This document shows positions 1-64,000 of a DNA stretch of 64,000 bases, piece by piece (within the stretch, counting starts at the first letter, position 1; every line of letters starts with the position of its first letter). The DNA comes from a bacterium (GTDB taxonomy: Bacteria; Bdellovibrionota_C; UBA2361; RFPC01). The translations under genes were made by a program, and so were the position numbers. The stretch is taken from NCBI GenBank assembly GCA_030428205.1, contig JAUIBK010000019.1, forward strand, positions 1-64,000, given 5' to 3'. A model generated the notes under the pieces. It had not been told where the DNA came from and made no database searches. It worked only from the letters and a program-made list of their open reading frames with translations.

Positions 1-876
1 AGCGGACTACACTTTGTAACTCCGACACCTACGAGCGCCCTCATCTCAACGACCTATGGCACCGGACAAGCCATGCACCACGCCATACGAAACGGAGCAA
101 AAGAGGTCTCCGTGCTACTTGGCGGCTCTGCAACGAGCGATTGTGGCATCGGAATGCTCCAAGCCCTCGGGTGCGTCTTCTTCGATGAAGATCAAACCCC
201 ACTACTCACTCCACTTGAACAGCAAAAGAAAAACGGTAAATTCACCGGAATTCCCTTAACGAAGATTGCAAGCTTTACTGTGCCCTCAGAGCTTCAACAG
301 GTCCAATGGAGAGTTATTGTTGACGTAAACAATCCTCTCACCGGCCCTCAGGGCGCTGCACATATTTATGGCCCACAAAAAGGGGCAGATCCTAAAACGG
401 TAAACGAACTCAACGATGCACATAACTCTCTGGCTACAGTCGTAGAAAATAAAACTGGGAAAAGCTACAGTACGAGCTTAGGTAGTGGAGCAGCCGGGGG
501 AACAGCTTTTGCTTTACTTGCACTTCTTGGCGCCGAGAAAGTACGTGGACCAGCATTCTTCCTTAACCTTATTGATTTTGAATCTCACCTACAAACCGCC
601 ACCTTGCTCATTACAGGAGAAGGGTGCCTTGACTCACAGTCACTCAAAGGAAAGCTACTACTTGAACTCATTGAGCGAACAAAAGAGAGAGACATCTCTC
701 TTGTTTCGCTTTGCGGCGCTATCAATCTCAGCATTGAAGAACTCGAAGAACATCCACACCTCTATGCGTTTGGCTTGGGACATGTAGAAGGACTCTCCAA
801 ACCTGAGAAAGCTTTAGAAGTTCTTTCGTATCAGATTGGCCATATTTTTGTGCCTCTCCTACATCGTAGTGATTGA
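1..876 (+). CDS. glycerate kinase, 5'-truncated by window edge
   Basis: C-terminal 291 residues of a type-1 glycerate kinase (GckA/GarK family), which phosphorylates glycerate with ATP to feed glycolysis. The frame is open from the first base, so the start lies outside the window. Visible family motifs are LLGGSATSDCGIGMLQALG near the left edge, the glycine-rich GSGAAGGTAFALLALLGA, and TGEGCLDSQSLKGK, which matches the family's TGEG-x-LD-x-Q-[TS] signature. The gene converges on fbp, and a 43 bp palindrome lies between them. The family assignment is firm; whether the product is 2- or 3-phosphoglycerate cannot be read from sequence. Confidence 0.92.
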   Translation, partial: SGLHFVTPTPTSALISTTYGTGQAMHHAIRNGAKEVSVLLGGSATSDCGIGMLQALGCVFFDEDQTPLLTPLEQQKKNGKFTGIPLTKIASFTVPSELQQVQWRVIVDVNNPLTGPQGAAHIYGPQKGADPKTVNELNDAHNSLATVVENKTGKSYSTSLGSGAAGGTAFALLALLGAEKVRGPAFFLNLIDFESHLQTATLLITGEGCLDSQSLKGKLLLELIERTKERDISLVSLCGAINLSIEELEEHPHLYAFGLGHVEGLSKPEKALEVLSYQIGHIFVPLLHRSD

Positions 877-880
877 CCTG

Positions 881-923
881 GCCATTGCGTTGAAAAAAGT
901 AAACTTTTATTCAACGCAATGGC
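881..923. repeat. near-perfect palindrome between convergent genes
   Basis: Arms of about 20 bases (GCCATTGCGTTGAA and its complement, continuing into AAAAGT/ACTTTT) close on a 2-base loop. It sits 4 bases after the glycerate kinase stop and before the fbp stop. There is no external T-run on either strand. It could be a bidirectional terminator or one of the many unique long palindromes in this genome. Confidence 0.85.
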
Positions 924-957
924 TAACGATATTGATCTGATAGGAGGCTATGCCCTC

Positions 958-1947
958 CTATCCAAAGAAGGATTCAAAATACTCAATCTCCCTTTTCCCA
1001 CCCACAACAAAAGGGCACCTGTCATGAATCCCTTCAGGATTAATATCAAGTACATTCATTGACTCATCAATCGCTCTTCCACCAGCTTGCTCCATAATAA
1101 AAGCCAATGGGATGCACTCATAGAGAAGTCGAAGCTTCCCACGTTCTCGTTTCTGATTTGCTGGGTGCAAGAAGATACCCCCTTTGCGCATTGTTCTATC
1201 AAAATCAGCGACAAGTGAGCCTACATATCGGGAGGTGTACGCTCCTCCCAGCTTATTATTCTTCGAGCGAAGCGAAGTCATAAACTCCTGCATTCGAGTA
1301 TCCCAAATATCCCAGTATCCTTCATTTGCACTATAGATATTGCCTTGTTCGGGTATCCGAATATTCTCCTCGGTTAAAACAAATTCTCCGATGGACGGAT
1401 CCAGTGTAAAACCGTGAACACCGTGTCCACAAGAATAGACAAATGAAGTCATAGAACCATAGACAGAGTATCCTGCGGCGACTACGTTAGTTCCAGGCTG
1501 CATGAAATCTTCTGCAGACGCTTTGCCAGGTGTTTTGGTGCGAAAAATCGTAAAAATGGTTCCTACGGGGATGTTTGACCCAATATTACTTGAACCATCA
1601 AGTGGATCGAACGCAACAACATACTTTGCGTTTTCACTCCCCTCGCCCGCCTCAATAGCACCATCACGCTCTTCCGAAACAAGGGAACCAAAGTGACCTG
1701 ATGCACCGAGAATATCAACAAGCACACTGTCAGCTTCATCATCAAGTTTGTAGGTATCTTCGCCCTGCACGTTTGTTCGTCCAGAATAACCGTGCAAACC
1801 TTTGAGTCCAGCAGTGGCCACAAGATTTGAGATTATTTTTACACCTAGCCCGATGGAAGTCAGAAGAGTGCTGAGTTCTCCCGTACTCTGGGGATGTTTG
1901 TGCTCTTCTTGTAAAACAAAACGAGTTAGGGTTTGCGTAGGTATCAT
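958..1947 (-). CDS. fbp: fructose-1,6-bisphosphatase class I
   Basis: 329 residues, the usual length for class I FBPase. It hydrolyses fructose-1,6-bisphosphate to fructose-6-phosphate in gluconeogenesis, in the cytoplasm. The metal-binding motif FDPLDGSSNIGSN and the C-terminal GKLRLLYECIPLAFIMEQAGG-type signature are both visible, with an acidic EERDGAIE segment before them. The ATG has a good upstream GGAGG. It is transcribed in the same direction as ntrY but is separated from it by about 200 bases holding a palindromic element, so it probably has its own promoter. Confidence 0.96.
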   Translation of the reverse strand: MIPTQTLTRFVLQEEHKHPQSTGELSTLLTSIGLGVKIISNLVATAGLKGLHGYSGRTNVQGEDTYKLDDEADSVLVDILGASGHFGSLVSEERDGAIEAGEGSENAKYVVAFDPLDGSSNIGSNIPVGTIFTIFRTKTPGKASAEDFMQPGTNVVAAGYSVYGSMTSFVYSCGHGVHGFTLDPSIGEFVLTEENIRIPEQGNIYSANEGYWDIWDTRMQEFMTSLRSKNNKLGGAYTSRYVGSLVADFDRTMRKGGIFLHPANQKRERGKLRLLYECIPLAFIMEQAGGRAIDESMNVLDINPEGIHDRCPFVVGGKREIEYFESFFG

Positions 1948-2033
1948 AACTCCTCCTTGCGGCTCAGAAAGGTAACGGAATCAAATCACGTTCCAGGTTA
2001 CGGATCAAGGAGAGATCCCTACTTTCCGTTTCT

Positions 2034-2117
2034 ATTTCCTTGAACTTTTTTCTTCGTGGCAAAGGTCTTTCTTTGAAGCCGATAAGCTGTGGCACGAAGA
2101 AAAAAGTTCAAGGAAAT
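2034..2117. repeat. palindromic element, TTCCTTGAAC-arm family (copy 1)
   Basis: 25-base perfect inverted arms (ATTTCCTTGAAC... and complement, 2034-2058 and 2093-2117) enclose a 34-base loop. A second copy with almost the same arms but an unrelated loop is at 24205-24290. It lies between the stop of ntrY and the start of fbp. It could act as a terminator for ntrY; the right arm is not followed by a T-run. Confidence 0.85.
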
Positions 2118-2146
2118 GGCTGTTCAACTCCTATAGAGTGACTACT

Positions 2147-4378
2147 CTATATTGCTCTATACAACTGCCTCTGAGTTCCCTGCTGTGGCACCAAGGGCAA
2201 CTCGATGATAAATTTTGCTCCACCCTGTTCATTATCATACACCCGGATCTCTCCACTATGGTCAGAGATAACAGACTTTACAATAGCAAGCCCCAGTCCT
2301 GTGCCATCATCTTTCCTTGTGTAGTACGGTTGAAAAATCCGATCCTTCTCTTCCTCTGGTATGCCTGGGCCGTTATCAGAGACCTCAAAACGAGCTACTT
2401 TTCTTTTTTTATCGTAGCCAGTGCGTACAACTATTCTTCCAGGAGAAATCTTATGATGCGCAATCATACTTACAGCGTTATCTAAGAGGTTAATAAGGAC
2501 ACGCCGAATTTGCTCACGATCAATGGTAACATCAGGAAGCTTACTATCGGCCACAATTTGAAAAACACAACCTACGTTCTCCTCAGCGAAAGGAGCAACG
2601 ACTTCGGAAATAAGATGATTTAAGTCAGCCAGGGCGAACTCGGCATCAGGCATACGAGCAAAGCGAGAGAATTCTCCTGCAAGCCGATTAATAGAATCAA
2701 CGTGTTCTACAATAGTAGATGTCGAATCTTGGAGGACATCATTGATGTCTTTTCGTGTTGGATCAATTTTCTGGAGACGTTGCGCGGCAAGACGAATAGG
2801 CGTTAGAGGGTTTTTAATCTCATGAGCAATACGCCGAGCGGCTTCCCTCCAGGCAGACATGCGCTGCGCATAAGAAAGAGTTGTGATGTCGTCAAAAAGC
2901 CAAAGGCTACCAAGCGAGTCAGTTTTACTATCTCGCAAAGCACCAACAGTACACAGAATTTTCCTCTCTTTTCCTCCGAGGATAACCGAAATTTCTTTTT
3001 CTCTATCTTCCTTGCCTCTCTCTTCGCTTCCTTCAGAGGCACGCAAGAGAGGTTCTATCTCCGTAAAGACACCTGCAGGAAGTAACTTCTCCAACTTTTC
3101 ACCGCTCAATTCTCCTTGTTCTTCACTAAGCGCAAAGAGTTCTCGGAATGGTTTATTGAGAAATGTAACACGGTGCTCAGGATCGAGACCAAGCACTCCA
3201 ACGGCAAGTGTTCCAAGGATAGTTTCAATATAGATACGTCCCTGTTGTGCTTGTTCACGGGTCACTTTAAGGTCTCGAATCATTGTATTAAAGGATCGGA
3301 TAAGGTATCCAACTTCATCATCTCCCATTGTTCGAATCTGAAAATCGTAGTTTCCTCGAGCGACTTCGTGTGTACCTTCTGCAAGCCTCTGAATAGGAAC
3401 TGTCAGTTCACGTGCAATATAGAATCCAAACCATATCGCGGCAAAAAGAATCAGCCCAGTAAACATGTATAACATGAGTATATAAATAGATTTCAGTGGG
3501 TGTTTAAAGAGTTTGAGCTGCTCATACTCATTAAACGAATCCGTAATGAGCGCCATCGCGTTGGTTAGCTCCGGCCTTACTCGATGAGTCGCAAGCAAAA
3601 CAAAGCTCTGATCTCGAAAGGCAAGCGGTACATAGGCACGTACAAATTGGCTTGCTTCGGTATCCTGAGAAACGACATGTGCTTCGCCTTGCTCGACTTT
3701 ATGAATAGCACCCATTTCAGCTGGAGGAACCTTAAAGTGTTCGATTTGAGCTGCGGCATTAAATGCTTGAAGAAACGGCTTTCCTAGAAGATTAATCATC
3801 TCGAGGCCGAAGAGCTTCTCCTCAGAGCGTCGCTTCTCGAGATACTCCTTGAGAGATTCCTCAACCTCAAATTCCAACTGGCGTGACTGAATTTCAAGTG
3901 CGATGCGCTTTGCTATTTGGAGAGATTGCTGTTCGAGAGAACGAAAATGAATACGTGCAATCTCTATTGCTCCATCAACAGACGTTTCTGCTGGGCTACT
4001 AAACCACCCTTCGATCGCACGGCTCAGGAGGCCGCTTGAGACAAATACGAGCGCACCCGTCGGAATGAGCGTAATACCTACAAACGCAGCGACAAGACGC
4101 ATTCGTAGCTTAGAGCCAAGAATGCCTCTCTTTCGATCAAAAATAAGTTTAACAACATTTCTTCCGACGAGAAAAACCAATACGAAAAGAAGGGCAATGT
4201 TGAAATTGACTAACGCAAAAACTGCGATATTACTTCCGAGATAGGCATCCTCATTGAGTGGGCGCTGGAGATAAACCAGTGTTCCAAGAAGTGCGGCAAC
4301 AGCAAGAAAAAGGAGCAAGCGCACCCCGACCCCCGCTCGACTCCACCAAACATAAAAACGAGTTCTTCGAGATACCAT
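2147..4378 (-). CDS. ntrY: NtrY-type membrane sensor histidine kinase
   Basis: 743 residues. About three hydrophobic segments occupy the first 115 residues, an extracytoplasmic region follows, and a further membrane segment lies near residue 300. HAMP follows at about 316-370, a PAS domain at about 380-490, then HisKA with the phospho-acceptor His in RRIAHEIKNPLTP, and a HATPase with DNGPGIP and GTGLGLAI. The architecture is that of NtrY, which signals nitrogen or redox state to the NtrC-like regulator NtrX. Here no ntrX follows; the next gene is fbp. Its ATG overlaps the stop of the preceding small ORF (TAATG), so translation is probably coupled. Confidence 0.9.
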   Translation of the reverse strand: MVSRRTRFYVWWSRAGVGVRLLLFLAVAALLGTLVYLQRPLNEDAYLGSNIAVFALVNFNIALLFVLVFLVGRNVVKLIFDRKRGILGSKLRMRLVAAFVGITLIPTGALVFVSSGLLSRAIEGWFSSPAETSVDGAIEIARIHFRSLEQQSLQIAKRIALEIQSRQLEFEVEESLKEYLEKRRSEEKLFGLEMINLLGKPFLQAFNAAAQIEHFKVPPAEMGAIHKVEQGEAHVVSQDTEASQFVRAYVPLAFRDQSFVLLATHRVRPELTNAMALITDSFNEYEQLKLFKHPLKSIYILMLYMFTGLILFAAIWFGFYIARELTVPIQRLAEGTHEVARGNYDFQIRTMGDDEVGYLIRSFNTMIRDLKVTREQAQQGRIYIETILGTLAVGVLGLDPEHRVTFLNKPFRELFALSEEQGELSGEKLEKLLPAGVFTEIEPLLRASEGSEERGKEDREKEISVILGGKERKILCTVGALRDSKTDSLGSLWLFDDITTLSYAQRMSAWREAARRIAHEIKNPLTPIRLAAQRLQKIDPTRKDINDVLQDSTSTIVEHVDSINRLAGEFSRFARMPDAEFALADLNHLISEVVAPFAEENVGCVFQIVADSKLPDVTIDREQIRRVLINLLDNAVSMIAHHKISPGRIVVRTGYDKKRKVARFEVSDNGPGIPEEEKDRIFQPYYTRKDDGTGLGLAIVKSVISDHSGEIRVYDNEQGGAKFIIELPLVPQQGTQRQLYRAI

Positions 4379-4596
4379 TATGGATTCACTAATGCTCCAA
4401 CAAAAACAGTATGATTACTTCTGAGGGAGGAGAGCTTTTGTAGCGCAGACCGAAAATCGTTAATCCCCTTCGCCAAAACTACAGAGTCTTCAATACGGAG
4501 AGAAACGCCGAATGGTTGACGAAAGGAGGGGGAATACAGTCGGTCTGTGCCGAGAGATAAAAGGGCTGAAACGAAGTGAAAGAGCTTTTCTATCAT
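4378..4596 (-). CDS. small protein between DUF4390 gene and ntrY, unknown function
   Basis: 72 residues, with no family recognised. It is supported only by architecture: its ATG overlaps the stop of the DUF4390 gene (ATGA) and its own stop overlaps the ntrY start (TAATG). That exact fit argues for a translated, coupled gene. The product has a short hydrophobic N-terminus and no clear transmembrane segment. It could be an accessory peptide to the kinase, or just a coupling ORF. Confidence 0.55.
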   Translation of the reverse strand: MIEKLFHFVSALLSLGTDRLYSPSFRQPFGVSLRIEDSVVLAKGINDFRSALQKLSSLRSNHTVFVGALVNP

Positions 4597-5237
4597 GGCA
4601 CAGGAAAGGAGAGTCGCCTTGATACTGAGCGTGAGTTATCGAGTGGAAGATCAATCCAACCTGTATCTTCTTCCCCGAGATCAATGAGTCCAAAAGAAAT
4701 AAAGTAGGAGAGCTGGGCGAGTGCCTCGCTATACTCCCCTTTACAGATCGTCACATACCTCGCAGAGAGGTACCCCGTGTTCTCCTTGAGAGATCTTTCA
4801 GTAGTTTGAGAAAAAAACGTCGTTGGCACCTCTGGTATGGTCCCGAGCCGCCTGACAGCTTGGCTAAGGTCTGAAAAATGAAAAAGTTGCGGGCCTTCAA
4901 TATCACCAAGTCTATCTACTACAAGACGGTACGCTTCTCGCACTGGATCAAAACTCATCTGATGAATTTGCTTTCTCGTTCTAGAACAAGAGTCAAACCA
5001 ACCACCGCGGCGTTCACAAGCTTGAAGAAGAAAGCGATATTCAACTTCGAGGCCTCCCTTAAGACACTGTTGAATAAACTCCTGCCTCACTGGCCCTGTA
5101 AAGGAGAGGAGAGCAGAAGAAGGTTCAGCCCACTGAACTTTGGGTTGTAAAAGTGGAAGGCTGTCTTTACGCACATCAGCGTTCCCGAGCAATGGAAACA
5201 AAGAAACAAAAAAACAAAGAAAAAGAGTACGAATCAT
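4593..5237 (-). CDS. DUF4390 family exported protein
   Basis: 214 residues with an N-terminal signal peptide (MIRTLFLCFFVSLFPLLGNA) and a predicted beta-rich periplasmic body. The position immediately upstream of an NtrY-type kinase is the characteristic neighbourhood of DUF4390, which I use together with the pattern of the C-terminal half. Its function is not established; being exported and co-transcribed with the sensor, it could take part in periplasmic signal input. It abuts ruvB (5237/5238), so one long transcript yebC to ntrY is likely. Confidence 0.7.
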   Translation of the reverse strand: MIRTLFLCFFVSLFPLLGNADVRKDSLPLLQPKVQWAEPSSALLSFTGPVRQEFIQQCLKGGLEVEYRFLLQACERRGGWFDSCSRTRKQIHQMSFDPVREAYRLVVDRLGDIEGPQLFHFSDLSQAVRRLGTIPEVPTTFFSQTTERSLKENTGYLSARYVTICKGEYSEALAQLSYFISFGLIDLGEEDTGWIDLPLDNSRSVSRRLSFPVP

Positions 5238-6368
5238 TTAGGCACTGTCCCCGTCACCATCAAGTTGTGAGAACGGGAGCTGGTGAAGCTCTCTCTCTTT
5301 TCCCAAGTGTTGATACCCAAGTGGGGTGACTTCTCTGCCTCTCTTGGTTCGCGCAAGAAAACCACTTTGTACCAGAAACGGCTCATAAACATCTTCAAGG
5401 GTGTCTTTCTCTTCTCCTATGGCAGCAGCGACTGTACCAAGGCCAACAGGACCACCAGAGAATTTCTCAATGATAAGGTTCAAAATACTTCGGTCCATTC
5501 CATCGAGCCCTTCATTATCTACTCCAAGCATTTGAAGTGCTTGTTGAACGACAGGAACTGTGACACGCCCATCTGCCCGTTCTTGAGCAAAATCACGCAC
5601 TCGTTTCAAAATTCGATTTGCAATACGGGGAGTCCCGCGCGAGCGCCTGCCAATTTCAAATGCAGCATCCTTCTCAAGCGACACTCCAAGCAGGTTCGCC
5701 GAGCGAATCATAATGAGTTGTAGTTCCTCGGGGGAGTAATAGTTGAGTCGAAGCACCATACCGAAACGATCGCGCAGTGGAGAAGTTAAAAGCCCGGTAC
5801 GGGTCGTTGCTCCAACAAGGGTAAACGGCTTGAGATCTATTTTGACTGATTTTGCCGAAGGACCCTGCCCAATCAGAATGTCGAGTTGAAAATCCTCCAT
5901 CGCTGGATAGAGCACCTCTTCGACAACACGAGGGAGGCGGTGAATTTCATCAATAAAAAGCACATCAAAAGGGCGAAGCGAAGTAAGAATAGCCGCAAGA
6001 TCTCCAGGGCGCTCAATCACAGGTCCTGAAGTTGATTTAAATCCAACGTTCATCTCATGGGAGATAATTCGAGCAAGTGAGGTTTTTCCAAGCCCTGGAG
6101 GTCCGTGTAAAAGCACATGATCAAGCGCCTCCTTGCGCGTCTTGGCAGCAGAGCAGCTGATAGAAAGATTCTCTTTCAGAGCAGGCTGACCAATATACTC
6201 ACCAAATGATTCGGGGCGCAGGTGAGTAACGCCAGCAAGAGGCTCCTCAGAGTCTGTTGCGTCTTCCCCACCACTTTCGACGTCTCGAACAACAGAGAGC
6301 CCCATCCACATCTCAACATCAGATTGATCTGATGATGGAATTACTGTCTTGTTCCCTTTGTCGTCCAT
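5238..6368 (-). CDS. ruvB: Holliday junction branch migration helicase RuvB
   Basis: 376 residues. This AAA+ motor drives Holliday junction branch migration with RuvA. Walker A is [12 protein letters not shown], Walker B FIDEIHRL, sensor motif [18 protein letters not shown], and a C-terminal winged helix carries [16 protein letters not shown]. About 40 acidic residues precede the conserved start of the protein ([12 protein letters not shown]), longer than in typical RuvB. It lies 27 bases after ruvA. Confidence 0.97.
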
Positions 6369-6395
6369 AACTTCTCTTTTATCTCCGTTTCAGCC

Positions 6396-6998
6396 TTAAA
6401 CGAAACGTAGTGCTTCACGTACAATTTCTCCAGGGTCAAGATTACTCAAATCTGTTCCTTGAGCGAGCTGAGAGAGCGCAGCTTGAGCATCCTTACGGCT
6501 AAACCCAAGGGCCTCAAGAGCAGCAAGCGCATCGTCTTGAGCAAGATCGGAAGAGCCCACCTCTACCTGACGGTAAAGTGGTTGAACAGCATGCACATAA
6601 TCAACAACACGATCTTTTAGCTCAACAATAATTCGCTCAGCCGTTTTCTTCCCAACGCCCTTTACACTCTGTAGCCGAGTCACATCCCCACTTCCGATAG
6701 CACGGAGAAGATCAAAACGGTCCATCTTTGAGACGATATCAGAAGCGCTCTTTGCCCCCACTCCTTTAACCGCCGTGAGAAGCAAGAAAACTTCTTTTTC
6801 TGTCTTATCCTTAAAACCATAAAGCTTGATATGATCTTCTTTTACATCCGTATGAACTAAGATCGTAAGCTCATCGCCAAGCGTAACACCTTCCAGACAA
6901 GCTCTCGAACAAAAGACTTCGTAGCCAACACTTTGCACATCGAGTGTCAAAGTGTTTCCTGAGAGATCTACAATACTACCAGAGAGTCGTGAGATCAT
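6396..6998 (-). CDS. ruvA: Holliday junction DNA-binding protein RuvA
   Basis: 200 residues starting at MISRLSG, the canonical RuvA start; an in-frame upstream extension lies inside yebC and is rejected. Domain I (OB-fold) holds VGYEVFCS and KLYGFKD. Domain II has two helix-hairpin-helix motifs (LLTAVKGVGAKSA and LQSVKGVGKKTAERIIVEL). Domain III ends with ALEALGFSRKDAQAAL. The start lies one base after the yebC stop. No ruvC is present between yebC and ruvA, where many genomes carry it. Confidence 0.97.
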   Translation of the reverse strand: MISRLSGSIVDLSGNTLTLDVQSVGYEVFCSRACLEGVTLGDELTILVHTDVKEDHIKLYGFKDKTEKEVFLLLTAVKGVGAKSASDIVSKMDRFDLLRAIGSGDVTRLQSVKGVGKKTAERIIVELKDRVVDYVHAVQPLYRQVEVGSSDLAQDDALAALEALGFSRKDAQAALSQLAQGTDLSNLDPGEIVREALRFV

Positions 6999-6999
6999 A

Positions 7000-7752
7000 T
7001 CACCCTCCCTCACTTGCAAGGGCGATATCGTCATCATCCATATCAAAGTTGGCGACAACCTTTTGCACATCATCAAGATCATCAAGTGCATCAAGAAGTT
7101 TGAGGAGGGTTTCAGCATCACCACCTGTAACTGTCACCGTGCTTTCAGGGATACTTGTGAGCTCACCTTCAAAGTCTTTTCCTAAAGCTTCTAGCGCATC
7201 ACGTACTTCTCCAAACGAAGAGACCTCTGTGACTACTTGCCAAACGTCTCCTTCGTCTGAAACATCTTCTGCTCCGGCTTCGAGCGCTGCCTCAAAGAGC
7301 ACATCCTCTTCAATCACATCTTTAGCAAACGTGAATACTCCCTTGTCAGTGAACTGATAGGCAACCGAGTTGGTGGAACCAAGACTCCCATTATATTTTG
7401 AGAAAGCATGGCGGACTTCAGCGACAGTTCTATTACGATTCTCAGTGAGTGATTTGACAAGAATAGCGACACCGCCTGGGCCGTACCCTTCGTACGTGAT
7501 CTCTTCGTAGTCTAAGCCCTCATCATCTCCTGAGCCTTTTTTAATTGCTCGCTCGATATTGTCACTTGGAACACTCTGGGATTTTGCTGTTTGAACAGCT
7601 GTTTTGAGTCTCGGATTACCGTCTAAGCTTGGGCCACCAACCTTTGCTGCAATCTGGATTTCTTTGAGTAACTTCGTGAAGAGTTTGCCGCGCTTTGCAT
7701 CGTTTGCAGCTTTTTTTCTCTTAATTGTTGACCACTTGGAGTGACCCGCCAT
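7000..7752 (-). CDS. yebC: YebC/TACO1 family protein
   Basis: 250 residues, full length. The invariant N-terminus MAGHSKWSTIKRKKAANDAK and the middle motif YEGYGPGGVAILV are present. Family members act in translation of proline-rich stretches or as transcriptional regulators, depending on the study; they are not enzymes. It is the first gene of the minus-strand ruvAB run and is divergent from the penicillin-binding protein gene. Confidence 0.96.
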   Translation of the reverse strand: MAGHSKWSTIKRKKAANDAKRGKLFTKLLKEIQIAAKVGGPSLDGNPRLKTAVQTAKSQSVPSDNIERAIKKGSGDDEGLDYEEITYEGYGPGGVAILVKSLTENRNRTVAEVRHAFSKYNGSLGSTNSVAYQFTDKGVFTFAKDVIEEDVLFEAALEAGAEDVSDEGDVWQVVTEVSSFGEVRDALEALGKDFEGELTSIPESTVTVTGGDAETLLKLLDALDDLDDVQKVVANFDMDDDDIALASEGG

Positions 7753-7895
7753 ACTTCTTTCCTCGATATTGAACGTTTGCCTTAGTGACTATAATACGGC
7801 ATACGCACTAGGTTCAACGGCTAATAAATACAGTGTTTTAGCGGGTGTTTCTTGCTCCATTTTCAGCCTCGACCATACCTACTACTATAGGAGTT

Positions 7896-10256
7896 GTGAT
7901 AAAAAAACTTCTTTTATTCTCTATACTTGTTTGCAGCGCCTTCGTCGCAGCCTACGCCTACGTACACCTGCAGGTAGGTAAACAGCTCGCTGCAAGGGAT
8001 ATCACAACCGAACCTACCATATTCGCAAGTCGCTTCGAGGTGCGCTCGGGATGGAAGTTCCCTCCTTCTACGCTCAGCAAAGAACTCAATCGCAGACTCT
8101 ACCGAAGACAAACCAGTGGCGCTTTACGTGAAGGTGAGTATCGCATAGCAGACGATAGACTTGATCTTGTGACACGCGCCTTTCGCACCCCACTCGGAGA
8201 AGAAGTCCCTTCTCAGGAATACAGCTATGATTTTCTCTCAGGAGAACTTCTCAATCATAACAATCCCAAATCAACGACACTCTGGCTTGAACCAGAAGCA
8301 CTTGGCCCGCTCTTCGCTGCAGAACGACGTGCAGAATACACCCGCACCCTTGAAGAAATCCCTTCACACGTGCAAGAAGCGATCATCGCTATTGAAGATG
8401 AGCGCTTCTATTCACACTTTGGAATTGACTTCTTAGGGATTAGTCGAGCAATGGTGCAAAACATCATTGCTCGCAGAATTGTGCAGGGAGGAAGCACACT
8501 CACACAACAACTCGCAAAAAATCTGTTTCTAACGCCAGAGCGCACCATCAAACGAAAAGTACTTGAGCTCTTTGCTGCGCTAAGTCTTGAGCAACGCTTT
8601 TCTAAAGAAACTATTCTTGAGCTTTACCTGAATGAGGTCTATCTCGGACAAGAAGGTGGCGTTGCCCTTCACGGTGTTGAATCAGCCTCGCGCGCGTTCT
8701 TTCGAAAGAACATTCAAGACATCTCTCTTGAAGAAGGAGCTCTTCTTGCCGGTATTATACAAGCTCCATCATATTACAACCCTCGCAAACACCCCAAGCG
8801 CGCACGGCAGAAGAGAAATCTTGTCCTTTCAAAGATGGAAGAGCTCGGGTTTATCAACCACACGCAAGCTTCAAGAGCCAAAGCACAGCCAGTTGTCGTT
8901 GAGCAGGGCTTTATTCACGCCGAGAAAGCCCCCTTCTTTGCACAAGCACTTCGCAGTGAGCTTGGGAACATTATTAATCTTGAAGCAACACGGCTTACTG
9001 GCGCGCATGTCTACACAGGTCTTTCACTTGGGCTTCAGCAATGTGCTGAGCAAGCAACTCAAGAAGGCTTAACAGACCTCGAACAACGACATCCTCGTCT
9101 GACAAAGAAAGAAGAAAAACTCGAAATTGGTCTTGTGGCACTTGCTCCTTACAGCGGACTTGTACGTGCCTGGGTCGGAGGTCGTAACTATAAAGCAAAT
9201 CAATTTGATCACGTTATGCTTGCTCAGAGACAAATTGGTTCGACGGCAAAACCGTTTGTTTACCTTACTGCGCTCGACAGTACGCTCAACTCCTACAAAG
9301 TGGCCACTGCCCGAAGTATCTTAGCCGATGAGCCCATATCACTTGAGCAGCTCGATGGTACCGTTTGGGAGCCAGAGAACTACGATAACAAGTTCCGAGG
9401 CGACGTCACATTACGTTACGCACTTGAACACTCTATCAACCTTCCCGCTATCTTTGTAGCTCGTCGTGCTGGTCTTTCCTCCGTTTCACATACATTTGAA
9501 CGGTTCGGTCTCCACGAACACGCACCAGCAGTTCCTTCGCTGGCACTCGGCTCCATTGAAAGTACACTTCTACGCCTCACATCAGCTTATGGAGGGCTTG
9601 CAAATAACGGACGTTATACCCGCCCGAGGCTTTTTCGTGAGATGACAGACGCAGAAGGAACACGGTATGCCACAAGTATTATTCGAGAGAGACAGGTTGC
9701 CCAAGAAGCTCCCACATACGTGCTGACCAATATTCTGCAAGGTGTTGTAGAACGTGGCACTGGCAAAGCGGCACGCGCGTATGGATATAGCGGAGACGCT
9801 GCTGGCAAAACGGGCACTACAAATGAAGCTCGAGATGCATGGTTTGTGGGTTACACTCCAACGCTCGTAACTGGCGTTTGGCTTGGCTATGACTCAAATG
9901 CAAAGATGGGACTTACTGGAGGAGCATCTGCCGCACACATCTGGGGGCGGTTTATGGCGTGTGCAGAACCGTACCTTCCTCCCCTTACATTTCTTGCACC
10001 AAGGGATGTTATTATGCGTGATGTTGATACTGAAACAGGAGAGCTCGCAAGCGAAGCATGCCCCAACGAACAGGTTATCCAAGAGATCTTCGTTGAAGGC
10101 ACAGAGCCGCGTTCAACGTGCTCTAAACATGCGCCAAAACGAGCGAAGCCTCGACGGGAAAACTACGAAACTTCTCCACCCCCAGAGCGGCTTTCAGAGA
10201 GCCAAAACAGACGGCCTAAACGTAAGGGGTTTTGGGATTATCTGTTTGGAAAATAA
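7896..10256 (+). CDS. class A penicillin-binding protein (PBP1B-like)
   Basis: About 786 residues, a bifunctional peptidoglycan synthase in the inner membrane. One N-terminal anchor (LLLFSILVCSAFVAAYAYV) is followed by a UB2H-like region. The GT51 glycosyltransferase carries EDERFYSHFGID and GGSTLTQQLAKN. The transpeptidase carries GSTAKPF (SxxK serine), SIN and KTGTTNEA. The C-terminus is basic and proline-rich. I chose GTG at 7896 because AGGAG lies just before it, though with only 2 bases of spacing; an in-frame GTG at 7845 lacks any ribosome site. The start is therefore uncertain. Confidence 0.93.
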   Translation: MIKKLLLFSILVCSAFVAAYAYVHLQVGKQLAARDITTEPTIFASRFEVRSGWKFPPSTLSKELNRRLYRRQTSGALREGEYRIADDRLDLVTRAFRTPLGEEVPSQEYSYDFLSGELLNHNNPKSTTLWLEPEALGPLFAAERRAEYTRTLEEIPSHVQEAIIAIEDERFYSHFGIDFLGISRAMVQNIIARRIVQGGSTLTQQLAKNLFLTPERTIKRKVLELFAALSLEQRFSKETILELYLNEVYLGQEGGVALHGVESASRAFFRKNIQDISLEEGALLAGIIQAPSYYNPRKHPKRARQKRNLVLSKMEELGFINHTQASRAKAQPVVVEQGFIHAEKAPFFAQALRSELGNIINLEATRLTGAHVYTGLSLGLQQCAEQATQEGLTDLEQRHPRLTKKEEKLEIGLVALAPYSGLVRAWVGGRNYKANQFDHVMLAQRQIGSTAKPFVYLTALDSTLNSYKVATARSILADEPISLEQLDGTVWEPENYDNKFRGDVTLRYALEHSINLPAIFVARRAGLSSVSHTFERFGLHEHAPAVPSLALGSIESTLLRLTSAYGGLANNGRYTRPRLFREMTDAEGTRYATSIIRERQVAQEAPTYVLTNILQGVVERGTGKAARAYGYSGDAAGKTGTTNEARDAWFVGYTPTLVTGVWLGYDSNAKMGLTGGASAAHIWGRFMACAEPYLPPLTFLAPRDVIMRDVDTETGELASEACPNEQVIQEIFVEGTEPRSTCSKHAPKRAKPRRENYETSPPPERLSESQNRRPKRKGFWDYLFGK

Positions 10257-10304
10257 TAAGTTTCTCACCCCCCGATATCGTAATGATTTTAGTATATTAA
10301 AACT

Positions 10305-10333
10305 TTGACTTGAATATATTTACTCTTTACAAC
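10305..10333 (+). promoter_or_regulatory. putative sigma-70 promoter of the HtrA gene
   Basis: TTGACT and TACAAC separated by 17 bases in an AT-rich gap upstream of the protease gene. The -10 matches consensus at four of six positions. This is an inference from spacing only. Confidence 0.4.
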
Positions 10334-10367
10334 GTCATACTCCCACATGTTTTTTGATTTTTTACTT

Positions 10368-11801
10368 ATGAAGACCATGAAGAAACTGATTCCCTTAGCA
10401 CTCCTTATCACATGCCTCTTTGCTACTCAGCCAACTCTTGCTGAAGTACAGCCCGCCTCAATGAGATACGCCGAAGAGCTCTCGACAACCTTTGAGCAAG
10501 TTGCCGAGACTATCACTCCCTCGGTTGTACATATTCAAGCAAGCTCACCTCCAAAGGTAGCCCAAGGAATTCCTCGTCAACAGTTGCCACCAGGACCTTT
10601 TCAAGATTTCTTCCGACAGTTCCAACTCCCCAACATGCAGCAAGCTCCAAAGCAAGCTCTTGGAAGTGGCGTGATCGTAGACACGAAGGGACACATCCTA
10701 ACAAACAATCACGTTGTTGAAGGATTTGATGAATTTCGCGTACACCTCACAGACAAAAGAACCTTCGACGCTAAGATTGTTGGAACAGATCCGAGCACCG
10801 ATCTTGCTGTAATAAAAATTGAAGCCTCTAATCTTATTCCTGCAGCTCTGGGAAACTCTGACTCGCTCCGAATAGGCGAATGGGTGGTAGCCGCAGGTTC
10901 TCCCTTTGGCCTCGAAAATACCATTACTACTGGCATTGTAAGTGCAAAGGGACGCTCCTTTGGTCGAAGCACTATGTACCAAGACTATATTCAAACTGAC
11001 GCTGCGATTAACCCAGGCAATAGTGGAGGGCCACTTGTTAACCTTAAAGGTGAAGTCATTGGCATTAACAACGCCATTTACACTCGCAGCGGTGGATACA
11101 TGGGCATCGGCTTTGCCATTCCGATTAATATGGCAAAGCAAATCATGGAGAGTATTCTCACCATAGGGCACGTGCGACGAGGATGGCTCGGTGTTGCCAT
11201 TCAAGATTTAAACGAGAACCTTGCAAAGTCATTTGGTCACTCTGGAACAAAAGGCGCTCTTGTCGGAGACGTTATGAACGATAGTCCAGCTGACACAGCT
11301 GGACTCCAAGCAGGCGATATCGTGATTCGCTTAAACGGTCAAGAAGTTGAAGATACAAACGAACTCCGAAACTCAATCGCTGCAACTGCGCCCGACACAC
11401 AGGTTGTACTAGACGTAGTTCGCAAAGGTAGAGAACTTGCTTTGAAAGTAAAACTCGGCGAACTTCCATCAAAATACCAACCAGCTGGAGATACCCCCTC
11501 GAATCAACCAAGCGCAACACAATCGCTCGGGATTGAACTCGAAGAGCTCACCCCTCAACTTGCACAACGTCTACAACTTGAAAGCACAAGCGGTGTTGTC
11601 GTTGTAAATGTTACTCCAGGAAGTGCAGCAGCACTCGCTGGCATCCGCCCAGGCGATATCGTTCGCAAAGTGGGAGATACCTCAATAGAAAGCCTCAAGG
11701 ATTTTCATTCTACGCTGAAAAAGTCAGAAGTAAGTGAAGGGATAAGACTTGTTGTAGAAACAAAAGGCATGAAACGGTTTATCTTTTTGCAGGGCTCCTA
11801 A
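10368..11801 (+). CDS. periplasmic HtrA/DegP-family serine protease
   Basis: About 477 residues from MKTMKKL; MKKL at 10377 is an alternative start. It has a signal peptide (LIPLALLITCLFATQPTLA), then a trypsin-like domain with His in NNHVVEG, Asp in STDLAVIKI and Ser in GNSGGPL. Two PDZ domains follow, the first starting near LGVAIQDLNE and the second near LGIELEELTP, and each has a GDIV[IR] loop. It degrades or chaperones misfolded envelope proteins. Two PDZ domains match DegP/DegQ rather than DegS. Confidence 0.94.
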   Translation: MKTMKKLIPLALLITCLFATQPTLAEVQPASMRYAEELSTTFEQVAETITPSVVHIQASSPPKVAQGIPRQQLPPGPFQDFFRQFQLPNMQQAPKQALGSGVIVDTKGHILTNNHVVEGFDEFRVHLTDKRTFDAKIVGTDPSTDLAVIKIEASNLIPAALGNSDSLRIGEWVVAAGSPFGLENTITTGIVSAKGRSFGRSTMYQDYIQTDAAINPGNSGGPLVNLKGEVIGINNAIYTRSGGYMGIGFAIPINMAKQIMESILTIGHVRRGWLGVAIQDLNENLAKSFGHSGTKGALVGDVMNDSPADTAGLQAGDIVIRLNGQEVEDTNELRNSIAATAPDTQVVLDVVRKGRELALKVKLGELPSKYQPAGDTPSNQPSATQSLGIELEELTPQLAQRLQLESTSGVVVVNVTPGSAAALAGIRPGDIVRKVGDTSIESLKDFHSTLKKSEVSEGIRLVVETKGMKRFIFLQGS

Positions 11802-11838
11802 GGGCCTTCATTCAACCAGCTTGCTGGCGCTTTTCTAC

Positions 11839-11884
11839 CCAAATGGATTGATTTTCTCGCATACGAGAAAATCAATCCATTTGG
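11839..11884. repeat. perfect 21 bp palindrome
   Basis: CCAAATGGATTGATTTTCTCG at 11839-11859 is perfectly complementary to 11864-11884, with a 4-base loop. It lies between the HtrA gene and the fic gene, with no T-run after it. It may terminate HtrA transcription. Confidence 0.9.
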
Positions 11885-11923
11885 CAGTTCTCCTTAAGTA
11901 TTAGTTAATGCTATGCTTTCTTC

Positions 11924-12658
11924 ATGAAGAGCTTATTAGAGGAAGTTGACACCCTTCACCATCAAATCCTGGTTTGCCGTCCCTTTGAAGGCGATCTCCT
12001 CACAGAAGTAAAAGAATATTTCCGAATTGGGTTAACGTACTCAAGTAACTCAATCGAAGGAAACTCTTTAACCGAATCCGAGACTAAAGTTGTTATCGAG
12101 GACGGATTGACCATCGGTGGAAAACCACTCCGCGATCACCTTGAAGCATCCGGCCACTCTGATGCTTATGACTTTATCTACTCTCTTCTTGATACCGAAA
12201 CTCTTAGCGAAAACGACATCAAAGAGATTCACAGGCTCTTTTACCACCGAATTGCCTCCAATGAGGCTGGATCCTATCGAGCAAAGAAAGTAATACTTAC
12301 CGGCTCCAAATACCCTCTGCCTAACCCCGACGAGCTCCCTACTCTTATGAGCTCATTCACAAACAATCTCAGATCGAAATGGAACACCCTCCACGCGATA
12401 GAAAAAGCGGCTCAAATACATAAGCATTTTGTCTTCATTCATCCATTTGTTGACGGAAATGGGAGAGTCGCTCGCTTACTGATGAATCTCTCGCTTCTCA
12501 GAGAACAATATCTTCCAGTGATTATTCCTCCACTTCGAAGAGCTGAGTATATTTCCGCTCTAGAAGAAGCCCACGAAGACGACTCAACATTTCTCTCTTT
12601 TATCGCTGAGATGGCTATCGAAACATATAGAGACTTTGGTCGAATTATAGCACCCTAA
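11924..12658 (+). CDS. Fic-family protein (AMP transferase) with N-terminal inhibitory motif
   Basis: 244 residues. The Fic core HPFVDGNGRVARLL is intact, with the catalytic His and the HPFx[DE]GNGRxxR pattern, so it should transfer AMP (or another nucleotide moiety) to a target hydroxyl. Near residue 40, SSNSIEGN fits the inhibitory-helix motif [ST]xxxE[GN], so this is a class II, self-inhibited Fic protein. There is no adjacent antitoxin. The 3' end overlaps the convergent DUF3465 gene by 14 bases. The target is unknown. Confidence 0.92.
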   Translation: MKSLLEEVDTLHHQILVCRPFEGDLLTEVKEYFRIGLTYSSNSIEGNSLTESETKVVIEDGLTIGGKPLRDHLEASGHSDAYDFIYSLLDTETLSENDIKEIHRLFYHRIASNEAGSYRAKKVILTGSKYPLPNPDELPTLMSSFTNNLRSKWNTLHAIEKAAQIHKHFVFIHPFVDGNGRVARLLMNLSLLREQYLPVIIPPLRRAEYISALEEAHEDDSTFLSFIAEMAIETYRDFGRIIAP

Positions 12659-13133
12659 CAAACCCATGCGGTTCATACGTCTTATGCATACGGCCATAGG
12701 GACTTCTACTCTTCCAAGAAACAGTATGAAGATACTCTCCTTTGACTCTCACCATATCTCCTTGGGTCAGAGGAACTCTTCCGTGCTTGAGGTTCCTCTC
12801 AATAAGAACAGTGCCTTTCCCTTTGAGATCTTCTGAGCGAATGAGAAACCGTTGATGGAGATGCCTATGTCGGTGGTTTCTACTACCCGTCTTTGTGCGA
12901 ATGTAGTCAATCGTCTTGCGTTTTACGATCTCAGCCACAGAATTTCGAAAAATATGTACAACCCTACCTTCAAGCTCAATGATCTTTTTATGATAGAACA
13001 TAGGGGCATCGCCAAAAGAGCGCCCTTGTGCTTCAGCCTCGTGATAAATTCTTGATGTTTTTCGTTGTAATCGAACAAAGAGATAAAAAAACGCTGCAAC
13101 AAGAGCAACGATAATTTCAACGAACTCTTCCAT
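12645..13133 (-). CDS. DUF3465-like OB-fold protein with membrane anchor
   Basis: 162 residues. It has one N-terminal hydrophobic helix (residues about 3-21), a basic linker, then a domain with GRVVHIFRNS, HRHLHQRFLIR and VPLTQGDMVRVKGEY, the arrangement of the DUF3465 OB-fold family. Function is unknown. It starts 5 bases after the map stop and is probably co-transcribed with map. Confidence 0.65.
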   Translation of the reverse strand: MEEFVEIIVALVAAFFYLFVRLQRKTSRIYHEAEAQGRSFGDAPMFYHKKIIELEGRVVHIFRNSVAEIVKRKTIDYIRTKTGSRNHRHRHLHQRFLIRSEDLKGKGTVLIERNLKHGRVPLTQGDMVRVKGEYLHTVSWKSRSPYGRMHKTYEPHGFVRVL

Positions 13134-13138
13134 AAAGA

Positions 13139-13930
13139 CTAATAGTCATACCCCGCAAGAGACTGCGTTAGCTTCTCGTAGCCTGTGGGAGTAACAAGAA
13201 CCGTGTGCTCCCACTGCGCTGAAAGCTTGTTATCTTGGGTACGAACCGTCCAACCATCCATACGAGAAAGCGTGGTCTTGTGGGTGCCGATATTAATCAT
13301 CGGCTCGATAGTAAATGTCATTCCCGGTTTCATTTCAGCCCCAGTACCACGGCGACCAACATGGATAATCTGAGGAGGCTCATGAAATTGGTTACCAATT
13401 CCGTGCCCTGTGTATTCACGGACGATACCGTATCCTTTTCCCGTTGCTTCAATAAACTCTTGAATGGCTGCACCTATATCTCCAAAGTGTGCGCCGGGGC
13501 GAACCTGCTCAATACCGATTTGAAGAGCTTGCTTGGTTGTTTCAACTAATGTACACGCCTCTTCTGAACACGCTTTGGGGCCACCAACAAAAAACATTCG
13601 ACTAGCATCACCAAAGTATCCTTCCTTAATCGAAGTCACATCAATGTTGACGATATCCCCTTCTTGAAGTTGTTGATATGGGCTTGGTATACCGTGACAA
13701 ACTACCTCATTCACCGAGGTGCATACAGATTTAGGAAATCCGTGATAATTGAGCGGCGCAGGTTTGCATCCGGCATCAAGTGTCATCTTATGTACAAACG
13801 TATTAATCTCTTCAGTAGAAACACCTGGACGGACAATCTCTCCGACAGCATCAAGGATCTGAGCAGTGACTTTTGAGGCCGCTCGGATGCCATCTATTTC
13901 TTTTTGAGACTTAATTGAAATTTTGCTCAC
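13139..13930 (-). CDS. map: methionine aminopeptidase type I
   Basis: 263 residues. It removes the initiator methionine from nascent proteins. It shows NYHGFPKSVCTSVNEVVCHGIP, the metal-ligand Asp residues in VNIDVTSIKEGYFGDASRMF, His in YTGHGIGNQFHEPP, and Glu residues in FTIEPMIN and SAQWEHTVLVT. Length and motifs match bacterial type Ia. It is divergent from the phosphopantetheinyl transferase gene across a gap holding a CGCGAAG-rich palindrome. Confidence 0.97.
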   Translation of the reverse strand: MSKISIKSQKEIDGIRAASKVTAQILDAVGEIVRPGVSTEEINTFVHKMTLDAGCKPAPLNYHGFPKSVCTSVNEVVCHGIPSPYQQLQEGDIVNIDVTSIKEGYFGDASRMFFVGGPKACSEEACTLVETTKQALQIGIEQVRPGAHFGDIGAAIQEFIEATGKGYGIVREYTGHGIGNQFHEPPQIIHVGRRGTGAEMKPGMTFTIEPMINIGTHKTTLSRMDGWTVRTQDNKLSAQWEHTVLVTPTGYEKLTQSLAGYDY

Positions 13931-14078
13931 AGTACATTCCTCAGCTGAGATTGAAAAACTACTCTATCAAAAAGCGTTTGTCTATACTCGGCCTCTTTGT
14001 AGAGTAACGACAAGCCTAAAGTCCCTCCCATTGCGCTTGTACTAGACTAGTTCTAGAAATGGGGGATTTTACAATCAT

Positions 14079-14154
14079 AAATTATAACGCGAAGGACGCG
14101 AAGTTCGCGAAGATCAACCCCTTCGCGAACTTCGCGTCCTTCGCGTTATAATTT
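14079..14154. repeat. CGCGAAG-rich palindrome (copy 1)
   Basis: 34-base perfect arms (14079-14112 and 14121-14154) of repeating CGCGAAG units, ended by AAATTATAA/TTATAATTT, with an 8-base loop. Related copies are at 28992, 30461 and 37179. It lies in the divergent map/PPTase intergenic region, so it is not simply a terminator for a finished gene. Confidence 0.92.
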
Positions 14155-14204
14155 TATTGATTGAGTAGTTGATTTATCCCTCTTCATCCCTCATACCATA
14201 ACCC

Positions 14205-14888
14205 ATGCTCACCAACCCCTATCCCGATTCATGCACCTTTTTTGCTGCCTCACTCTCAAGCAAACTCTCCCTTGCCTCACTCCCTGAAGAAGAATCATTT
14301 GTTCAAAATATCAAAGCAGAAAGCAGAAAAAAGAGCTATCTCTTAGGACGCCACCTCGCTCGCAAAGCCCTTTGCGAGCTCGACCCTACCCTCGCATCTT
14401 TTTTTATTAAAACTGGTGAGCATAATGAACCTCTTTGGCCACACGGTTTAATAGGATCACTGAGTCACTCCACGGAGATCGCATGCGCTATTGTCTCTTC
14501 CTTCGAACGCACACTTGCCCTAGGAATAGACGTTGAGCCAATCCACCGAACCCTGAGCCAAGATATTAGCCGCAAAGTTTGTGATGAAAGCGAGAAAGCA
14601 TGGGTCCAAGCTGTGCCAGCTGAGGAGAATCTTCGTCTCCTTTCAATTTTTGCTGCCAAAGAGGCGATCTTTAAAGCTCTCTTTCCACTATACCAGAAAA
14701 TGTTTTGGTTTGATGCTGTCTCACTCTCTTGGGAAAACGAGCTTCACGGCTTTAATGCGACGCTTCTCTTTGAACCGCACCCACAGCTACGCAAAGGCAC
14801 AAATATTCCCGTCAACATAACATACGAGTGTGATCATGTGACAGCTAGCGTTCTTGTGCCTCAGGTAACTTATACTCCCCGCCCTTGA
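14205..14888 (+). CDS. 4'-phosphopantetheinyl transferase (Sfp/EntD-like)
   Basis: 227 residues. It transfers 4'-phosphopantetheine from CoA to a Ser of acyl- or peptidyl-carrier proteins. Motifs are GSLSHSTEIACAIV, the Mg-binding LGIDVEPIHR, and FAAKEAIFKAL. No PKS/NRPS genes are nearby, so it may serve a fatty-acid or lipid ACP. The last four codons and the stop (TPRP-stop) lie inside a repeat element beginning at 14872, so the C-terminus has been set by the repeat. Confidence 0.9.
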   Translation: MLTNPYPDSCTFFAASLSSKLSLASLPEEESFVQNIKAESRKKSYLLGRHLARKALCELDPTLASFFIKTGEHNEPLWPHGLIGSLSHSTEIACAIVSSFERTLALGIDVEPIHRTLSQDISRKVCDESEKAWVQAVPAEENLRLLSIFAAKEAIFKALFPLYQKMFWFDAVSLSWENELHGFNATLLFEPHPQLRKGTNIPVNITYECDHVTASVLVPQVTYTPRP

Positions 14889-14924
14889 AAATACCGGCCC
14901 ACCCAGTACCGAGGGCGGGGAGTC
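14872..14924. repeat. ATACTCCCCGC-ended element, short form (inverted copy)
   Basis: Starts ATACTCCCCGCCCTTGAA, ends GCGGGGAGT, and contains AAAATACCGG...AGTACCGAG. Its reverse complement matches the element at 30527-30580 closely. It overlaps the end of the PPTase gene and provides its stop codon. Confidence 0.8.
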
Positions 14925-14962
14925 ATATTGTCCCAATCGCAGGGATGCGGGCCGAGAGGGAC

Positions 14963-15056
14963 ACCCCCCCCGCAGAAAGCGATAAGGCCCGACAAGGGCC
15001 TTTCCACGAGAAGTGCCGATGCTCGCCGAATTCAGGTTTTTTCATTTGCGGGGGGT
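14963..15056. repeat. long-form palindromic element (copy B)
   Basis: Ends ACCCCCCCCGC / GCGGGGGGT, with an inner AAGGCCCGACAAGGGCCTT hairpin followed by TTCCACGAGAAGTGCC and TTTTTTCATTTG. It is clearly homologous to 62545-62644 and more distantly to 28808-28915. It overlaps the 3' end of the gene at 15032-16219 and supplies its last codons and stop. Confidence 0.8.
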
Positions 15057-16219
15057 TTCGAAAAGTGGCGAATAACTTTTCCTAACTGCGATTGCGTATC
15101 GCTAAAAAGTTGAAGGACATGTGGTACATCATTTGCCCCAATCACTCCCGCATATCCTCGACGAACAAGACGGATGCGTAAACTCTCTGCAAACAAGCCT
15201 ACGTTATGCGCGAAAGAACGCCTGTGAATATCTACTGGGGTGCTTCCTTCTGTTAGCATGAAGGCATCTTCCATCGCTTGGCTCACTTCTTCGAGCGAGC
15301 GAACAAAATCATCAACGGGCATCTGAGATACTTGCTCAGGAGACTTACTAAAACCAATTCGAGGACGTGCGACCTTGCCATATTCTGTACTAATGGCATG
15401 CATAGTACGAAAGAGAAGCTCTGCTGATTCTCGGATGCCACTATCTCCCCCATGTATCCACTCCTGCTGTTTCAACAGATTTTCAGCGAGAAGAGACCCC
15501 GCTTCAGGTTCGATGTACACATTTCCATCAAGACTATCGGGCTCAATCTGAGCTAGCGCTCGCTCTACCTCTTGTTGCATCAGCGACTGAGCCTCTGCAG
15601 ATTGAAGTGCAAGTGCAATCGACGTGAGATCGCTCTTAAGCTGTAAACTTGTTAAAAAGAGAGCTTCTTGCTCTCCTTCTGGAACATAGGCAGCAAATCC
15701 ATGTGAACGTAAGGCATAAAGCATCTCATCGATACACTCTGCTCCTTTGGCGGCAAATTCTGCGTAGGCAATACCTGTTCGCGTAACAACATCTGTCTCG
15801 AGAGAAAGGAGATGGAGGCGAGCACTTGCTTCCTCAAGAACACTTTGAATACGCTCAGCAGAAACGGAAGGTGCCTCTTCAGCAATAAACCCAATCTCAG
15901 GCATGCAGTGTAAATTCTCTTGAATAAACTGGTGTAGCTCAGAACGAACTTCTTCTAACGTGCTTGTGACTTTAGGAATTGGGCCAATACGAGCAACTAT
16001 ACTACCGCCTTGCTCTACCGAGTGAGAAGAGGCCATGGATTCTTCCTGGCTTTCCTGTGGCATACTGTGGAGGGAGAAGAGCTCTCCGGGTTGTGCTTGA
16101 GCAGGAATTGATGCTGCTTGCCCTGCGCTATTTTTTGCTGGAAATGATAACGCTCCAAAATCATCTCCTGATGATCCTTGATTTACATCCTGACTATTAT
16201 GTGACTCAACTCTATTCAT
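15032..16219 (-). CDS. unknown helical protein, C-terminus formed by a repeat
   Basis: 395 residues from MNRVESHN; GAGG lies 6 bases upstream, which favours this ATG over one four codons earlier. The first 90 residues are low-complexity and polar (Ser, Gln, Pro). The rest is predicted alpha-helical, rich in Glu, Leu and Ala, with no transmembrane segment and no recognised domain. The last residues (KPPANEKT) and the stop are encoded by repeat element B. It is convergent with the PPTase gene. Confidence 0.65.
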   Translation of the reverse strand: MNRVESHNSQDVNQGSSGDDFGALSFPAKNSAGQAASIPAQAQPGELFSLHSMPQESQEESMASSHSVEQGGSIVARIGPIPKVTSTLEEVRSELHQFIQENLHCMPEIGFIAEEAPSVSAERIQSVLEEASARLHLLSLETDVVTRTGIAYAEFAAKGAECIDEMLYALRSHGFAAYVPEGEQEALFLTSLQLKSDLTSIALALQSAEAQSLMQQEVERALAQIEPDSLDGNVYIEPEAGSLLAENLLKQQEWIHGGDSGIRESAELLFRTMHAISTEYGKVARPRIGFSKSPEQVSQMPVDDFVRSLEEVSQAMEDAFMLTEGSTPVDIHRRSFAHNVGLFAESLRIRLVRRGYAGVIGANDVPHVLQLFSDTQSQLGKVIRHFSKPPANEKT

Positions 16220-16623
16220 CGGTAACCTCAAAAAAAACGATACGTATAGAACTCCGCCGAAAAGCAGAGATCGAAAAATTCACAGCAATAGATGGGAGGT
16301 TACTTACGCGAACCTAAAGGTGGATGGGGGAACAAAAAACAGATCGTAAACCGTACAGCAGTAACAGATATGGTTGAGATGGACACCAGAAGGAATCGAT
16401 TCAGATCCGGTGAACTTTTTTATGATACAAACCAACACCTTAGAACAAAGACACCTTCTTATCCGCTCCAAAGTAGATATGATTTCAACAGGTTAAGTCA
16501 TTTAAGTGCAAGCTCTTGAAGTATCACATATACTGGCCCTCATTTTTGGTCATCACCATATAGTCTAGGGCTAGGAGCAAATATGAGCCTTGGCTATGCC
16601 GCTTGTTATAGTTTAGGAGTGAT
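16220..16623. other. 404 bp divergent intergenic region
   Basis: Lies between the unknown helical protein gene (minus) and the carboxylase operon (plus). I see a ribosome site (TAGGAG, 5 bases before ATG 16624) but no convincing promoter pair, hairpin or repeat. A 75-codon open frame at 16292-16519 has no ribosome site or protein-like composition. Confidence 0.5.
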
Positions 16624-18228
16624 ATGGCACTTGGTACCCCTGTAAATCCTTCTTCTTCCTCGTTTCAAGAACAACGAGAAGCGTACCAAGCTCTTCTCGA
16701 TAGACACCACTCACTCCTTCACGGTGCGCAACCAGACGCAGAAGATGGATCACTCCTACGACACCAGAAGCGAGGAAAGCTCTTTGTGCGTGATCGCATT
16801 GAACACCTCATAGATCCCGGTAGCCCCTTTCTTGAACTCAGCCCTCTCGCTGGCCTCTCCCTCTACGAAGGCGTTCGTGCTGGAGCAGGTATGGTGACCG
16901 GGATTGGCACCGTGTCTGGTCGTGAATGTATGATCGTTGCCAACGATGCAACGGTAAAAGGTGGAACGTACTTTCCTCTAACAGTCAAAAAGCACCTCCG
17001 TGCTCAAGAGATTGCACGCGAGAACTCTCTTCCATGCATCTATCTCGTTGACTCTGGTGGCGCCTTCTTACCACTTCAAGATGAAGTCTTTCCTGATAGA
17101 GATCATTTTGGAAGAATCTTCTACAACCAAGCTCAGATGAGCTCAGAAAGCATTCCTCAAATTGCTGTTGTTATGGGTTCGTGTACTGCTGGGGGGGCGT
17201 ATGTTCCCGCAATGAGCGACGAGGCTGTCATCGTTCAAGAGCAAGGGACTATCTTTCTTGGTGGCCCCCCCCTAGTCAAAGCGGCAACTGGCGAAGAGAT
17301 CTCCGCTGAAGAACTCGGTGGTGCAGATGTACACTGTAAAGTCAGCGGTGTAGCAGACCACTACGTTTCCGATGACCACGAAGCTCTCAGACGTACTCGC
17401 CGCATCGTAGCCAACCTTGGTGTTCGTTACAGACAACCTATTGCTGAACAAGAAGCTCGCTCTCCTCTCTATGACCCACAAGAACTCTCAGGACTCATCC
17501 CAACAAGTAGTCGCAAACACTTTCCTATGCGAGAAGTGATCGCCAGAATTGTTGATGCAAGTGAGTTTGATGAGTTCAAAGCAGAGTATGGAAAAACTCT
17601 GATCTGTGGATTTGCCCATATTCACGGAATGCCCGTTGGCATCGTTGCCAACGACGGAATTCTCTTTAGTGAAAGCTCCGTAAAAGGAGTTCACTTCATC
17701 CAACTGTGTAATCAACGAAAGATACCATTGGTCTTCCTGCAAAACATCATGGGCTTTATGGTCGGAAGAGAATACGAACGTGGGGGTATCGCCAAGGACG
17801 GCGCAAAGCTCGTAACCGCCGTTTCGTGCTCAACCGTTCCTAAAATCACCATTGTCGTTGGCGGATCGTTTGGCGCGGGAAATTACGGAATGGCCGGTCG
17901 TGCCTATCAACCACGCTTTCTCTATATGTGGCCGAACGCTCGAATCTCCGTTATGGGTCCTGAACAAGCTGCTAATGTTCTCACCCAAGTACGCGGTGAT
18001 TCGTACGCCTCTCGCGGAAAAGAGTGGACTGAAGAGCAGGCAAGCAAATATCGCGAAGAGATTCTCGCTCGGTACGAAGAGCAAGCTGATGCCTACTACT
18101 CTACAGCCCGGCTCTGGGACGACGGTGTGATTGAGCCGTCTCAAACTCGCGACGTCCTAGGACTCTCTCTCTCGGTGAGTAGAAATAAAGCGTGGCCTGA
18201 TGTTCACTACGGAGTATTTCGAACGTAA
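16624..18228 (+). CDS. mccB: methylcrotonyl-CoA carboxylase, carboxyltransferase (beta) subunit
   Basis: 534 residues, the expected size. It transfers carboxybiotin CO2 to 3-methylcrotonyl-CoA in leucine breakdown. [20 protein letters not shown] is a signature of MCC beta rather than propionyl- or acetyl-CoA carboxylase. The oxyanion-hole motifs [13 protein letters not shown] and [14 protein letters not shown] are present. It lies 5 bases before the alpha subunit gene. The usual partners (isovaleryl-CoA dehydrogenase, methylglutaconyl-CoA hydratase) are not in the window. Confidence 0.93.
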
Positions 18229-18233
18229 TAGCT

Positions 18234-20222
18234 ATGAAAAAAATACTGATTGCCAATAGAGGCGAAATCGCCTGTCGCATTGCTCGAACGTGTAGAAAGC
18301 TCGGGATAGCCTCTGTCGCGGTGTACTCAGAAGCAGACCGCCATGCACTCCATGTGCAAGCGGCCGATGAAGCTGTATACCTTGGAGCAGCCGAAAGCTC
18401 GGAGTCCTACCTCGCAATGGATAAGGTGATGAGCGCAGCCAAAAAAGTTGGCGCAGACGCCATTCACCCTGGCTACGGTTTTCTCTCTGAAAATGCTGAG
18501 TTTGCTGCTGAGGTCGAAAAAAATGGCCTGTCCTTTATTGGACCTTCCGCTGAAGTCATTGCTCTCCTCGGCGATAAGGTACAAGCCAAGAAACTCGCCG
18601 AGGAGCACAGTGTTCCTACGCTGCCTAACGTAACGGGCAAGAATGGAAAGCAAATCACACCTCAAGAGATCAAAGAGTTCGCTCAAAGCGTTGGATATCC
18701 AATTTTGCTCAAAGCATCCGCTGGTGGTGGTGGAAGGGGTATGCGCCGCGTCTTTCAAGAGAGCGAAATCGAACAAGCACTTTCTTCCGCTTCTCGCGAA
18801 GCAAAGGCTTTCTTTGGTAACGAATCAGTTTTCGCTGAAAAGCTCGTAGTCTCTGCTCGACACATTGAAATCCAAGCGTTCGGTGATGCGCACGGCAACG
18901 TACGAACCCTCTTCGAACGAGATTGCTCTCTCCAACGCAACCACCAAAAAGTTATCGAAGAAGCACCTGCTCCACAGATCGCAGACGCCACCAAGCACCT
19001 TCTTCACTCTTCTTCAAAATCACTTCTGCAAGCAGCAGGGTATAAGAATGCAGCAACAGTAGAGTTTCTCGTCGACAGCGAAGAGAATGTTTATTTTCTT
19101 GAAGTCAACAGCCGCCTACAAGTTGAGCACCCTGTAACAGAAGCCATCACAGGACTCGATCTCGTTGCTCTTCAAATTGATATTGCACAAGGAAAAGACC
19201 TCAACTCTCTTCTTCCCGAAGGCTCTCTACCACCACAAGCGAGCCAACATGCAATCGAGCTACGAGTTTGCGCAGAAAAACCGTATGAAGGATTTATCGC
19301 CTCAACTGGGCTGCTTCAAAAACTCACCTTCCCTACCCCACAAGAAGAATCCCTTCGAATCGACACGGGCTTTGCCCAAGGAAATCGTGTTTCGCATTAC
19401 TACGATTCTCTTCTTGCAAAAATTATTATCACTGGGACCTCGCGGGAGGAAGCGATCTCTAAGGCTCAACAAGCACTCCAAGACGCCTTCATTGCTGGAG
19501 TTGACACAAATATCGGGTATCTCACCGAGCTTCTCCACAACGAGGACTTCCTTTCGTGCCAGCATCACACCAAAACAGCCGATAACTGCTTAGAGCTCAG
19601 CATAGAGCAACGAGCAGAGCTTATCTGCGGAGCTTTTCTTTCCCTTGTCGCTCAGACCGAAACCCCTCTGCCACCATTTCGGCTTCTCCCGAACACGAAA
19701 CACCAAAGCTACTTCTTTTCTCTTGGGCGTACTGACTATTCACTTATCGTTGAATCGATGAGCGAAAATCAAAGTAAAGTTCTTGTTGCTGATCTTTCTG
19801 AGAGCAACACTGCGCCAATCGCATTCTCGCTTTCCTTACATGAGCACACCCCCACTCACTCACTTGTCTCTCTCAACGGCATTCGTCATAAACTCCAAGC
19901 TTTTTGGAGCGATGAGCACACAGGATGGATACAACTTGGAGGCTTTGCTACTCACGTCCAGCGAACCTGGCCAACGCTTAAAGAAAACAAAGCATCAAGC
20001 ATAAACTCTCTCAATCAACTCATCTCCCCACTTCCGGGAAAGATCCTCTCAATAAGTGCAACTGAAGGACAAGAGGTTTCACAAGGTGAAAAGCTTATTA
20101 CTTTAGAATCTATGAAAATGGAACATCCCCTAGAAGCTCCTTGTGCAGGCAGCATCTCCTCGATTGAAGTCAAAGAGGGGGATGTGATTGAGTCTGGAGC
20201 TCTCCTGATCTCTTTTGGATAA
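18234..20222 (+). CDS. mccA: methylcrotonyl-CoA carboxylase, biotin-containing (alpha) subunit
   Basis: 662 residues: biotin carboxylase (residues 1 to about 450) with IANRGEIACRI, ATP-grasp GGGGRGMR and FLEVNSRLQVEHPVTE, a linker domain, and a C-terminal biotinyl domain with the attachment Lys in LESMKMEHP. It carboxylates its own biotin with ATP and bicarbonate and works with the beta subunit encoded just upstream. Stand-alone propionyl-CoA carboxylase alpha has the same layout; the MCC assignment rests on the neighbour. Confidence 0.92.
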   Translation: MKKILIANRGEIACRIARTCRKLGIASVAVYSEADRHALHVQAADEAVYLGAAESSESYLAMDKVMSAAKKVGADAIHPGYGFLSENAEFAAEVEKNGLSFIGPSAEVIALLGDKVQAKKLAEEHSVPTLPNVTGKNGKQITPQEIKEFAQSVGYPILLKASAGGGGRGMRRVFQESEIEQALSSASREAKAFFGNESVFAEKLVVSARHIEIQAFGDAHGNVRTLFERDCSLQRNHQKVIEEAPAPQIADATKHLLHSSSKSLLQAAGYKNAATVEFLVDSEENVYFLEVNSRLQVEHPVTEAITGLDLVALQIDIAQGKDLNSLLPEGSLPPQASQHAIELRVCAEKPYEGFIASTGLLQKLTFPTPQEESLRIDTGFAQGNRVSHYYDSLLAKIIITGTSREEAISKAQQALQDAFIAGVDTNIGYLTELLHNEDFLSCQHHTKTADNCLELSIEQRAELICGAFLSLVAQTETPLPPFRLLPNTKHQSYFFSLGRTDYSLIVESMSENQSKVLVADLSESNTAPIAFSLSLHEHTPTHSLVSLNGIRHKLQAFWSDEHTGWIQLGGFATHVQRTWPTLKENKASSINSLNQLISPLPGKILSISATEGQEVSQGEKLITLESMKMEHPLEAPCAGSISSIEVKEGDVIESGALLISFG

Positions 20223-20257
20223 CCGCCGGAAATAAAGCAAACCATCTCTCCTTCCTT

Positions 20258-20998
20258 CTATCCCTCTTTTGTCTCTGATCTCTGTTGGTGTAGCTTTTTT
20301 CGTAAGCGACCAAGAGCCGTCGCTGGTTCTTTTGCCTGCAAAATAGCCATTTCTATCACCGTCTCAAGGAGACCAGCCTCTCCACCCTCACAAAAAGTCC
20401 TCGCCATATGCGCTGTCTCACGAAATGCCGCGATAAGAGAGGGAAGCTCATCGTGAGGTTGTTCTGGATGACTGAGAGCCTGGCGCTGCACCTTGCTTAT
20501 TTGCTCAACATAGGTGAACAACATAGAGACAAGCGCTTTGTTTCGATCTGTTCTTTGTAGAATCACGCCTGGCTTGAAGTTAGAACGACTTGCATTGACT
20601 AATACTTCCTCAAGCCCTTTTTGTGTTCCTGGAACGACAAAGAAACTGTGAGCACCGCCCTGTAAGTATCCAAGCACATCTTCTGCATAAGCTTCTTCAG
20701 CAAGTGCAATGAGGACAGGCTCAGGCTCTTCTTTCAAGGCCTCTTGGAGAAATGCTTGTGCATCTGAAGAAGAGCTCTCTGTACTAAAGAGGATATGTGT
20801 ATATGAGCGCTCCTTGAGCTTTCTTAGAGCACCAGCATAATCGGCTGCTTCACTGACATGGCCGAGAGAGAGACGTTTGGCATAGGCAAGCAAGAGTTCA
20901 CGGGTCGCCTCATGTGGCTCAACGACAAGAAGACGAGTTGATGCACGCTCCTGTTCCTCAAATGTAACACTTCCTGTGTCCGATACATTCATAACCAT
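20258..20998 (-). CDS. degenerate receiver-domain protein
   Basis: 246 residues from the MVMNVSD start; an in-frame ATG 23 codons earlier gives a poorly conserved-looking extension, and neither has a good ribosome site. Residues about 20-140 look like a response-regulator receiver fold (LLVVEPHEATRELL, then a beta strand YTHILFSTE). The phospho-acceptor Asp position reads Ser/Thr, so it is probably not phosphorylated. The C-terminal half is helical with no DNA-binding motif seen. It may be a pseudo-receiver scaffold. Confidence 0.6.
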   Translation of the reverse strand: MVMNVSDTGSVTFEEQERASTRLLVVEPHEATRELLLAYAKRLSLGHVSEAADYAGALRKLKERSYTHILFSTESSSSDAQAFLQEALKEEPEPVLIALAEEAYAEDVLGYLQGGAHSFFVVPGTQKGLEEVLVNASRSNFKPGVILQRTDRNKALVSMLFTYVEQISKVQRQALSHPEQPHDELPSLIAAFRETAHMARTFCEGGEAGLLETVIEMAILQAKEPATALGRLRKKLHQQRSETKEG

Positions 20999-21206
20999 AA
21001 GGCACCAAAAGACTTCTCCCCTACACTTCTCTTTTCGTGATTCTCTGGAGTTTTCTTTATCATCCAATAAGCGCGGCTCATTCTTGCCCTGCTAACCCGC
21101 TGTAACCACTTGAGATTTAATATTTTGCTCATTCCCCAAACACCATCTTCTAGTAACAAGAAGGTATGCTGGACATCGCCTACCACTCGAGTGTATTCAA
21201 CCTTAT

Positions 21207-22583
21207 ATGACTAGCAACCCTACAGCTCATTCAACCAAGCTACATAGTGAGATTGTTTCTTTTGGACGAGAGATCTTTCGAGATATCGGAGAAGAACAAC
21301 CATCTGCCTTCAATAAAAATTACTGGACTGGCCGTATTATGGAATGGTCCATGACCCAGCCAGATTTCAAAACAAATATGTTTCGACTGGTAGACGTGCT
21401 TCCCTCCCTCCAGAGCAGCCGAGCTATAGCAGCACACGTTCATGAATATTTAAGTGAATCAGCAAAACACATACACGGCCTCGTTGAGTGGGGTGTAAGT
21501 GCCAAACCAAATTCTCTCAGAGGAAAACTCACCTCAGCTGTTGTTAAACAGAGTGTACGACAAATGGCGCAACAGTTCATCGCTGGAGAAACTCCTTCAT
21601 CTGCGCTTAAGCAGCTTCGAAGACTCCGAAAGCTCCAATTAAGCTTCACCGTAGATCTTCTCGGTGAATATTGCTTAAGCGAAAAAGAAGCTGAGGTTTA
21701 TATGAACCGCTACCTTGAGGCGCTCGAGGTTTTCGGAAAAGAAGTTCCTGCATGGAAAGAATCACAGCCAATCATCGAAGGCCATCCCGGTGAAATAAGC
21801 CCAGTATGTGTCTCTGTCAAACTCTCTGCGCTTTACTCTCAGTGTGGCCCATTGAACTATACTAAGAGCGTACAGGTACTCTCAGACAGATTGCGTTCCA
21901 TTGCTCGTATGGCAAAAGAGAACAACGCGCTTGTGTATATCGATGCTGAGGACACCGCCCACAATCCCATTATCTATGAAGTGTTTCGGACAGTCTTTGG
22001 AGAAAAGGAATTTCTCGATTTTCCGTACCCGGGAATAGTCCTTCAAGCGTATGCCCGTGAATCAGAAGAGATTCTTTACTCTCTGCTGAGTTTTGCCAAA
22101 GAGAGAGGCAAACCCATTGCTGTACGACTCGTTAAAGGGGCCTATTGGGATGCAGAAACCGTTACGAGCAATCAAAACGACTGGCCTTCTCCTCTCTATT
22201 CTATCAAGGAGAGCTCTGATGCAAACTATGAAAAACTCTCTCGAGTGTTGATAGACAATCACGAGTATGTTCTCCCAGCATTTGGTTCTCATAACATCCG
22301 CTCCCTCGCTTTTGCCTGTTGCTATGCAAAAGAAAAGGGACTCACCGAGAAGGACTTCGAGCTCCAAATGCTCTACGGCATGGCAGAACCAATTGCAAGA
22401 GCATTTTCAAAGCGCGGTTACCTTGTCCGACTCTACGTTCCACTTGGTGAGATGATTCCTGGGATGGGGTACCTCGTACGGAGACTTCTCGAAAACACGT
22501 CCAACGAGTCGTTTTTACGGCACACTTTTTTTGATGACGCTGAAGTAGAAGAACTGCTCAAAGAACCTCATTTGCAAGATTAG
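21207..22583 (+). CDS. proline dehydrogenase
   Basis: 458 residues. FAD enzyme that oxidises proline to pyrroline-5-carboxylate. PutA-like motifs are VSVKLSALYSQ, VYIDAEDTAHN, VLQAYARESEE and VRLVKGAYWDAE, and the C-terminal FELQMLYGMAEP matches the PRODH barrel. It is longer than a minimal barrel because of an N-terminal helical region like that of PutA. It is the first gene of a pair with P5C dehydrogenase, so this is a split PutA. Confidence 0.93.
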   Translation: MTSNPTAHSTKLHSEIVSFGREIFRDIGEEQPSAFNKNYWTGRIMEWSMTQPDFKTNMFRLVDVLPSLQSSRAIAAHVHEYLSESAKHIHGLVEWGVSAKPNSLRGKLTSAVVKQSVRQMAQQFIAGETPSSALKQLRRLRKLQLSFTVDLLGEYCLSEKEAEVYMNRYLEALEVFGKEVPAWKESQPIIEGHPGEISPVCVSVKLSALYSQCGPLNYTKSVQVLSDRLRSIARMAKENNALVYIDAEDTAHNPIIYEVFRTVFGEKEFLDFPYPGIVLQAYARESEEILYSLLSFAKERGKPIAVRLVKGAYWDAETVTSNQNDWPSPLYSIKESSDANYEKLSRVLIDNHEYVLPAFGSHNIRSLAFACCYAKEKGLTEKDFELQMLYGMAEPIARAFSKRGYLVRLYVPLGEMIPGMGYLVRRLLENTSNESFLRHTFFDDAEVEELLKEPHLQD

Positions 22584-22600
22584 AACCTCCCAAAGATACT

Positions 22601-24172
22601 ATGAAGAACGAATCCCCTCTTGATTTTACTATTGCGCACAACCGAGATGAGTTTCAAAAAACTATCGAAGAAACAAACGTGCGTATCTCACAAGGGCACT
22701 ATAAGGCGACACCACTGATCGGCGGAAAAGCTATCACCACCCCACACTCTGAAATAAGTATCGATCCAAGCGATCCCGACCAGCAAATCGGTGAAGTCTG
22801 GTATGCAAACAAGGAGCACTGTGACCAGGCGCTCAAATCATTGCGAGAAGGTGCAGAAAGTTGGTCAGAAACACCCGCAGCTGAGCGAGCTGATATACTA
22901 CGCAAGATTGCTCAGGGCATGAGAGAGAGACGCAATGAACTGAGCGCTCTCATCATACGAGAAGCTGGTAAACCTTGGAAAGAAGCTGATGGGGACGTGA
23001 TTGAGGCGATAGATTTTTGTGACTACTACGCCCACGAGATGGATCGCCTCGCACCAAAACATCAAACCATGGATGTCATGGGAGAAGGAAATTACTACTT
23101 TTATGAACCACGTGGTCTTGGCCTGATCATCGCACCATGGAATTTTCCTCTCGCCATTCCTTGTGGAATGACGGTTGCCTCTCTTGTTACCGGCAATGCC
23201 ACCATTCTCAAGCCAGCCGAGCAAACAAGTATCATTGCTGCTGTTTTTGCTCAAATTGTTCTTGAAGCAGGAGTACCAGCAAACGCCTTTGCTTTTCTTC
23301 CCGGAGACGGAGAGGACATTGGAGCATACCTTGTCGACCACATTGATATTGATGTGATCTGTTTTACGGGATCAAAAGGTGTGGGGCTTGATATTATCCG
23401 CAAAGCCTCAGAAGTAAAACCTGGCCAACGAAACGTTAAAAAAGTGATCGCTGAAATGGGCGGAAAAAACGCTGTAATCGTAGATGAAGACGCCGATCTT
23501 GATGAAGCTGTTAAAGGAGTACTCTATTCAGCTTTTGGTCACGCAGGACAGAAGTGTTCTGCTTGCTCAAGAGTCATTATTGTTGGTGATGCCTACGAGC
23601 CATTTGTTTCTCGAATCTGTGATGCAGCAAAAGACATTGCCGTTGGCCCTTCTCAAAACCCTGAAACTTTCGTCAACCCACTCATAGACTTTGAGAGTCA
23701 GCAACGGGTACTCAACCTTGTTGACGAGTATAAGAATGAACACAACCTTGCCTTTCGCGGGACGACCCCGCACAAAGGCTACTTTGTTCCACCTTGTATC
23801 TTCACCGATGTTGATACAACATCTGCACTCTGGAACGAAGAGATCTTTGCCCCTGTACTTGCTTGCTGCAAGGTTTCAACATTCGAAGAAGCCATCCATG
23901 TAGCACTCAAGTCTCAGTATGCCCTTACCGGAGGAGTATTTAGTCGAAGCCCCAAAAATATTGAACTTGCTTGGAAGAAATTTCGGGTCGGCAACCTTTA
24001 CATCAATCGATCTATTACTGGAGCAATCGTTTGTCGCCAACCATTTGGAGGTTCGCGGATGTCCGGCGTAGGCTCAAAAGCAGGTGGCCCTGACTACTTG
24101 ATACAATTCCTCGAACCTCGAACGGTGACTGAGAATACAATGAGGCGGGGATTTACTCCTGAGCTTATCTAG
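22601..24172 (+). CDS. 1-pyrroline-5-carboxylate dehydrogenase
   Basis: 523 residues. NAD-linked aldehyde dehydrogenase oxidising glutamate semialdehyde to glutamate. Motifs are APWNFPLAIPCGMT, FTGSKGVG, the catalytic Glu in AEMGGKNAVIV and Cys in GHAGQKCSACSR, and GNLYINRSITGAIV, a P5CDH feature. It starts 17 bases after the proline dehydrogenase stop and completes proline to glutamate conversion. Confidence 0.94.
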   Translation: MKNESPLDFTIAHNRDEFQKTIEETNVRISQGHYKATPLIGGKAITTPHSEISIDPSDPDQQIGEVWYANKEHCDQALKSLREGAESWSETPAAERADILRKIAQGMRERRNELSALIIREAGKPWKEADGDVIEAIDFCDYYAHEMDRLAPKHQTMDVMGEGNYYFYEPRGLGLIIAPWNFPLAIPCGMTVASLVTGNATILKPAEQTSIIAAVFAQIVLEAGVPANAFAFLPGDGEDIGAYLVDHIDIDVICFTGSKGVGLDIIRKASEVKPGQRNVKKVIAEMGGKNAVIVDEDADLDEAVKGVLYSAFGHAGQKCSACSRVIIVGDAYEPFVSRICDAAKDIAVGPSQNPETFVNPLIDFESQQRVLNLVDEYKNEHNLAFRGTTPHKGYFVPPCIFTDVDTTSALWNEEIFAPVLACCKVSTFEEAIHVALKSQYALTGGVFSRSPKNIELAWKKFRVGNLYINRSITGAIVCRQPFGGSRMSGVGSKAGGPDYLIQFLEPRTVTENTMRRGFTPELI

Positions 24173-24204
24173 ACAGAGCTTGCCTGTCACTTCCATTGAA
24201 CAGC

Positions 24205-24290
24205 CATTTCCTTGAACTTTTTTCTCCGTGGCAAAAATCCTAGGAGAACACCAAAGGACAATGCCACGGAGAAAAAAGTTCAAGGAAATG
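24205..24290. repeat. palindromic element, TTCCTTGAAC-arm family (copy 2)
   Basis: 29-base arms (24205-24233 and 24262-24290) nearly identical to the arms at 2034-2117, including CTTTTTTCTCCGTGGC, but with an unrelated loop. It lies in the gap after the P5C dehydrogenase gene. Confidence 0.85.
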
Positions 24291-24481
24291 GTAACGAAAA
24301 GCTATACCCCTCGATAACCCGCTGAAATATATCATTTCCCTAAACTTCATTCGTCCTGAGAACTAAGCCCTTTAGTTCCTAAAACCCCAAAGAAACCACA
24401 GGTTTATTCTGATGATGACAGTTAAGGTTTCGCTCGATCGTGACGATCTTCAACTGTGAAGTCCCAAATTGTAGGAAGCAA

Positions 24482-26704
24482 ATGAGCGAAAAGAGAGCAT
24501 CGCGGTCGACTCAGGTAATGTCTCGATCGGCCCTAGAGGAGCGCCCTCCAAGTGAGAGTATCTCTGGGATAATGAAAATGATTGAAAACGGCGACGAGCC
24601 ACGCAGAATTTTTACTGCTATCGCAGAGTGTGCTTCAAAAACATCAGGGGTTACAGCCTCAGCTATCTATCTCCCTTCTGATCGGACAAATACCGAACGA
24701 GAACTCGTTGCAAGCAATGGAAACTTTCCCATTGAGGAAGAGCGCGAAGCCGGTGACGGCGCAAATCGCATTGCTATGCAATCGGTCGCAACACATCGTG
24801 CAAAAATTCAAGACGGAGACAAACACTACTTCGACATTATCTGTCTCGGTGCGCCAATCGGTTCACTCGCAGTCGTTGCGCCAAACGGACTCGCTCACGA
24901 CTCGCAAACACGACTCGGTTCACTTGCCCATCATATTTCGGTCGTATTTGAGAGACAAAAACTCTCAAATACGCTGCAACATTTTCTTGATAGACTCCAG
25001 GTACTCAACGAACTCAATCAACTTATTGCTAGCAACATTGGACTCCAAAGACTGGTCAAAAGCCTTGCTCGCGAAAGTGCATTTCGATTCGCCGCCGATG
25101 TTTCTCTTACTCTCCTACTCGATGAAGAGAAACAAAACCTACATGTCAAAGGTGGCTATGGCTGTACTCCAAACCTCGTTCCCAAGAAACTCTCGACAGA
25201 GCTCGGCATCCTCGGGCAAGTTATGCGCGTTGGTGGATATCTCTCAGTAGAGAACCTTGAACAACAACAAGATCATCGACTTGACTTCTTGCATGAGCTC
25301 GGTATCCGTTCAGTCAATGCGTGCTGTCTTGAAGTTCGCGGGGAAGCACTCGGTGCTATTCTCATTGGATACCGCCGCTCAGATATGATGTCTCAAAACG
25401 ATCTGACCCGTTTTGAAGAGTTTGCACAAGGAGCAGCTGTTGCGGTAGCAAACGCCATTACACAATCTCGGATTCAATCATATACCGAACGACTCGAGGA
25501 ACTTGTTGAGCAACGAACTGCCGATCTTGCAATTCAAACTTCACGCGCAGAAGAAGCTAATCAAGCAAAATCAAAATTCTTAGCAAACATGAGCCATGAA
25601 CTCCGTACTCCACTCACCGCTATTGTCGGATACTCAAGCGTACTTGTTGATGGAGTCTTTGGTGAGCTCAACGAAAAGCAGACTGATGCACTCAATGCCA
25701 TCGCACGATCAAGTGATCACCTCAAGAATTTGATTGATGACGTGCTCAATCTCGCTCGTATTGAATCTGGAAAGGAAGAAGCCGAGCCAGAGGATATCAG
25801 CGTACGAGATGTTCTCACACAAGCTCACAAGCTGATGATGCAAACAGCTATTAGTAAAGGGGTGCAACTCAATGCTCTTGAGCTTGCTGAAGAACTTGCA
25901 GAAAAAATGGTTATCTTCGATCGAAAGCACCTACACCAGATCATCATTAACCTTATGTCAAATGCTGTAAAATATACTCCACAGGGAGGAAGGGTTTGGA
26001 TCGAGGTTGAGGAAGTCTTCGACAAGATAAAAATTAGCATCAACGACAGTGGTGTAGGAATCTCTGAAGCAAAAATGTTAAAGCTCTTCGAACGGTTTGA
26101 GCGAGGAGATGACACCTATAGTAAATCCCAGGTTGGAACTGGAATCGGGCTGAACCTTACCCGTCGTCTCGTAGAACTCAACGGGGGAAGAATTGGCGTT
26201 GAAAGCGAAGAAGGCCAAGGCTCTTCCTTTTGGGTTCTTCTCCCAGTAGCAACCCAAACTACCAAGACAGCACAAGAAATTCATACGCCTGAAGAACTCA
26301 AAAACATCCGTCTCGATGGCCTCTCAACAGTAGTTGTCGAGGATAATCCAGATACCTGTGAGGTGCTCAAGCACGTTCTCCAATCTGCTGGAGCTGACGT
26401 TCGAGTCGCAAACACCGTCTCAGAGGGCAAGGAGCTGATCGCTCTTGAGTCTCCGGATATCCTTTTAACAGATCTAGCTATTCCAGGAGAAAGCGGTCTA
26501 GAGTTGATAAAACATATTCGAGATTCAGGAGGCAGCGAATCTGGAATCCCTATTATTGTTCTCAGTGCTTGTGCATTTGAGAGCGATCGTCGTGCCGCAC
26601 TTGATGCTGGTGCCTCTGTGTTTCTCGCTAAACCGTTTCGACCAGGGCAGGTGGTTGAAACCGTAAGAGAGCTTACACTTCTTTCCGCAATGGATGGTGC
26701 TTAG
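24482..26704 (+). CDS. soluble hybrid sensor histidine kinase (GAF-HisKA-HATPase-REC)
   Basis: 740 residues from MSEKRAS, chosen because AGGAAG lies 4 bases upstream. No transmembrane segment. Two GAF-like domains occupy about residues 30-160 and 190-330, followed by a short coiled coil, HisKA with the acceptor His in MSHELRTPLTAIVGYSS, HATPase with VGISE and GTGIGLNLTRR, and a C-terminal receiver with VVEDNPDT and phospho-Asp in LLTDLAIPG. It heads a three-gene cassette with an HDOD protein and a CheY-like receiver, implying a phosphorelay. Confidence 0.93.
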   Translation: MSEKRASRSTQVMSRSALEERPPSESISGIMKMIENGDEPRRIFTAIAECASKTSGVTASAIYLPSDRTNTERELVASNGNFPIEEEREAGDGANRIAMQSVATHRAKIQDGDKHYFDIICLGAPIGSLAVVAPNGLAHDSQTRLGSLAHHISVVFERQKLSNTLQHFLDRLQVLNELNQLIASNIGLQRLVKSLARESAFRFAADVSLTLLLDEEKQNLHVKGGYGCTPNLVPKKLSTELGILGQVMRVGGYLSVENLEQQQDHRLDFLHELGIRSVNACCLEVRGEALGAILIGYRRSDMMSQNDLTRFEEFAQGAAVAVANAITQSRIQSYTERLEELVEQRTADLAIQTSRAEEANQAKSKFLANMSHELRTPLTAIVGYSSVLVDGVFGELNEKQTDALNAIARSSDHLKNLIDDVLNLARIESGKEEAEPEDISVRDVLTQAHKLMMQTAISKGVQLNALELAEELAEKMVIFDRKHLHQIIINLMSNAVKYTPQGGRVWIEVEEVFDKIKISINDSGVGISEAKMLKLFERFERGDDTYSKSQVGTGIGLNLTRRLVELNGGRIGVESEEGQGSSFWVLLPVATQTTKTAQEIHTPEELKNIRLDGLSTVVVEDNPDTCEVLKHVLQSAGADVRVANTVSEGKELIALESPDILLTDLAIPGESGLELIKHIRDSGGSESGIPIIVLSACAFESDRRAALDAGASVFLAKPFRPGQVVETVRELTLLSAMDGA

Positions 26705-26706
26705 TT

Positions 26707-28212
26707 ATGAATAGTCCTTCTGGTGAAGAACATACTGACGATAGTACAAGCCTGAAGTCAGAAGAATTTGTCGAGAAACTTCGTCGAGCGCTCAGACGCG
26801 ATGGAGACTTTCCTGCAAGCGCACGCGTTGTCTCCCAGTTAAAAGAACTTGTCTCAAATCCATCAACCACCGCAAACCAAATTACAGAACTCATCCTGCG
26901 CGAACCTTCTCTTGGAACACGCGTACTTCATCTTGTAAACAGTACGTTCTATCGACGCTCGAAGCCTATTATGACAGTGAGCCAAGCGGTTGTTCAAATT
27001 GGGATGCGACCACTCGCTGAGCTCTGCTCTGGGCTTGTCCTGCTGCAAAAATTTATTCCAGCAGCGAGAAAAGATGGGGTATTTGCTGAAGTCCTTCAAA
27101 AAACGATCACCACTTCTCTGCTCACAAGTACCATTTCATCGCAGATGAAAAGTAAAGGAAAGCAGAACAAAGACGAAGAAGGCTACCTTGCTGGAACCTT
27201 CTATGAGCTCGGAACCCTTCTCTTAGCATTTTATTTTCCAAAGATTTATCAGTCAGCTCTCAAACGCTCCGTACAAAAATCACAACATATATCTCAGAGT
27301 ATTCGTGAGATTACAGGCCTTAGCCCTGTCGAATTAAGCTTGGAAGTTATTGGTGAACTTAAACTGCCTACTTTCTACCAAGACGTTCTTTCAGCAGCTG
27401 ACTCTCAAAACCGAGACGAAAGCGGGAAAGAGCAATCATCAGAAGGATCCACTTCCGTGATGGCCGACTCTCTTTTTGCTGCTCATACTATCTCAGAAGT
27501 CATTATCAGTAAGGGAAGTAAAGAAGATCTTCAGCAAGCCCTCATAGACATCCACGATAAGATTGAACTTGAGTCAGTACTTCTCAGCGATGTAGTAGGA
27601 AATTTGGCAAAAACATTTCGTAATCACTGCGATTCTCTCGACTTACCCCTTCCCGACCTCCCACAGTATATACAAACATACGCAGGGGGAGAACCAGAAG
27701 AATACCTCGATGATGAAGATGACGATACAATAGATGAAGGAAGTTACTTTGCACAGTACGTCGAAGAGATTCGCGTTGCCGTAGAAAACCGCGAACCAAC
27801 AGCATCAGTTATTACAACGGTTATGGAAACTTTTGCTTGGAGCCTTGGATTTGACCGAGTACTTCTCCTCCTTGTTAACCAAGGAAAAAAACGGCTTGTT
27901 GGAAGAATGCTCCTTGGAAACGTACCTGACTTTGATCCAAAAACATTTGTTCGACCAATTGGCGACCAAGCTGATTCCTATGCACCTGATGCAAAAGCAC
28001 TTGCTGAAGGCCGACCCGTGTTTCAAGGAGATCCCATCTTTGAAGGCGGCTGGCCGATGACAGCTATTCCTATTGGGTTTGGTAGCAAAGTTATCGGCGT
28101 CATCTATGCCGATCGTACGAACGGAGATGAAGAAGAACTCACTGGTCGTGAACAAGCTGCAATTGGGGTTCTTGCGGAACTCCTGGATCGTTCTATATCA
28201 TTGAATAGTTAG
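26707..28212 (+). CDS. HDOD-GAF signalling protein
   Basis: 501 residues, starting 2 bases after the kinase gene. The N-terminal HDOD domain (residues about 30-230) carries FPASARVVSQL, REPSLGTRVLHLVNS and AVVQIGMRPL; HDOD lacks the catalytic HD pair and serves as a signalling scaffold. An acidic linker follows (YLDDEDDDTIDEG), then a C-terminal GAF domain from about residue 350. It probably reads out or modulates the adjacent phosphorelay. Confidence 0.88.
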   Translation: MNSPSGEEHTDDSTSLKSEEFVEKLRRALRRDGDFPASARVVSQLKELVSNPSTTANQITELILREPSLGTRVLHLVNSTFYRRSKPIMTVSQAVVQIGMRPLAELCSGLVLLQKFIPAARKDGVFAEVLQKTITTSLLTSTISSQMKSKGKQNKDEEGYLAGTFYELGTLLLAFYFPKIYQSALKRSVQKSQHISQSIREITGLSPVELSLEVIGELKLPTFYQDVLSAADSQNRDESGKEQSSEGSTSVMADSLFAAHTISEVIISKGSKEDLQQALIDIHDKIELESVLLSDVVGNLAKTFRNHCDSLDLPLPDLPQYIQTYAGGEPEEYLDDEDDDTIDEGSYFAQYVEEIRVAVENREPTASVITTVMETFAWSLGFDRVLLLLVNQGKKRLVGRMLLGNVPDFDPKTFVRPIGDQADSYAPDAKALAEGRPVFQGDPIFEGGWPMTAIPIGFGSKVIGVIYADRTNGDEEELTGREQAAIGVLAELLDRSISLNS

Positions 28213-28236
28213 TTGTAACCGGAGGAAAGAGAAGCA

Positions 28237-28626
28237 ATGTCGAAACAAGTGCTCGTCGTTGATGATGACTCAATGATACGAAACCTTGTCCAGTCTGTAC
28301 TTGAGGCAGAGGGATTCGAAGTAACTACGCTTACAGATGGCCAACGCGTCGTAGATCTCATGAATCAAGGAGAGTTGAACCTCGACTATGCTCTTATCGT
28401 TTTAGATGTTTGTATGCCGGAGATGAACGGACTTGATGTTGTTACACACCTAAAAGGAAGCGACGACACAAAAGATATTCCTGTCCTTATGCTTACTGGC
28501 GAAGACAAAGCCGAGGACATCATGGCTGGCTACAGTGTTGGAGCTGATTACTATATTACAAAGCCATTCACTCGACAGCAGCTACTCTTTGGGCTTGAAA
28601 TCGTGCTCAACGGTTGGGAGAGCTAG
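28237..28626 (+). CDS. CheY-like single-domain response regulator
   Basis: 129 residues, one receiver domain: acidic pocket VVDDDSMIRN, phospho-Asp in IVLDVCMPEMNG, Thr in VLMLTGEDKAED, Lys in YYITKPFTRQQL. No output domain. GGAGG precedes the ATG. As last gene of the kinase/HDOD cassette it is the likely diffusible phospho-acceptor. Confidence 0.94.
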   Translation: MSKQVLVVDDDSMIRNLVQSVLEAEGFEVTTLTDGQRVVDLMNQGELNLDYALIVLDVCMPEMNGLDVVTHLKGSDDTKDIPVLMLTGEDKAEDIMAGYSVGADYYITKPFTRQQLLFGLEIVLNGWES

Positions 28627-28741
28627 GCAACAGCCTCCACTCACCAAATCTCTCCTCCCCCTTACTCGTGAACTTGAACACGCATACGTGTCGGCACCTC
28701 CCTAGGATAAGTTTACACTCAAGATAGCCTCTTGAGGTTCT

Positions 28742-28789
28742 ATACTGAATGCATATCAAAATGCAGGTATTTTGATATGCGTTCAGTAT
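28742..28789. repeat. 21 bp-arm palindrome with 6-base loop
   Basis: ATACTGAATGCATATCAAAAT pairs with 28769-28789 with one mismatch. It lies in the 550 bp gap after the receiver gene, between convergent genes, with no T-run. Confidence 0.85.
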
Positions 28790-28807
28790 CCCCCGGAGGG
28801 AAGACAA

Positions 28808-28915
28808 ATACTCCCCGCGTAATCAGTAAGGGCCGATCAGGCCCTTTCCATGGCGCACTTAATAGTGTTGCACTTCAATGTTGAACTCAGTGGTATTTTC
28901 AAGTGCGGGGAGTAT
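28808..28915. repeat. ATACTCCCCGC-ended element, long form (copy C)
   Basis: 108 bases with perfect 11-base terminal inverted repeats (ATACTCCCCGC / GCGGGGAGTAT). Inside are the hairpin AAGGGCCGATCAGGCCCTTT, then TTCCATGG and GGTATTTTCAAG. The last part equals the short form at 30527-30580. This copy links the short and long forms into one family. Confidence 0.85.
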
Positions 28916-28991
28916 AGAATATCCGAATCTGATAAGTTGAACAGCTCCAGGATAGAGGGCGAGAGTCTCTCTCTGTAGACGACCTTTTTTT

Positions 28992-29061
28992 CAAATATAA
29001 CGCGGAGTACGCGAAGAGCGCGAAGCCCTTCTTTCTTCGCGTACTTCGCGTTACAAAATTT
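28992..29061. repeat. CGCGAAG-rich palindrome (copy 2)
   Basis: Imperfect arms AAATATAACGCGGAGTACGCGAAG and CTTCGCGTACTTCGCGTTACAAAATTT. It lies in the same convergent gap as element C and upstream of the end of the glycosyltransferase gene. Confidence 0.85.
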
Positions 29062-29176
29062 CAATCATGATATCTGTAAACTCTATTTAGGGACGGATCA
29101 TTTTGCCCACGTTACAGTTCACGTGCAAGGGAGAGTAATAACGTTGAGAGTTCTTGAGCTCAAGGAGGAAAAAGGA

Positions 29177-30331
29177 TTATTGAGACAAAATGCTGAGATA
29201 AAACCCTGACATATCATCAGCTACTTTATCCCACGTATAGCTATCTTGAACGAACGTCTTTCCTCGCTTCCCCTTCTCTTCTAATGCCAGACGACCCAAA
29301 GACAGCGCTTTGCGTAAGGTATCAAGAAGAACCGCCTTGTCCATATCAACCCACCACCCACAATCATAGACGTTAAGATCAGACCATGGCGTCCCCTTTG
29401 TGGTGACTACGGGGACGCCGTAAGAAAGAGACTCAGCAATCACGTTCCCAAAATTTTCAGAATAGGAGGGGAGCACAAAGAGCTCTGCCGCAGAGAAGAG
29501 CCCTTCTTTGACTTGTCCTGTAACCATACCGGTGAAAGTGAGTGAACTACTTAGTCCACATGACTCAACATAGGTTTCTAACGTCTCACGCAAACCAACA
29601 AGATCAGGGCCGGCCAAGATAAGATGCCAATCTGGATTATGCGGAGAAAGCTCTTTCCAGACTTCGAGAAGTTCTTTGATACCTTTTTTCGGATCAAGGC
29701 GGGACAAGAACAGGAGGAGTCGTTTACCTCGAAGCTGGGGGAAAAAATCATCAACTTGCTCCCTACTCCATGAAGCATGCGATGCGGGCAGATCAATACC
29801 ATTGGGAATTCGTACTATAGGCTGTTCAAATCCAAGAGCTCGTATTGAGTCACTCTCCATTTGAGAGGTGGCATGAAATGCAGCTGCTTGCAAAAGATTC
29901 GCTCTTTCATACGCAGTCCATGCAAAAGCTTTTTTCCACTTAGCTCTTCCTAGTGACCACGACTCAAGCATCCCACGTGGAGTAATAAGAAGCGGGATAT
30001 GCAACTGTTGTGAGAGCTTTCGTGCGTAAATATTTGGCATCATCCACAGCCCATGGCTGTGAATCAGATCATATCCATGGGCAAGCTCTTGAGAAAGTGC
30101 TGAGAGAAGCTCAGGACTCCAGCCTCTGAGAAGGTTTCCAATACGAGATACTCGAGGATGAATATGCTTCGCATTTCCAATAGGAAGCGGCAAACCGTGC
30201 TCTGAATAATCGAGAGAGGCAAGGGTTACTTCATGACCTTGTTGCGACAAGTGATCTACCAGCTTTGATACAGAATATGCTGGGCCACCAATATTTTCAT
30301 TTATACTTGCAACAATATGACAGATCTTCAT
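29177..30331 (-). CDS. family GT4-type glycosyltransferase
   Basis: 384 residues, GT-B fold. N-terminal acceptor domain with INENIGGPAYSV and HSHGLWMMPN; C-terminal donor domain with FLSRLDPKKGIKEL and the nucleotide-sugar motif PSYSENFGNVIAESLSYGVPVV, which contains the family EX7E. A ribosome site AAGAGG precedes the ATG. It stands alone between repeat-filled gaps, away from the polysaccharide locus at 50-63 kb; the donor sugar is not inferable. Confidence 0.9.
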   Translation of the reverse strand: MKICHIVASINENIGGPAYSVSKLVDHLSQQGHEVTLASLDYSEHGLPLPIGNAKHIHPRVSRIGNLLRGWSPELLSALSQELAHGYDLIHSHGLWMMPNIYARKLSQQLHIPLLITPRGMLESWSLGRAKWKKAFAWTAYERANLLQAAAFHATSQMESDSIRALGFEQPIVRIPNGIDLPASHASWSREQVDDFFPQLRGKRLLLFLSRLDPKKGIKELLEVWKELSPHNPDWHLILAGPDLVGLRETLETYVESCGLSSSLTFTGMVTGQVKEGLFSAAELFVLPSYSENFGNVIAESLSYGVPVVTTKGTPWSDLNVYDCGWWVDMDKAVLLDTLRKALSLGRLALEEKGKRGKTFVQDSYTWDKVADDMSGFYLSILSQ

Positions 30332-30460
30332 ATCCCTCTTACTCTCGGCTTCCCCGCTATAGCTTTATTGTAGAGGTGAATTCTTGCTCTCAAGAAGCAT
30401 ACGGCAATCAAACTTAAAGGAGCAAGGATTTTAGATCCGAACGTATCCCCTTAAGATAAG

Positions 30461-30516
30461 AATATAACGCGAAGAGCGCGAAGGACGCGAAGATCAACTT
30501 CCTTCGCGCTCGTCGC
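30461..30516. repeat. CGCGAAG-rich palindrome (copy 3, right arm decayed)
   Basis: The left arm AATATAACGCGAAGAGCGCG continues to a GATCAAC loop shared with copy 1. The right arm stops after CCTTCGCGCTCGTCGC, where the CCCCGC element begins, so the copy looks truncated. Confidence 0.75.
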
Positions 30517-30526
30517 AGGCCGGGGA

Positions 30527-30580
30527 ATACTCCCCGCTCTCGGTGCTCAGTGTACCGGTATTTTCAAGTGCGGGGAGTAT
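30527..30580. repeat. ATACTCCCCGC-ended element, short form (copy D)
   Basis: 54 bases with perfect terminal inverted repeats ATACTCCCCGC / GCGGGGAGTAT and an internal CGGTGCTCAGTGTACCG hairpin plus GGTATTTTCAAG. It is adjacent to the truncated CGCGAAG palindrome. Confidence 0.85.
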
Positions 30581-30602
30581 AATAATCAAAAGTCGCTGTG
30601 AA

Positions 30603-31424
30603 CTACTTCGTCCCACTTAACATACGAGTAATAGTGAGCGCGCGATCGGGACTCATAAGTGAAAGAATCTGTCCAATCCTCTTTTCCGGCATTCGTTCAA
30701 GGAGCTTTAAGGCAATAGTTACATCAAGCTGCTCAATAAGCTCAGCTGCCTCAGTAGGATTCATGGATCCGTACACATTTGAAAGTTGCTCAATCTGATT
30801 ATTGCGTTGTTTTTCGTTTCGCTGGCGAGCAATTTTAAGCTTCTCAGTGAGCTCTCGTAGCTCAGTCAGTCGAGCAGCGAATTCTCGATCTTTACGGTTT
30901 AGATCTTCTTCACGAAGGTCAAGTTTGCGATTTCGCTCTTGGAGCTTCTCACGTCTTGCATCAAGCGCAGTAAGAATACGAACTTCTTCTTTGGAATAAT
31001 TTTGCTGATGCATTGATGTCGGTCGAACTCGAAGGGGCATACTTGCACTCGCATCTTCTACCGAAAGCACTCCACTATATTCAAATGCTGTAAAGGTAAG
31101 CTTCGCTAAGGCAAAGAAGATAACGAGTGAAATAGCAGCCATCTGACCACTTCCCTTTGGGAGAGCTCCGGCATTCATTCGAGCAGAAAATGAGGAAACC
31201 GACTCACTCGAGCTTGCATAGCTATCATCTGCCAACGATTGAGATTGAGCACCAGCAGCATCATCTTTGGCCATTGCTTGGCGAATAGCACCTGCCATTT
31301 GCTTAGCAACATCACCTGGCAACGCTGCACTCTTCTTGGGCTTTTTCATCGTATTCATTGTCTTTTGAAGGTCACGATAAAGCTCCTTGGCCTCTTCTCT
31401 TGAAAGTGATTTCTTCTTAGTCAT
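30603..31424 (-). CDS. MotE-like flagellar protein (MgtE N-like C-terminus)
   Basis: 273 residues. It has a charged Ala/Lys N-terminus, one membrane segment near residues 95-115, a long coiled coil (residues about 145-205, Arg/Glu/Leu rich), then a C-terminal domain with YGSMNPTEAAELIEQL and LERMPEKRIGQILSLM. This matches the MotE/MgtE-N fold seen in flagellar operons, where MotE stabilises the MotC/stator. Its ATG overlaps the fliJ stop (ATGA), confirming operon membership at the 3' end of the flagellar run. Confidence 0.75.
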   Translation of the reverse strand: MTKKKSLSREEAKELYRDLQKTMNTMKKPKKSAALPGDVAKQMAGAIRQAMAKDDAAGAQSQSLADDSYASSSESVSSFSARMNAGALPKGSGQMAAISLVIFFALAKLTFTAFEYSGVLSVEDASASMPLRVRPTSMHQQNYSKEEVRILTALDARREKLQERNRKLDLREEDLNRKDREFAARLTELRELTEKLKIARQRNEKQRNNQIEQLSNVYGSMNPTEAAELIEQLDVTIALKLLERMPEKRIGQILSLMSPDRALTITRMLSGTK

Positions 31425-31858
31425 TCTTCTGCTCCTACGAGTGTATTTCCTTTTTGTACACTAATTTCATCTAAAAACTTTTCTTCTTCGTGGCGAATAT
31501 ATTCAATATATGCTGCCTTCTTCTTCTTTTTGAGGTGCACAAGTGCTTCCTCTTCCTTGGCCGCTTCACGATACGCTGCGAGGGCTTTTTCTGCTTCCGA
31601 TTGTGCCCTAATAAGAGCAAGCTTTGCATCGGTAAGCTCTTTTTCTAGTCTCCGTCCGTACTGACCAGAAAGCTGTAGCTGCTCCGGGGTGACTGCGCCT
31701 TCTAAGCTATTTTCGAGTTGGGCAGTTTTAATCTGCTCAATTCGAAGTTCAATCTCCGATACAGCGTGGTTTGCCAAGGTCAACTCTCGCAATTTCTCAC
31801 TCTTTACTACCGAGCGATATTGGAGAACCTTTTCTAGGCGAAACCGAAACTTCTTCAT
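31421..31858 (-). CDS. fliJ: flagellar export protein FliJ
   Basis: 145 residues. It is almost entirely coiled coil and charged, starting MKKFRFRLEKVLQYR, the typical FliJ N-terminus. FliJ is the central stalk of the FliH-FliI ATPase ring in the type III export apparatus. It lies 10 bases after fliI and overlaps the MotE-like gene by 4 bases. Confidence 0.85.
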   Translation of the reverse strand: MKKFRFRLEKVLQYRSVVKSEKLRELTLANHAVSEIELRIEQIKTAQLENSLEGAVTPEQLQLSGQYGRRLEKELTDAKLALIRAQSEAEKALAAYREAAKEEEALVHLKKKKKAAYIEYIRHEEEKFLDEISVQKGNTLVGAEE

Positions 31859-31868
31859 CTCTCACTTC

Positions 31869-33242
31869 TCACACGCCACCTTGTGCCTGTTGCTCTGCTC
31901 CTTCTTGTGGCATTCCAGGAACAGCGCGCTCAGCGGCAAGAAGAGCTGCTAACTGCTGCCAGCTCTCCTCTAATGTAGCGGGTTCATTGGGGCGCTGCTT
32001 CAGGTAATTATTCAGGTCCTGAATAACAGAAACAGCTCTATCAGCCCGTCGGTTTTGCCCAGGCTTATAGGCTCCAATAGTTATGAGATCTTCTGTGTCG
32101 CGATACGTTGCAAGAATTTCACGCGCTTCAATCGCTGAGCGAATAACGTCATCCGAGACAATGTCGGTCATAACCCGTGAAGTACTCTGCAGAATGTCAA
32201 TAGCTGGAAAATGTCCTTTTGATGCCAAGTCGCGGCTGAGAACAACGTGTCCATCGAGAATACCACGAGTGGCATCAGCAATCGGCTCGTTCATATCATC
32301 GCCTTCAACAAGCACAGTATATAAGCCGGTAATAACTCCCTCGCCTTCTGAAGTCCCAGCTCTTTCAAGAAGCTTAGGGAGCATAGAAAAAACTGATGGG
32401 GTATATCCTCTTGTGCTTGGTGGCTCACCAATCGCGAGCCCAATTTCACGTTGAGCCATCGCAAGTCGGGTGACCGAATCAAGCATAAGAACAACTTTTT
32501 TGCCTTTGTCACGGAAATATTCAGCGATAGTGGTGGCAAGGAAAGCAGCGCGGATTCTCAGGAGTGCTGACTCATTACCCGTTGCTACTACCACAATAGA
32601 ACGTTTGAGACCTTCTTCTCCAAGATCTCGCTCAATAAACTCGCGCACCTCACGACCCCGCTCCCCAATCAAGCCAATCACATTGATATCACTTGAGGAG
32701 TGTTTGGCGATCATGCCTAAGAGCGTTGATTTTCCTACACCCGAGCCAGCCATAATACCAATACGTTGCCCCGCTCCAGTGGTGAGCATGCTATTCATGG
32801 CACGCACACCGAGGTCAAATGGCTCATCAATGCGCTTTCTTGTTACTGGATTTGGTGGCGTTGCATAGAGTGGAACAAGATCGCCAAGCGGATTAAGTGA
32901 TTTATGATCAATCGGCTCTCCCATTCCATCTACAACGCGTCCAAGTAGATCGTCAGAAACAAGCACATCGGATCTATCTCCAGCAGCACTTATTGTTGCA
33001 CCCGGAGCAACGCCCTGTAGCTCAGCATAAGGCATGGTCAAAATCTTATCCTTTCGGAAGCCAACCACTTGAGCAGCAATAGTCTGCCTTCCTGAGTGGA
33101 TGGTTACATCTGAGCCAACGGGTACAAATGGTCCGCTTCCTTCAATAATAAGCCCACGCACATCAGTAACCTGCCCACGCAGTTCGTAGGTACTAGCAAG
33201 CTGGACAGCTCCAATGGCTTTTTGGAAAATATCTTGATTCAT
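31869..33242 (-). CDS. fliI: flagellum-specific ATPase FliI
   Basis: 457 residues, F1-beta-like ATPase that powers flagellar protein export. Walker A GIMAGSGVGKSTLLGM, catalytic Glu in GLIGERGREVREFIE, Walker B VVLMLDSVTRLAMAQRE, and GEPPSTRGYTPSVFSMLP are all intact. It starts one base after fliH. Confidence 0.97.
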   Translation of the reverse strand: MNQDIFQKAIGAVQLASTYELRGQVTDVRGLIIEGSGPFVPVGSDVTIHSGRQTIAAQVVGFRKDKILTMPYAELQGVAPGATISAAGDRSDVLVSDDLLGRVVDGMGEPIDHKSLNPLGDLVPLYATPPNPVTRKRIDEPFDLGVRAMNSMLTTGAGQRIGIMAGSGVGKSTLLGMIAKHSSSDINVIGLIGERGREVREFIERDLGEEGLKRSIVVVATGNESALLRIRAAFLATTIAEYFRDKGKKVVLMLDSVTRLAMAQREIGLAIGEPPSTRGYTPSVFSMLPKLLERAGTSEGEGVITGLYTVLVEGDDMNEPIADATRGILDGHVVLSRDLASKGHFPAIDILQSTSRVMTDIVSDDVIRSAIEAREILATYRDTEDLITIGAYKPGQNRRADRAVSVIQDLNNYLKQRPNEPATLEESWQQLAALLAAERAVPGMPQEGAEQQAQGGV

Positions 33243-33243
33243 T

Positions 33244-34047
33244 TTACGAACGACTCACCTTCATAACTTGCTCAGAAACTCGTTCCCAAGCACTATCAAG
33301 TTGGTAATCGATCTCTCCAGCGCTTGTTTCAACAACACAACCAGACTTGACAGTTTCATCAGCTTCGAAATCCCATGATCCATCGTATTCTTTAATTAAT
33401 TTTCGAATACCAACAACATCAATGAACTCCATATCTTGTGGGCTGACACGCACTCGTTGAACTATGGCTGTTCCTGTTTTCTCAAGAGCTTCGTGTACAA
33501 TTTTCACGACATATTCTGGATTGATATCAACAGCTCCATCAACAAGCTTCTTTCCAATCGAGAGAGAGAGTTCTACAGCTCCATTCTCAATACGTGAAAA
33601 ATTCTCCTGAATTTGATTTTGAAGATCTTCAAAGAGAGCACGAAAGGTTTCGTGCATCAGTTGCATTTGCGTTTCATATTCAGCTTTTGTTGCTTCCACC
33701 GTTTCTTGCGTTACTTGTTCTCTTATATCACTTTTGAGTCTCTCAATTTCTTCAGCATGTTGACGTTTGAGCTCCTCTATTTCGGCGTCCGTCGTATCCT
33801 CAACTGAATAGGTCTCTACAGTTTCTCCTTCTGGGAGGTGCCATCTATTTTCTCCGTCGCCTGAAGTGGATCCACCGTAATCAGCAAACATTGGATCAAT
33901 GGCGAACTGATTACTTGAAACGACAGGCACATCCATTGGGATGAACTCCTGCTCCTCACTTACCTCTCCGATAATCTCCCACGATTGATCGGAGTATGGA
34001 GTCTCTTGGTATGTATCTTGGGTTTGTCCAGAATCAACGTTGTCCAT
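33244..34047 (-). CDS. fliH: flagellar assembly protein FliH
   Basis: 267 residues. It has an acidic, low-complexity N-terminal 85 residues, a central Glu-rich coiled coil, and a C-terminal domain with LSIGKKLVDGAVDINPEYVVKI, characteristic of FliH/YscL. It regulates the FliI ATPase. It directly follows fliF; in most operons fliG sits in that place and here it is missing. Confidence 0.85.
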   Translation of the reverse strand: MDNVDSGQTQDTYQETPYSDQSWEIIGEVSEEQEFIPMDVPVVSSNQFAIDPMFADYGGSTSGDGENRWHLPEGETVETYSVEDTTDAEIEELKRQHAEEIERLKSDIREQVTQETVEATKAEYETQMQLMHETFRALFEDLQNQIQENFSRIENGAVELSLSIGKKLVDGAVDINPEYVVKIVHEALEKTGTAIVQRVRVSPQDMEFIDVVGIRKLIKEYDGSWDFEADETVKSGCVVETSAGEIDYQLDSAWERVSEQVMKVSRS

Positions 34048-34064
34048 ACTTGCTTCCTAGATTC

Positions 34065-35708
34065 TTAGAGTCGTCCATCATTGAGCCAGTAGCGGATGAG
34101 AAGTGCTGCTTGTTGTGGATTCTCTTGTACGATTCGAGAGTTTTCTGCCATCAGCTCCTCAAGTTGCTCCATATCAATAGAAGGTTCAACCGATGGAACA
34201 GTAACTTTTGAACGCTCCGCTTCAAGTTCGTGCTCAAGCTCCTTAATCCCTGTAGGAAGGAGTCGCTCAAGATCAATTTCGGCTTCTGTAGGAGTTACAA
34301 GGAATTTCACAAGCGGCCTTACGATAAAGAGGAAAAAGAGTAAGAGGAAAAAGAGTGGTCCAACACGAAAGATTCCGTTGAAGATCCAGTCATACTGCGC
34401 CTGAGTTACCATCAGATCTTCAAAAGGACTATCTTGTTCCATGAAGGGAATATTTTCTACCGTAACAGTATCTCCTCGAGAGGGATCGTATCCTACAGCG
34501 CTTTTTACAACGCTCTCGATTTGATCGAGCATCTCAGAAGAAAGGGGCTCAAACTCAACTGGAGTAGCTTCTTGACCTTCTATCGCTTCGGGCTTCGTTG
34601 TCCCATCAACAATGACAGCAACAGAGAGTCGCTCAAGACTCCCCCTAGGCGAAGTCGTACGTGAGACCGCGCGAGAAACTTCAAAATTACGCACCGCTTC
34701 TTTTCGTGCACTCGTTTCTGATGAAGGCGCTGCAAGAAGATTCTGATCTTGTGCAAGATTCGAGACAACTCCCGGAATACCACCACGTTGAGACGCTCCA
34801 AGCCCTTCTTCAATAGTTCGTTCTGAGCGGAGTACCTGTCCTCCCGGATCATAGGATTCTTCTTCACGCTCACTTTGTGTGAAATCAAGCTCGGCAGTGA
34901 CTCGAGCTATAGCTTTTCCAGGGCCAAGCACTTTGGCAAGCATTTGCTCAATATGGCGAACGTAACCTCGTTCAATCTCTCGTTGATAATTAAGACGAGT
35001 CGCTTCCATTTCAAGCCCCTCTTCACCTTCTGTATCAGTAGTAAGAAGAGCCCCATTTGAATCAAGAATCGTAACGTTTTCTACCGTAAGCCCTTCAACA
35101 CTTCCAGAGACTAACCGTCTGATACCTTGAATCTGTTTCTTCTCAATATCCCCTGCACTTCGCAGACGAAGCATGACAGACGCGGTTGCTTCCGTACTTC
35201 TATTTGCAAAAACACTTTTTTCTGGTTGGGCAATATGAACGCGGGCGGCCATAACAGAATCTAGCGAAGTAATCGTACGCTCAAGTTCGCCCTGAATCGC
35301 TCTCATAAACTTAATTTTTTCTTGGAAAGTGGTAGTACCAAGATTTGTAGCATCAAAGATCTCAAGGCCAACTTTTCCTCCCTTAGGAATCCCGTCTCCA
35401 GCAAGAGTCATACGCATCTCATGGACCATCTCTGGGGGAGAAACAGTAATAATACTTCCATCACCTTCGATTTGATATTTGACTTTTAAGTCTTTCAGAC
35501 GCTCGATGACTGCCGAAGAATCTGAAGGATCAAGATCAGAATAGAGCGTTACGTACTCCGGGCGGTTTGCCCATTTTGAGACGTAAACTATCCCGACGAC
35601 AGAACCAATAACGAGAATAGGAAAAAGAATTTTCTGTACAAGCGGTAGCTTGACATAACTTTCCGTGAGATGCCCCAGAATAGCACTTGGGTCAAATTGA
35701 GTTGCCAC
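34065..35708 (-). CDS. fliF: flagellar MS-ring protein FliF
   Basis: 547 residues. A membrane segment near residues 27-47, then ring-building motifs with TLYSDLDPSDSSAVIERL and YQIEGDGSIITV, the long periplasmic region, a second membrane segment near residues 450-470, and a cytoplasmic tail ending NPQQAALLIRYWLNDG, the FliG-binding C-terminus. The tail is intact even though fliG is not adjacent. Confidence 0.96.
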   Translation of the reverse strand: MATQFDPSAILGHLTESYVKLPLVQKILFPILVIGSVVGIVYVSKWANRPEYVTLYSDLDPSDSSAVIERLKDLKVKYQIEGDGSIITVSPPEMVHEMRMTLAGDGIPKGGKVGLEIFDATNLGTTTFQEKIKFMRAIQGELERTITSLDSVMAARVHIAQPEKSVFANRSTEATASVMLRLRSAGDIEKKQIQGIRRLVSGSVEGLTVENVTILDSNGALLTTDTEGEEGLEMEATRLNYQREIERGYVRHIEQMLAKVLGPGKAIARVTAELDFTQSEREEESYDPGGQVLRSERTIEEGLGASQRGGIPGVVSNLAQDQNLLAAPSSETSARKEAVRNFEVSRAVSRTTSPRGSLERLSVAVIVDGTTKPEAIEGQEATPVEFEPLSSEMLDQIESVVKSAVGYDPSRGDTVTVENIPFMEQDSPFEDLMVTQAQYDWIFNGIFRVGPLFFLLLFFLFIVRPLVKFLVTPTEAEIDLERLLPTGIKELEHELEAERSKVTVPSVEPSIDMEQLEELMAENSRIVQENPQQAALLIRYWLNDGRL

Positions 35709-35736
35709 AAACCTCTCCTAACCTTAAAAACCAAAT

Positions 35737-36060
35737 TTATATCTGTGTACGCATGACCTCTTGATAAGCTTGTACGATCTTTCCTCGAATCATGTTCATC
35801 ATCTGAAAAGCAATATCCGCTTTTTCAAGTGCAATCATCGCTTGGTGAGGAGTTACCCCAGGCTTACCGAGAACCATGTGTTCAATTTTCATATCTGCAT
35901 CTTTTTGCAGAGAATCCACCTCTTTGATGGCGTCAACGAGCACGTTTCCAAAGGAGTCCCCTTCACCTGATTGAGGTTGTGCTGTGCCATTTTGCACCTG
36001 CTCATATGCTTGTATCTTTTTAATCGGTGCAAAGTTGTTTGCTATCTTATCAATGGCCAT
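35737..36060 (-). CDS. fliE: flagellar hook-basal body complex protein FliE
   Basis: 107 residues. FliE joins the MS ring to the proximal rod. GDSFGNVLVDAIKEVDSLQKDAD and the C-terminal ALEKADIAFQMMNMIRGKIV match the family, and the position between flgC and fliF is canonical. Confidence 0.94.
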   Translation of the reverse strand: MAIDKIANNFAPIKKIQAYEQVQNGTAQPQSGEGDSFGNVLVDAIKEVDSLQKDADMKIEHMVLGKPGVTPHQAMIALEKADIAFQMMNMIRGKIVQAYQEVMRTQI

Positions 36061-36070
36061 TGGTTACTCC

Positions 36071-36499
36071 CTAAAATCGTATTGAAATTCTCGTTGCGTC
36101 TTGTGCCATCTTTCTTGCTGTTTGAAGCGCTGAAACATTCGCTTGGTAGAGGCGACTCGCTGACATAAGGTCGGTCATCGTGCTAACAACATTAATATTT
36201 GGATACGCTACGTATCCCTTATCATCTGCGTCAGGGTGACCAGGTTTAAACACAAGCTTTGGGTCCGAATTGTCAGCGACAACGGCCTGGACACTGGGAC
36301 GAGCAAGCGCCATGCGGTCCATAACATTTCCAAACTGACTATTCAGAGTCGTTGCAACCTGTACCACATCACGGCGCTTATATGGTCCCCCTTCAGGTGT
36401 ACGTGTTGTTTCTGCGTTAGCAACGTTAGATGCAAGGGTATTTACTCGCATACGCGCCGCACTTAATCCACTGGCAAGAACTTCGATAGCATTAAACAT
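36071..36499 (-). CDS. flgC: flagellar rod protein FlgC
   Basis: 142 residues. N-terminal rod signature ASGLSAARMRVNTLASNVANAETTRT, and C-terminal YPNINVVSTMTDLMSASRLYQANV. It lies 7 bases after flgB. Confidence 0.96.
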   Translation of the reverse strand: MFNAIEVLASGLSAARMRVNTLASNVANAETTRTPEGGPYKRRDVVQVATTLNSQFGNVMDRMALARPSVQAVVADNSDPKLVFKPGHPDADDKGYVAYPNINVVSTMTDLMSASRLYQANVSALQTARKMAQDATRISIRF

Positions 36500-36506
36500 A
36501 TTTCAC

Positions 36507-36953
36507 CTACCTCATTGCTTGTCTGATAGCCATTCGCATCATCTGGAGCTTCTTTCGAATCAAACTTGCTCCCTGACTGTACTTTCCACCATTGACCGCT
36601 AGTTTTCCCATTTGGATATCGAGGTCGACGTTGTTTCCATCTGGTTTCGTCATCCCGGAAAGATCTGCGACAAAATGGGATTTCCCTTGAGATTGGAGAT
36701 CGATGTGCTTCTCATGAGTCATCTTGATTGTTCCGTTGCGCCCTTGTTCAAACGCTTGCTCAAGCTCACCTGCAAAATTAAGATCGACAGCTCGGTATCC
36801 TGGTGTTTCGGCGTTGGCCACATTACTTGTTAGCGCCTCGCCTCGTTTCCAGTAGACATCGAGCGACTTGGTTATCGCTGGTACCGTCCGATCAAAAATC
36901 TTGTCTATCAGGTCACTCATGGTGTTCTCCTTATAGGGAAGGTTCCCCAACAA
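36507..36953 (-). CDS. flgB: flagellar rod protein FlgB
   Basis: 148 residues, first gene of the minus-strand flagellar run. It contains LTSNVANAETPGYRAVDLNF and the C-terminal QGASLIRKKLQMMRMAIRQAM region. The ATG at 36936 (MSDLIDK, 17 bases-range spacing from AGGAGAAC) is a better start than the first ATG, since the family begins just before the rod motif. Confidence 0.94.
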   Translation of the reverse strand: MLGNLPYKENTMSDLIDKIFDRTVPAITKSLDVYWKRGEALTSNVANAETPGYRAVDLNFAGELEQAFEQGRNGTIKMTHEKHIDLQSQGKSHFVADLSGMTKPDGNNVDLDIQMGKLAVNGGKYSQGASLIRKKLQMMRMAIRQAMR

Positions 36954-37141
36954 GTTGGAATTGCAAGGAGTGTGCTCGAAAGGAGAAGCAGACCGCAGCG
37001 AGTGATTTCAGTAAGTTATACTATTTCCATACGGTCAAACGTAGTATTTCGTCAAACCTATGACACCCTCTACGTGAGATACGTGACGTATCATTGGCGC
37101 TTTGGTCGGTAGGATGTATGCTTTTTGAGAGGTGTATGGGC

Positions 37142-37966
37142 ATGGATTTTTCAGCATTCTTATCACAGATTTTTTTTTCGCGAAGGACACGAAGAGCGCG
37201 AAGAAGTACCCCCTTCGCGTTCTTCGCGCTCTTCGCGTTATCTCTCTTTCCCTCTTCTTCCCTTGCCGAGACGACTCCCCACGATCGCATTCAAGCCGCC
37301 ATTCATTACTGGCGAGAGGACTCCTCACGCTCTGATGCGAGTATGATTATTCATCGACCGAGCTGGGAACGCACTATGCGTATGCATACGTGGACCAAGG
37401 GCCTCGACCACTCTTTGATACGATTTGTTGCCCCAAAAAAGGATGCTGGGAGCGCTTCTCTCAAAGTGAAGCAAGATATGTGGAGCTTTACTCCTAAGAT
37501 TAACCGCATCATTAAAATCCCTGGCAGCATGATGCATCAAAGCTGGATGGGCTCAGATTTTTCGTATAACGATCTCGCACGCGACGACGATCTCATTGAG
37601 CAATACACACACCGCTATCTCCCCGAAGAAACATCTCCTGAAGGAGACACGCTTTATGTCGTCGAATCAATCCCTCTCGATGATGCTCCTGTCGTTTGGG
37701 GGAAAGAAATCATTAAAGTACGCGAAGATAACATCATCATAGAGCACACCTTTTTCGATCAAGATATGACACCTATAAAACGTCTACGTACCGTCAAAAT
37801 TGCACCTCTTGGTGGAAAACTCTTTCCCGTGGAACTTCTTATGAAAAATCTTGAAAACGATGGAGAATGGACAAAGATTATCCATCATGAGGTAGCATTC
37901 GATCTCAATCTCTCATCAAATCTCTTTACTCTTTCTAATCTTCGAAACCCACGCGAAAGACAATGA
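37142..37966 (+). CDS. LolA-like periplasmic protein (PF17131 type), signal peptide made from a repeat
   Basis: 274 residues from ATG 37142 (GAGAGG 9 bases upstream). The mature part has HSLIRFVAPKKDAG, DMWSFTPKINRIIKIPGS and SWMGSDFSYNDL, the pattern of LolA-like proteins found with FtsX-type transporters; these are thought to carry lipid or lipoprotein across the periplasm. The N-terminus is unusual. The basic n-region (RRTRRARR) and the hydrophobic core (FAFFALFAL) are the two arms of a CGCGAAG palindrome read in one frame, before a normal SLA-E cleavage site. The stop overlaps the next gene (ATGA). Confidence 0.85.
   Translation: MDFSAFLSQIFFSRRTRRARRSTPFAFFALFALSLFPSSSLAETTPHDRIQAAIHYWREDSSRSDASMIIHRPSWERTMRMHTWTKGLDHSLIRFVAPKKDAGSASLKVKQDMWSFTPKINRIIKIPGSMMHQSWMGSDFSYNDLARDDDLIEQYTHRYLPEETSPEGDTLYVVESIPLDDAPVVWGKEIIKVREDNIIIEHTFFDQDMTPIKRLRTVKIAPLGGKLFPVELLMKNLENDGEWTKIIHHEVAFDLNLSSNLFTLSNLRNPRERQ
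37179..37237. repeat. CGCGAAG-rich palindrome inside a coding region (copy 4)
   Basis: Arms at 37179-37203 and 37213-37237, 25 bases each with 4 mismatches. It belongs to the family at 14079, 28992 and 30461, and is the only copy found within a gene. Read in the gene's frame, the left arm is Arg-rich and the right arm Phe/Ala/Leu-rich. Confidence 0.85.
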
Positions 37967-39207
37967 AACAATCTGCCGTGATCGCTTGGCGAAATATTTG
38001 GCGCAATAAACGCCGAACGCTCATTACAGGAGCAGCGATAGCCTTCTCGTCAGCTATTCTCATTTTTTTCATTGGACTTCAGCTCAGTTCCTACAGTGCT
38101 GCGATTCAAGCCACAACAAGTATCTTTCAGGGACATCTGCAAATCATGCTCCCTGCCTACAACGAAGAAGGTGAGATCCGAGACACCTTTCAACATGCCG
38201 AAACACTCAGAGAAAAGCTTCTTAGAGTCGATGGGATCTCAGACATCGCACCCCGGGCTGAAGGATTTGCCATTCTGTCTTCAGCCTCGCGCACCTTTGG
38301 CGCTAAGATACTCGGTGTCCTTCCGGAGCAGGAACGAAATCTCTCTACCATCCCCGGGCTTATGAAATCTGGCACATACCTCTCTTCGCCTACAGCTAAA
38401 GAGCTTGTACTGGGAAAAACGTTAGCAAGAAACCTTAAAGTCGAGGTTGGAGATGAGGTTACCTTACTCGGGCAAGGAAAAGATGGCTCTACAGCTGCAG
38501 CGCTTCTAACGGTAAAGGGTATCTTTGAGAGCGGTTCACTGGATCTCGATCGCGCTCTTCTAGAGATTCCCTTAGGAACATTTCGAGAAGTCTTTTCTCT
38601 TGGGCACTTACAAGACAACGAAGCACATCTCTTTGCTGCTCGAGTTAATCACATTATGCAAACCGAGAAGGTGGTAGATCGACTCAATCATAATTTCCGC
38701 TCAGCAGAAGCTGAACTTGAAGCATATACGTGGGATCAAATTACACCAGGACTTAAACAAGCTATTGAGCTTGATATGGCATCAGGCTGGCTCTTTTACC
38801 TCTCACTCATTGTGATCGTCGTTTTTGGAGTACTCAATACCTTCTTGATGTCTATTCTTGAGCGCACCAAGGAGTTCGGTATGCTTCTTGCTCTTGGCAT
38901 GAACCCAAAAAGTATAGTCTCGCTGATTTTACTTGAATGCGTTCTCCTGCTCTGTGTTGGAATTATCCCTGGAATAGCACTTGGAGCGGGCATTTTGTAC
39001 TACTTTCATATCTACGGGTTTTCCATCCCTGGAACGGAAGAAGCCATGAAGATGTGGAATCTCCCAAGCGCTATTCATCCTGAAATAACACTCCTCAATC
39101 TTTCACTGGGCCCTTCGATACTTTTCCTTCTTGCCGTAGTCCTTATTATCCCATTTGTTCTGCGTATTTTTAAACTTGAACCTCTTGAAGCGATGAGGGC
39201 TGTTTGA
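37963..39207 (+). CDS. FtsX/LolE-type ABC transporter permease 1
   Basis: 414 residues. N-terminal IAWRNIWRNKRRTL and first membrane segment (residues about 22-42), a large periplasmic domain, then three C-terminal membrane segments from about residue 275, with ERTKEFGMLLALGMNPK, the FtsX-domain hallmark that contacts the ATPase. It resembles LolC/E and MacB-type mechanotransmission permeases. It overlaps its neighbours by 4 and 1-3 bases. Confidence 0.92.
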   Translation: MKQSAVIAWRNIWRNKRRTLITGAAIAFSSAILIFFIGLQLSSYSAAIQATTSIFQGHLQIMLPAYNEEGEIRDTFQHAETLREKLLRVDGISDIAPRAEGFAILSSASRTFGAKILGVLPEQERNLSTIPGLMKSGTYLSSPTAKELVLGKTLARNLKVEVGDEVTLLGQGKDGSTAAALLTVKGIFESGSLDLDRALLEIPLGTFREVFSLGHLQDNEAHLFAARVNHIMQTEKVVDRLNHNFRSAEAELEAYTWDQITPGLKQAIELDMASGWLFYLSLIVIVVFGVLNTFLMSILERTKEFGMLLALGMNPKSIVSLILLECVLLLCVGIIPGIALGAGILYYFHIYGFSIPGTEEAMKMWNLPSAIHPEITLLNLSLGPSILFLLAVVLIIPFVLRIFKLEPLEAMRAV

Positions 39208-40448
39208 TGGGAGTTCTTGCTGCGTTACCACTTCTCTCTCGGCTGGCTTTTCGTAATATTTTACGAAATCGGAAACGCTCCTTCCTGACACTTCTGGCGG
39301 TATCTGTAGGAATTGGGAGCTCTATTCTTCTTGCCGCCCTTGCACGTGGTATGGGAGAGCAGATTACGCGAGATGCTATTTACGGCATGACTGGTCATAT
39401 TCAGGTGCGCCATGCCTCTTTTACCGACGATCCTTCAATCGAGCACCGCTTTGTTTCTGATGAAGAGAGTTTCGAGAGTCTCATGCAACACCCCTTGGTT
39501 GAGCATGCTGCACAGCGAATACGTGTACCAGCGGTTATCATGAGCGAGCGAGAGTCACGGGGAATAACTCTCTTTGGAATCAGCCCTCAAAGTGAAAAAG
39601 ATTTTTCGCTTGCTGGAATCAATCCAAACAGGGGCAGAGCCCTTCAAGACTCCTCGGATAACGGGCTGTTTATAGGAGAAAAACTACTCGAAAAGCTTAA
39701 AACGAAACTCGGGCGGAGAGTCGTTCTCACAACTCAAGATAAAGATAATAATATTTCGGATCGAGGGTTTCGTATTGTTGGAGTTTTTGACGCCGAGCTT
39801 GATTCAACAGAACTCAGTTACGTCTTTACGAGTCTCCAATCAGCTCAAACACTCACGCACACTCCCAGAGAAATAAGCGAAATATCTATCCTGACCCCAT
39901 CCCTCGATATTCCAAACTCCTTCATTACCTTTACTCAAAAACTGTACCCCAATCAGCGCATAACTACTTGGAAAGACATTGAACCACTCATCGTAACACT
40001 CGTGACTATTCAAAACGGCTTTCTCCTCTTTTGGTTTCTTATCGTTATCATTGCTATTGGCCTAGGTCTGATGAACTCCCTCTTTATGAGTATCTACGAG
40101 CGTGCGCGTGAACTCGGATTGATGCAAGCACTTGGCATGAAGCCAGGAGCTATCGTCTTGCAAACAGTTCTTGAATCATTCTATCTCTTACTGATCGGCT
40201 CACTCCTCGGCATTGCTCTCGGGGTGTGGGGCGTTCATCTCCTTGCAAACGGAATTGACATCTCCGCATTTGCCGAAGGGGCTTCAATAGCGGGTATAAG
40301 CACCATGATATACCCCGCTCTCTTTGTCGCTGACATTGCTATGCTCACCGTTATGCTCTTAGTGCTCGGCGTTCTTGGCAGCTTTTATCCTGCTTGGCAC
40401 TCCTCTCATGAGCACTCATTGACACTTATTCATCGAGGTATGACATGA
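39207..40448 (+). CDS. FtsX/LolE-type ABC transporter permease 2
   Basis: 413 residues from ATG 39207, which shares bases with the previous stop (TGATG). Same layout as permease 1: RLAFRNILRNRKRSFLTLLAV at the N-terminus, a periplasmic domain, and ERARELGLMQALGMKPG followed by three membrane segments. The two permeases are paralogues and presumably form a LolCE-like heterodimer. Confidence 0.92.
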   Translation: MGVLAALPLLSRLAFRNILRNRKRSFLTLLAVSVGIGSSILLAALARGMGEQITRDAIYGMTGHIQVRHASFTDDPSIEHRFVSDEESFESLMQHPLVEHAAQRIRVPAVIMSERESRGITLFGISPQSEKDFSLAGINPNRGRALQDSSDNGLFIGEKLLEKLKTKLGRRVVLTTQDKDNNISDRGFRIVGVFDAELDSTELSYVFTSLQSAQTLTHTPREISEISILTPSLDIPNSFITFTQKLYPNQRITTWKDIEPLIVTLVTIQNGFLLFWFLIVIIAIGLGLMNSLFMSIYERARELGLMQALGMKPGAIVLQTVLESFYLLLIGSLLGIALGVWGVHLLANGIDISAFAEGASIAGISTMIYPALFVADIAMLTVMLLVLGVLGSFYPAWHSSHEHSLTLIHRGMT

Positions 40449-41140
40449 TAGGTCAAATTGAACTTCAAGATGTAACCCGTACCTATACGCAAGGCGAAGA
40501 AACTATCCATGCTCTTCACCATGCTACACTTACCCTAGAGCCTGGTGAATTTACAACATTTTATGGACCTTCTGGTTCTGGGAAATCAACAGCTCTCAAT
40601 ATCATAGGCGGACTTGATCTCCCAAGCTCCGGAAAAGTTCTTGTAGGAGACGCTTCACTCACTGAGATGACTCGTAGTGAACGTGCTGATTTTAGGCTTC
40701 ATCATATCGGCTTTGTTTTTCAGGCATACAATCTCATCCCTGTACTCAGCGCAATCGAAAATGTTGAATTTATTATGCAGCTTCAAGGTATTACTGGGGA
40801 TGAACGAAAAGAACGGGCAGCTTCTGTCCTCAAACAGGTCGGACTGTCAGGAATGGAACTCCGCAGACCCGGAGAACTCTCAGGTGGACAACAACAACGG
40901 GTAGCCGTTGCTCGCGCTATTGCAAGTAATCCAGAACTTGTACTCGCCGATGAGCCAACAGCAAATCTTGATTCCACAACGTCAGAAGCTTTGATTGAGC
41001 TTATGCTTGAGCTCAACGAAACGTATAAGAGCACTTTCATCTTTTCAACTCACGATCCCCTTGTGATGAAAAGTGCTCACCGGCTTATTGAGCTTAAAGA
41101 CGGACAAATTATCTCAGACTCGAACAAAGAGGTAGCATGA
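40445..41140 (+). CDS. LolD/MacB-type ABC transporter ATPase
   Basis: 231 residues. Walker A GPSGSGKST, signature LSGGQQQRVAVARAIA, Walker B LVLADEPTANLDS and the switch His in STHDP are all intact. It matches the LolD/MacB/FtsE group, which energises FtsX-type permeases by mechanotransmission. It overlaps both neighbours by 4 bases (ATGA). Confidence 0.95.
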   Translation: MIGQIELQDVTRTYTQGEETIHALHHATLTLEPGEFTTFYGPSGSGKSTALNIIGGLDLPSSGKVLVGDASLTEMTRSERADFRLHHIGFVFQAYNLIPVLSAIENVEFIMQLQGITGDERKERAASVLKQVGLSGMELRRPGELSGGQQQRVAVARAIASNPELVLADEPTANLDSTTSEALIELMLELNETYKSTFIFSTHDPLVMKSAHRLIELKDGQIISDSNKEVA

Positions 41141-42378
41141 GAATCGTCTTCATTCTCGTTCTCCTGCATTGCTCGCAAACCCTCGCCCAAGAAGTGACAT
41201 TTTCCGGACACGCCAAATACCAACCCTCAGTTTCGTTTGTAAAAAACAACAGCGTAGAACGTTTTCTTGGCGACTCAACTCTTCACTCTCAAGAACTCGA
41301 TCTCAGAAGTAATCTCCAACTTAGTAACGGCCCACTTACAGCCGACATCCAAGGAGAAATTTTAGGACTCGGTGGTACGACCTATTCTACTCTTCAAAAA
41401 CAAACCATGCTGCTCCAGCAAGAGCTCTCTCCCCTTCCTACCGATTCCACTCGGTTGTTTGACCTGACGACCGAAGCACTTGATGATAGCGACTTTGTTG
41501 CCGTTGCTCGACTCGATCGACTTTCATTGCGCTATACTACTGAACAGTTCGTATTTAAAGCTGGCCGCCAAGCAGTAAGCCTTGGCAATGGGCTTGTATT
41601 TCATACGCTGGATCTCTTCACCCCGTTTTCTCCAGTTGCTATCGATAAAGATTATAAAACTGGAGTTGACTTGCTTTACTCTCAGTACCTCTTTGAAGAT
41701 GGGAGTGATCTAGAAGCTATTGTTGTACCAAGGCGCTCTCTTGATACTGGAAATATCGATCACGAGGAATCTTCCTATGCACTCCACTACCGCACATTTC
41801 TCCCAAACATAGGTGCTCAACTCAGTGCACTTGCCACCCAGCACTATAATGAATGGAACTTCGGGGCAGGTCTCACGTTCAATCTCGGAGAAGCTCTGTG
41901 GCGTACCGACATTCTCTCTACTCGCACAAAGAACGACGAAACAGCTCTCTCCCTTGTCACAAATATCGACCGTTCTTGGGTTCTTGCAGGAAAAAATGTT
42001 TATGCCTTCATTGAGTATTATCGAAATGGACTAGGAAGAAGTCACCGAGACTATTTTTTCGACGAAAGCGAGCTTACGAGCAAAGTCTTACGCGGTGAAC
42101 TCTTTGTTTTCGGGCGTGATTTTGTTTCTACGGGTATTCAAGTTGAATGGGCTCCCCGTTGGACCATGTTTCTCAACCAAATCTTTCATGCCAACGATGG
42201 TTCAGGCTATACACAAATTCGCTCAGAACACGACCTGTTCCAAGATGTCCTTCTCATGGCGGGCGCTAATATTCCGTGGGGAAGAACGGGGACAGAATTT
42301 GGAGGTATTGAAGTGGGGCCAGAGCTCTACCAGCGGCCTTCGTTATCTCTTTATTTAAGAATTGCTCTCTATTATTAG
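41137..42378 (+). CDS. outer-membrane beta-barrel protein of the ABC/LolA-like operon
   Basis: 413 residues. Signal peptide MRIVFILVLLHCSQTLAQ, then alternating hydrophobic/polar strands throughout (for example FVFKAGRQAVSLGNGL, SSYALHYRTFL), ending in LYLRIALYY, a terminal aromatic as recognised by the Bam machinery. I do not recognise a narrower family. Its 4-base overlap with the ATPase gene ties it to the transporter, so it may be the outer-membrane end point or cargo of the system. Confidence 0.8.
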   Translation: MRIVFILVLLHCSQTLAQEVTFSGHAKYQPSVSFVKNNSVERFLGDSTLHSQELDLRSNLQLSNGPLTADIQGEILGLGGTTYSTLQKQTMLLQQELSPLPTDSTRLFDLTTEALDDSDFVAVARLDRLSLRYTTEQFVFKAGRQAVSLGNGLVFHTLDLFTPFSPVAIDKDYKTGVDLLYSQYLFEDGSDLEAIVVPRRSLDTGNIDHEESSYALHYRTFLPNIGAQLSALATQHYNEWNFGAGLTFNLGEALWRTDILSTRTKNDETALSLVTNIDRSWVLAGKNVYAFIEYYRNGLGRSHRDYFFDESELTSKVLRGELFVFGRDFVSTGIQVEWAPRWTMFLNQIFHANDGSGYTQIRSEHDLFQDVLLMAGANIPWGRTGTEFGGIEVGPELYQRPSLSLYLRIALYY

Positions 42379-42686
42379 CAAAGCCTTATCTTCTCCGTAT
42401 TCTCTCTTGCTCCACCTTGCTTTCGATCTTGGCCTGGTCAAGTTGGTTCACTTGAGACGAAGGCTGACACCAAGAATAAGACCAAAACCAAGATATAGAC
42501 TAAGACAGAAATTAAGGCCGGGGCTGAGGAGTGAAACGCTCGAGTTCTTCATCTTTGCCTCATACTTCGCCACCGCCTTGGCCTATATCTTGGTTTTGGT
42601 CTTATTCTTGGTCTCAGCCTTTACTATCTACTCAAATCAAATGCACAGCAAGTAGTAGTGAATGAGATTAGATAATCACAGCTAAA
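42379..42686. repeat. 308 bp gap dominated by a long inverted repeat
   Basis: Arms 42460-42497 and 42584-42621 (38 bases, one mismatch) read AAGGCTGACACCAAGAATAA... and its complement, with an 86-base loop. The arms have an AAG-ACC rhythm. The gap separates convergent genes. A 97-codon open frame across it is low-complexity translation of the repeat and is not called. Confidence 0.8.
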
Positions 42687-43478
42687 TCATTGAGCCATTG
42701 GAAGCTCAAGCTGCCCCTCGGAGAAACCAAGATCCCTCACGATACCATCAAGCATCTCTATCAGCTCATCAGGCCAACTACTCATCTCAGAGCGGACAGA
42801 AGAGATACTGTCGAGAAGAATTTCACAGGTAAGGTAGTGGGGATCCTCGCCGCGATAGATCCGAACAACACGGCTGCCCAAATCCCATTTAAAACGGGTT
42901 ACGTACGCATCAGCTTGAACTGCCGCAGCACAGTAAGAGGCAGAGATAAAATCATCACCACTGGCAACAAAAGAAGACTCAATATCGGCTCTCTTTAAAA
43001 ACTCTTGGCTTGCTACGACCATTCGCATCGCGGAGAGCCCGAGTCGCTGGACAGCGTATTGGTGCGATTTATTTCGAAAATCAGGCTGAGCAACTCCAAA
43101 ACGGCGAGCGAATGAGCCACGCAGAACTTTATCAAGCTCAATCCCCTTCCAACTCATCTTCCAGATCTGCTCAGGGGTCTTAGAGAGCACGGTGCGCTTT
43201 GTTTCTTGAACGATCTCAGGGGTGAGATACTCCGAGAGACGAATGGGCTCGAGCGACCCCCACTCTGCAAGAGCACGTTGCTCTCCCGAACACTCCAAGC
43301 AGGAAGAGAGCGTACGCTTCCAGTTTTGGAGACCGTCTCGATCACACAAGGAAAATACACCATTACACTGAAGTTGATGAACCTTGGTGTGTGACTCCTT
43401 AAGGTAGTTTGCCAAAAGGTACATCACTCCACTTTCCTGACTGAGTCCGCCGTACGGCGCTAATAAAGCAATCGTCAT
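42687..43478 (-). CDS. unknown protein with C-x6-C...C-x2-C motif
   Basis: 263 residues from ATG 43478 (MTIALLAPYGG), 7 bases after the upstream stop; longer in-frame starts lie inside the previous gene. The N-terminus looks like a Rossmann/GT-B first strand and glycine loop. Cysteines at 38, 45, 60 and 63 (QCNGVFSLC, SSCLEC) could bind metal. SGDDFISASY and KWDLGSRVVRIY follow. I cannot name the family with confidence; a glycosyltransferase-like N-terminal half is possible. It is last of a three-gene set. Confidence 0.7.
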   Translation of the reverse strand: MTIALLAPYGGLSQESGVMYLLANYLKESHTKVHQLQCNGVFSLCDRDGLQNWKRTLSSCLECSGEQRALAEWGSLEPIRLSEYLTPEIVQETKRTVLSKTPEQIWKMSWKGIELDKVLRGSFARRFGVAQPDFRNKSHQYAVQRLGLSAMRMVVASQEFLKRADIESSFVASGDDFISASYCAAAVQADAYVTRFKWDLGSRVVRIYRGEDPHYLTCEILLDSISSVRSEMSSWPDELIEMLDGIVRDLGFSEGQLELPMAQ

Positions 43479-43485
43479 AAGCCCC

Positions 43486-44217
43486 TCACACCGCAACAAC
43501 CGACACCGGAAGCTTCGTTGTCGCATCACGGTACATCATAAAACAAGCCGACCCCGCCGGCATTTCCTCCCCGAGCGAGAGCGAAGCCGCTCGGGTGTTT
43601 CCCCAACTCTGCTCAAATGGATCCGTTGGAGACTCTTCAATCTCTTTCTGTAATGGGAACTCTTCAACAGTCCACGGCGAAAGACGCTCACTTCGAGCCG
43701 CTTTAACCTCTGACGCCTCCCCTCCTTCTTCCTGGGGCCACGCAAGCGATGCCTCAAAAACACTTTCAGCACCATTAACAACAACAAGTGAGGACTTATG
43801 AAACTGGTCATCAAAGCCAATCAGTGGACCATCAACAGTGACAGCCTCTTTTCCCCCTTCAAGTTGCTTGGGGTGAAAACGCACCGAGTGAGAGCGCGAA
43901 GCTATCTCAACAACACAATCAGACGGAGAGAGATCGATACGGGGCTGAATAGTAGAGAGCGTAATATGGAGCCCCATCATGCCGCTCACACCATCACGCA
44001 AAAAAGGAAACACATCTTCAAGCCGCACCCCATCTGGCTGACTTAAACGCAGACCTTCAAGCGATTGAGTCTTGGCACACTCTCCCTGACTAAAGAGAGT
44101 GAACTTGCACACTGCAGGGTAAGGAGCTGTTACCGTCCCCGAAGACGGAAAAAAATGTACAATGGTACGAGCTAAAGAGTTTGCAACACAAAAAGTAGCC
44201 CAAGTAATCGACTGCAT
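43486..44217 (-). CDS. unknown protein, middle gene of three-gene cluster
   Basis: 243 residues, ATG directly after the stop of the previous gene. No signal peptide or membrane segment. Mostly beta-like pattern with many Ser, Glu and Val, an acidic linker (WPQEEGGEASEV), and conserved-looking ends. Not recognised. The tight packing with genes at both sides argues that the three products work together. Confidence 0.65.
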   Translation of the reverse strand: MQSITWATFCVANSLARTIVHFFPSSGTVTAPYPAVCKFTLFSQGECAKTQSLEGLRLSQPDGVRLEDVFPFLRDGVSGMMGLHITLSTIQPRIDLSPSDCVVEIASRSHSVRFHPKQLEGGKEAVTVDGPLIGFDDQFHKSSLVVVNGAESVFEASLAWPQEEGGEASEVKAARSERLSPWTVEEFPLQKEIEESPTDPFEQSWGNTRAASLSLGEEMPAGSACFMMYRDATTKLPVSVVAV

Positions 44218-44934
44218 CTAGCTCACCAAAGAAAAAAAAGATTTATCACCTTCAAGCACATTACGCTCGAGCAGCTGAACAGCCAGCGGCTGGTCAGCTC
44301 GAGTTCCAATACGAACGTAACACTGCTGTATGAGCCGCTCCCCCGCTTCAAAATACTCTCGAAAAACTGACTCGATACTTACAAGGCGTACACCACGAGC
44401 AGGAACAGAGAGGATATGCTCAGGCTTACGATTGCCACGATAAAGCCTACACCTCACGCTCGCTTTTTCATCCGACGTATTGAGCACCACAAAGAGGTTT
44501 TCGCGCCCTTCAGAAACAGTCAGAGGAAAAAAGCGAGAGAGTCCATCAACGGCAGAGATGCAAGGCGGAACGATACAAGCGCTCTCGCCCGTATGATAAC
44601 GAACAAAACTTTTTACTGGCGCATCGGAGTCAACGCAAAGGTGGGCATGCTTGAGCCCACTCTCAAGCTTACACCCTTCGAGAAAAGGATCAATCTCAAA
44701 CATAGCCGGAGAAAGAACGTTACAACTGAGCGTAACTTCATTCAGCGGCGCACCGTCAGGATCAAAGAGCTTGAGAGTGACAGATTGAGGCAAATTCTCA
44801 GTCGACACCGGTGCGAGCACTAACGTGCTTTGAAAATATGGATAGGTGCTGACCCAAAAGTGAGAAGGCGTTCCATTTTGAGCAACAGAACTATCATTAG
44901 ATTCTTCCTTTTGGGCAACGTTTGGTTCGGTCAT
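44218..44934 (-). CDS. unknown beta-rich protein, first gene of three-gene cluster
   Basis: 238 residues from ATG 44934 (MTEPNVAQ); the longer frame begins with TTG and lacks support. The N-terminal 25 residues are polar and disordered, then strands suggest two immunoglobulin-like units (for example SVTLKLFDPDGAPL, ENLFVVLNTSDEKASVRCRLY). No signal peptide. Not recognised. It is similar in length and style to the next gene, and they may be diverged relatives. Confidence 0.65.
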   Translation of the reverse strand: MTEPNVAQKEESNDSSVAQNGTPSHFWVSTYPYFQSTLVLAPVSTENLPQSVTLKLFDPDGAPLNEVTLSCNVLSPAMFEIDPFLEGCKLESGLKHAHLCVDSDAPVKSFVRYHTGESACIVPPCISAVDGLSRFFPLTVSEGRENLFVVLNTSDEKASVRCRLYRGNRKPEHILSVPARGVRLVSIESVFREYFEAGERLIQQCYVRIGTRADQPLAVQLLERNVLEGDKSFFSLVS

Positions 44935-45133
44935 CTCTGCTCTACGTGAGGTGCTAGACAAACAGTATCATAACAAACTTCAAGTAGCTTAAACCATGCC
45001 CTTTTCTGCCGAAAAACAAAAGAAAAAGCACCAAGCGCATCAGCTTAAAGTTTCATGAACTAAGCCTCTGGTATAGCAAGAAAAAGTACTGAGAACTAGT
45101 ATCGATTCAAATGAGAAACGCCAACTGAAGACA

Positions 45134-45169
45134 CTTAACCCGCATTATTCATGAGTAATGCGGGTTAAG
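45134..45169. repeat. 14 bp-arm perfect palindrome
   Basis: CTTAACCCGCATTA and its complement with an 8-base loop, in the 347 bp gap upstream of the three-gene cluster, immediately beside a group of DnaA boxes. Confidence 0.85.
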
Positions 45170-45187
45170 AAAGAGTGGCTACGTGAG

Positions 45188-45270
45188 TTATCCACAGCTT
45201 TTGCACAGGAGGAGATCGCCTCCCCTTAAATCTTGGATAGAACGGAGTCCTTACCAGGCGTTTTTCCACA
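45188..45270 (+). promoter_or_regulatory. cluster of three consensus DnaA boxes
   Basis: TTATCCACA (45188-45196), TTTTGCACA (45199-45207) and TTTTCCACA (45262-45270) all fit TTWTNCACA and point the same way; the first two are 2 bases apart. A short GGAGG/CCTCC hairpin lies between. It is in the intergenic region between flgO and the three-gene cluster. Function (origin, DnaA titration or regulation) is inferred. Confidence 0.6.
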
Positions 45271-45281
45271 GGCTGAAAAGA

Positions 45282-46055
45282 CTACTGATCGTCCGCAGAA
45301 ACTCCCATCTGAGGCTCAACTGGTGCTACTGGTGGCTGAGGAGCGTAGGGATTTGCCGTTGGATAGCCACCACTTTCCTCTAAGTCCCAATACCTCCCGT
45401 AGTTAGGAGCAACTGGTGCTGGGTAGGTGTAGATACCAAGGCGTTTAACAGGAATTCTTTCAAGCGTTGGCGAAATTGAACCACCACGTACAAGCTTTGT
45501 AATCTCTTTAGTTTTATCCATTTCAACACTTCCAGCGCTGAGAACCTGTGAAGTGGAAGGATCAATGAGTCTCGCATTGAGATAAACTCGAACAGGAGAC
45601 GCAAGGTAGGTGCCTACAACGACTCCACCGAGATCACGTTCGCGACGAACGGCTGCAATATCACGTGAGAGCGCCATCTCCCCTGTATTAGCAAGAAAGT
45701 GAAGTGCATCAGAGTGACGTAGCTCCACCACGTCGTATCCACGCATCGAAAGCTCGCTCATGAGTTGTTCTCCGCAGATACGTCCAAATGATGAGGTATT
45801 ACCGAGATCGTCGAGGTTTACAAATGTTGTAATTCCGATTGGTCCAGGATTAATTCCCCGGTAGTAGTCATCAATTTGCTGGGCAAGATAGGAAGTCTTA
45901 AATCTTCCAACCGATTGGTTTTCGTACTCACGAAACGGAAATGGCCAGTAAGCTGGTACCTCATCATAGCGGCGGCTACACCCCGCAAAAATGCTCAAGA
46001 AGACCAGAAGAACAAGGAAATGATGAATCTGGCACAGATGTTGAAACCTTTTCAT
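45282..46055 (-). CDS. flgO: FlgO-family outer-membrane lipoprotein
   Basis: 257 residues from ATG 46055 (AAGGTG 6 bases upstream; the longer frame uses GTG). Lipoprotein signal with lipobox IFAGC, Cys at 26. The FlgO domain has ITTFVNLDDLGNTSSFGR, GEQLMSELSMRGYDVVE and LGGVVVGTYLASPVRVYLNA. FlgO is an outer-membrane protein associated with flagella. The C-terminal 45 residues are Pro/Tyr-rich. It is far from the flagellar operon at 30-37 kb and divergent from another lipoprotein. Confidence 0.88.
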   Translation of the reverse strand: MKRFQHLCQIHHFLVLLVFLSIFAGCSRRYDEVPAYWPFPFREYENQSVGRFKTSYLAQQIDDYYRGINPGPIGITTFVNLDDLGNTSSFGRICGEQLMSELSMRGYDVVELRHSDALHFLANTGEMALSRDIAAVRRERDLGGVVVGTYLASPVRVYLNARLIDPSTSQVLSAGSVEMDKTKEITKLVRGGSISPTLERIPVKRLGIYTYPAPVAPNYGRYWDLEESGGYPTANPYAPQPPVAPVEPQMGVSADDQ

Positions 46056-46123
46056 AGCTGACACCTTACGTATATCTGCTTTACACTCTCTATATGATGA
46101 AACCCTAGTTAATAAAGGTTCTT

Positions 46124-46801
46124 ATGGCTCAAAGATTCAGACACCTCAAAAGAATCTCTGTCACAATTTTGACACTCGGCGTCACGGTATTATTTGCCGG
46201 ATGTTCAACGCTACAACTTCAGGTAGAAGAAGATTGCAATTACCGTGCTCACCTTCGCACACCAATCGATCTTTATATAAGTAAGCGTTTTCCCAAAGAT
46301 GCTCCCGTTCGAGTCGGCATTCTTCCCTTCTCAGTACCGGCAAATCTTTCCGGCCAGAGCGACGAGGTGCCTGGGCTCGGCAACGAGATCGCTTGGCGGG
46401 TCAAAGAACAACTTTTAAGCACTGGCATATTGCCCATAGTAGAAGTGCTCAGCCGCCACGCCTGGCCAGGCCGCAGAGCTGAATTTCATACTGGAAACTT
46501 TGAAGCTATTGAGATGGCAAGACACGCAGGGTACGATCTTGTCTTTCTTGGAAACATCGAGCGACTCTCCTCGCTTGATTCTCTCACCGCACAAGGCAAA
46601 CTCGTTGAGACCGAATCCGGGATGACAGTATGGAGCGGAACAAGCACAGCTTCTACGAATAGACACAACAGGGAATCCATACGGCCTCACGCCTTTTTCA
46701 TAAAGCGAGAGCCAAACAAAGTCTACACACGGTTGCTTGCAGATGAACTGGCAATGTGTATTCGTAAAAATATGATGAGTGAAGAGGTTATGCCTCAGTA
46801 A
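46124..46801 (+). CDS. lipoprotein with CsgG/TolB-N-like fold, unknown role
   Basis: 225 residues. Lipobox LFAGC with Cys at 27. The body carries VRVGILPFSVPANLSG, a helix with IAWRVKEQLLSTGILPIVE, and AGYDLVFLGNIERLSS, an alternating beta-alpha pattern like CsgG, LpoB or FlgT middle domains. AAAGG lies 5 bases before the ATG. Divergent from flgO, which shares this general fold, so the two may act together at the outer membrane. Confidence 0.75.
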   Translation: MAQRFRHLKRISVTILTLGVTVLFAGCSTLQLQVEEDCNYRAHLRTPIDLYISKRFPKDAPVRVGILPFSVPANLSGQSDEVPGLGNEIAWRVKEQLLSTGILPIVEVLSRHAWPGRRAEFHTGNFEAIEMARHAGYDLVFLGNIERLSSLDSLTAQGKLVETESGMTVWSGTSTASTNRHNRESIRPHAFFIKREPNKVYTRLLADELAMCIRKNMMSEEVMPQ

Positions 46802-46821
46802 AGCTGCCTCAGATTTACTTA

Positions 46822-47097
46822 CTACAGGTCTGTCAGATCCCCTTCTTCGGTAATCTTCTCATCCTCGTACGGCGCAGTTTTTCGCCGATAGAACTCTAAC
46901 TGCACCCCAGTAAGCATACCCATGACCTCATTGTGGTCCGCATACCGCATCTTGTCGCCATAAACCTTATCAAGTAAAAGGCTGATAACGTAGTTAAGGT
47001 GTCCAGGACGACTCATCCGGTCTTCTGGAATAAGCGAGGAAAGCTCTGTTAAGAGAGTTTGATACTGTGACCGTTCTTCTCGTTTAATATAAGGCAT
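46822..47097 (-). CDS. DUF6899 family small protein
   Basis: 91 residues. MPYIKREER, GHLNYVISLLLDKVY, and the C-terminal LEFYRRKTAPYEDEKI match a small, very widespread protein family with no assigned function. Soluble and helical. AGGAG lies upstream of the ATG. It is convergent with the lipoprotein gene. Confidence 0.8.
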   Translation of the reverse strand: MPYIKREERSQYQTLLTELSSLIPEDRMSRPGHLNYVISLLLDKVYGDKMRYADHNEVMGMLTGVQLEFYRRKTAPYEDEKITEEGDLTDL

Positions 47098-47133
47098 AAT
47101 GAACTCCTATAATTAGTATCGTCCTTCCGGGGG

Positions 47134-47153
47134 TTTTCGCCACCTGGCGAAAA
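47134..47153. terminator. short hairpin after the ion-channel gene
   Basis: TTTTCGCC/GGCGAAAA with a 4-base loop, about 45 bases past the channel stop on the minus strand. It could terminate the channel transcript before the DUF6899 gene. Confidence 0.5.
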
Positions 47154-47197
47154 AGTACAGCTTCCAATCTGGGTAAAAATACTATTTTGTCGCCGCA

Positions 47198-48085
47198 CTA
47201 ACATTCAATTCTTCGTTTAATACTGTCTAACTGGGATTTCAGATCTTCCATTTGATGCAAGAGAAGATGAATCTCATCCACTACGGTAAGAGCATCAGAC
47301 TCTCTTCGCTGCTGAAGCTCTTGGGCTGTTTCTTCTGCGTGCATCTCGGCCATCCCATTCATGATCACACCGATGAAGAGGTTTAATATTATCATGGTGC
47401 CAAGCAGAATAAAGGAAATAAAGAAGAGAGGCGCCACGAAAGGAAAAGCTTCTGAGAAAAGAGGGTCAACGGCAGCGCCAGAGATCTCCCAAACATCACT
47501 TCCATACAACTGAATACTCATGATCTCGTTCCATCCCTCAAGGGTAACAACCTGAAAGAGGGTAATCATCGAACTTGGAAGATCTCCGAAGTGAAGAGGA
47601 TCATTTCTGCCAAAGAGAAATGTTCCTAAGCAGGCGTAGATATAGAACAGAAGAAAGAGAAGAATTGAGATATATCCGATTGATGGAATGCTCTTTAGCA
47701 GCGCCCCAACAAGAAAACGGAGCCGGGGAAGCGCGGTAACAAGCCGCAGAACTCTCAATACTCGAGCTAAACGTAGCACCGCTACAAACTCAGCGTGGAG
47801 CGGTAATAAACATACAGCTACAATAATGAAATCAAAGAGATTCCAAGCATCGAAGAAAAAGCGGTGTGCTCGTATACCATAGGCTCCTATCCGGATGGCA
47901 AGCTCAATCACAAAGAGGCCAAGAATAACGCTATCTGCAAAATAGATAACGTCGGCATACTTAGCCATGATTCGCGGAGAGGTCTCAAAACCAATTAACA
48001 CTCCAGCAAGAACGATCACAGCGGTAACTACGTTACGAAACCACGCTGAGTCTGAGATCTTTTCTAATTTCTGGGTTAAGCGCAT
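47198..48085 (-). CDS. single-domain voltage-gated cation channel (BacNav/CavMr type)
   Basis: 295 residues, six transmembrane segments and a pore loop. The S4 voltage sensor is RLARVLRVLRLVTALPRLR, with Arg every third residue. The filter reads TLEGWNE after FQVV; classic NaChBac has TLESW. The C-terminal tail (LLLHQMEDLKSQLDSIKRR) is a coiled coil for tetramer assembly. Gly after the filter Glu is the feature reported for the Ca-selective CavMr channel of Meiothermus, so Ca selectivity is possible. It follows the putative giant RNA on the same strand, separated from it by the terminator. Confidence 0.92.
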   Translation of the reverse strand: MRLTQKLEKISDSAWFRNVVTAVIVLAGVLIGFETSPRIMAKYADVIYFADSVILGLFVIELAIRIGAYGIRAHRFFFDAWNLFDFIIVAVCLLPLHAEFVAVLRLARVLRVLRLVTALPRLRFLVGALLKSIPSIGYISILLFLLFYIYACLGTFLFGRNDPLHFGDLPSSMITLFQVVTLEGWNEIMSIQLYGSDVWEISGAAVDPLFSEAFPFVAPLFFISFILLGTMIILNLFIGVIMNGMAEMHAEETAQELQQRRESDALTVVDEIHLLLHQMEDLKSQLDSIKRRIEC

Positions 48086-48115
48086 ATGAGAGGAAGTAAA
48101 TCACAAAACGACAAG

Positions 48116-48156
48116 AAAAAAAAAGCACGGGTTCGGTGCTTCGCCGAACCCGTGCT
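48116..48156 (-). terminator. strong intrinsic terminator of the putative giant RNA
   Basis: Read on the minus strand, AGCACGGGTTCGG and CCGAACCCGTGCT (48144-48156 and 48124-48136) form a 13 bp GC-rich stem with a 7-base loop, followed at once by 8-9 T. On the plus strand the T-run is absent. The only minus-strand sequence it can terminate is the gene-free interval upstream of it. Confidence 0.9.
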
Positions 48157-50126
48157 GACTGGTGATTTATCTTTTGGGGCATGAAGCGTTTTGCTCGAAG
48201 CGGATTGGTTGCAGCTTTTCGCTCAACTCCTTCGAGGCAAAGCCCCTGCTTTTTGCTACTTACAGAGTTCGTCTCTGCTGACCGTCGTCATATTCAAGTA
48301 GCCTTATGACAAACTAGGATACCATTTCCAGTTTTGTTCATCTTTTCAGTAGCTCATTTTGGCTTACTGAAAATACCAACGTTACATACCTCCTGGGGGG
48401 TGCTTTCTCACAAAGCGGGATCCTACCCTCCCATTCTCGCCGCGCCGGTAAGGCTTGCGACAGAACTGGTTGCTAAAAAATTCGGCCGATTTAGCAACCA
48501 AAAAGGTTTTCTTGCGGTCCTTCAAAAGGGGCTACCCTTTCTGTAAAGCAAGCTACTCTCCTTTGGAGTAGGTTGCGACATTCTCTTTTGGGGCCGCTAA
48601 GCCTCCTGGGAGTGTGGTCTCTCATGGACCCAGTCCCTTTGCGAGTGCTTCGTAACGAGTTTCACGTACCTTTTTAAAAGCGCTCTTAAGAACGTCAGAC
48701 CGTGTTGACGCGCCCCCTGATTTTCACGTGTTGTTACTCTCAAAACACGCTCAGGAGTTGTATGCTACGTCATGAAGCGAAAACTTTGCTCGGTAGCTTC
48801 ACATGGCCTAAGAACATAAGGGTTGCCCATTATCGTTCTTACGTACTCCCTTTTGTTCGCATTTGCTCGTGTTCCCGTTGTAACACTGCACTTCCTTAGA
48901 AGTGCATTGAAGAGCAAAGCGTGCATAACCATTTGTCCATAACTCTTCAGTGATAAAGGAGCCTCTCTTCGAGGAGAGTGCCCAGTGCGACCTTTGGTGC
49001 CTGTCTTAGTCGAAAAGTTAACCGGCTAGGTTACTTTTGCTAAGCCTTTGTCACTGCAGACTACCTAACAAGCTTGCGCCGAGAGATAGTCACTCTTCGA
49101 GCTTCGTCCTGAGTACTACACGGCTGTAGCGCGTGAGGGCTCTCCCCTCTCCGCCTTCTTCATTATGGCCTAGAGAAGGTCGTACCTTTCTGGCTGAAGA
49201 AGTCATCTCAGTCTGCTCAAATACGGGCTCTCTTTTCGAGAACCGAGAGCTATGTAGTTATGCCGGGATACATGTGTCGCAGAGAAAAGGAGGAGTAACG
49301 ACCGTTGGTTGTTTAAAACTTGAAACCTCACCAATAAAGCTCTCAAGTTTCTCACGAATTGGTGCATTCGTGTCCTTTTCTCTACTCCGATGAAACCTCT
49401 CCACCTCTCTACTTGGCTCTCTCCCAATAAGAAAGAGGCCTTATGCGCAGACGGTGAGTCGATCCTCGGGAGGCAAACGTGATGTGTAATCACATCAATT
49501 CACCTCGAACGCAAAGGATGGTTTGGGCAGCAAGAATCACAGGTCTCCCTTTCATTCTTGTCTGCGCTTCCACTAGAGTTGCCTCTAGGGTCATCGGCGA
49601 TTTATCAGTAGGAGGCAGCCCAGATGTTTTATTTCCTGCTTCCTACCGCCTCTAGAGAATCTTTTGCGCACCCTAGAGACGCCCGTGGAACTTGTACCGT
49701 TTGTATAGGAGACTTGCGCTTCCTACCGGCGACTTAGGTCAGGCTCATATGAGATTACCGTTTCAGATAGACCCCATCTACGAGTAAGACCTAAACAAGA
49801 ACCAGCCAGCCACTACGTATTAACAGTGACCGGAACCTTACGTCCTTGTCCCAACTAAGAAGCAATCTCGTTGAGACAGTCTTTCACCAGTCACCCGGTG
49901 AAATGCTTTCCGGCAAAGCGAGTTTTGATTTCCAAAAGAGAACTTTTAGAGCCAACTCTTCAAATGCTCTGTAGCATGTAGCCTTTTCGGGAAGGAGAAC
50001 TGGCCCAAGTTAATGGGAGTTCTTTGAAGCCGATGCCTCCGCGAGGAGGTAAGGGTTTCAACTACAAAGAGCAAGGAGAGAGTTCGTCTCGTAAGGGAGT
50101 CCAAACTTTTGTTCCCTCGCTTCCAC
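48118..50126 (-). ncRNA. putative giant structured non-coding RNA (about 2 kb)
   Basis: Gene-free 2 kb bounded by a promoter-like pair and an intrinsic terminator. Open frames inside are short, overlap on both strands and lack ribosome sites. Perfect or near-perfect hairpins occur every 50-100 bases. Examples (plus coordinates): 48343-48351/48365-48373 (9 bp), 48467-48477/48490-48500 (11 bp), 48727-48732/48744-48749 inside 48716-48720/48751-48755, 48888-48894/48899-48905, 49353-49359/49366-49372, 49481-49486/49491-49496, 49573-49578/49583-49588 (minus-strand loop GCAA, a GNRA tetraloop), 49734-49740/49788-49794 enclosing two hairpins, and 49997-50001/50018-50022 enclosing 50004-50007/50014-50017. 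AGAGTTCGTCTC occurs near both ends (48264, 50079). It does not match rRNA, tmRNA, RNase P or a group II intron. Confidence 0.75.
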
Positions 50127-50132
50127 AATTAC

Positions 50133-50161
50133 GTAATACCGGTGGGGCATTTTGAAATCAA
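50133..50161 (-). promoter_or_regulatory. putative promoter of the giant RNA
   Basis: On the minus strand TTGATT (50156-50161) and TATTAC (50133-50138) are separated by 17 bases, placing a start near 50126. It lies at the edge of the structured interval and downstream of an AT-rich tract with DnaA boxes. Moderate match to sigma-70 consensus. Confidence 0.45.
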
Positions 50162-50210
50162 CAAAAAAAGTGGATCGATTCAGAAAAAAATAAAGTAAAT
50201 CCAATAAGTT

Positions 50211-50241
50211 TTATGCACAGTTGCCCACAGCCTGTGGATAA
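50211..50241. promoter_or_regulatory. DnaA box pair next to an AT-rich tract
   Basis: TTATGCACA (50211-50219) on the plus strand and TTATCCACA on the minus strand (50233-50241) both fit the consensus and face each other; TTGCCCACA (50221-50229) is a weaker box between them. Immediately to the left, 50151-50210 is strongly AT-rich. This could be part of a replication origin or a DnaA-responsive operator for the giant RNA promoter. No dnaA, dnaN or other usual origin gene is adjacent. Confidence 0.55.
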
Positions 50242-50442
50242 ATTTGTTAGGATCATGTTTCGACGACCATCACTTCTTTAATCGATTTAAAACTAACGTG
50301 TAAATCTTGGAAGGCAAAATCACCGAACGTCGTTTTAAAAACATGCTCCTCCACCTAACAGCCGACCTCCTTCCTCCATGAATCAAGAAGAGCGCGACTT
50401 TAAGAGGACTTTGCTTTCTGTACTACAAGAATTAGAGTGGTG

Positions 50443-50478
50443 ACCAAAATAATGCCTCAAGAGTGGCATTATTTTGGT
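50443..50478. repeat. 14 bp-arm perfect palindrome upstream of the flippase-like gene
   Basis: ACCAAAATAATGCC pairs with 50465-50478 around an 8-base loop, about 35 bases before the start of the next gene. It is in a 5' leader, so it might be a regulatory hairpin; no ligand-binding RNA is recognised. Confidence 0.85.
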
Positions 50479-50513
50479 GAGGATTATCAGACTGTTAAGA
50501 CGCTACCAAGTAC

Positions 50514-51503
50514 GTGAAACAACTCTTTTTAAAAGTTATTCCCTGGCTCGTTACACTAGGTGCAATCTACCTGATCGCCACCAACATTGATTGGCGTACT
50601 CTTACGGGGCATATCGGTGATGCCAAACTCCTCCCACTTACTATCGCCTTTGTACTTACTTGCATGTCCTACCTCTTTCGCTCTAGGAGGTGGCAATTCC
50701 TTCTTCCTTCAAAACTCCTCACATTCTGGGATTCCTTTCGGGTTCTGATTCTTGGCTTTTTTATGAACAACATTCTTCCTGCACGTACAGGTGAAATTGT
50801 ACGCGCACATATGGGAGCAAAGTTAACCGGGCAAAAACGCACCTTGATGCTCGCAACAATTGCTAACGAGCGTTTAGCAGATGGGGTGATGCTTAGCGTA
50901 ATGCTTGCTCCGTTTCTCTTTTCGATCGGAAATGAGGAAGTATCACATGGGCTCCTTTGGGTTGTTGTTCTCTTTGCTATAGCAGCGGTATTTTTTGGCG
51001 CCGTGCTCTTACTGCGCGAGCAACTCTTTTCTCTCTTTGACACATTTCACGGAAAACTCCAGTGGAAATCCACCGATTATACACGGAATCGCATACGTCT
51101 TTTCCTGCACGGACTGACACCTCTTTTCTCCCCAAAGCGGTTTCCTGTGGTTCTCCTTTGGAGCATCCTTGTATGGTTCGTTGAGCTTTGCGTGTATATT
51201 GCGGTTGCAAATGCATATGATATTGACTTGAGCCTCGCCCAAGCTGTCATTTTCCTTGCTGCTGTCAACTTCAGCTCTCTTATTCCTGCAGCCCCCGGTG
51301 GTATTGGTGTTATTGAGGCGATTGCCAGCCACATACTGATAGCTGTCGGAGTTACCTCTGACCTAGAGATTGCGCTCGCTATGGTCTTAAGCCAACATGT
51401 AATACAGTACCTCGTTGTAGGTCTCCCTGGAGCTTTCGTAATGTTCTCATGGCGCTCTACTTTAGAAGAGATAGAAAAGGAGACTTCTGTTGTCGAAGAA
51501 TGA
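50514..51503 (+). CDS. lysylphosphatidylglycerol synthase-TM/flippase-like membrane protein
   Basis: 329 residues, about eight membrane segments. FRSRRWQFLLP, NNILPARTGEIVRAHM and LIPAAPGGIGVIEAI are hallmark motifs of the YbhN/AglD-type flippase-like family (LPG_synthase_TM). These often sit beside polyprenyl-phosphate glycosyltransferases, as here. GTG start; the stop overlaps the next gene by 14 bases. Likely role is lipid-linked sugar handling in the inner membrane. Confidence 0.88.
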   Translation: MKQLFLKVIPWLVTLGAIYLIATNIDWRTLTGHIGDAKLLPLTIAFVLTCMSYLFRSRRWQFLLPSKLLTFWDSFRVLILGFFMNNILPARTGEIVRAHMGAKLTGQKRTLMLATIANERLADGVMLSVMLAPFLFSIGNEEVSHGLLWVVVLFAIAAVFFGAVLLLREQLFSLFDTFHGKLQWKSTDYTRNRIRLFLHGLTPLFSPKRFPVVLLWSILVWFVELCVYIAVANAYDIDLSLAQAVIFLAAVNFSSLIPAAPGGIGVIEAIASHILIAVGVTSDLEIALAMVLSQHVIQYLVVGLPGAFVMFSWRSTLEEIEKETSVVEE

Positions 51504-52326
51504 TGACTCCACAGATAGTATACAAGAGTGGCTCTCTTCCCACCCTGAGCACGGAGAAAGTGTTGAGCTCTCTGTTATCATTCCTGCCTATAACGAGCAG
51601 TGGCGACTTCCTACTACCTTGATTGACATCATTGACTACCTTGAATCAAAGCATTCGAAGTATGAAGTGATTGTTGTTGATGATGGAAGTAGTGACGATA
51701 CCGAGCAAGCTGTCAGAAAGTTCGAACGTATTTGTGCTCACATTCGTCTTGTTCGACTTCCTAACAACTACGGCAAAGGACACGCCGTTCGCACTGGGAT
51801 GCTCTCAGCTCGCGGCAAGTACCTGCTCTTTACTGACGCCGACGGCTCTACCCCAATGAAAGAGATTGAACGCCTTAGGCGCGCCATTGAGCAAGGCGGT
51901 GCTGATATAGCAATTGGTTCTCGTGCAATGGAATCTGAAGACACTCACGTTGAAACCGTATGGCACCGCAAGCTTCTCGGCAGAGTCTTTCACTTCTTTG
52001 TACATTCTATTCTGCTGCCTGGTTTTCACGACACTCAGTGTGGCTTTAAGCTCTTCACTCGCCCAGCTGCACGGTTTGTTTTTGGACGCCAACGCGCGAA
52101 CGGCTTTAGTTTTGACCTTGAAATCTTACACCTTGCTCGAAAAGCAGGGCTCACTATCTCAGAAATCCCGGTAAATTGGACAAACGTTGCTGGCTCGAAG
52201 GTAAATCTCGTCACCGACGCTGCCAAGATGTTTCGAGATCTCTTTATCTTTCGTATCCGAAACAGCGGTATTACTCGACACGATTTTCAGGCGTCTCCTG
52301 CTCAACAAGAAACCTCTTCACCATAA
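51490..52326 (+). CDS. GT2 glycosyltransferase, dolichyl-phosphate glucosyltransferase-like
   Basis: 278 residues from a TTG start with AGGAG 7 bases upstream. GT-A fold: VIIPAYNEQWRLP, VVDDGSSDDT, TDADGSTP and the downstream GFHDTQCGFKLF motif typical of the dolichyl-phosphate beta-glucosyltransferase group. It probably puts a sugar on undecaprenyl phosphate, with the upstream flippase-like protein as partner. The C-terminus overlaps the convergent peptidase gene. Confidence 0.88.
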   Translation: MSKNDDSTDSIQEWLSSHPEHGESVELSVIIPAYNEQWRLPTTLIDIIDYLESKHSKYEVIVVDDGSSDDTEQAVRKFERICAHIRLVRLPNNYGKGHAVRTGMLSARGKYLLFTDADGSTPMKEIERLRRAIEQGGADIAIGSRAMESEDTHVETVWHRKLLGRVFHFFVHSILLPGFHDTQCGFKLFTRPAARFVFGRQRANGFSFDLEILHLARKAGLTISEIPVNWTNVAGSKVNLVTDAAKMFRDLFIFRIRNSGITRHDFQASPAQQETSSP

Positions 52327-53567
52327 GCTTGCATCGCTTTAATTCGTTCATACAAAGTCGGATGAGAATAGTGAAAGAAACTATACCAGGGATGTGGGGT
52401 AAGATTACTTAAACTCTTCTTTGAAAGCGCAAGCAAAGCATCAGAAAGATCTTTAGATCCTCCAACAGCGTCAACAGCAAACCGATCAGCTTCATATTCA
52501 TGCTTTCTTGAAAAGATCGAAAAGAGTGGCGAAAGAAAATATGTGAATGGGCTTGAAGCAAAAGAGAAGATGACAAGCGCCGCATAGTAGCTCTCCTCCT
52601 TAAACCCAAAAGCTTCATAAAACGGCAAATAATCAACACAGAGACTTAAGATCCAAAACCCGATACACATGGTAACAAGGGAGAGGAGAAGCATCTTTTT
52701 GACGTGGCCTTTCTGTTCGTGACCCATCTCATGCGCAAGTACAGCAAGCGCTTGTGGCTCAGATAAGTTCTCTAAAAGAGTATCAAAGAGAACAATACGC
52801 TTATTCTTTCCAAACCCTGTAAAATACGCATTTCCGTGAGAGCTTCGCTTACTTCCATCCATCACAAAAATCCCAGAAGTAGCGAAGCCAATTTTCTCGG
52901 CAAGGGCATAAATTTTCGCTTTTAAGCTCCCCTCTTCTAGGGGCGTAAATTTATTAAAGAGCGGCGCAATAAAGACGGGGAAAAGATACATCAACACAAG
53001 CTGAATGACGGCAATAAAACAAAACGCATAGAGCCACCAGAGCTCTCCGGCACTGTCCATAAACCAGAAGAGCCCATATAAAACAGGAGAAAGAATAACT
53101 GCGCTTAGGAGCAGACCTTTTATGAAATCTTTCAGCCAAAGCGAGAAGGTCATCTTATTAAAGCCAAACCGCTCCTCAATCACAAAGGTAGAGTAGAGCG
53201 TAAAAGGGATATCAAGGAGCGAAAAGAGAAGTGACAATACAAGAAAATAGACAATCCCCGTAACCTCCATCCCAAACTCAAAGCCCCTTACCCAGCTATC
53301 AAGAACACCAAACCAATCAAGTAAGACAAAGGCTAACAGAAGAGCTATGCCGTAGAGAAAGTGAAAGATACCGAACTTTGCTTTCGTAAGGGTATAGAGA
53401 GTGGATTTTGTATAGGTCTCTTCATCGATATAGTCACCGAAAAACTCTGGGACCTCAGACGAGCGATGCTGTACATACCGGATATTGAGAACATCGAGGA
53501 TAAGCTCAATTGAGCAGTTCAAAAATAAGATAAAGAAAAAGGCAAAGAGAATAAAACTTGAAGTCAT
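52302..53567 (-). CDS. M48 family metalloprotease (Ste24/CAAX protease 1-like)
   Basis: 421 residues with several membrane segments. The zinc motif LAHEMGHEQKGHV carries HExxH, and the third ligand lies in KHEYEADRFAVDAVGG. EERFGFNKMTFSLW is a Ste24 N-terminal feature. Integral inner-membrane protease, likely in protein quality control. It interrupts the polysaccharide locus on the opposite strand. Confidence 0.93.
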   Translation of the reverse strand: MTSSFILFAFFFILFLNCSIELILDVLNIRYVQHRSSEVPEFFGDYIDEETYTKSTLYTLTKAKFGIFHFLYGIALLLAFVLLDWFGVLDSWVRGFEFGMEVTGIVYFLVLSLLFSLLDIPFTLYSTFVIEERFGFNKMTFSLWLKDFIKGLLLSAVILSPVLYGLFWFMDSAGELWWLYAFCFIAVIQLVLMYLFPVFIAPLFNKFTPLEEGSLKAKIYALAEKIGFATSGIFVMDGSKRSSHGNAYFTGFGKNKRIVLFDTLLENLSEPQALAVLAHEMGHEQKGHVKKMLLLSLVTMCIGFWILSLCVDYLPFYEAFGFKEESYYAALVIFSFASSPFTYFLSPLFSIFSRKHEYEADRFAVDAVGGSKDLSDALLALSKKSLSNLTPHPWYSFFHYSHPTLYERIKAMQAYGEEVSC

Positions 53568-54094
53568 GATTGGACTATAGCACAGGAACGAAGAGGGCTG
53601 ACCAGTGATTAATGAACAAAAAAAAAGCTTCCATCCCTGTCTCTAGTGAAAATTAATATATTTAGCAAGGCAGTCTCTCTTCACTACCGACTCTCCGAAA
53701 ATCAATATGAATCATGCGCACAGACTCCTTCAAACCATGACTCGGCTTGCCTGGGCTCCTGCACTTGTTGCAATGAACTCTGTCGTCTACCGGTCTATCG
53801 ATTACGAAGCAGAAGAACATACTCTACTAGCACTCATTTATCTCGTTTGATCGGTGCACCAATCCTAGGTGAGACTCTCAAAGCACTCCAACCGCCTATC
53901 CTCATCTATACAATCTGGGGCTTGATCGATGATACTCTCGTGTGGGCAGGAAAAGCTTCTTTATTCACTCTACCTCTGGTCGTTCTCAAGGATGGCTGAT
54001 TCATCTCAATGACACACTTTACCCTTTCGAAAACATGGAGACCTTGCTCTAATCATGGTGCGTCTATTAAATTTTCTTCTAAACCTCTTCAAGA
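53568..54094 (+). other. 527 bp gap with only fragmentary open frames
   Basis: No convincing gene. A 47-codon frame from ATG 53707 (MNHAHRLLQTMTRLAW...) and the latter part of a 117-codon frame at 53646-53999 (GLIDDTLVWAGKASL) both look somewhat protein-like and lie in different frames in succession, as a frameshifted pseudogene would. I cannot name a parent gene. No hairpins of note. Confidence 0.35.
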
Positions 54095-55930
54095 ATGAAT
54101 TTCTATCGCATAGCCAAACTCATCATATTGGCTTTCATTACTCCAACTTTAGCATTCTTAGCCGCTCTTCAGCTAAGATTTGAGTTTCACTTCTCTTCCC
54201 AAGTTGAACAACAAACCATTTGGGTTGGCTTACTCCTTCTTATTCTTACGAGAAGTTTCTCTTATATATCACTCGGGGCAGCTAATGTTGTTTGGAGATA
54301 CTTCTCAATAAATGAACTATTAGCTTTTCTAAAGGCACAGCTCACTTCTTCTATTCTTTTTACAGCGACAGTCTTTCTTTTTCGACTAGATGACCTGCCA
54401 CGTTCAATTATTCTTATCGAATTCATGCTTTCTGTTCTTATGAATGTTAGCTGCGCGGCTCTCGTACGGCTTCTCTTCGAACACGGCCTATACCCACTAA
54501 AACAAAAACCTACTCAGCGGAGAAAAGACTGTCTCATTCTTGGAGGAGAAGAAACTGGACACCTCCTACTCAAGAACCTCATGTCCCAAAGCCTATCCCT
54601 CTATCGAGTGGTAGGCATCTTGGACGATTCCCAGAGACTTCGAAATGCAACTATTCACGGAATCAAAGTTCTAGGCCCAATCTCTCAGCTAGAAACAACC
54701 CTTCAAAAATATCTATCCATTGAGACTATTTTTCTTGCAAACTCTTCTCTTTCAAGAAAAAAAAAGCACGAGATAAAAGCCCTCTGCTCTCAAAAAGGAA
54801 TATCACTGAAATACCTTCAGCCCTTTGAAGAGATCGCCGTTCACGTATCAAACTTAGATTCTACCGAGGTCCCAATTGAAGCCATACTCGATCGAGAGGT
54901 GACCTTTCAGCATGAAGAGAGCGTACTTAATACGTACGAGAAAAAAACAATCCTCATAACTGGAGGCGCTGGATCAATAGGCTCTGAAGTTACCCGTCAA
55001 TTAGCTTCCATGAACGTAAAGAAGCTGCTCGTCTTGGATAACTCAGAATATCACCTGTTTTCCTTCCAGCAAGAATTGATTGAAAAATACCCTCGTATCC
55101 CATTCGAAATTATCCTTGGTGACATAAGAGACCAGAAACGTATTAACGCGATCTTTGCCGAACATTCTCCCGAGATTGTTATCCATACAGCAGCCTATAA
55201 GCATGTCCCTCTAAGCGAGGACAATCCTTACGAGGCTTTTTCAACAAATGTCATTGGAACTATTCACATTGCGCAAGCATGTGTTGACTCAAGCGTAGAA
55301 CGATTCATTCTTCTCTCTACAGATAAAGCAGTAGAGCCTATGAATACAATGGGCAAAACAAAGCGCCTAGCAGAACAATGCGTACAGAATATCATTTGCC
55401 GCTCTACTCACGAAACAAAAGGCGCCATCGTACGATTTGGTAATGTAATTAATAGTAGAGGGAGTGTTATTCCTCTTTTTCAAAACCAGATTCTTTCCGG
55501 CGGGCCAATCACAGTAACCGATCCAAATGTAGAGCGGTTCTTCATGTCAGTACAAGAAGCGGTCAGGCTCATGCTTGCTGCAGGGACCCTGGGTGAACGA
55601 GCTGAAATATTTGCTCTTGATATGGGAGACAAACTAAAGATTAAGGACATTGCAGAAAAGCTAAAAGGTCTTTATGGCCGAGAGGACATCCCAATTGTCT
55701 ATACTGGGCTTCGCCCAGGGGAGCGTTTGACAGAAAACATTTACTCACCCCATGAAAAATTGTCTCCTACCCAATTTGATAAGGTATCTATCATCCGTAG
55801 TAGCTTCGGTGCTCCAGACTCACTCCCTAAGGAGGTCTATACGTTACTGAACTACGCTGCCTCATCCTCTAGGGAAGAACTCTCTACGGCTATAACAAAT
55901 CTCCTATTAACACATACCCAAAAAACATGA
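54095..55930 (+). CDS. nucleotide-sugar 4,6-dehydratase, PglF/CapD/WbpM type
   Basis: 611 residues. Four N-terminal membrane segments, a CoA-binding-like domain with CLILGGEETGHLLL, then an SDR domain with the NAD motif TGGAGSIGSEVTRQL, HTAAYKHVPLSEDNPYEAF and TDKAVEPMNTMGKTKR, where Met replaces Tyr in the usual YxxxK, normal for this family. It likely converts UDP-GlcNAc to the 4-keto-6-deoxy sugar that the aminotransferase at 57533-58708 could use. It overlaps the next gene (ATGA). Confidence 0.93.
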   Translation: MNFYRIAKLIILAFITPTLAFLAALQLRFEFHFSSQVEQQTIWVGLLLLILTRSFSYISLGAANVVWRYFSINELLAFLKAQLTSSILFTATVFLFRLDDLPRSIILIEFMLSVLMNVSCAALVRLLFEHGLYPLKQKPTQRRKDCLILGGEETGHLLLKNLMSQSLSLYRVVGILDDSQRLRNATIHGIKVLGPISQLETTLQKYLSIETIFLANSSLSRKKKHEIKALCSQKGISLKYLQPFEEIAVHVSNLDSTEVPIEAILDREVTFQHEESVLNTYEKKTILITGGAGSIGSEVTRQLASMNVKKLLVLDNSEYHLFSFQQELIEKYPRIPFEIILGDIRDQKRINAIFAEHSPEIVIHTAAYKHVPLSEDNPYEAFSTNVIGTIHIAQACVDSSVERFILLSTDKAVEPMNTMGKTKRLAEQCVQNIICRSTHETKGAIVRFGNVINSRGSVIPLFQNQILSGGPITVTDPNVERFFMSVQEAVRLMLAAGTLGERAEIFALDMGDKLKIKDIAEKLKGLYGREDIPIVYTGLRPGERLTENIYSPHEKLSPTQFDKVSIIRSSFGAPDSLPKEVYTLLNYAASSSREELSTAITNLLLTHTQKT

Positions 55931-56955
55931 AGACATCTTTTCTGACGCTGTCGCTCTCTTTGTTATTCGTAGTCCTTGCTTCTCTTGCCAAGGGGCTCGG
56001 CTTAGGTCATATCTCCATCTACCTCAGCGTCGGGATTCACGCCCTTTGGATCACTCTCCTTTACGCCTCTCTTTATACTTTCAAACTGAATCAAGTCCAA
56101 TCGGATCGGCTATTACCGAGAAACGACCAACTACTCCTACCAATCTTACTCTTATGGGGATACTTCATTTTTCGAGCAGGTATACTGCAAAACTTTTCCC
56201 CAAGCTCCCTACGGAGGCTCCTTCCTCTCTTCTTTTTTCCTCATGCCTATTTGATTTTTCAGAAAGCTTCTTCAGCTGAGCTGAAACAAAGTAGCTTAAT
56301 GGCCATTCCGCTGTACCTCATTTTTTTTTGGCACCACGAGAATATACAAATAGCAATAATTCATCTCGGACTTTTTGGTTTTCTTGCTTTGAGCTCGAGA
56401 GGCCGACTCAACATTGGCATTTTTCTGCTTCTCTTCGCAGGAGCGATTATGACAAAGTCCCTGGGGGCTTTGCTTGCAATAGCAGCATGCTGCGCTACTC
56501 TTTTTATTCCACTGAGAACGAACAGATTAAAAATTGCTATCGGCGCAATTCCGATTCTCATCTTTCTTTCACAGACGTTCCTCTCAACAAATTCTATTGG
56601 ATATCGTCTTGATTTTTGGAAGGAAGGGCTCTCTACATTCTTGAATCATCCACTTTTTGGAGGGGGCTTAGGGCATCAGTATATTATTTTGTCCGATAGA
56701 ATTATCCCCCATGCACACAACATATTTATATCAATACTCGCCGAATCTGGAATTCTGGGGGGAGCTCTGGTGTTCTTCCTCGTCTATCGAATACTCCGCT
56801 ATTGGAGTAAGTATCCTCCAGAACTACAATCAGGGTTAATAGGCATTACGGCCTGGAGTCTATTTGATGAGCCACTCTACTGGGCAGCTCCTCTTATGCT
56901 GACTGCCGCCATCTTATCTCAGTGCACACAGTATTCGCTGAAGGATCATACTTAA
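55927..56955 (+). CDS. O-antigen ligase/polymerase family membrane protein
   Basis: 342 residues, about ten membrane segments. The family motif lies in RLDFWKEGLSTFLNHPLFGGG followed by HAHNIFISILAESGILGG, with the catalytic-region His. It joins or polymerises O-antigen in the periplasm; WaaL and Wzy cannot be told apart here. The 3' end overlaps the convergent sugar transferase gene by 42 bases. Confidence 0.85.
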   Translation: MKTSFLTLSLSLLFVVLASLAKGLGLGHISIYLSVGIHALWITLLYASLYTFKLNQVQSDRLLPRNDQLLLPILLLWGYFIFRAGILQNFSPSSLRRLLPLFFFPHAYLIFQKASSAELKQSSLMAIPLYLIFFWHHENIQIAIIHLGLFGFLALSSRGRLNIGIFLLLFAGAIMTKSLGALLAIAACCATLFIPLRTNRLKIAIGAIPILIFLSQTFLSTNSIGYRLDFWKEGLSTFLNHPLFGGGLGHQYIILSDRIIPHAHNIFISILAESGILGGALVFFLVYRILRYWSKYPPELQSGLIGITAWSLFDEPLYWAAPLMLTAAILSQCTQYSLKDHT

Positions 56956-57528
56956 TGTCCGCAGCAAGATCGCCACATCGTGTAGATTTCCCTTGTTACG
57001 GACATACGCTATATCCGATTTGATTTTTTGAGGAAGAATAACCTGCTCGTAGTATCTCTCAGGGATCTCTTGTTCTGACAAGATCTCCTCTTCATTGAAC
57101 CAAGCTAGCTGAGTGCGTCCGGTTATTCCAGGACGAACACTAAGAATTTCGCTTCGATCGCTCTCAGGGTACAAACTCACATAAGAATCGACTTCGGGCC
57201 GAGGTCCCACAAAACTCATCTCTCCTCTGAGCACATTGAATAGCTGGGGAAGCTCGTCGAGCTTCCACATTCGCAAGTACGCACCAAACCATGTGATTCG
57301 ATCATCATTTTCTTGAGTAATAAGCGCGCCTTGATTATGGGGAGCCCACTTCATAGTTCGAAATTTGAACAAATAAAACGGGACACCATGTAACCCGATA
57401 CGCTGCTGCTTAAAAAATACAGGCCCAGGGGACGTGAGCCAAACGATAAAAGCTATGAAGAGGAAAAGCGGCAGAAGTACAATTAAGGATACAAACGAAA
57501 AGCAGAAATCTAGAAGTCTCTTGATCAT
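56914..57528 (-). CDS. PglC-like phosphoglycosyltransferase (bacterial sugar transferase)
   Basis: 204 residues. A single N-terminal re-entrant membrane helix, KFRTMKWAPHNQG, LDELPQLFNVLRGEMSFVGPRP and RPGITGRTQLAW are the monotopic PGT motifs, with the catalytic Asp-Glu in LDELPQ. It transfers a sugar-1-phosphate to undecaprenyl phosphate, starting assembly of the repeat unit. It follows the aminotransferase gene closely. Confidence 0.95.
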   Translation of the reverse strand: MIKRLLDFCFSFVSLIVLLPLFLFIAFIVWLTSPGPVFFKQQRIGLHGVPFYLFKFRTMKWAPHNQGALITQENDDRITWFGAYLRMWKLDELPQLFNVLRGEMSFVGPRPEVDSYVSLYPESDRSEILSVRPGITGRTQLAWFNEEEILSEQEIPERYYEQVILPQKIKSDIAYVRNKGNLHDVAILLRTLSMILQRILCALR

Positions 57529-57532
57529 AATC

Positions 57533-58708
57533 TTAAAAGACTAGATTCTCGGATCCGACCTTCTCTACGGCGGAAGCAACCTTCTCCACATCGACATCGG
57601 TCATTGAGGGATAAATAGGCAATGAAATAAGCCGCTCGAAGAGGTACTCAGTATTTGGAAAATCACCTTTCTTCCATCCATACTTATTTTTATAGTAAGG
57701 ATGATAATGAATTGGAATGTAATGAACGCTGGTACATACACCTAAATCGTAGAGCCTCTCAATAAACTCATTTCTAGATATTGATAGCTTATCGATATCT
57801 AGAACAAGCGGGAACAGGTGTCTATTGTGAACAATATGAGATGGGACTTCCCACTGGAAAGGCTTTAAAAATGGCAGAGTAGAAAACCGAGATATATAGA
57901 GATCTGCTATCTCCCTTCTTCGAGCATTACCACTCTCTACTTTCTCTAACTGCACAAGTCCGAGAGCAGCAGCAAGATCGGTCATATTATATTTAAAGCC
58001 AAGCTCTTGGATCTCATAATACCAAGAGCCTCTATCAGAATACCTCTTCCAAGCATCTTTGCTCATTCCATGAAGTGAAAGGCGACGACATTTTTCGGCA
58101 TACTCTTTATCTTTACAAGTTAGCATTCCTCCTTCACCTGTTGAAATATTCTTTGTAGCGTAAAAAGAAAATGCGACAGCATCTGAATGAGATCCTATAG
58201 GTTTATTATAGTACATAGATCCTACCGCCAAAGCGGCATCTTCAAGAACTTTCAGATCGTGTTCTTGAGCAAGAATGTTAATTTCCTGTAATTCACAAGG
58301 AAACCCTGAATAATGCACGGGGAGCAAGACTCGAGTACGAGGATTAATACACATAGCAACCTCATCAATGGACAGATTGCCATCATTGCAATCAATATCA
58401 GCCAATACTGGAGTTGCTCCCACGTACTCTATAGCTTCAATCGTGGCACAAAAAGTTAAAGGGGTTGTAACGACCTCATCGCCAGGACCAATCCCCCAAG
58501 AGGCAAGAGCAACATGCATGGATGCAGTACAAGAGTTAAAAGCAACAGCATGTAATCCTTTCGTAAAATCCTTGAACGAAGACTCAAAATCACTCACTTT
58601 TGGGCCACTCGTTACCCATCCACTTCTCAGGACTTCGAGCAGCTCCTTTTCTTCTTCTTTAGAAAACTGAGGTTCATGAAAAGCTATCCGTTGTTCCTTC
58701 AGGGACAT
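57533..58708 (-). CDS. DegT/DnrJ/EryC1/StrS aminotransferase (PglE-like)
   Basis: 391 residues from MSLKEQR; the longer frame uses TTG. PLP-dependent sugar aminotransferase with the Lys in SFYATKNISTGEGGML, VTSGPKVSDFE and GFKYNMTDLAAALGLVQL. Paired with the 4,6-dehydratase and the PglC-like enzyme it suggests synthesis of a 4-amino-4,6-dideoxy sugar (bacillosamine-type). The PglD-type acetyltransferase is not in the window. Confidence 0.93.
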   Translation of the reverse strand: MSLKEQRIAFHEPQFSKEEEKELLEVLRSGWVTSGPKVSDFESSFKDFTKGLHAVAFNSCTASMHVALASWGIGPGDEVVTTPLTFCATIEAIEYVGATPVLADIDCNDGNLSIDEVAMCINPRTRVLLPVHYSGFPCELQEINILAQEHDLKVLEDAALAVGSMYYNKPIGSHSDAVAFSFYATKNISTGEGGMLTCKDKEYAEKCRRLSLHGMSKDAWKRYSDRGSWYYEIQELGFKYNMTDLAAALGLVQLEKVESGNARRREIADLYISRFSTLPFLKPFQWEVPSHIVHNRHLFPLVLDIDKLSISRNEFIERLYDLGVCTSVHYIPIHYHPYYKNKYGWKKGDFPNTEYLFERLISLPIYPSMTDVDVEKVASAVEKVGSENLVF

Positions 58709-58740
58709 ATAAAATACCAACTAAAGTATAATCAGTTCAC

Positions 58741-59967
58741 CTATCGAAAACCTGGCTCCAACTGAGAAAGCCAACTTTTCACGAGCTCCCCCCAGGAGAA
58801 CCGCAAGCGTATTGCCTCCCTTCCTCTTTCACCCATTAATATAGCATCATCTGGAGCATCAACAACTGAAACTATCGCTTCTGCTAATTCATGAGGAGGA
58901 CAGCTTTCCAAAGCTACTCCACACCCAGTCTCACGAACAAGCTCCGCGCCTTCTCCAGGGCCAACATAAATTACTGGCTTCGCAGACGACATCGCAGGAA
59001 AAAGCTTCGATGCTAACGCAGAAATAGTAATGATACTGAGCGAGAGAGTACAAAGCCTAAAAGCATCTGCAATATCTCTCGGAGGAATTGGAGCAAAAAA
59101 ATGAACAGACGATAACCCTTTCCTTTCTGCTAGCTCAACAAGCATCTGCTTCTCACTTCCATCACCTATAAAAACAAAAGCAATATCACTTCGATCAGAA
59201 AGAACCTCGGCTGACTCTAATGCTAAAGAAAGATTTTGAGCCTTACCATGATTCCCAGCATAAAGAACAATTTTTTGAGTCTTCGAAAGGACACTAAGCT
59301 GAAGAATAGTTTCATGTGATGAGCAGATCTCCCCTGGACGAAAGAATTCTAAATCTGCTCCATTTCGTAACTCGAGTAACTTATGGGGCGGCACTCCCTT
59401 CGTAAGAAGATTTTTTTTTGTGGAGGGTATGACAGCAGAAACAAAATCAGCATTTGAATATGCTATGTTTTCGATAAAAAGACCGATCCTATGCATTACA
59501 CTTCCCTCTCTCATGACCCCCATCTCAACACAGAAGTCTGGCCAAAGATCAGCAACATTGAAAATAACTTTAACTCGGAGAATAAAACGAAGAATCGCAG
59601 TAGACAGCCCAAGAAACACGGGAGGAGATTCAACAAGAAGGTAATCAGGTTGAAACCTTAGCACTTGAAAGAGAAGTGGAAAGAAAGACGTCAACTGAAA
59701 TGATAAATAGCAAAGTAGCCTATACAACGATGCCCGCTGCACAGGAAAGAGCCAGTATCGATATATAGGCACGGAGTCTATCTCTTCATAGTGACTGAAG
59801 CCCCTTCGGTACTGTGGAAAAATTTTTCCCGTGGGGTAATTCGGAAAAGTCGTAACAACTCGAACTTCATGCCCCTTCGCGAGCAACTCTTTTGCTATAC
59901 TATGAAGACGAATCTGAGGCGCTCCTATTTCAGGAGCATAATAATGTGAATAGATAAGAAACTTCAT
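58741..59967 (-). CDS. GT4-type glycosyltransferase (WbuB-like)
   Basis: 408 residues from ATG 59967 (MKFLIYSHYYAPE); the longer frame uses TTG. GT-B fold with SHYYAPEIGAPQIRLH, TTFPNYPTGKIFPQYRRG, VVIPSTKKNL and the donor region FPAMSSAKPVIYVGPGEGAELV. It lacks the strict EX7E spacing but matches the WbuB group, which act in O-antigen or capsule assembly. Confidence 0.9.
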   Translation of the reverse strand: MKFLIYSHYYAPEIGAPQIRLHSIAKELLAKGHEVRVVTTFPNYPTGKIFPQYRRGFSHYEEIDSVPIYRYWLFPVQRASLYRLLCYLSFQLTSFFPLLFQVLRFQPDYLLVESPPVFLGLSTAILRFILRVKVIFNVADLWPDFCVEMGVMREGSVMHRIGLFIENIAYSNADFVSAVIPSTKKNLLTKGVPPHKLLELRNGADLEFFRPGEICSSHETILQLSVLSKTQKIVLYAGNHGKAQNLSLALESAEVLSDRSDIAFVFIGDGSEKQMLVELAERKGLSSVHFFAPIPPRDIADAFRLCTLSLSIITISALASKLFPAMSSAKPVIYVGPGEGAELVRETGCGVALESCPPHELAEAIVSVVDAPDDAILMGERGREAIRLRFSWGELVKSWLSQLEPGFR

Positions 59968-60018
59968 TGATCTATCAAACAAAGACAACTTCTAGGACAC
60001 AAAGAGCTCTAGGAAAAA

Positions 60019-61035
60019 TTACCGCACATCCTCACTTGCTCTTACGGAATTATGAGCTTGCGAATTAGAAAGAAGCTCCCTTAAAGAATGTAGCGCGGGA
60101 GGCAAAAATAGGAAAGTCACATAAAAATAAGCCCTCACTTCGCGAAAGTAGGAATAACACAAATAAGGACCTAGGATAAGAATACCATAGAAGAGAGTTC
60201 CCCGAAGAAAACGATCTCGTGAGAATAACTGAGGAAATGCTAAGAAACCTACCAATCCAAAAAGGAGAAACGGGGGATAAGCAATCCACAGTTGCTTAAA
60301 ATGATAGAGGTTGATCTTCCATACAGAAAATAGCTTGTCAGTATTCACAAGGGGCGAAGATGCCGAGACTTCGTAAAAACACAACAACAGAACTTGATAG
60401 GCTGCATAGACAAGAACAGCAAACACAAAAGAGCGGAAAAGAGAGGTCTTCCAAGCCGCTCGTCGGAAAGTTACGAAAAACATAAGAAGTGGAAAAGGCA
60501 GAGTGTCGTGCTTGACAAAAATGGTAAACACCAAGAGAACAGCCAAAGTGAAGTATCGCTCCGATCTTAAGAGAAACAATAATCCAAGCCAGCAAAGCTG
60601 GGAAACCCGATCCCAAGGGTGAAAGTAAAAGAAATGATAGCTTAAGATAGAAACGACGGAGAAAAACAATAGTCCAATAAGGGCATACTCAATCGAGAAC
60701 CAATAACGCAAATAAGCAAAAAAACCTAATAAAACCATAAAGAGACAGAGCGTATCTAAACACAGGTAGACTTGAAGAACGGGAAAGTCCAAGATTTTCG
60801 AGAGACTCTCCGCAAAAAAAACAGTAAAGACTCGTAACTGAGTTCCGACAGCGCCGAGATCTTCCCACGTACGTCCTTCAGGAGGCGTACCTGCTAGAAT
60901 CGCAGAGTGCAATAACAGTCTTTCTGAATCTTTTCCACGATAAATCGTCACCCCACCAACCCAGGCTTGAAGAATAACTGTGAGAAAAAAGCAAAGAGCA
61001 AGCAACAATACGAGCCGATATTGGACAACTTTCAA
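60019..61035 (-). CDS. polytopic membrane protein of the polysaccharide locus
   Basis: 338 residues, about nine membrane segments, aromatic-rich loops with FYFHPWDR and FREVRAYFYV. It has the look of a GT-C type or O-antigen associated membrane protein, but no catalytic motif I can name. It lies 51 bases before the WbuB-like gene and shares its direction. Confidence 0.65.
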   Translation of the reverse strand: MKVVQYRLVLLLALCFFLTVILQAWVGGVTIYRGKDSERLLLHSAILAGTPPEGRTWEDLGAVGTQLRVFTVFFAESLSKILDFPVLQVYLCLDTLCLFMVLLGFFAYLRYWFSIEYALIGLLFFSVVSILSYHFFYFHPWDRVSQLCWLGLLFLLRSERYFTLAVLLVFTIFVKHDTLPFPLLMFFVTFRRAAWKTSLFRSFVFAVLVYAAYQVLLLCFYEVSASSPLVNTDKLFSVWKINLYHFKQLWIAYPPFLLFGLVGFLAFPQLFSRDRFLRGTLFYGILILGPYLCYSYFREVRAYFYVTFLFLPPALHSLRELLSNSQAHNSVRASEDVR

Positions 61036-61160
61036 AGTAAAAATCCTTTAAACTCGACTAGACTAAGATTAACCACTTTTCAAAGTCTCCGGAAATACAG
61101 CACACTGGCCTGAAAGCACTAAAAAAGCTTGATGTAACAACCTTACCAAGGGGACCGTCT

Positions 61161-62462
61161 TTGAGCACCCTTCTTTCATCGCTGTTTTCAAAAACTAAAG
61201 AGACCCCCTCTCTCATCCTAGGGCTAGGATTCGGTGTCCATCAAACCATCTCCCTCTTTTCACTCATCCTTATCGCTAGGATATATCCAGAAGAACAATT
61301 CGGAATCTACGCCATTATCTTATCAATAGGGAGCCTTTTCTCTCCGTTTCAATCGCTCAGATTTAACCTGGCTCTTATAACTTGTGACGACGGCGACCAA
61401 AACCCCCTAACAATTCTATGTTTTATCCTAACAGCACTATTCTCCCTTCTCTTCTGCATCTTGATCTCAGGATTAATATTCTTTGAGACACTTCCATTCC
61501 CCAATGCAGCGATTTCTCTCTATACGATTCCACAAATCTTCTTCTTTATTTTCACACTCGGTATTTCGCAAACACTTCATTTCGTACTTATCAGAAACAA
61601 ATTCTACACTTCTGTTGCAAAGGCTCATATCCTTAGAGGAGCTCTCCGAGCAATAATCCAAGTGTCGCTCGGATATTGGTCAAGTACGTGGGAGTCTCTT
61701 TTTTGGGGAGAATGCATAAGTTGGGGAGTGACTGCAGCTCTTTACCTTTACCTCTTAGTACAAAAAGTACTCCCTCACCACCCTTTCAACCCCCTTTCAA
61801 AGATTCCCGGGCTCATTCGAAGATACAAGAACTTTCCGCTCTATAGTTTTCCGGCGCAACTATTTCACCTCGGATGCAACGAACTCCCCATTCCTCTCAT
61901 CGCCTCATTCTACGGCTTAAGCACTGCAGGGACATTCGCCATACTTTATCGACTCCTCTCTGGGTTTATTATCCTTATAGGAGTTTCTATCGGCGATGTA
62001 TTCTACAGATCAATTTCAGAAGCTGTTCGAAACGAACAAGCTCAAAACGCTCGACAAATTCTACTTACAACCTTACGGACTTTTTCCTTCATTGCTTTCG
62101 CTACTGTGATGAGCTTTTACCTTTTTACCAAACCCATCATATCACTTCTGCTTGGGGCTGGATGGATACATTCGAGTAGCATTGTTATAGCGATGATTCC
62201 TTGGTTAATTTGCAAACTCTTCCTAAGAACATTTTTACCTACTGTCTACACCCTCAATCAACAGCGCCTAGAGCTATACTATAATAGCTTTCTCTTTCTA
62301 CTTACGATCTCTGTTTTTCCCCTAGCTTCATCCATATCCACTCCATTCCAAACGACTCTCTTAGCTTGGGGATTCGCCCACCTACCAGTAGCGTTTCTAC
62401 TCCTCAGAACTATCTCTCAAAATGATAGCAAACCTAAGAATTTCTTCAGTGCTCATCATTGA
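61161..62462 (+). CDS. oligosaccharide flippase (Wzx/MATE-like)
   Basis: 433 residues from a TTG start with AAGGGG 7 bases upstream. About twelve membrane segments. IARIYPEEQFGIYAII near residue 40 and the GWIHSSSIVIAMIPWL segment in the C-terminal half fit the polysaccharide_synt family. It moves undecaprenyl-linked repeat units across the inner membrane. Confidence 0.87.
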   Translation: MSTLLSSLFSKTKETPSLILGLGFGVHQTISLFSLILIARIYPEEQFGIYAIILSIGSLFSPFQSLRFNLALITCDDGDQNPLTILCFILTALFSLLFCILISGLIFFETLPFPNAAISLYTIPQIFFFIFTLGISQTLHFVLIRNKFYTSVAKAHILRGALRAIIQVSLGYWSSTWESLFWGECISWGVTAALYLYLLVQKVLPHHPFNPLSKIPGLIRRYKNFPLYSFPAQLFHLGCNELPIPLIASFYGLSTAGTFAILYRLLSGFIILIGVSIGDVFYRSISEAVRNEQAQNARQILLTTLRTFSFIAFATVMSFYLFTKPIISLLLGAGWIHSSSIVIAMIPWLICKLFLRTFLPTVYTLNQQRLELYYNSFLFLLTISVFPLASSISTPFQTTLLAWGFAHLPVAFLLLRTISQNDSKPKNFFSAHH

Positions 62463-62544
62463 ACTCATCTTCTATATTCCCCACACTTACAATTCCCGGT
62501 TCAATGAGCACCGATGGCAGGATGTATCCCCCAGAAGGACAAAA

Positions 62545-62644
62545 CATACCTCCCACCAGATAGCGATAAGACGTGATCAGGGCCTTTCCACAAGAAGTGC
62601 CTATGCTTGTTGAAGTCAGGCATTTTCATTTGAAGGAGGCATAC
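62545..62644. repeat. long-form palindromic element (copy A)
   Basis: Ends ATACCTCC / GGAGGCAT, interior AGCGATAAG...AGGGCCTTTCCAC.AGAAGTGCC...TTTTCATTTG. It aligns along its length with copy B at 14963-15056 although the ends differ. It lies between the convergent flippase and methyltransferase genes. Confidence 0.75.
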
Positions 62645-62669
62645 GTAGAGAAGCCATCTTGATGATGAT

Positions 62670-63377
62670 CTAGCGGGAATCCAAATCAATAAATGCAATA
62701 TAATGTGTTTTTAAGAAGGAAAACCTACAAAATAGGTTGCTTAAAAAAGTAGGTAAAGGGGAAAGCAGCCGGGCTAAAGGTGGGGCGAGGCTTACTTTTC
62801 TTGCAAAAACTCTGCGCCCTGCAAACAGGCGGACCAACTCTCTGAAAGAAACACCTCGAGTATTTCTATTTACGGGGTTCCATATAAAATCATAATAAAT
62901 GAGCACTCCTCCAGGCCGAAGCACTCTCATTAATTCCTGAGCTGCTTCTCGTTGAAGCTGTGAATCTAAAATAGAGCTAAAAAGAGTGAAAACAGAACAT
63001 ACATCAAAAGAATCATCACTAAATGGCAAGAGCCCTGCCGTGCCACACAAAAAATTAACTTCCTTCAAAGACGATCGAGCTCGCTGCAATCTCTCAGTGC
63101 TCAAATCAAGGCCATAGAGATTCTTCTTATGAAATCCGTATTCTTCAAATTTTCGTATTACAGCTCCAGAGCCACACCCTACCTCTAAAAGGCGTAAGTC
63201 ACTTAACGGAAGGGTGAAATGCTTCTTGAGTTTCTCCATGACAATAGTATCGATTTCTTTCCATCGAGCTACTACATCCTTTCGAGCTGAAGAGTATTTA
63301 TGAACTAACGCGACAGAAGAATCACGAGCCTTATAGGCTTCTCGAATTCTATCATGTTCATGAGAGAAGTAGGTCAT
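62670..63377 (-). CDS. class I SAM-dependent methyltransferase
   Basis: 235 residues from ATG 63377. SAM-binding motif I LRLLEVGCGSGAVIRKFEE, motif II with DVCSVFTLFSSI, and LMRVLRPGGVLIYYD (motif III). The C-terminus is basic and hydrophobic. At the edge of the polysaccharide locus it may methylate a sugar, but the acceptor is unknown. Confidence 0.88.
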   Translation of the reverse strand: MTYFSHEHDRIREAYKARDSSVALVHKYSSARKDVVARWKEIDTIVMEKLKKHFTLPLSDLRLLEVGCGSGAVIRKFEEYGFHKKNLYGLDLSTERLQRARSSLKEVNFLCGTAGLLPFSDDSFDVCSVFTLFSSILDSQLQREAAQELMRVLRPGGVLIYYDFIWNPVNRNTRGVSFRELVRLFAGRRVFARKVSLAPPLARLLSPLPTFLSNLFCRFSFLKTHYIAFIDLDSR

Positions 63378-63765
63378 CTGACACAAAATAGACGCGACTG
63401 GCAGACCAAGACAATACCCTATAAAACTAACAAAAAACAGAACAGAGCCTCACTGCTCATTCGAAGTAAATAGAGGCACATTTCATTCCCTGCATCCATG
63501 AAAACCTCTAATCGATGCGAAGACTTTAACAACAAAGAACCGCACAGAGGAAGGGCTCCGTTTCACTATCAAGAAGTGCCTTATCAGGCTGTTTGCGTAA
63601 TCGCAATTAACCCTATCCAAGGACAAGTTCTTCAAAATGGCCCTCATAGGGATTGCGACACGCCCATTTCACGTTATAGCTCGCTTTAAAAATCTCAAGT
63701 ACGAGGAAACTTTCTCCTCCCTCGCTCGATAAAGGGTCATAGGGGCAATTGAAAGGAGATATGTA
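63378..63765. other. 388 bp gap without a recognised feature
   Basis: Divergent spacer between the methyltransferase gene and the last gene. A 63-codon frame from 63498 lacks a ribosome site and typical composition. I see no repeat family copy. It probably holds promoters for both sides. Confidence 0.4.
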
Positions 63766-64000
63766 ATGTTCGAAAGTCACTTTAAGTATTCAGAAATACC
63801 GTCATATGAGTCAGTTAGCTCGTCTACAGTGTCTCATCGAGAGACACTCGAAGAGACGGTGCTCGATGCTCTGAGTGATAACCGAGCTGTGATGTTCTAC
63901 CGTCCGAATCTTAAAAAAGCTTCTCTACGGTGCCAGATAAAAACAAGCTTGCAAGAATATGTAGAACACGAACTCTCGTTGAAAAGCGTCTCGAGGTGGT
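63766..64000 (+). CDS. unknown gene, 3'-truncated by window edge
   Basis: ATG at 63766 follows GAAAGGAGAT with 6 bases of spacing. 78 codons are open to the window end, beginning MFESHFKYSEIPSYESVSSS and continuing with a Glu/Ser-rich helical region. No family recognised from this fragment. Confidence 0.55.
   Translation, partial: MFESHFKYSEIPSYESVSSSTVSHRETLEETVLDALSDNRAVMFYRPNLKKASLRCQIKTSLQEYVEHELSLKSVSRW

Follow-up and report, generated by a model that had tools for sequence, protein, structure and literature searches.

In a bacterium of a poorly known, Bdellovibrio-like group, what is encoded in about 2 kb of DNA that holds no evident protein gene and is dense in predicted helices? Such an interval lies in the window, the stretch of 64,000 nucleotides analysed here, and a preliminary description had read it as the gene of a giant structured RNA. 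The present analysis supports that reading: there is no Rfam match, and the syntenic homologues, which lack an open frame, retain the strand, terminator, upstream element and junction architecture of the gene, with compensatory changes. With a probability of roughly 0.6, positions 48116-50128 would be a free-standing gene for a giant structured noncoding RNA of about 2.0 kb with an architectural role, either as the core of an RNP or as the scaffold of a homo-oligomer. The elements of the locus are the following.

48116-50128, minus strand: giant structured noncoding RNA gene, about 2013 nt (no ORF beyond chance, folding z-score -13.7, no Rfam match, syntenic homologues)
48115-48156, minus strand: intrinsic terminator, 13-bp stem plus T9 (terminator scan)
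50133-50161, minus strand: putative promoter TTGATT-17-TATTAC with T-rich, UP-like tracts ahead (GTTGATTT invariant in three genomes; -10 weak and poorly conserved)
50221-50241, minus strand: 21-bp DnaA-box-like inverted pair TTATCCACA-GGC-TGTGGGCAA, found in all three genomes
50211-50219, plus strand: third DnaA-like box TTATGCACA

Nucleotide n of the RNA corresponds to window position 50129-n, counted from a predicted start. The longest stop-to-stop frame in the interval has 98 codons, a length reached by 80% of shuffles, and its small ORFs give no Pfam match, in agreement with the earlier statement that no credible protein is present. Moreover, an open frame kept in homologues, named beforehand as a check, is found in neither of the two homologues described below. 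A protein reading is disfavoured. At the 3' end, the terminator scan places a stem of 13 pairs, nine of them G-C, at 48156-48124 on the minus strand, followed by a T9 run, which is the structure described before (13-bp stem and eight or nine T). In the homologues the body also ends in a G-C hairpin and a T tract, the one in G002 being read directly. On the other side, TTGATT at 50161-50156 is separated by 17 nt from TATTAC at 50138-50133. The hexamers and spacing proposed earlier as a promoter are thus present, with the -35 side conserved in both homologues, but they fall below the sigma-70 threshold of the scan and are weak by themselves. The T-rich tracts between the DnaA-like box and the -35 resemble an UP element, and would fit strong expression. 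In the manner of large ornate bacterial ncRNAs, the locus is a long intergenic unit without ORF, as given by the ORF test, the terminator and the conserved upstream element, its transcription being predicted.

The minimum free energy (MFE) of the minus strand is -766 kcal/mol, compared with -624 ± 10 kcal/mol in dinucleotide shuffles (z -13.7), and the plus strand reaches z -10.4; many long-range helices have pair probabilities >0.9, so the earlier impression of an interval full of stems holds. For the homologous RNAs, z is -8.0 on the RNA strand versus -4.4 on the opposite one in G001, and -10.8 versus -5.1 in G002, whereas four ORF-poor gaps of 0.9-1.9 kb from the family-mate G003, taken as control, range from +1.2 to -4.8. 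A strand bias is also observed in the tetraloops. The MFE structures of the RNA strand contain 5, 5 and 10 GNRA tetraloops in the window, G001 and G002, respectively, against 1, 0 and 0 on the opposite strand, and 30 shuffles of each RNA give a mean of 0.6-1.0 and a maximum of 3. The minus-strand GCAA loop noted at first is accordingly one of several. These comparisons support that selection acts on the RNA structure of the minus strand.

Two other places of the window contain strong hairpins. At 14081-14153 and 28999-29053, two near-perfect palindromes (ATAACGCGAAGGACGCGAAG...CTTCGCGTCCTTCGCGTTAT and a variant of it) belong to one family; they are its strongest short hairpins and probably a dispersed repeat. 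The intergenic stretch 28630-29160, about 530 nt after a CheY-like ORF, is structured by nested long inverted repeats, among them a 21-bp hairpin AUACUGAAUGCAUAUCAAAAU enclosed by a CUCCCCGCG/CGGGGAG pair; a 931-nt piece including the CheY-like ORF gives z -6.4 on the minus strand. It is possibly an ncRNA, or else a mobile repeat of small size.

Does the RNA belong to a known family? At gathering scores, Rfam gives no match anywhere in the window, GOLLD, ROOL and OLE included; up to E 5, the interval yields sub-threshold chance matches only, and the two homologues have no match up to E 1. By their covariance models, neither the window, the interval nor the homologues are members of the GOLLD, ROOL or OLE families, and the rRNA, tmRNA, RNase P and riboswitch models have no match at the RNA. 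A match to a known intron or RNA, the other check named in advance, was thus not found. This bears on the possibility of a self-splicing intron or another mobile element without ORF, with which the size and structure would agree, both being within the range of group II introns. Group II introns, including circularly permuted ones, are indeed large multi-domain structured RNAs; the window RNA, in contrast, has no match to domain V or D1-D4, and no group I or group II catalytic core is detected in the window, in the interval to E 5 or in the homologues to E 1. It also has its own upstream element and terminator, is single copy in the genome and occupies the same place in three genera. An intron or mobile element is therefore disfavoured and very improbable. 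Also, no description of such an RNA was found in Rfam 15 or in the literature searched, which was covered in part.

A DNA similarity search that covered phages, plasmids and 46 genomes of the phylum returned nothing but the locus itself; the short top matches, in G027 and G019, are located within coding genes and were attributed to chance. As a separate observation, G019 carries adjacent long ORFs built of repeated segments WxxIDxAGxxGxRGLxKGRTLSKIL (L005 339-2848). The nucleotide search for homologues proposed at the outset thus gave none, but two were found by synteny, locating the orthologous place through the neighbouring LPG_synthase_TM gene (50514-51503; Pfam PF03706). They belong to two of five other genomes of the family, making three genera in all: G001 (JAGRAO010000009.1, labelled Bdellovibrionales bacterium HKST-UBA20) and G002 (JAUIIO010000030.1, Co_bin.265). 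Both have an ORF-poor gap of 2.4-2.7 kb upstream of the LPG_synthase_TM gene, with RNA bodies of 1682 nt and 2063 nt, respectively, divergent from that gene. Orthologues of the LPG gene in four other families (G011, G012, G008, G015) have no such gap upstream, and a fourth homologue sought in 1.1 Mb of G003 met ORF-poor gaps that are not strongly structured. The divergent gene pair upstream is conserved, yet older than the RNA.

On the downstream side the neighbours differ. In the window, an ion-channel gene (48085-47198) on the same strand starts about 30 bp past the terminator, an arrangement that could make the RNA a giant 5' leader of this gene. In G001 the gene beyond the RNA is unrelated and convergent, the channel gene lying elsewhere, behind flagellin and without the RNA; in G002 it is a kinase. 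Because the downstream gene is different in all three genomes, the leader role is disfavoured and most improbable. Past the RNA terminator in G002 (L046 3555-3732) there are two similar GGGAC/GTCCC-type hairpin units ending in CGGCGAGCGCAAAAA.

The upstream region is the best conserved part in sequence, its 140 bp being 67% identical by column over the three genomes. Its common form is TTATCMACA-N3-TGTNNNNAA, 58 or 59 bp, GTTGATTT and then the structured body, with 58-59 bp from the inverted pair to GTTGATTT in the window, G001 and G002. Across the 46 genomes this pattern has exactly three matches, which are the three RNA loci, and a reversed control has none. Against genome contigs it gives 72 matches, comprising G001 and G002, about a dozen Paenibacillus and a scattered remainder attributed to chance. 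No Rfam match was obtained at 11 loci drawn from pattern matches, and viral contigs contain no match to the pattern. In the three genomes, the 21-bp inverted pair occurs at the RNA loci and in only one other copy, a perfect TTATCCACACCCTGTGGATAA between two unnamed genes at C37:55606-55626 of the window's genome G000 (L149 1501-1521), without a giant RNA. As in DnaA-regulated promoters, the boxes, predicted from sequence, stand at a fixed and conserved distance from the promoter. This suggests DnaA control of the RNA gene, and the pair would make transcription of the gene dependent on DnaA or on the growth state.

DnaA boxes also mark oriC, and the locus might be a replication origin or a structure whose hairpins act in DNA. 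The TTATCCACA-type inverted pair and the Paenibacillus oriC regions matched by the same pattern (the one match examined is a dnaA region) would agree with this. Nonetheless, the locus lacks the features of an oriC: there is no GC-skew flip, dnaA lies on contig C66 with DnaA boxes and a skew flip of its own, and both folding and GNRA loops are strand-asymmetric, which points to an RNA. An origin is disfavoured, and very improbable as well.

Another possibility is a regulatory RNA, acting as an antisense, a sponge or a small-molecule store, or divergent transcription that controls the LPG_synthase_TM/glycosyltransferase genes through the shared DnaA-box-like element. The divergent arrangement is kept in three genera, and Bdellovibrio is reported to have an abundant ncRNA, merRNA, for which a storage function has been proposed (PMC3627812). 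Against this, 2 kb of conserved architecture would not be needed for such a function, there is no riboswitch match and the LPG orthologues of the four other families lack the gap. A regulator is thus unlikely. merRNA resembles the window RNA as an ncRNA class confined to one Bdellovibrio-like lineage (PMC3627812), but it has 445 nt and a c-di-GMP riboswitch.

If the giant RNA gene is kept by selection, what is conserved in it? Identity between the bodies is about 38%, which is background and leaves them almost unalignable, and a global structure-profile alignment performs weakly better than controls. Given this weak result, the comparison was based on the junction architecture. The predicted domains and branches, all on the minus strand, are the following.

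49952-50086: 5' domain, RNA nt 43-177 (predicted helices)
48783-49919: central domain, an eight-way junction closed by nt 210-224/1332-1346 (MFE and pair probabilities)
49882-49903: branch a, hairpin with a GUGA loop (sequence similarity to G002, pairs kept)
49847-49878: branch b, 13-bp hairpin (fold and homologue comparison)
49507-49845: branch c, subdomain of variable length (339 nt here, 162 in G001, 575 in G002)
49470-49506: branch d, hairpin joined directly to c and e, with no linker nucleotides, in the three RNAs
49387-49469: branch e (fold and homologue comparison)
49279-49385: branch f (fold and homologue comparison)
48800-49276: branch g, large subdomain with an 18-bp composite helix, nt 866-883/1183-1206 (predicted fold)
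48378-48771: 3' domain, nt 1358-1751, with a 17-bp closing helix; its helices are unmatched one by one in the homologues

In G001, the closing helix of the central domain (112-121/891-901) opens into the same seven branches a-g, and the corresponding helix of G002 (170-186/1451-1470) has a probability of about 0.5-0.6. The junction linkers are 1, 3, 1, 0, 0, 1, 2 and 2 nt in the window, 0, 4, 1, 0, 0, 2, 2 and 4 in G001, and 1, 4, 2, 0, 0, 1, 5 and 4 in G002, the last being taken from pair probabilities. Big junctions are frequent in folds of shuffled sequences, but in none of 2700 shuffle pairs do eight-way junctions fall within a distance of 8, while the window and G001 are separated by 5. 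Branch lengths differ widely among the three RNAs, like expansion segments.

In the junction register, 41 of 44 pairs are kept between the window and G001, 24 of them changed on both sides, and 39 of 43 between the window and G002, with 12 changed on both sides (15-26 for a slid partner). The compared helices were picked from single-sequence folds, so these counts are partly built in, and the agreement is mostly in order and register and not in the pairing as such. The hairpin of branch a was aligned independently by blastn (80% over 35 nt, E 0.003), being the sole similarity to G002; here 9/9 pairs are kept, two of them with both bases changed and one with a single base changed. Among the 46 genomes its motif is found in G000 and G002 only, and four GUGA-hairpin matches in viral contigs are all inside ORFs. 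The elaborate structure with covariation typical of large ornate bacterial ncRNAs is thus observed in a small sample of three genera, three sequences being below R-scape grade. Two other candidate features stand differently. The 12-base motif noted near both ends does occur at 48264-48275 and 50079-50090, but at chance level for 2 kb (BLAST E 1.4), and carries no meaning; a kissing-loop search gave one palindromic loop, UCGGCCGA at nt 1640, not significant (P 0.09) and unseen in the homologues.

The near-total divergence in sequence could also mean a degenerate, non-functional sequence structured by chance. This is disfavoured, and most improbable, because the z-scores are far outside shuffles and natural gaps, and the upstream element, the junction and the strand-specific tetraloops are conserved. 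For the giant RNA, transcription would be followed by folding into a compact particle of several domains, with stacking of the abutting helices of the junction and tertiary contacts through the GNRA loops. A large ribozyme or RNP enzyme is an alternative here, its fold positioning an active site and its variable branches corresponding to expansion segments as in rRNA. The size, the many-way junction with abutting helices and the abundant GNRA loops are typical of large ribozymes; however, comparison of the homologues revealed no block of strongly conserved sequence that might serve as an active site, there is no Rfam ribozyme match either, and an enzyme is rather unlikely.

The RNA would have its architectural role at the core of a large RNP or of a homo-oligomeric RNA assembly, by analogy with OLE, ROOL and GOLLD. 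Cryo-EM has given the structures of the homo-oligomeric particles of these three, and their sequences are not highly conserved, with covarying stems (PMC12286853). GOLLD is likewise a giant and ornate ncRNA of bacteria whose function is unknown, and ROOL is likewise large and multi-branched, and abundant; the former forms a homo-oligomeric cage and the latter an RNA-only octameric cage (PMC12286853). GOLLD has >800 nt, is found in phages and prophages and is often near tRNA islands, and ROOL has about 660 nt and is linked to phages and plasmids, whereas the window RNA has about 2 kb and no Rfam match, lies beside chromosomal housekeeping genes and has no tRNA in the window. OLE is also a chromosomal large ncRNA, a membrane-linked RNP and a dimer by cryo-EM (PMC12286853), but it has about 600 nt and highly conserved nucleotides and belongs to Bacillota, whereas the window RNA is almost without primary conservation and has no OLE match. 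For an RNA of such size, kept by architecture and not by sequence, a structural scaffold would be the best explanation.

That bacteria have large structured RNAs is already known as a general idea; the RNA family of 48116-50128 is new, being over twice as long as GOLLD. If rRNA and introns are set aside, those usually cited are OLE, ROOL and GOLLD, of about 600-900 nt, and the remark that 2 kb is exceptional agrees with this; a molecule of about 2 kb that keeps its architecture and not its sequence would widen the known size range. Moreover, the homologues were reached only via synteny and the upstream element, which shows how RNAs of this kind escape similarity searches and pipelines of the Rfam type. 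The three sequences make the fold, the oligomeric state and the function directly testable. More tentatively, and somewhat short of an even chance, they would represent a new class of giant RNA of 1.7-2.1 kb in one bacterial family, assembling into RNA or RNP particles on the scale of the ribosome and transcribed under a link to DnaA, with sequence evolution so fast that only the architecture and the upstream element are left recognisable.
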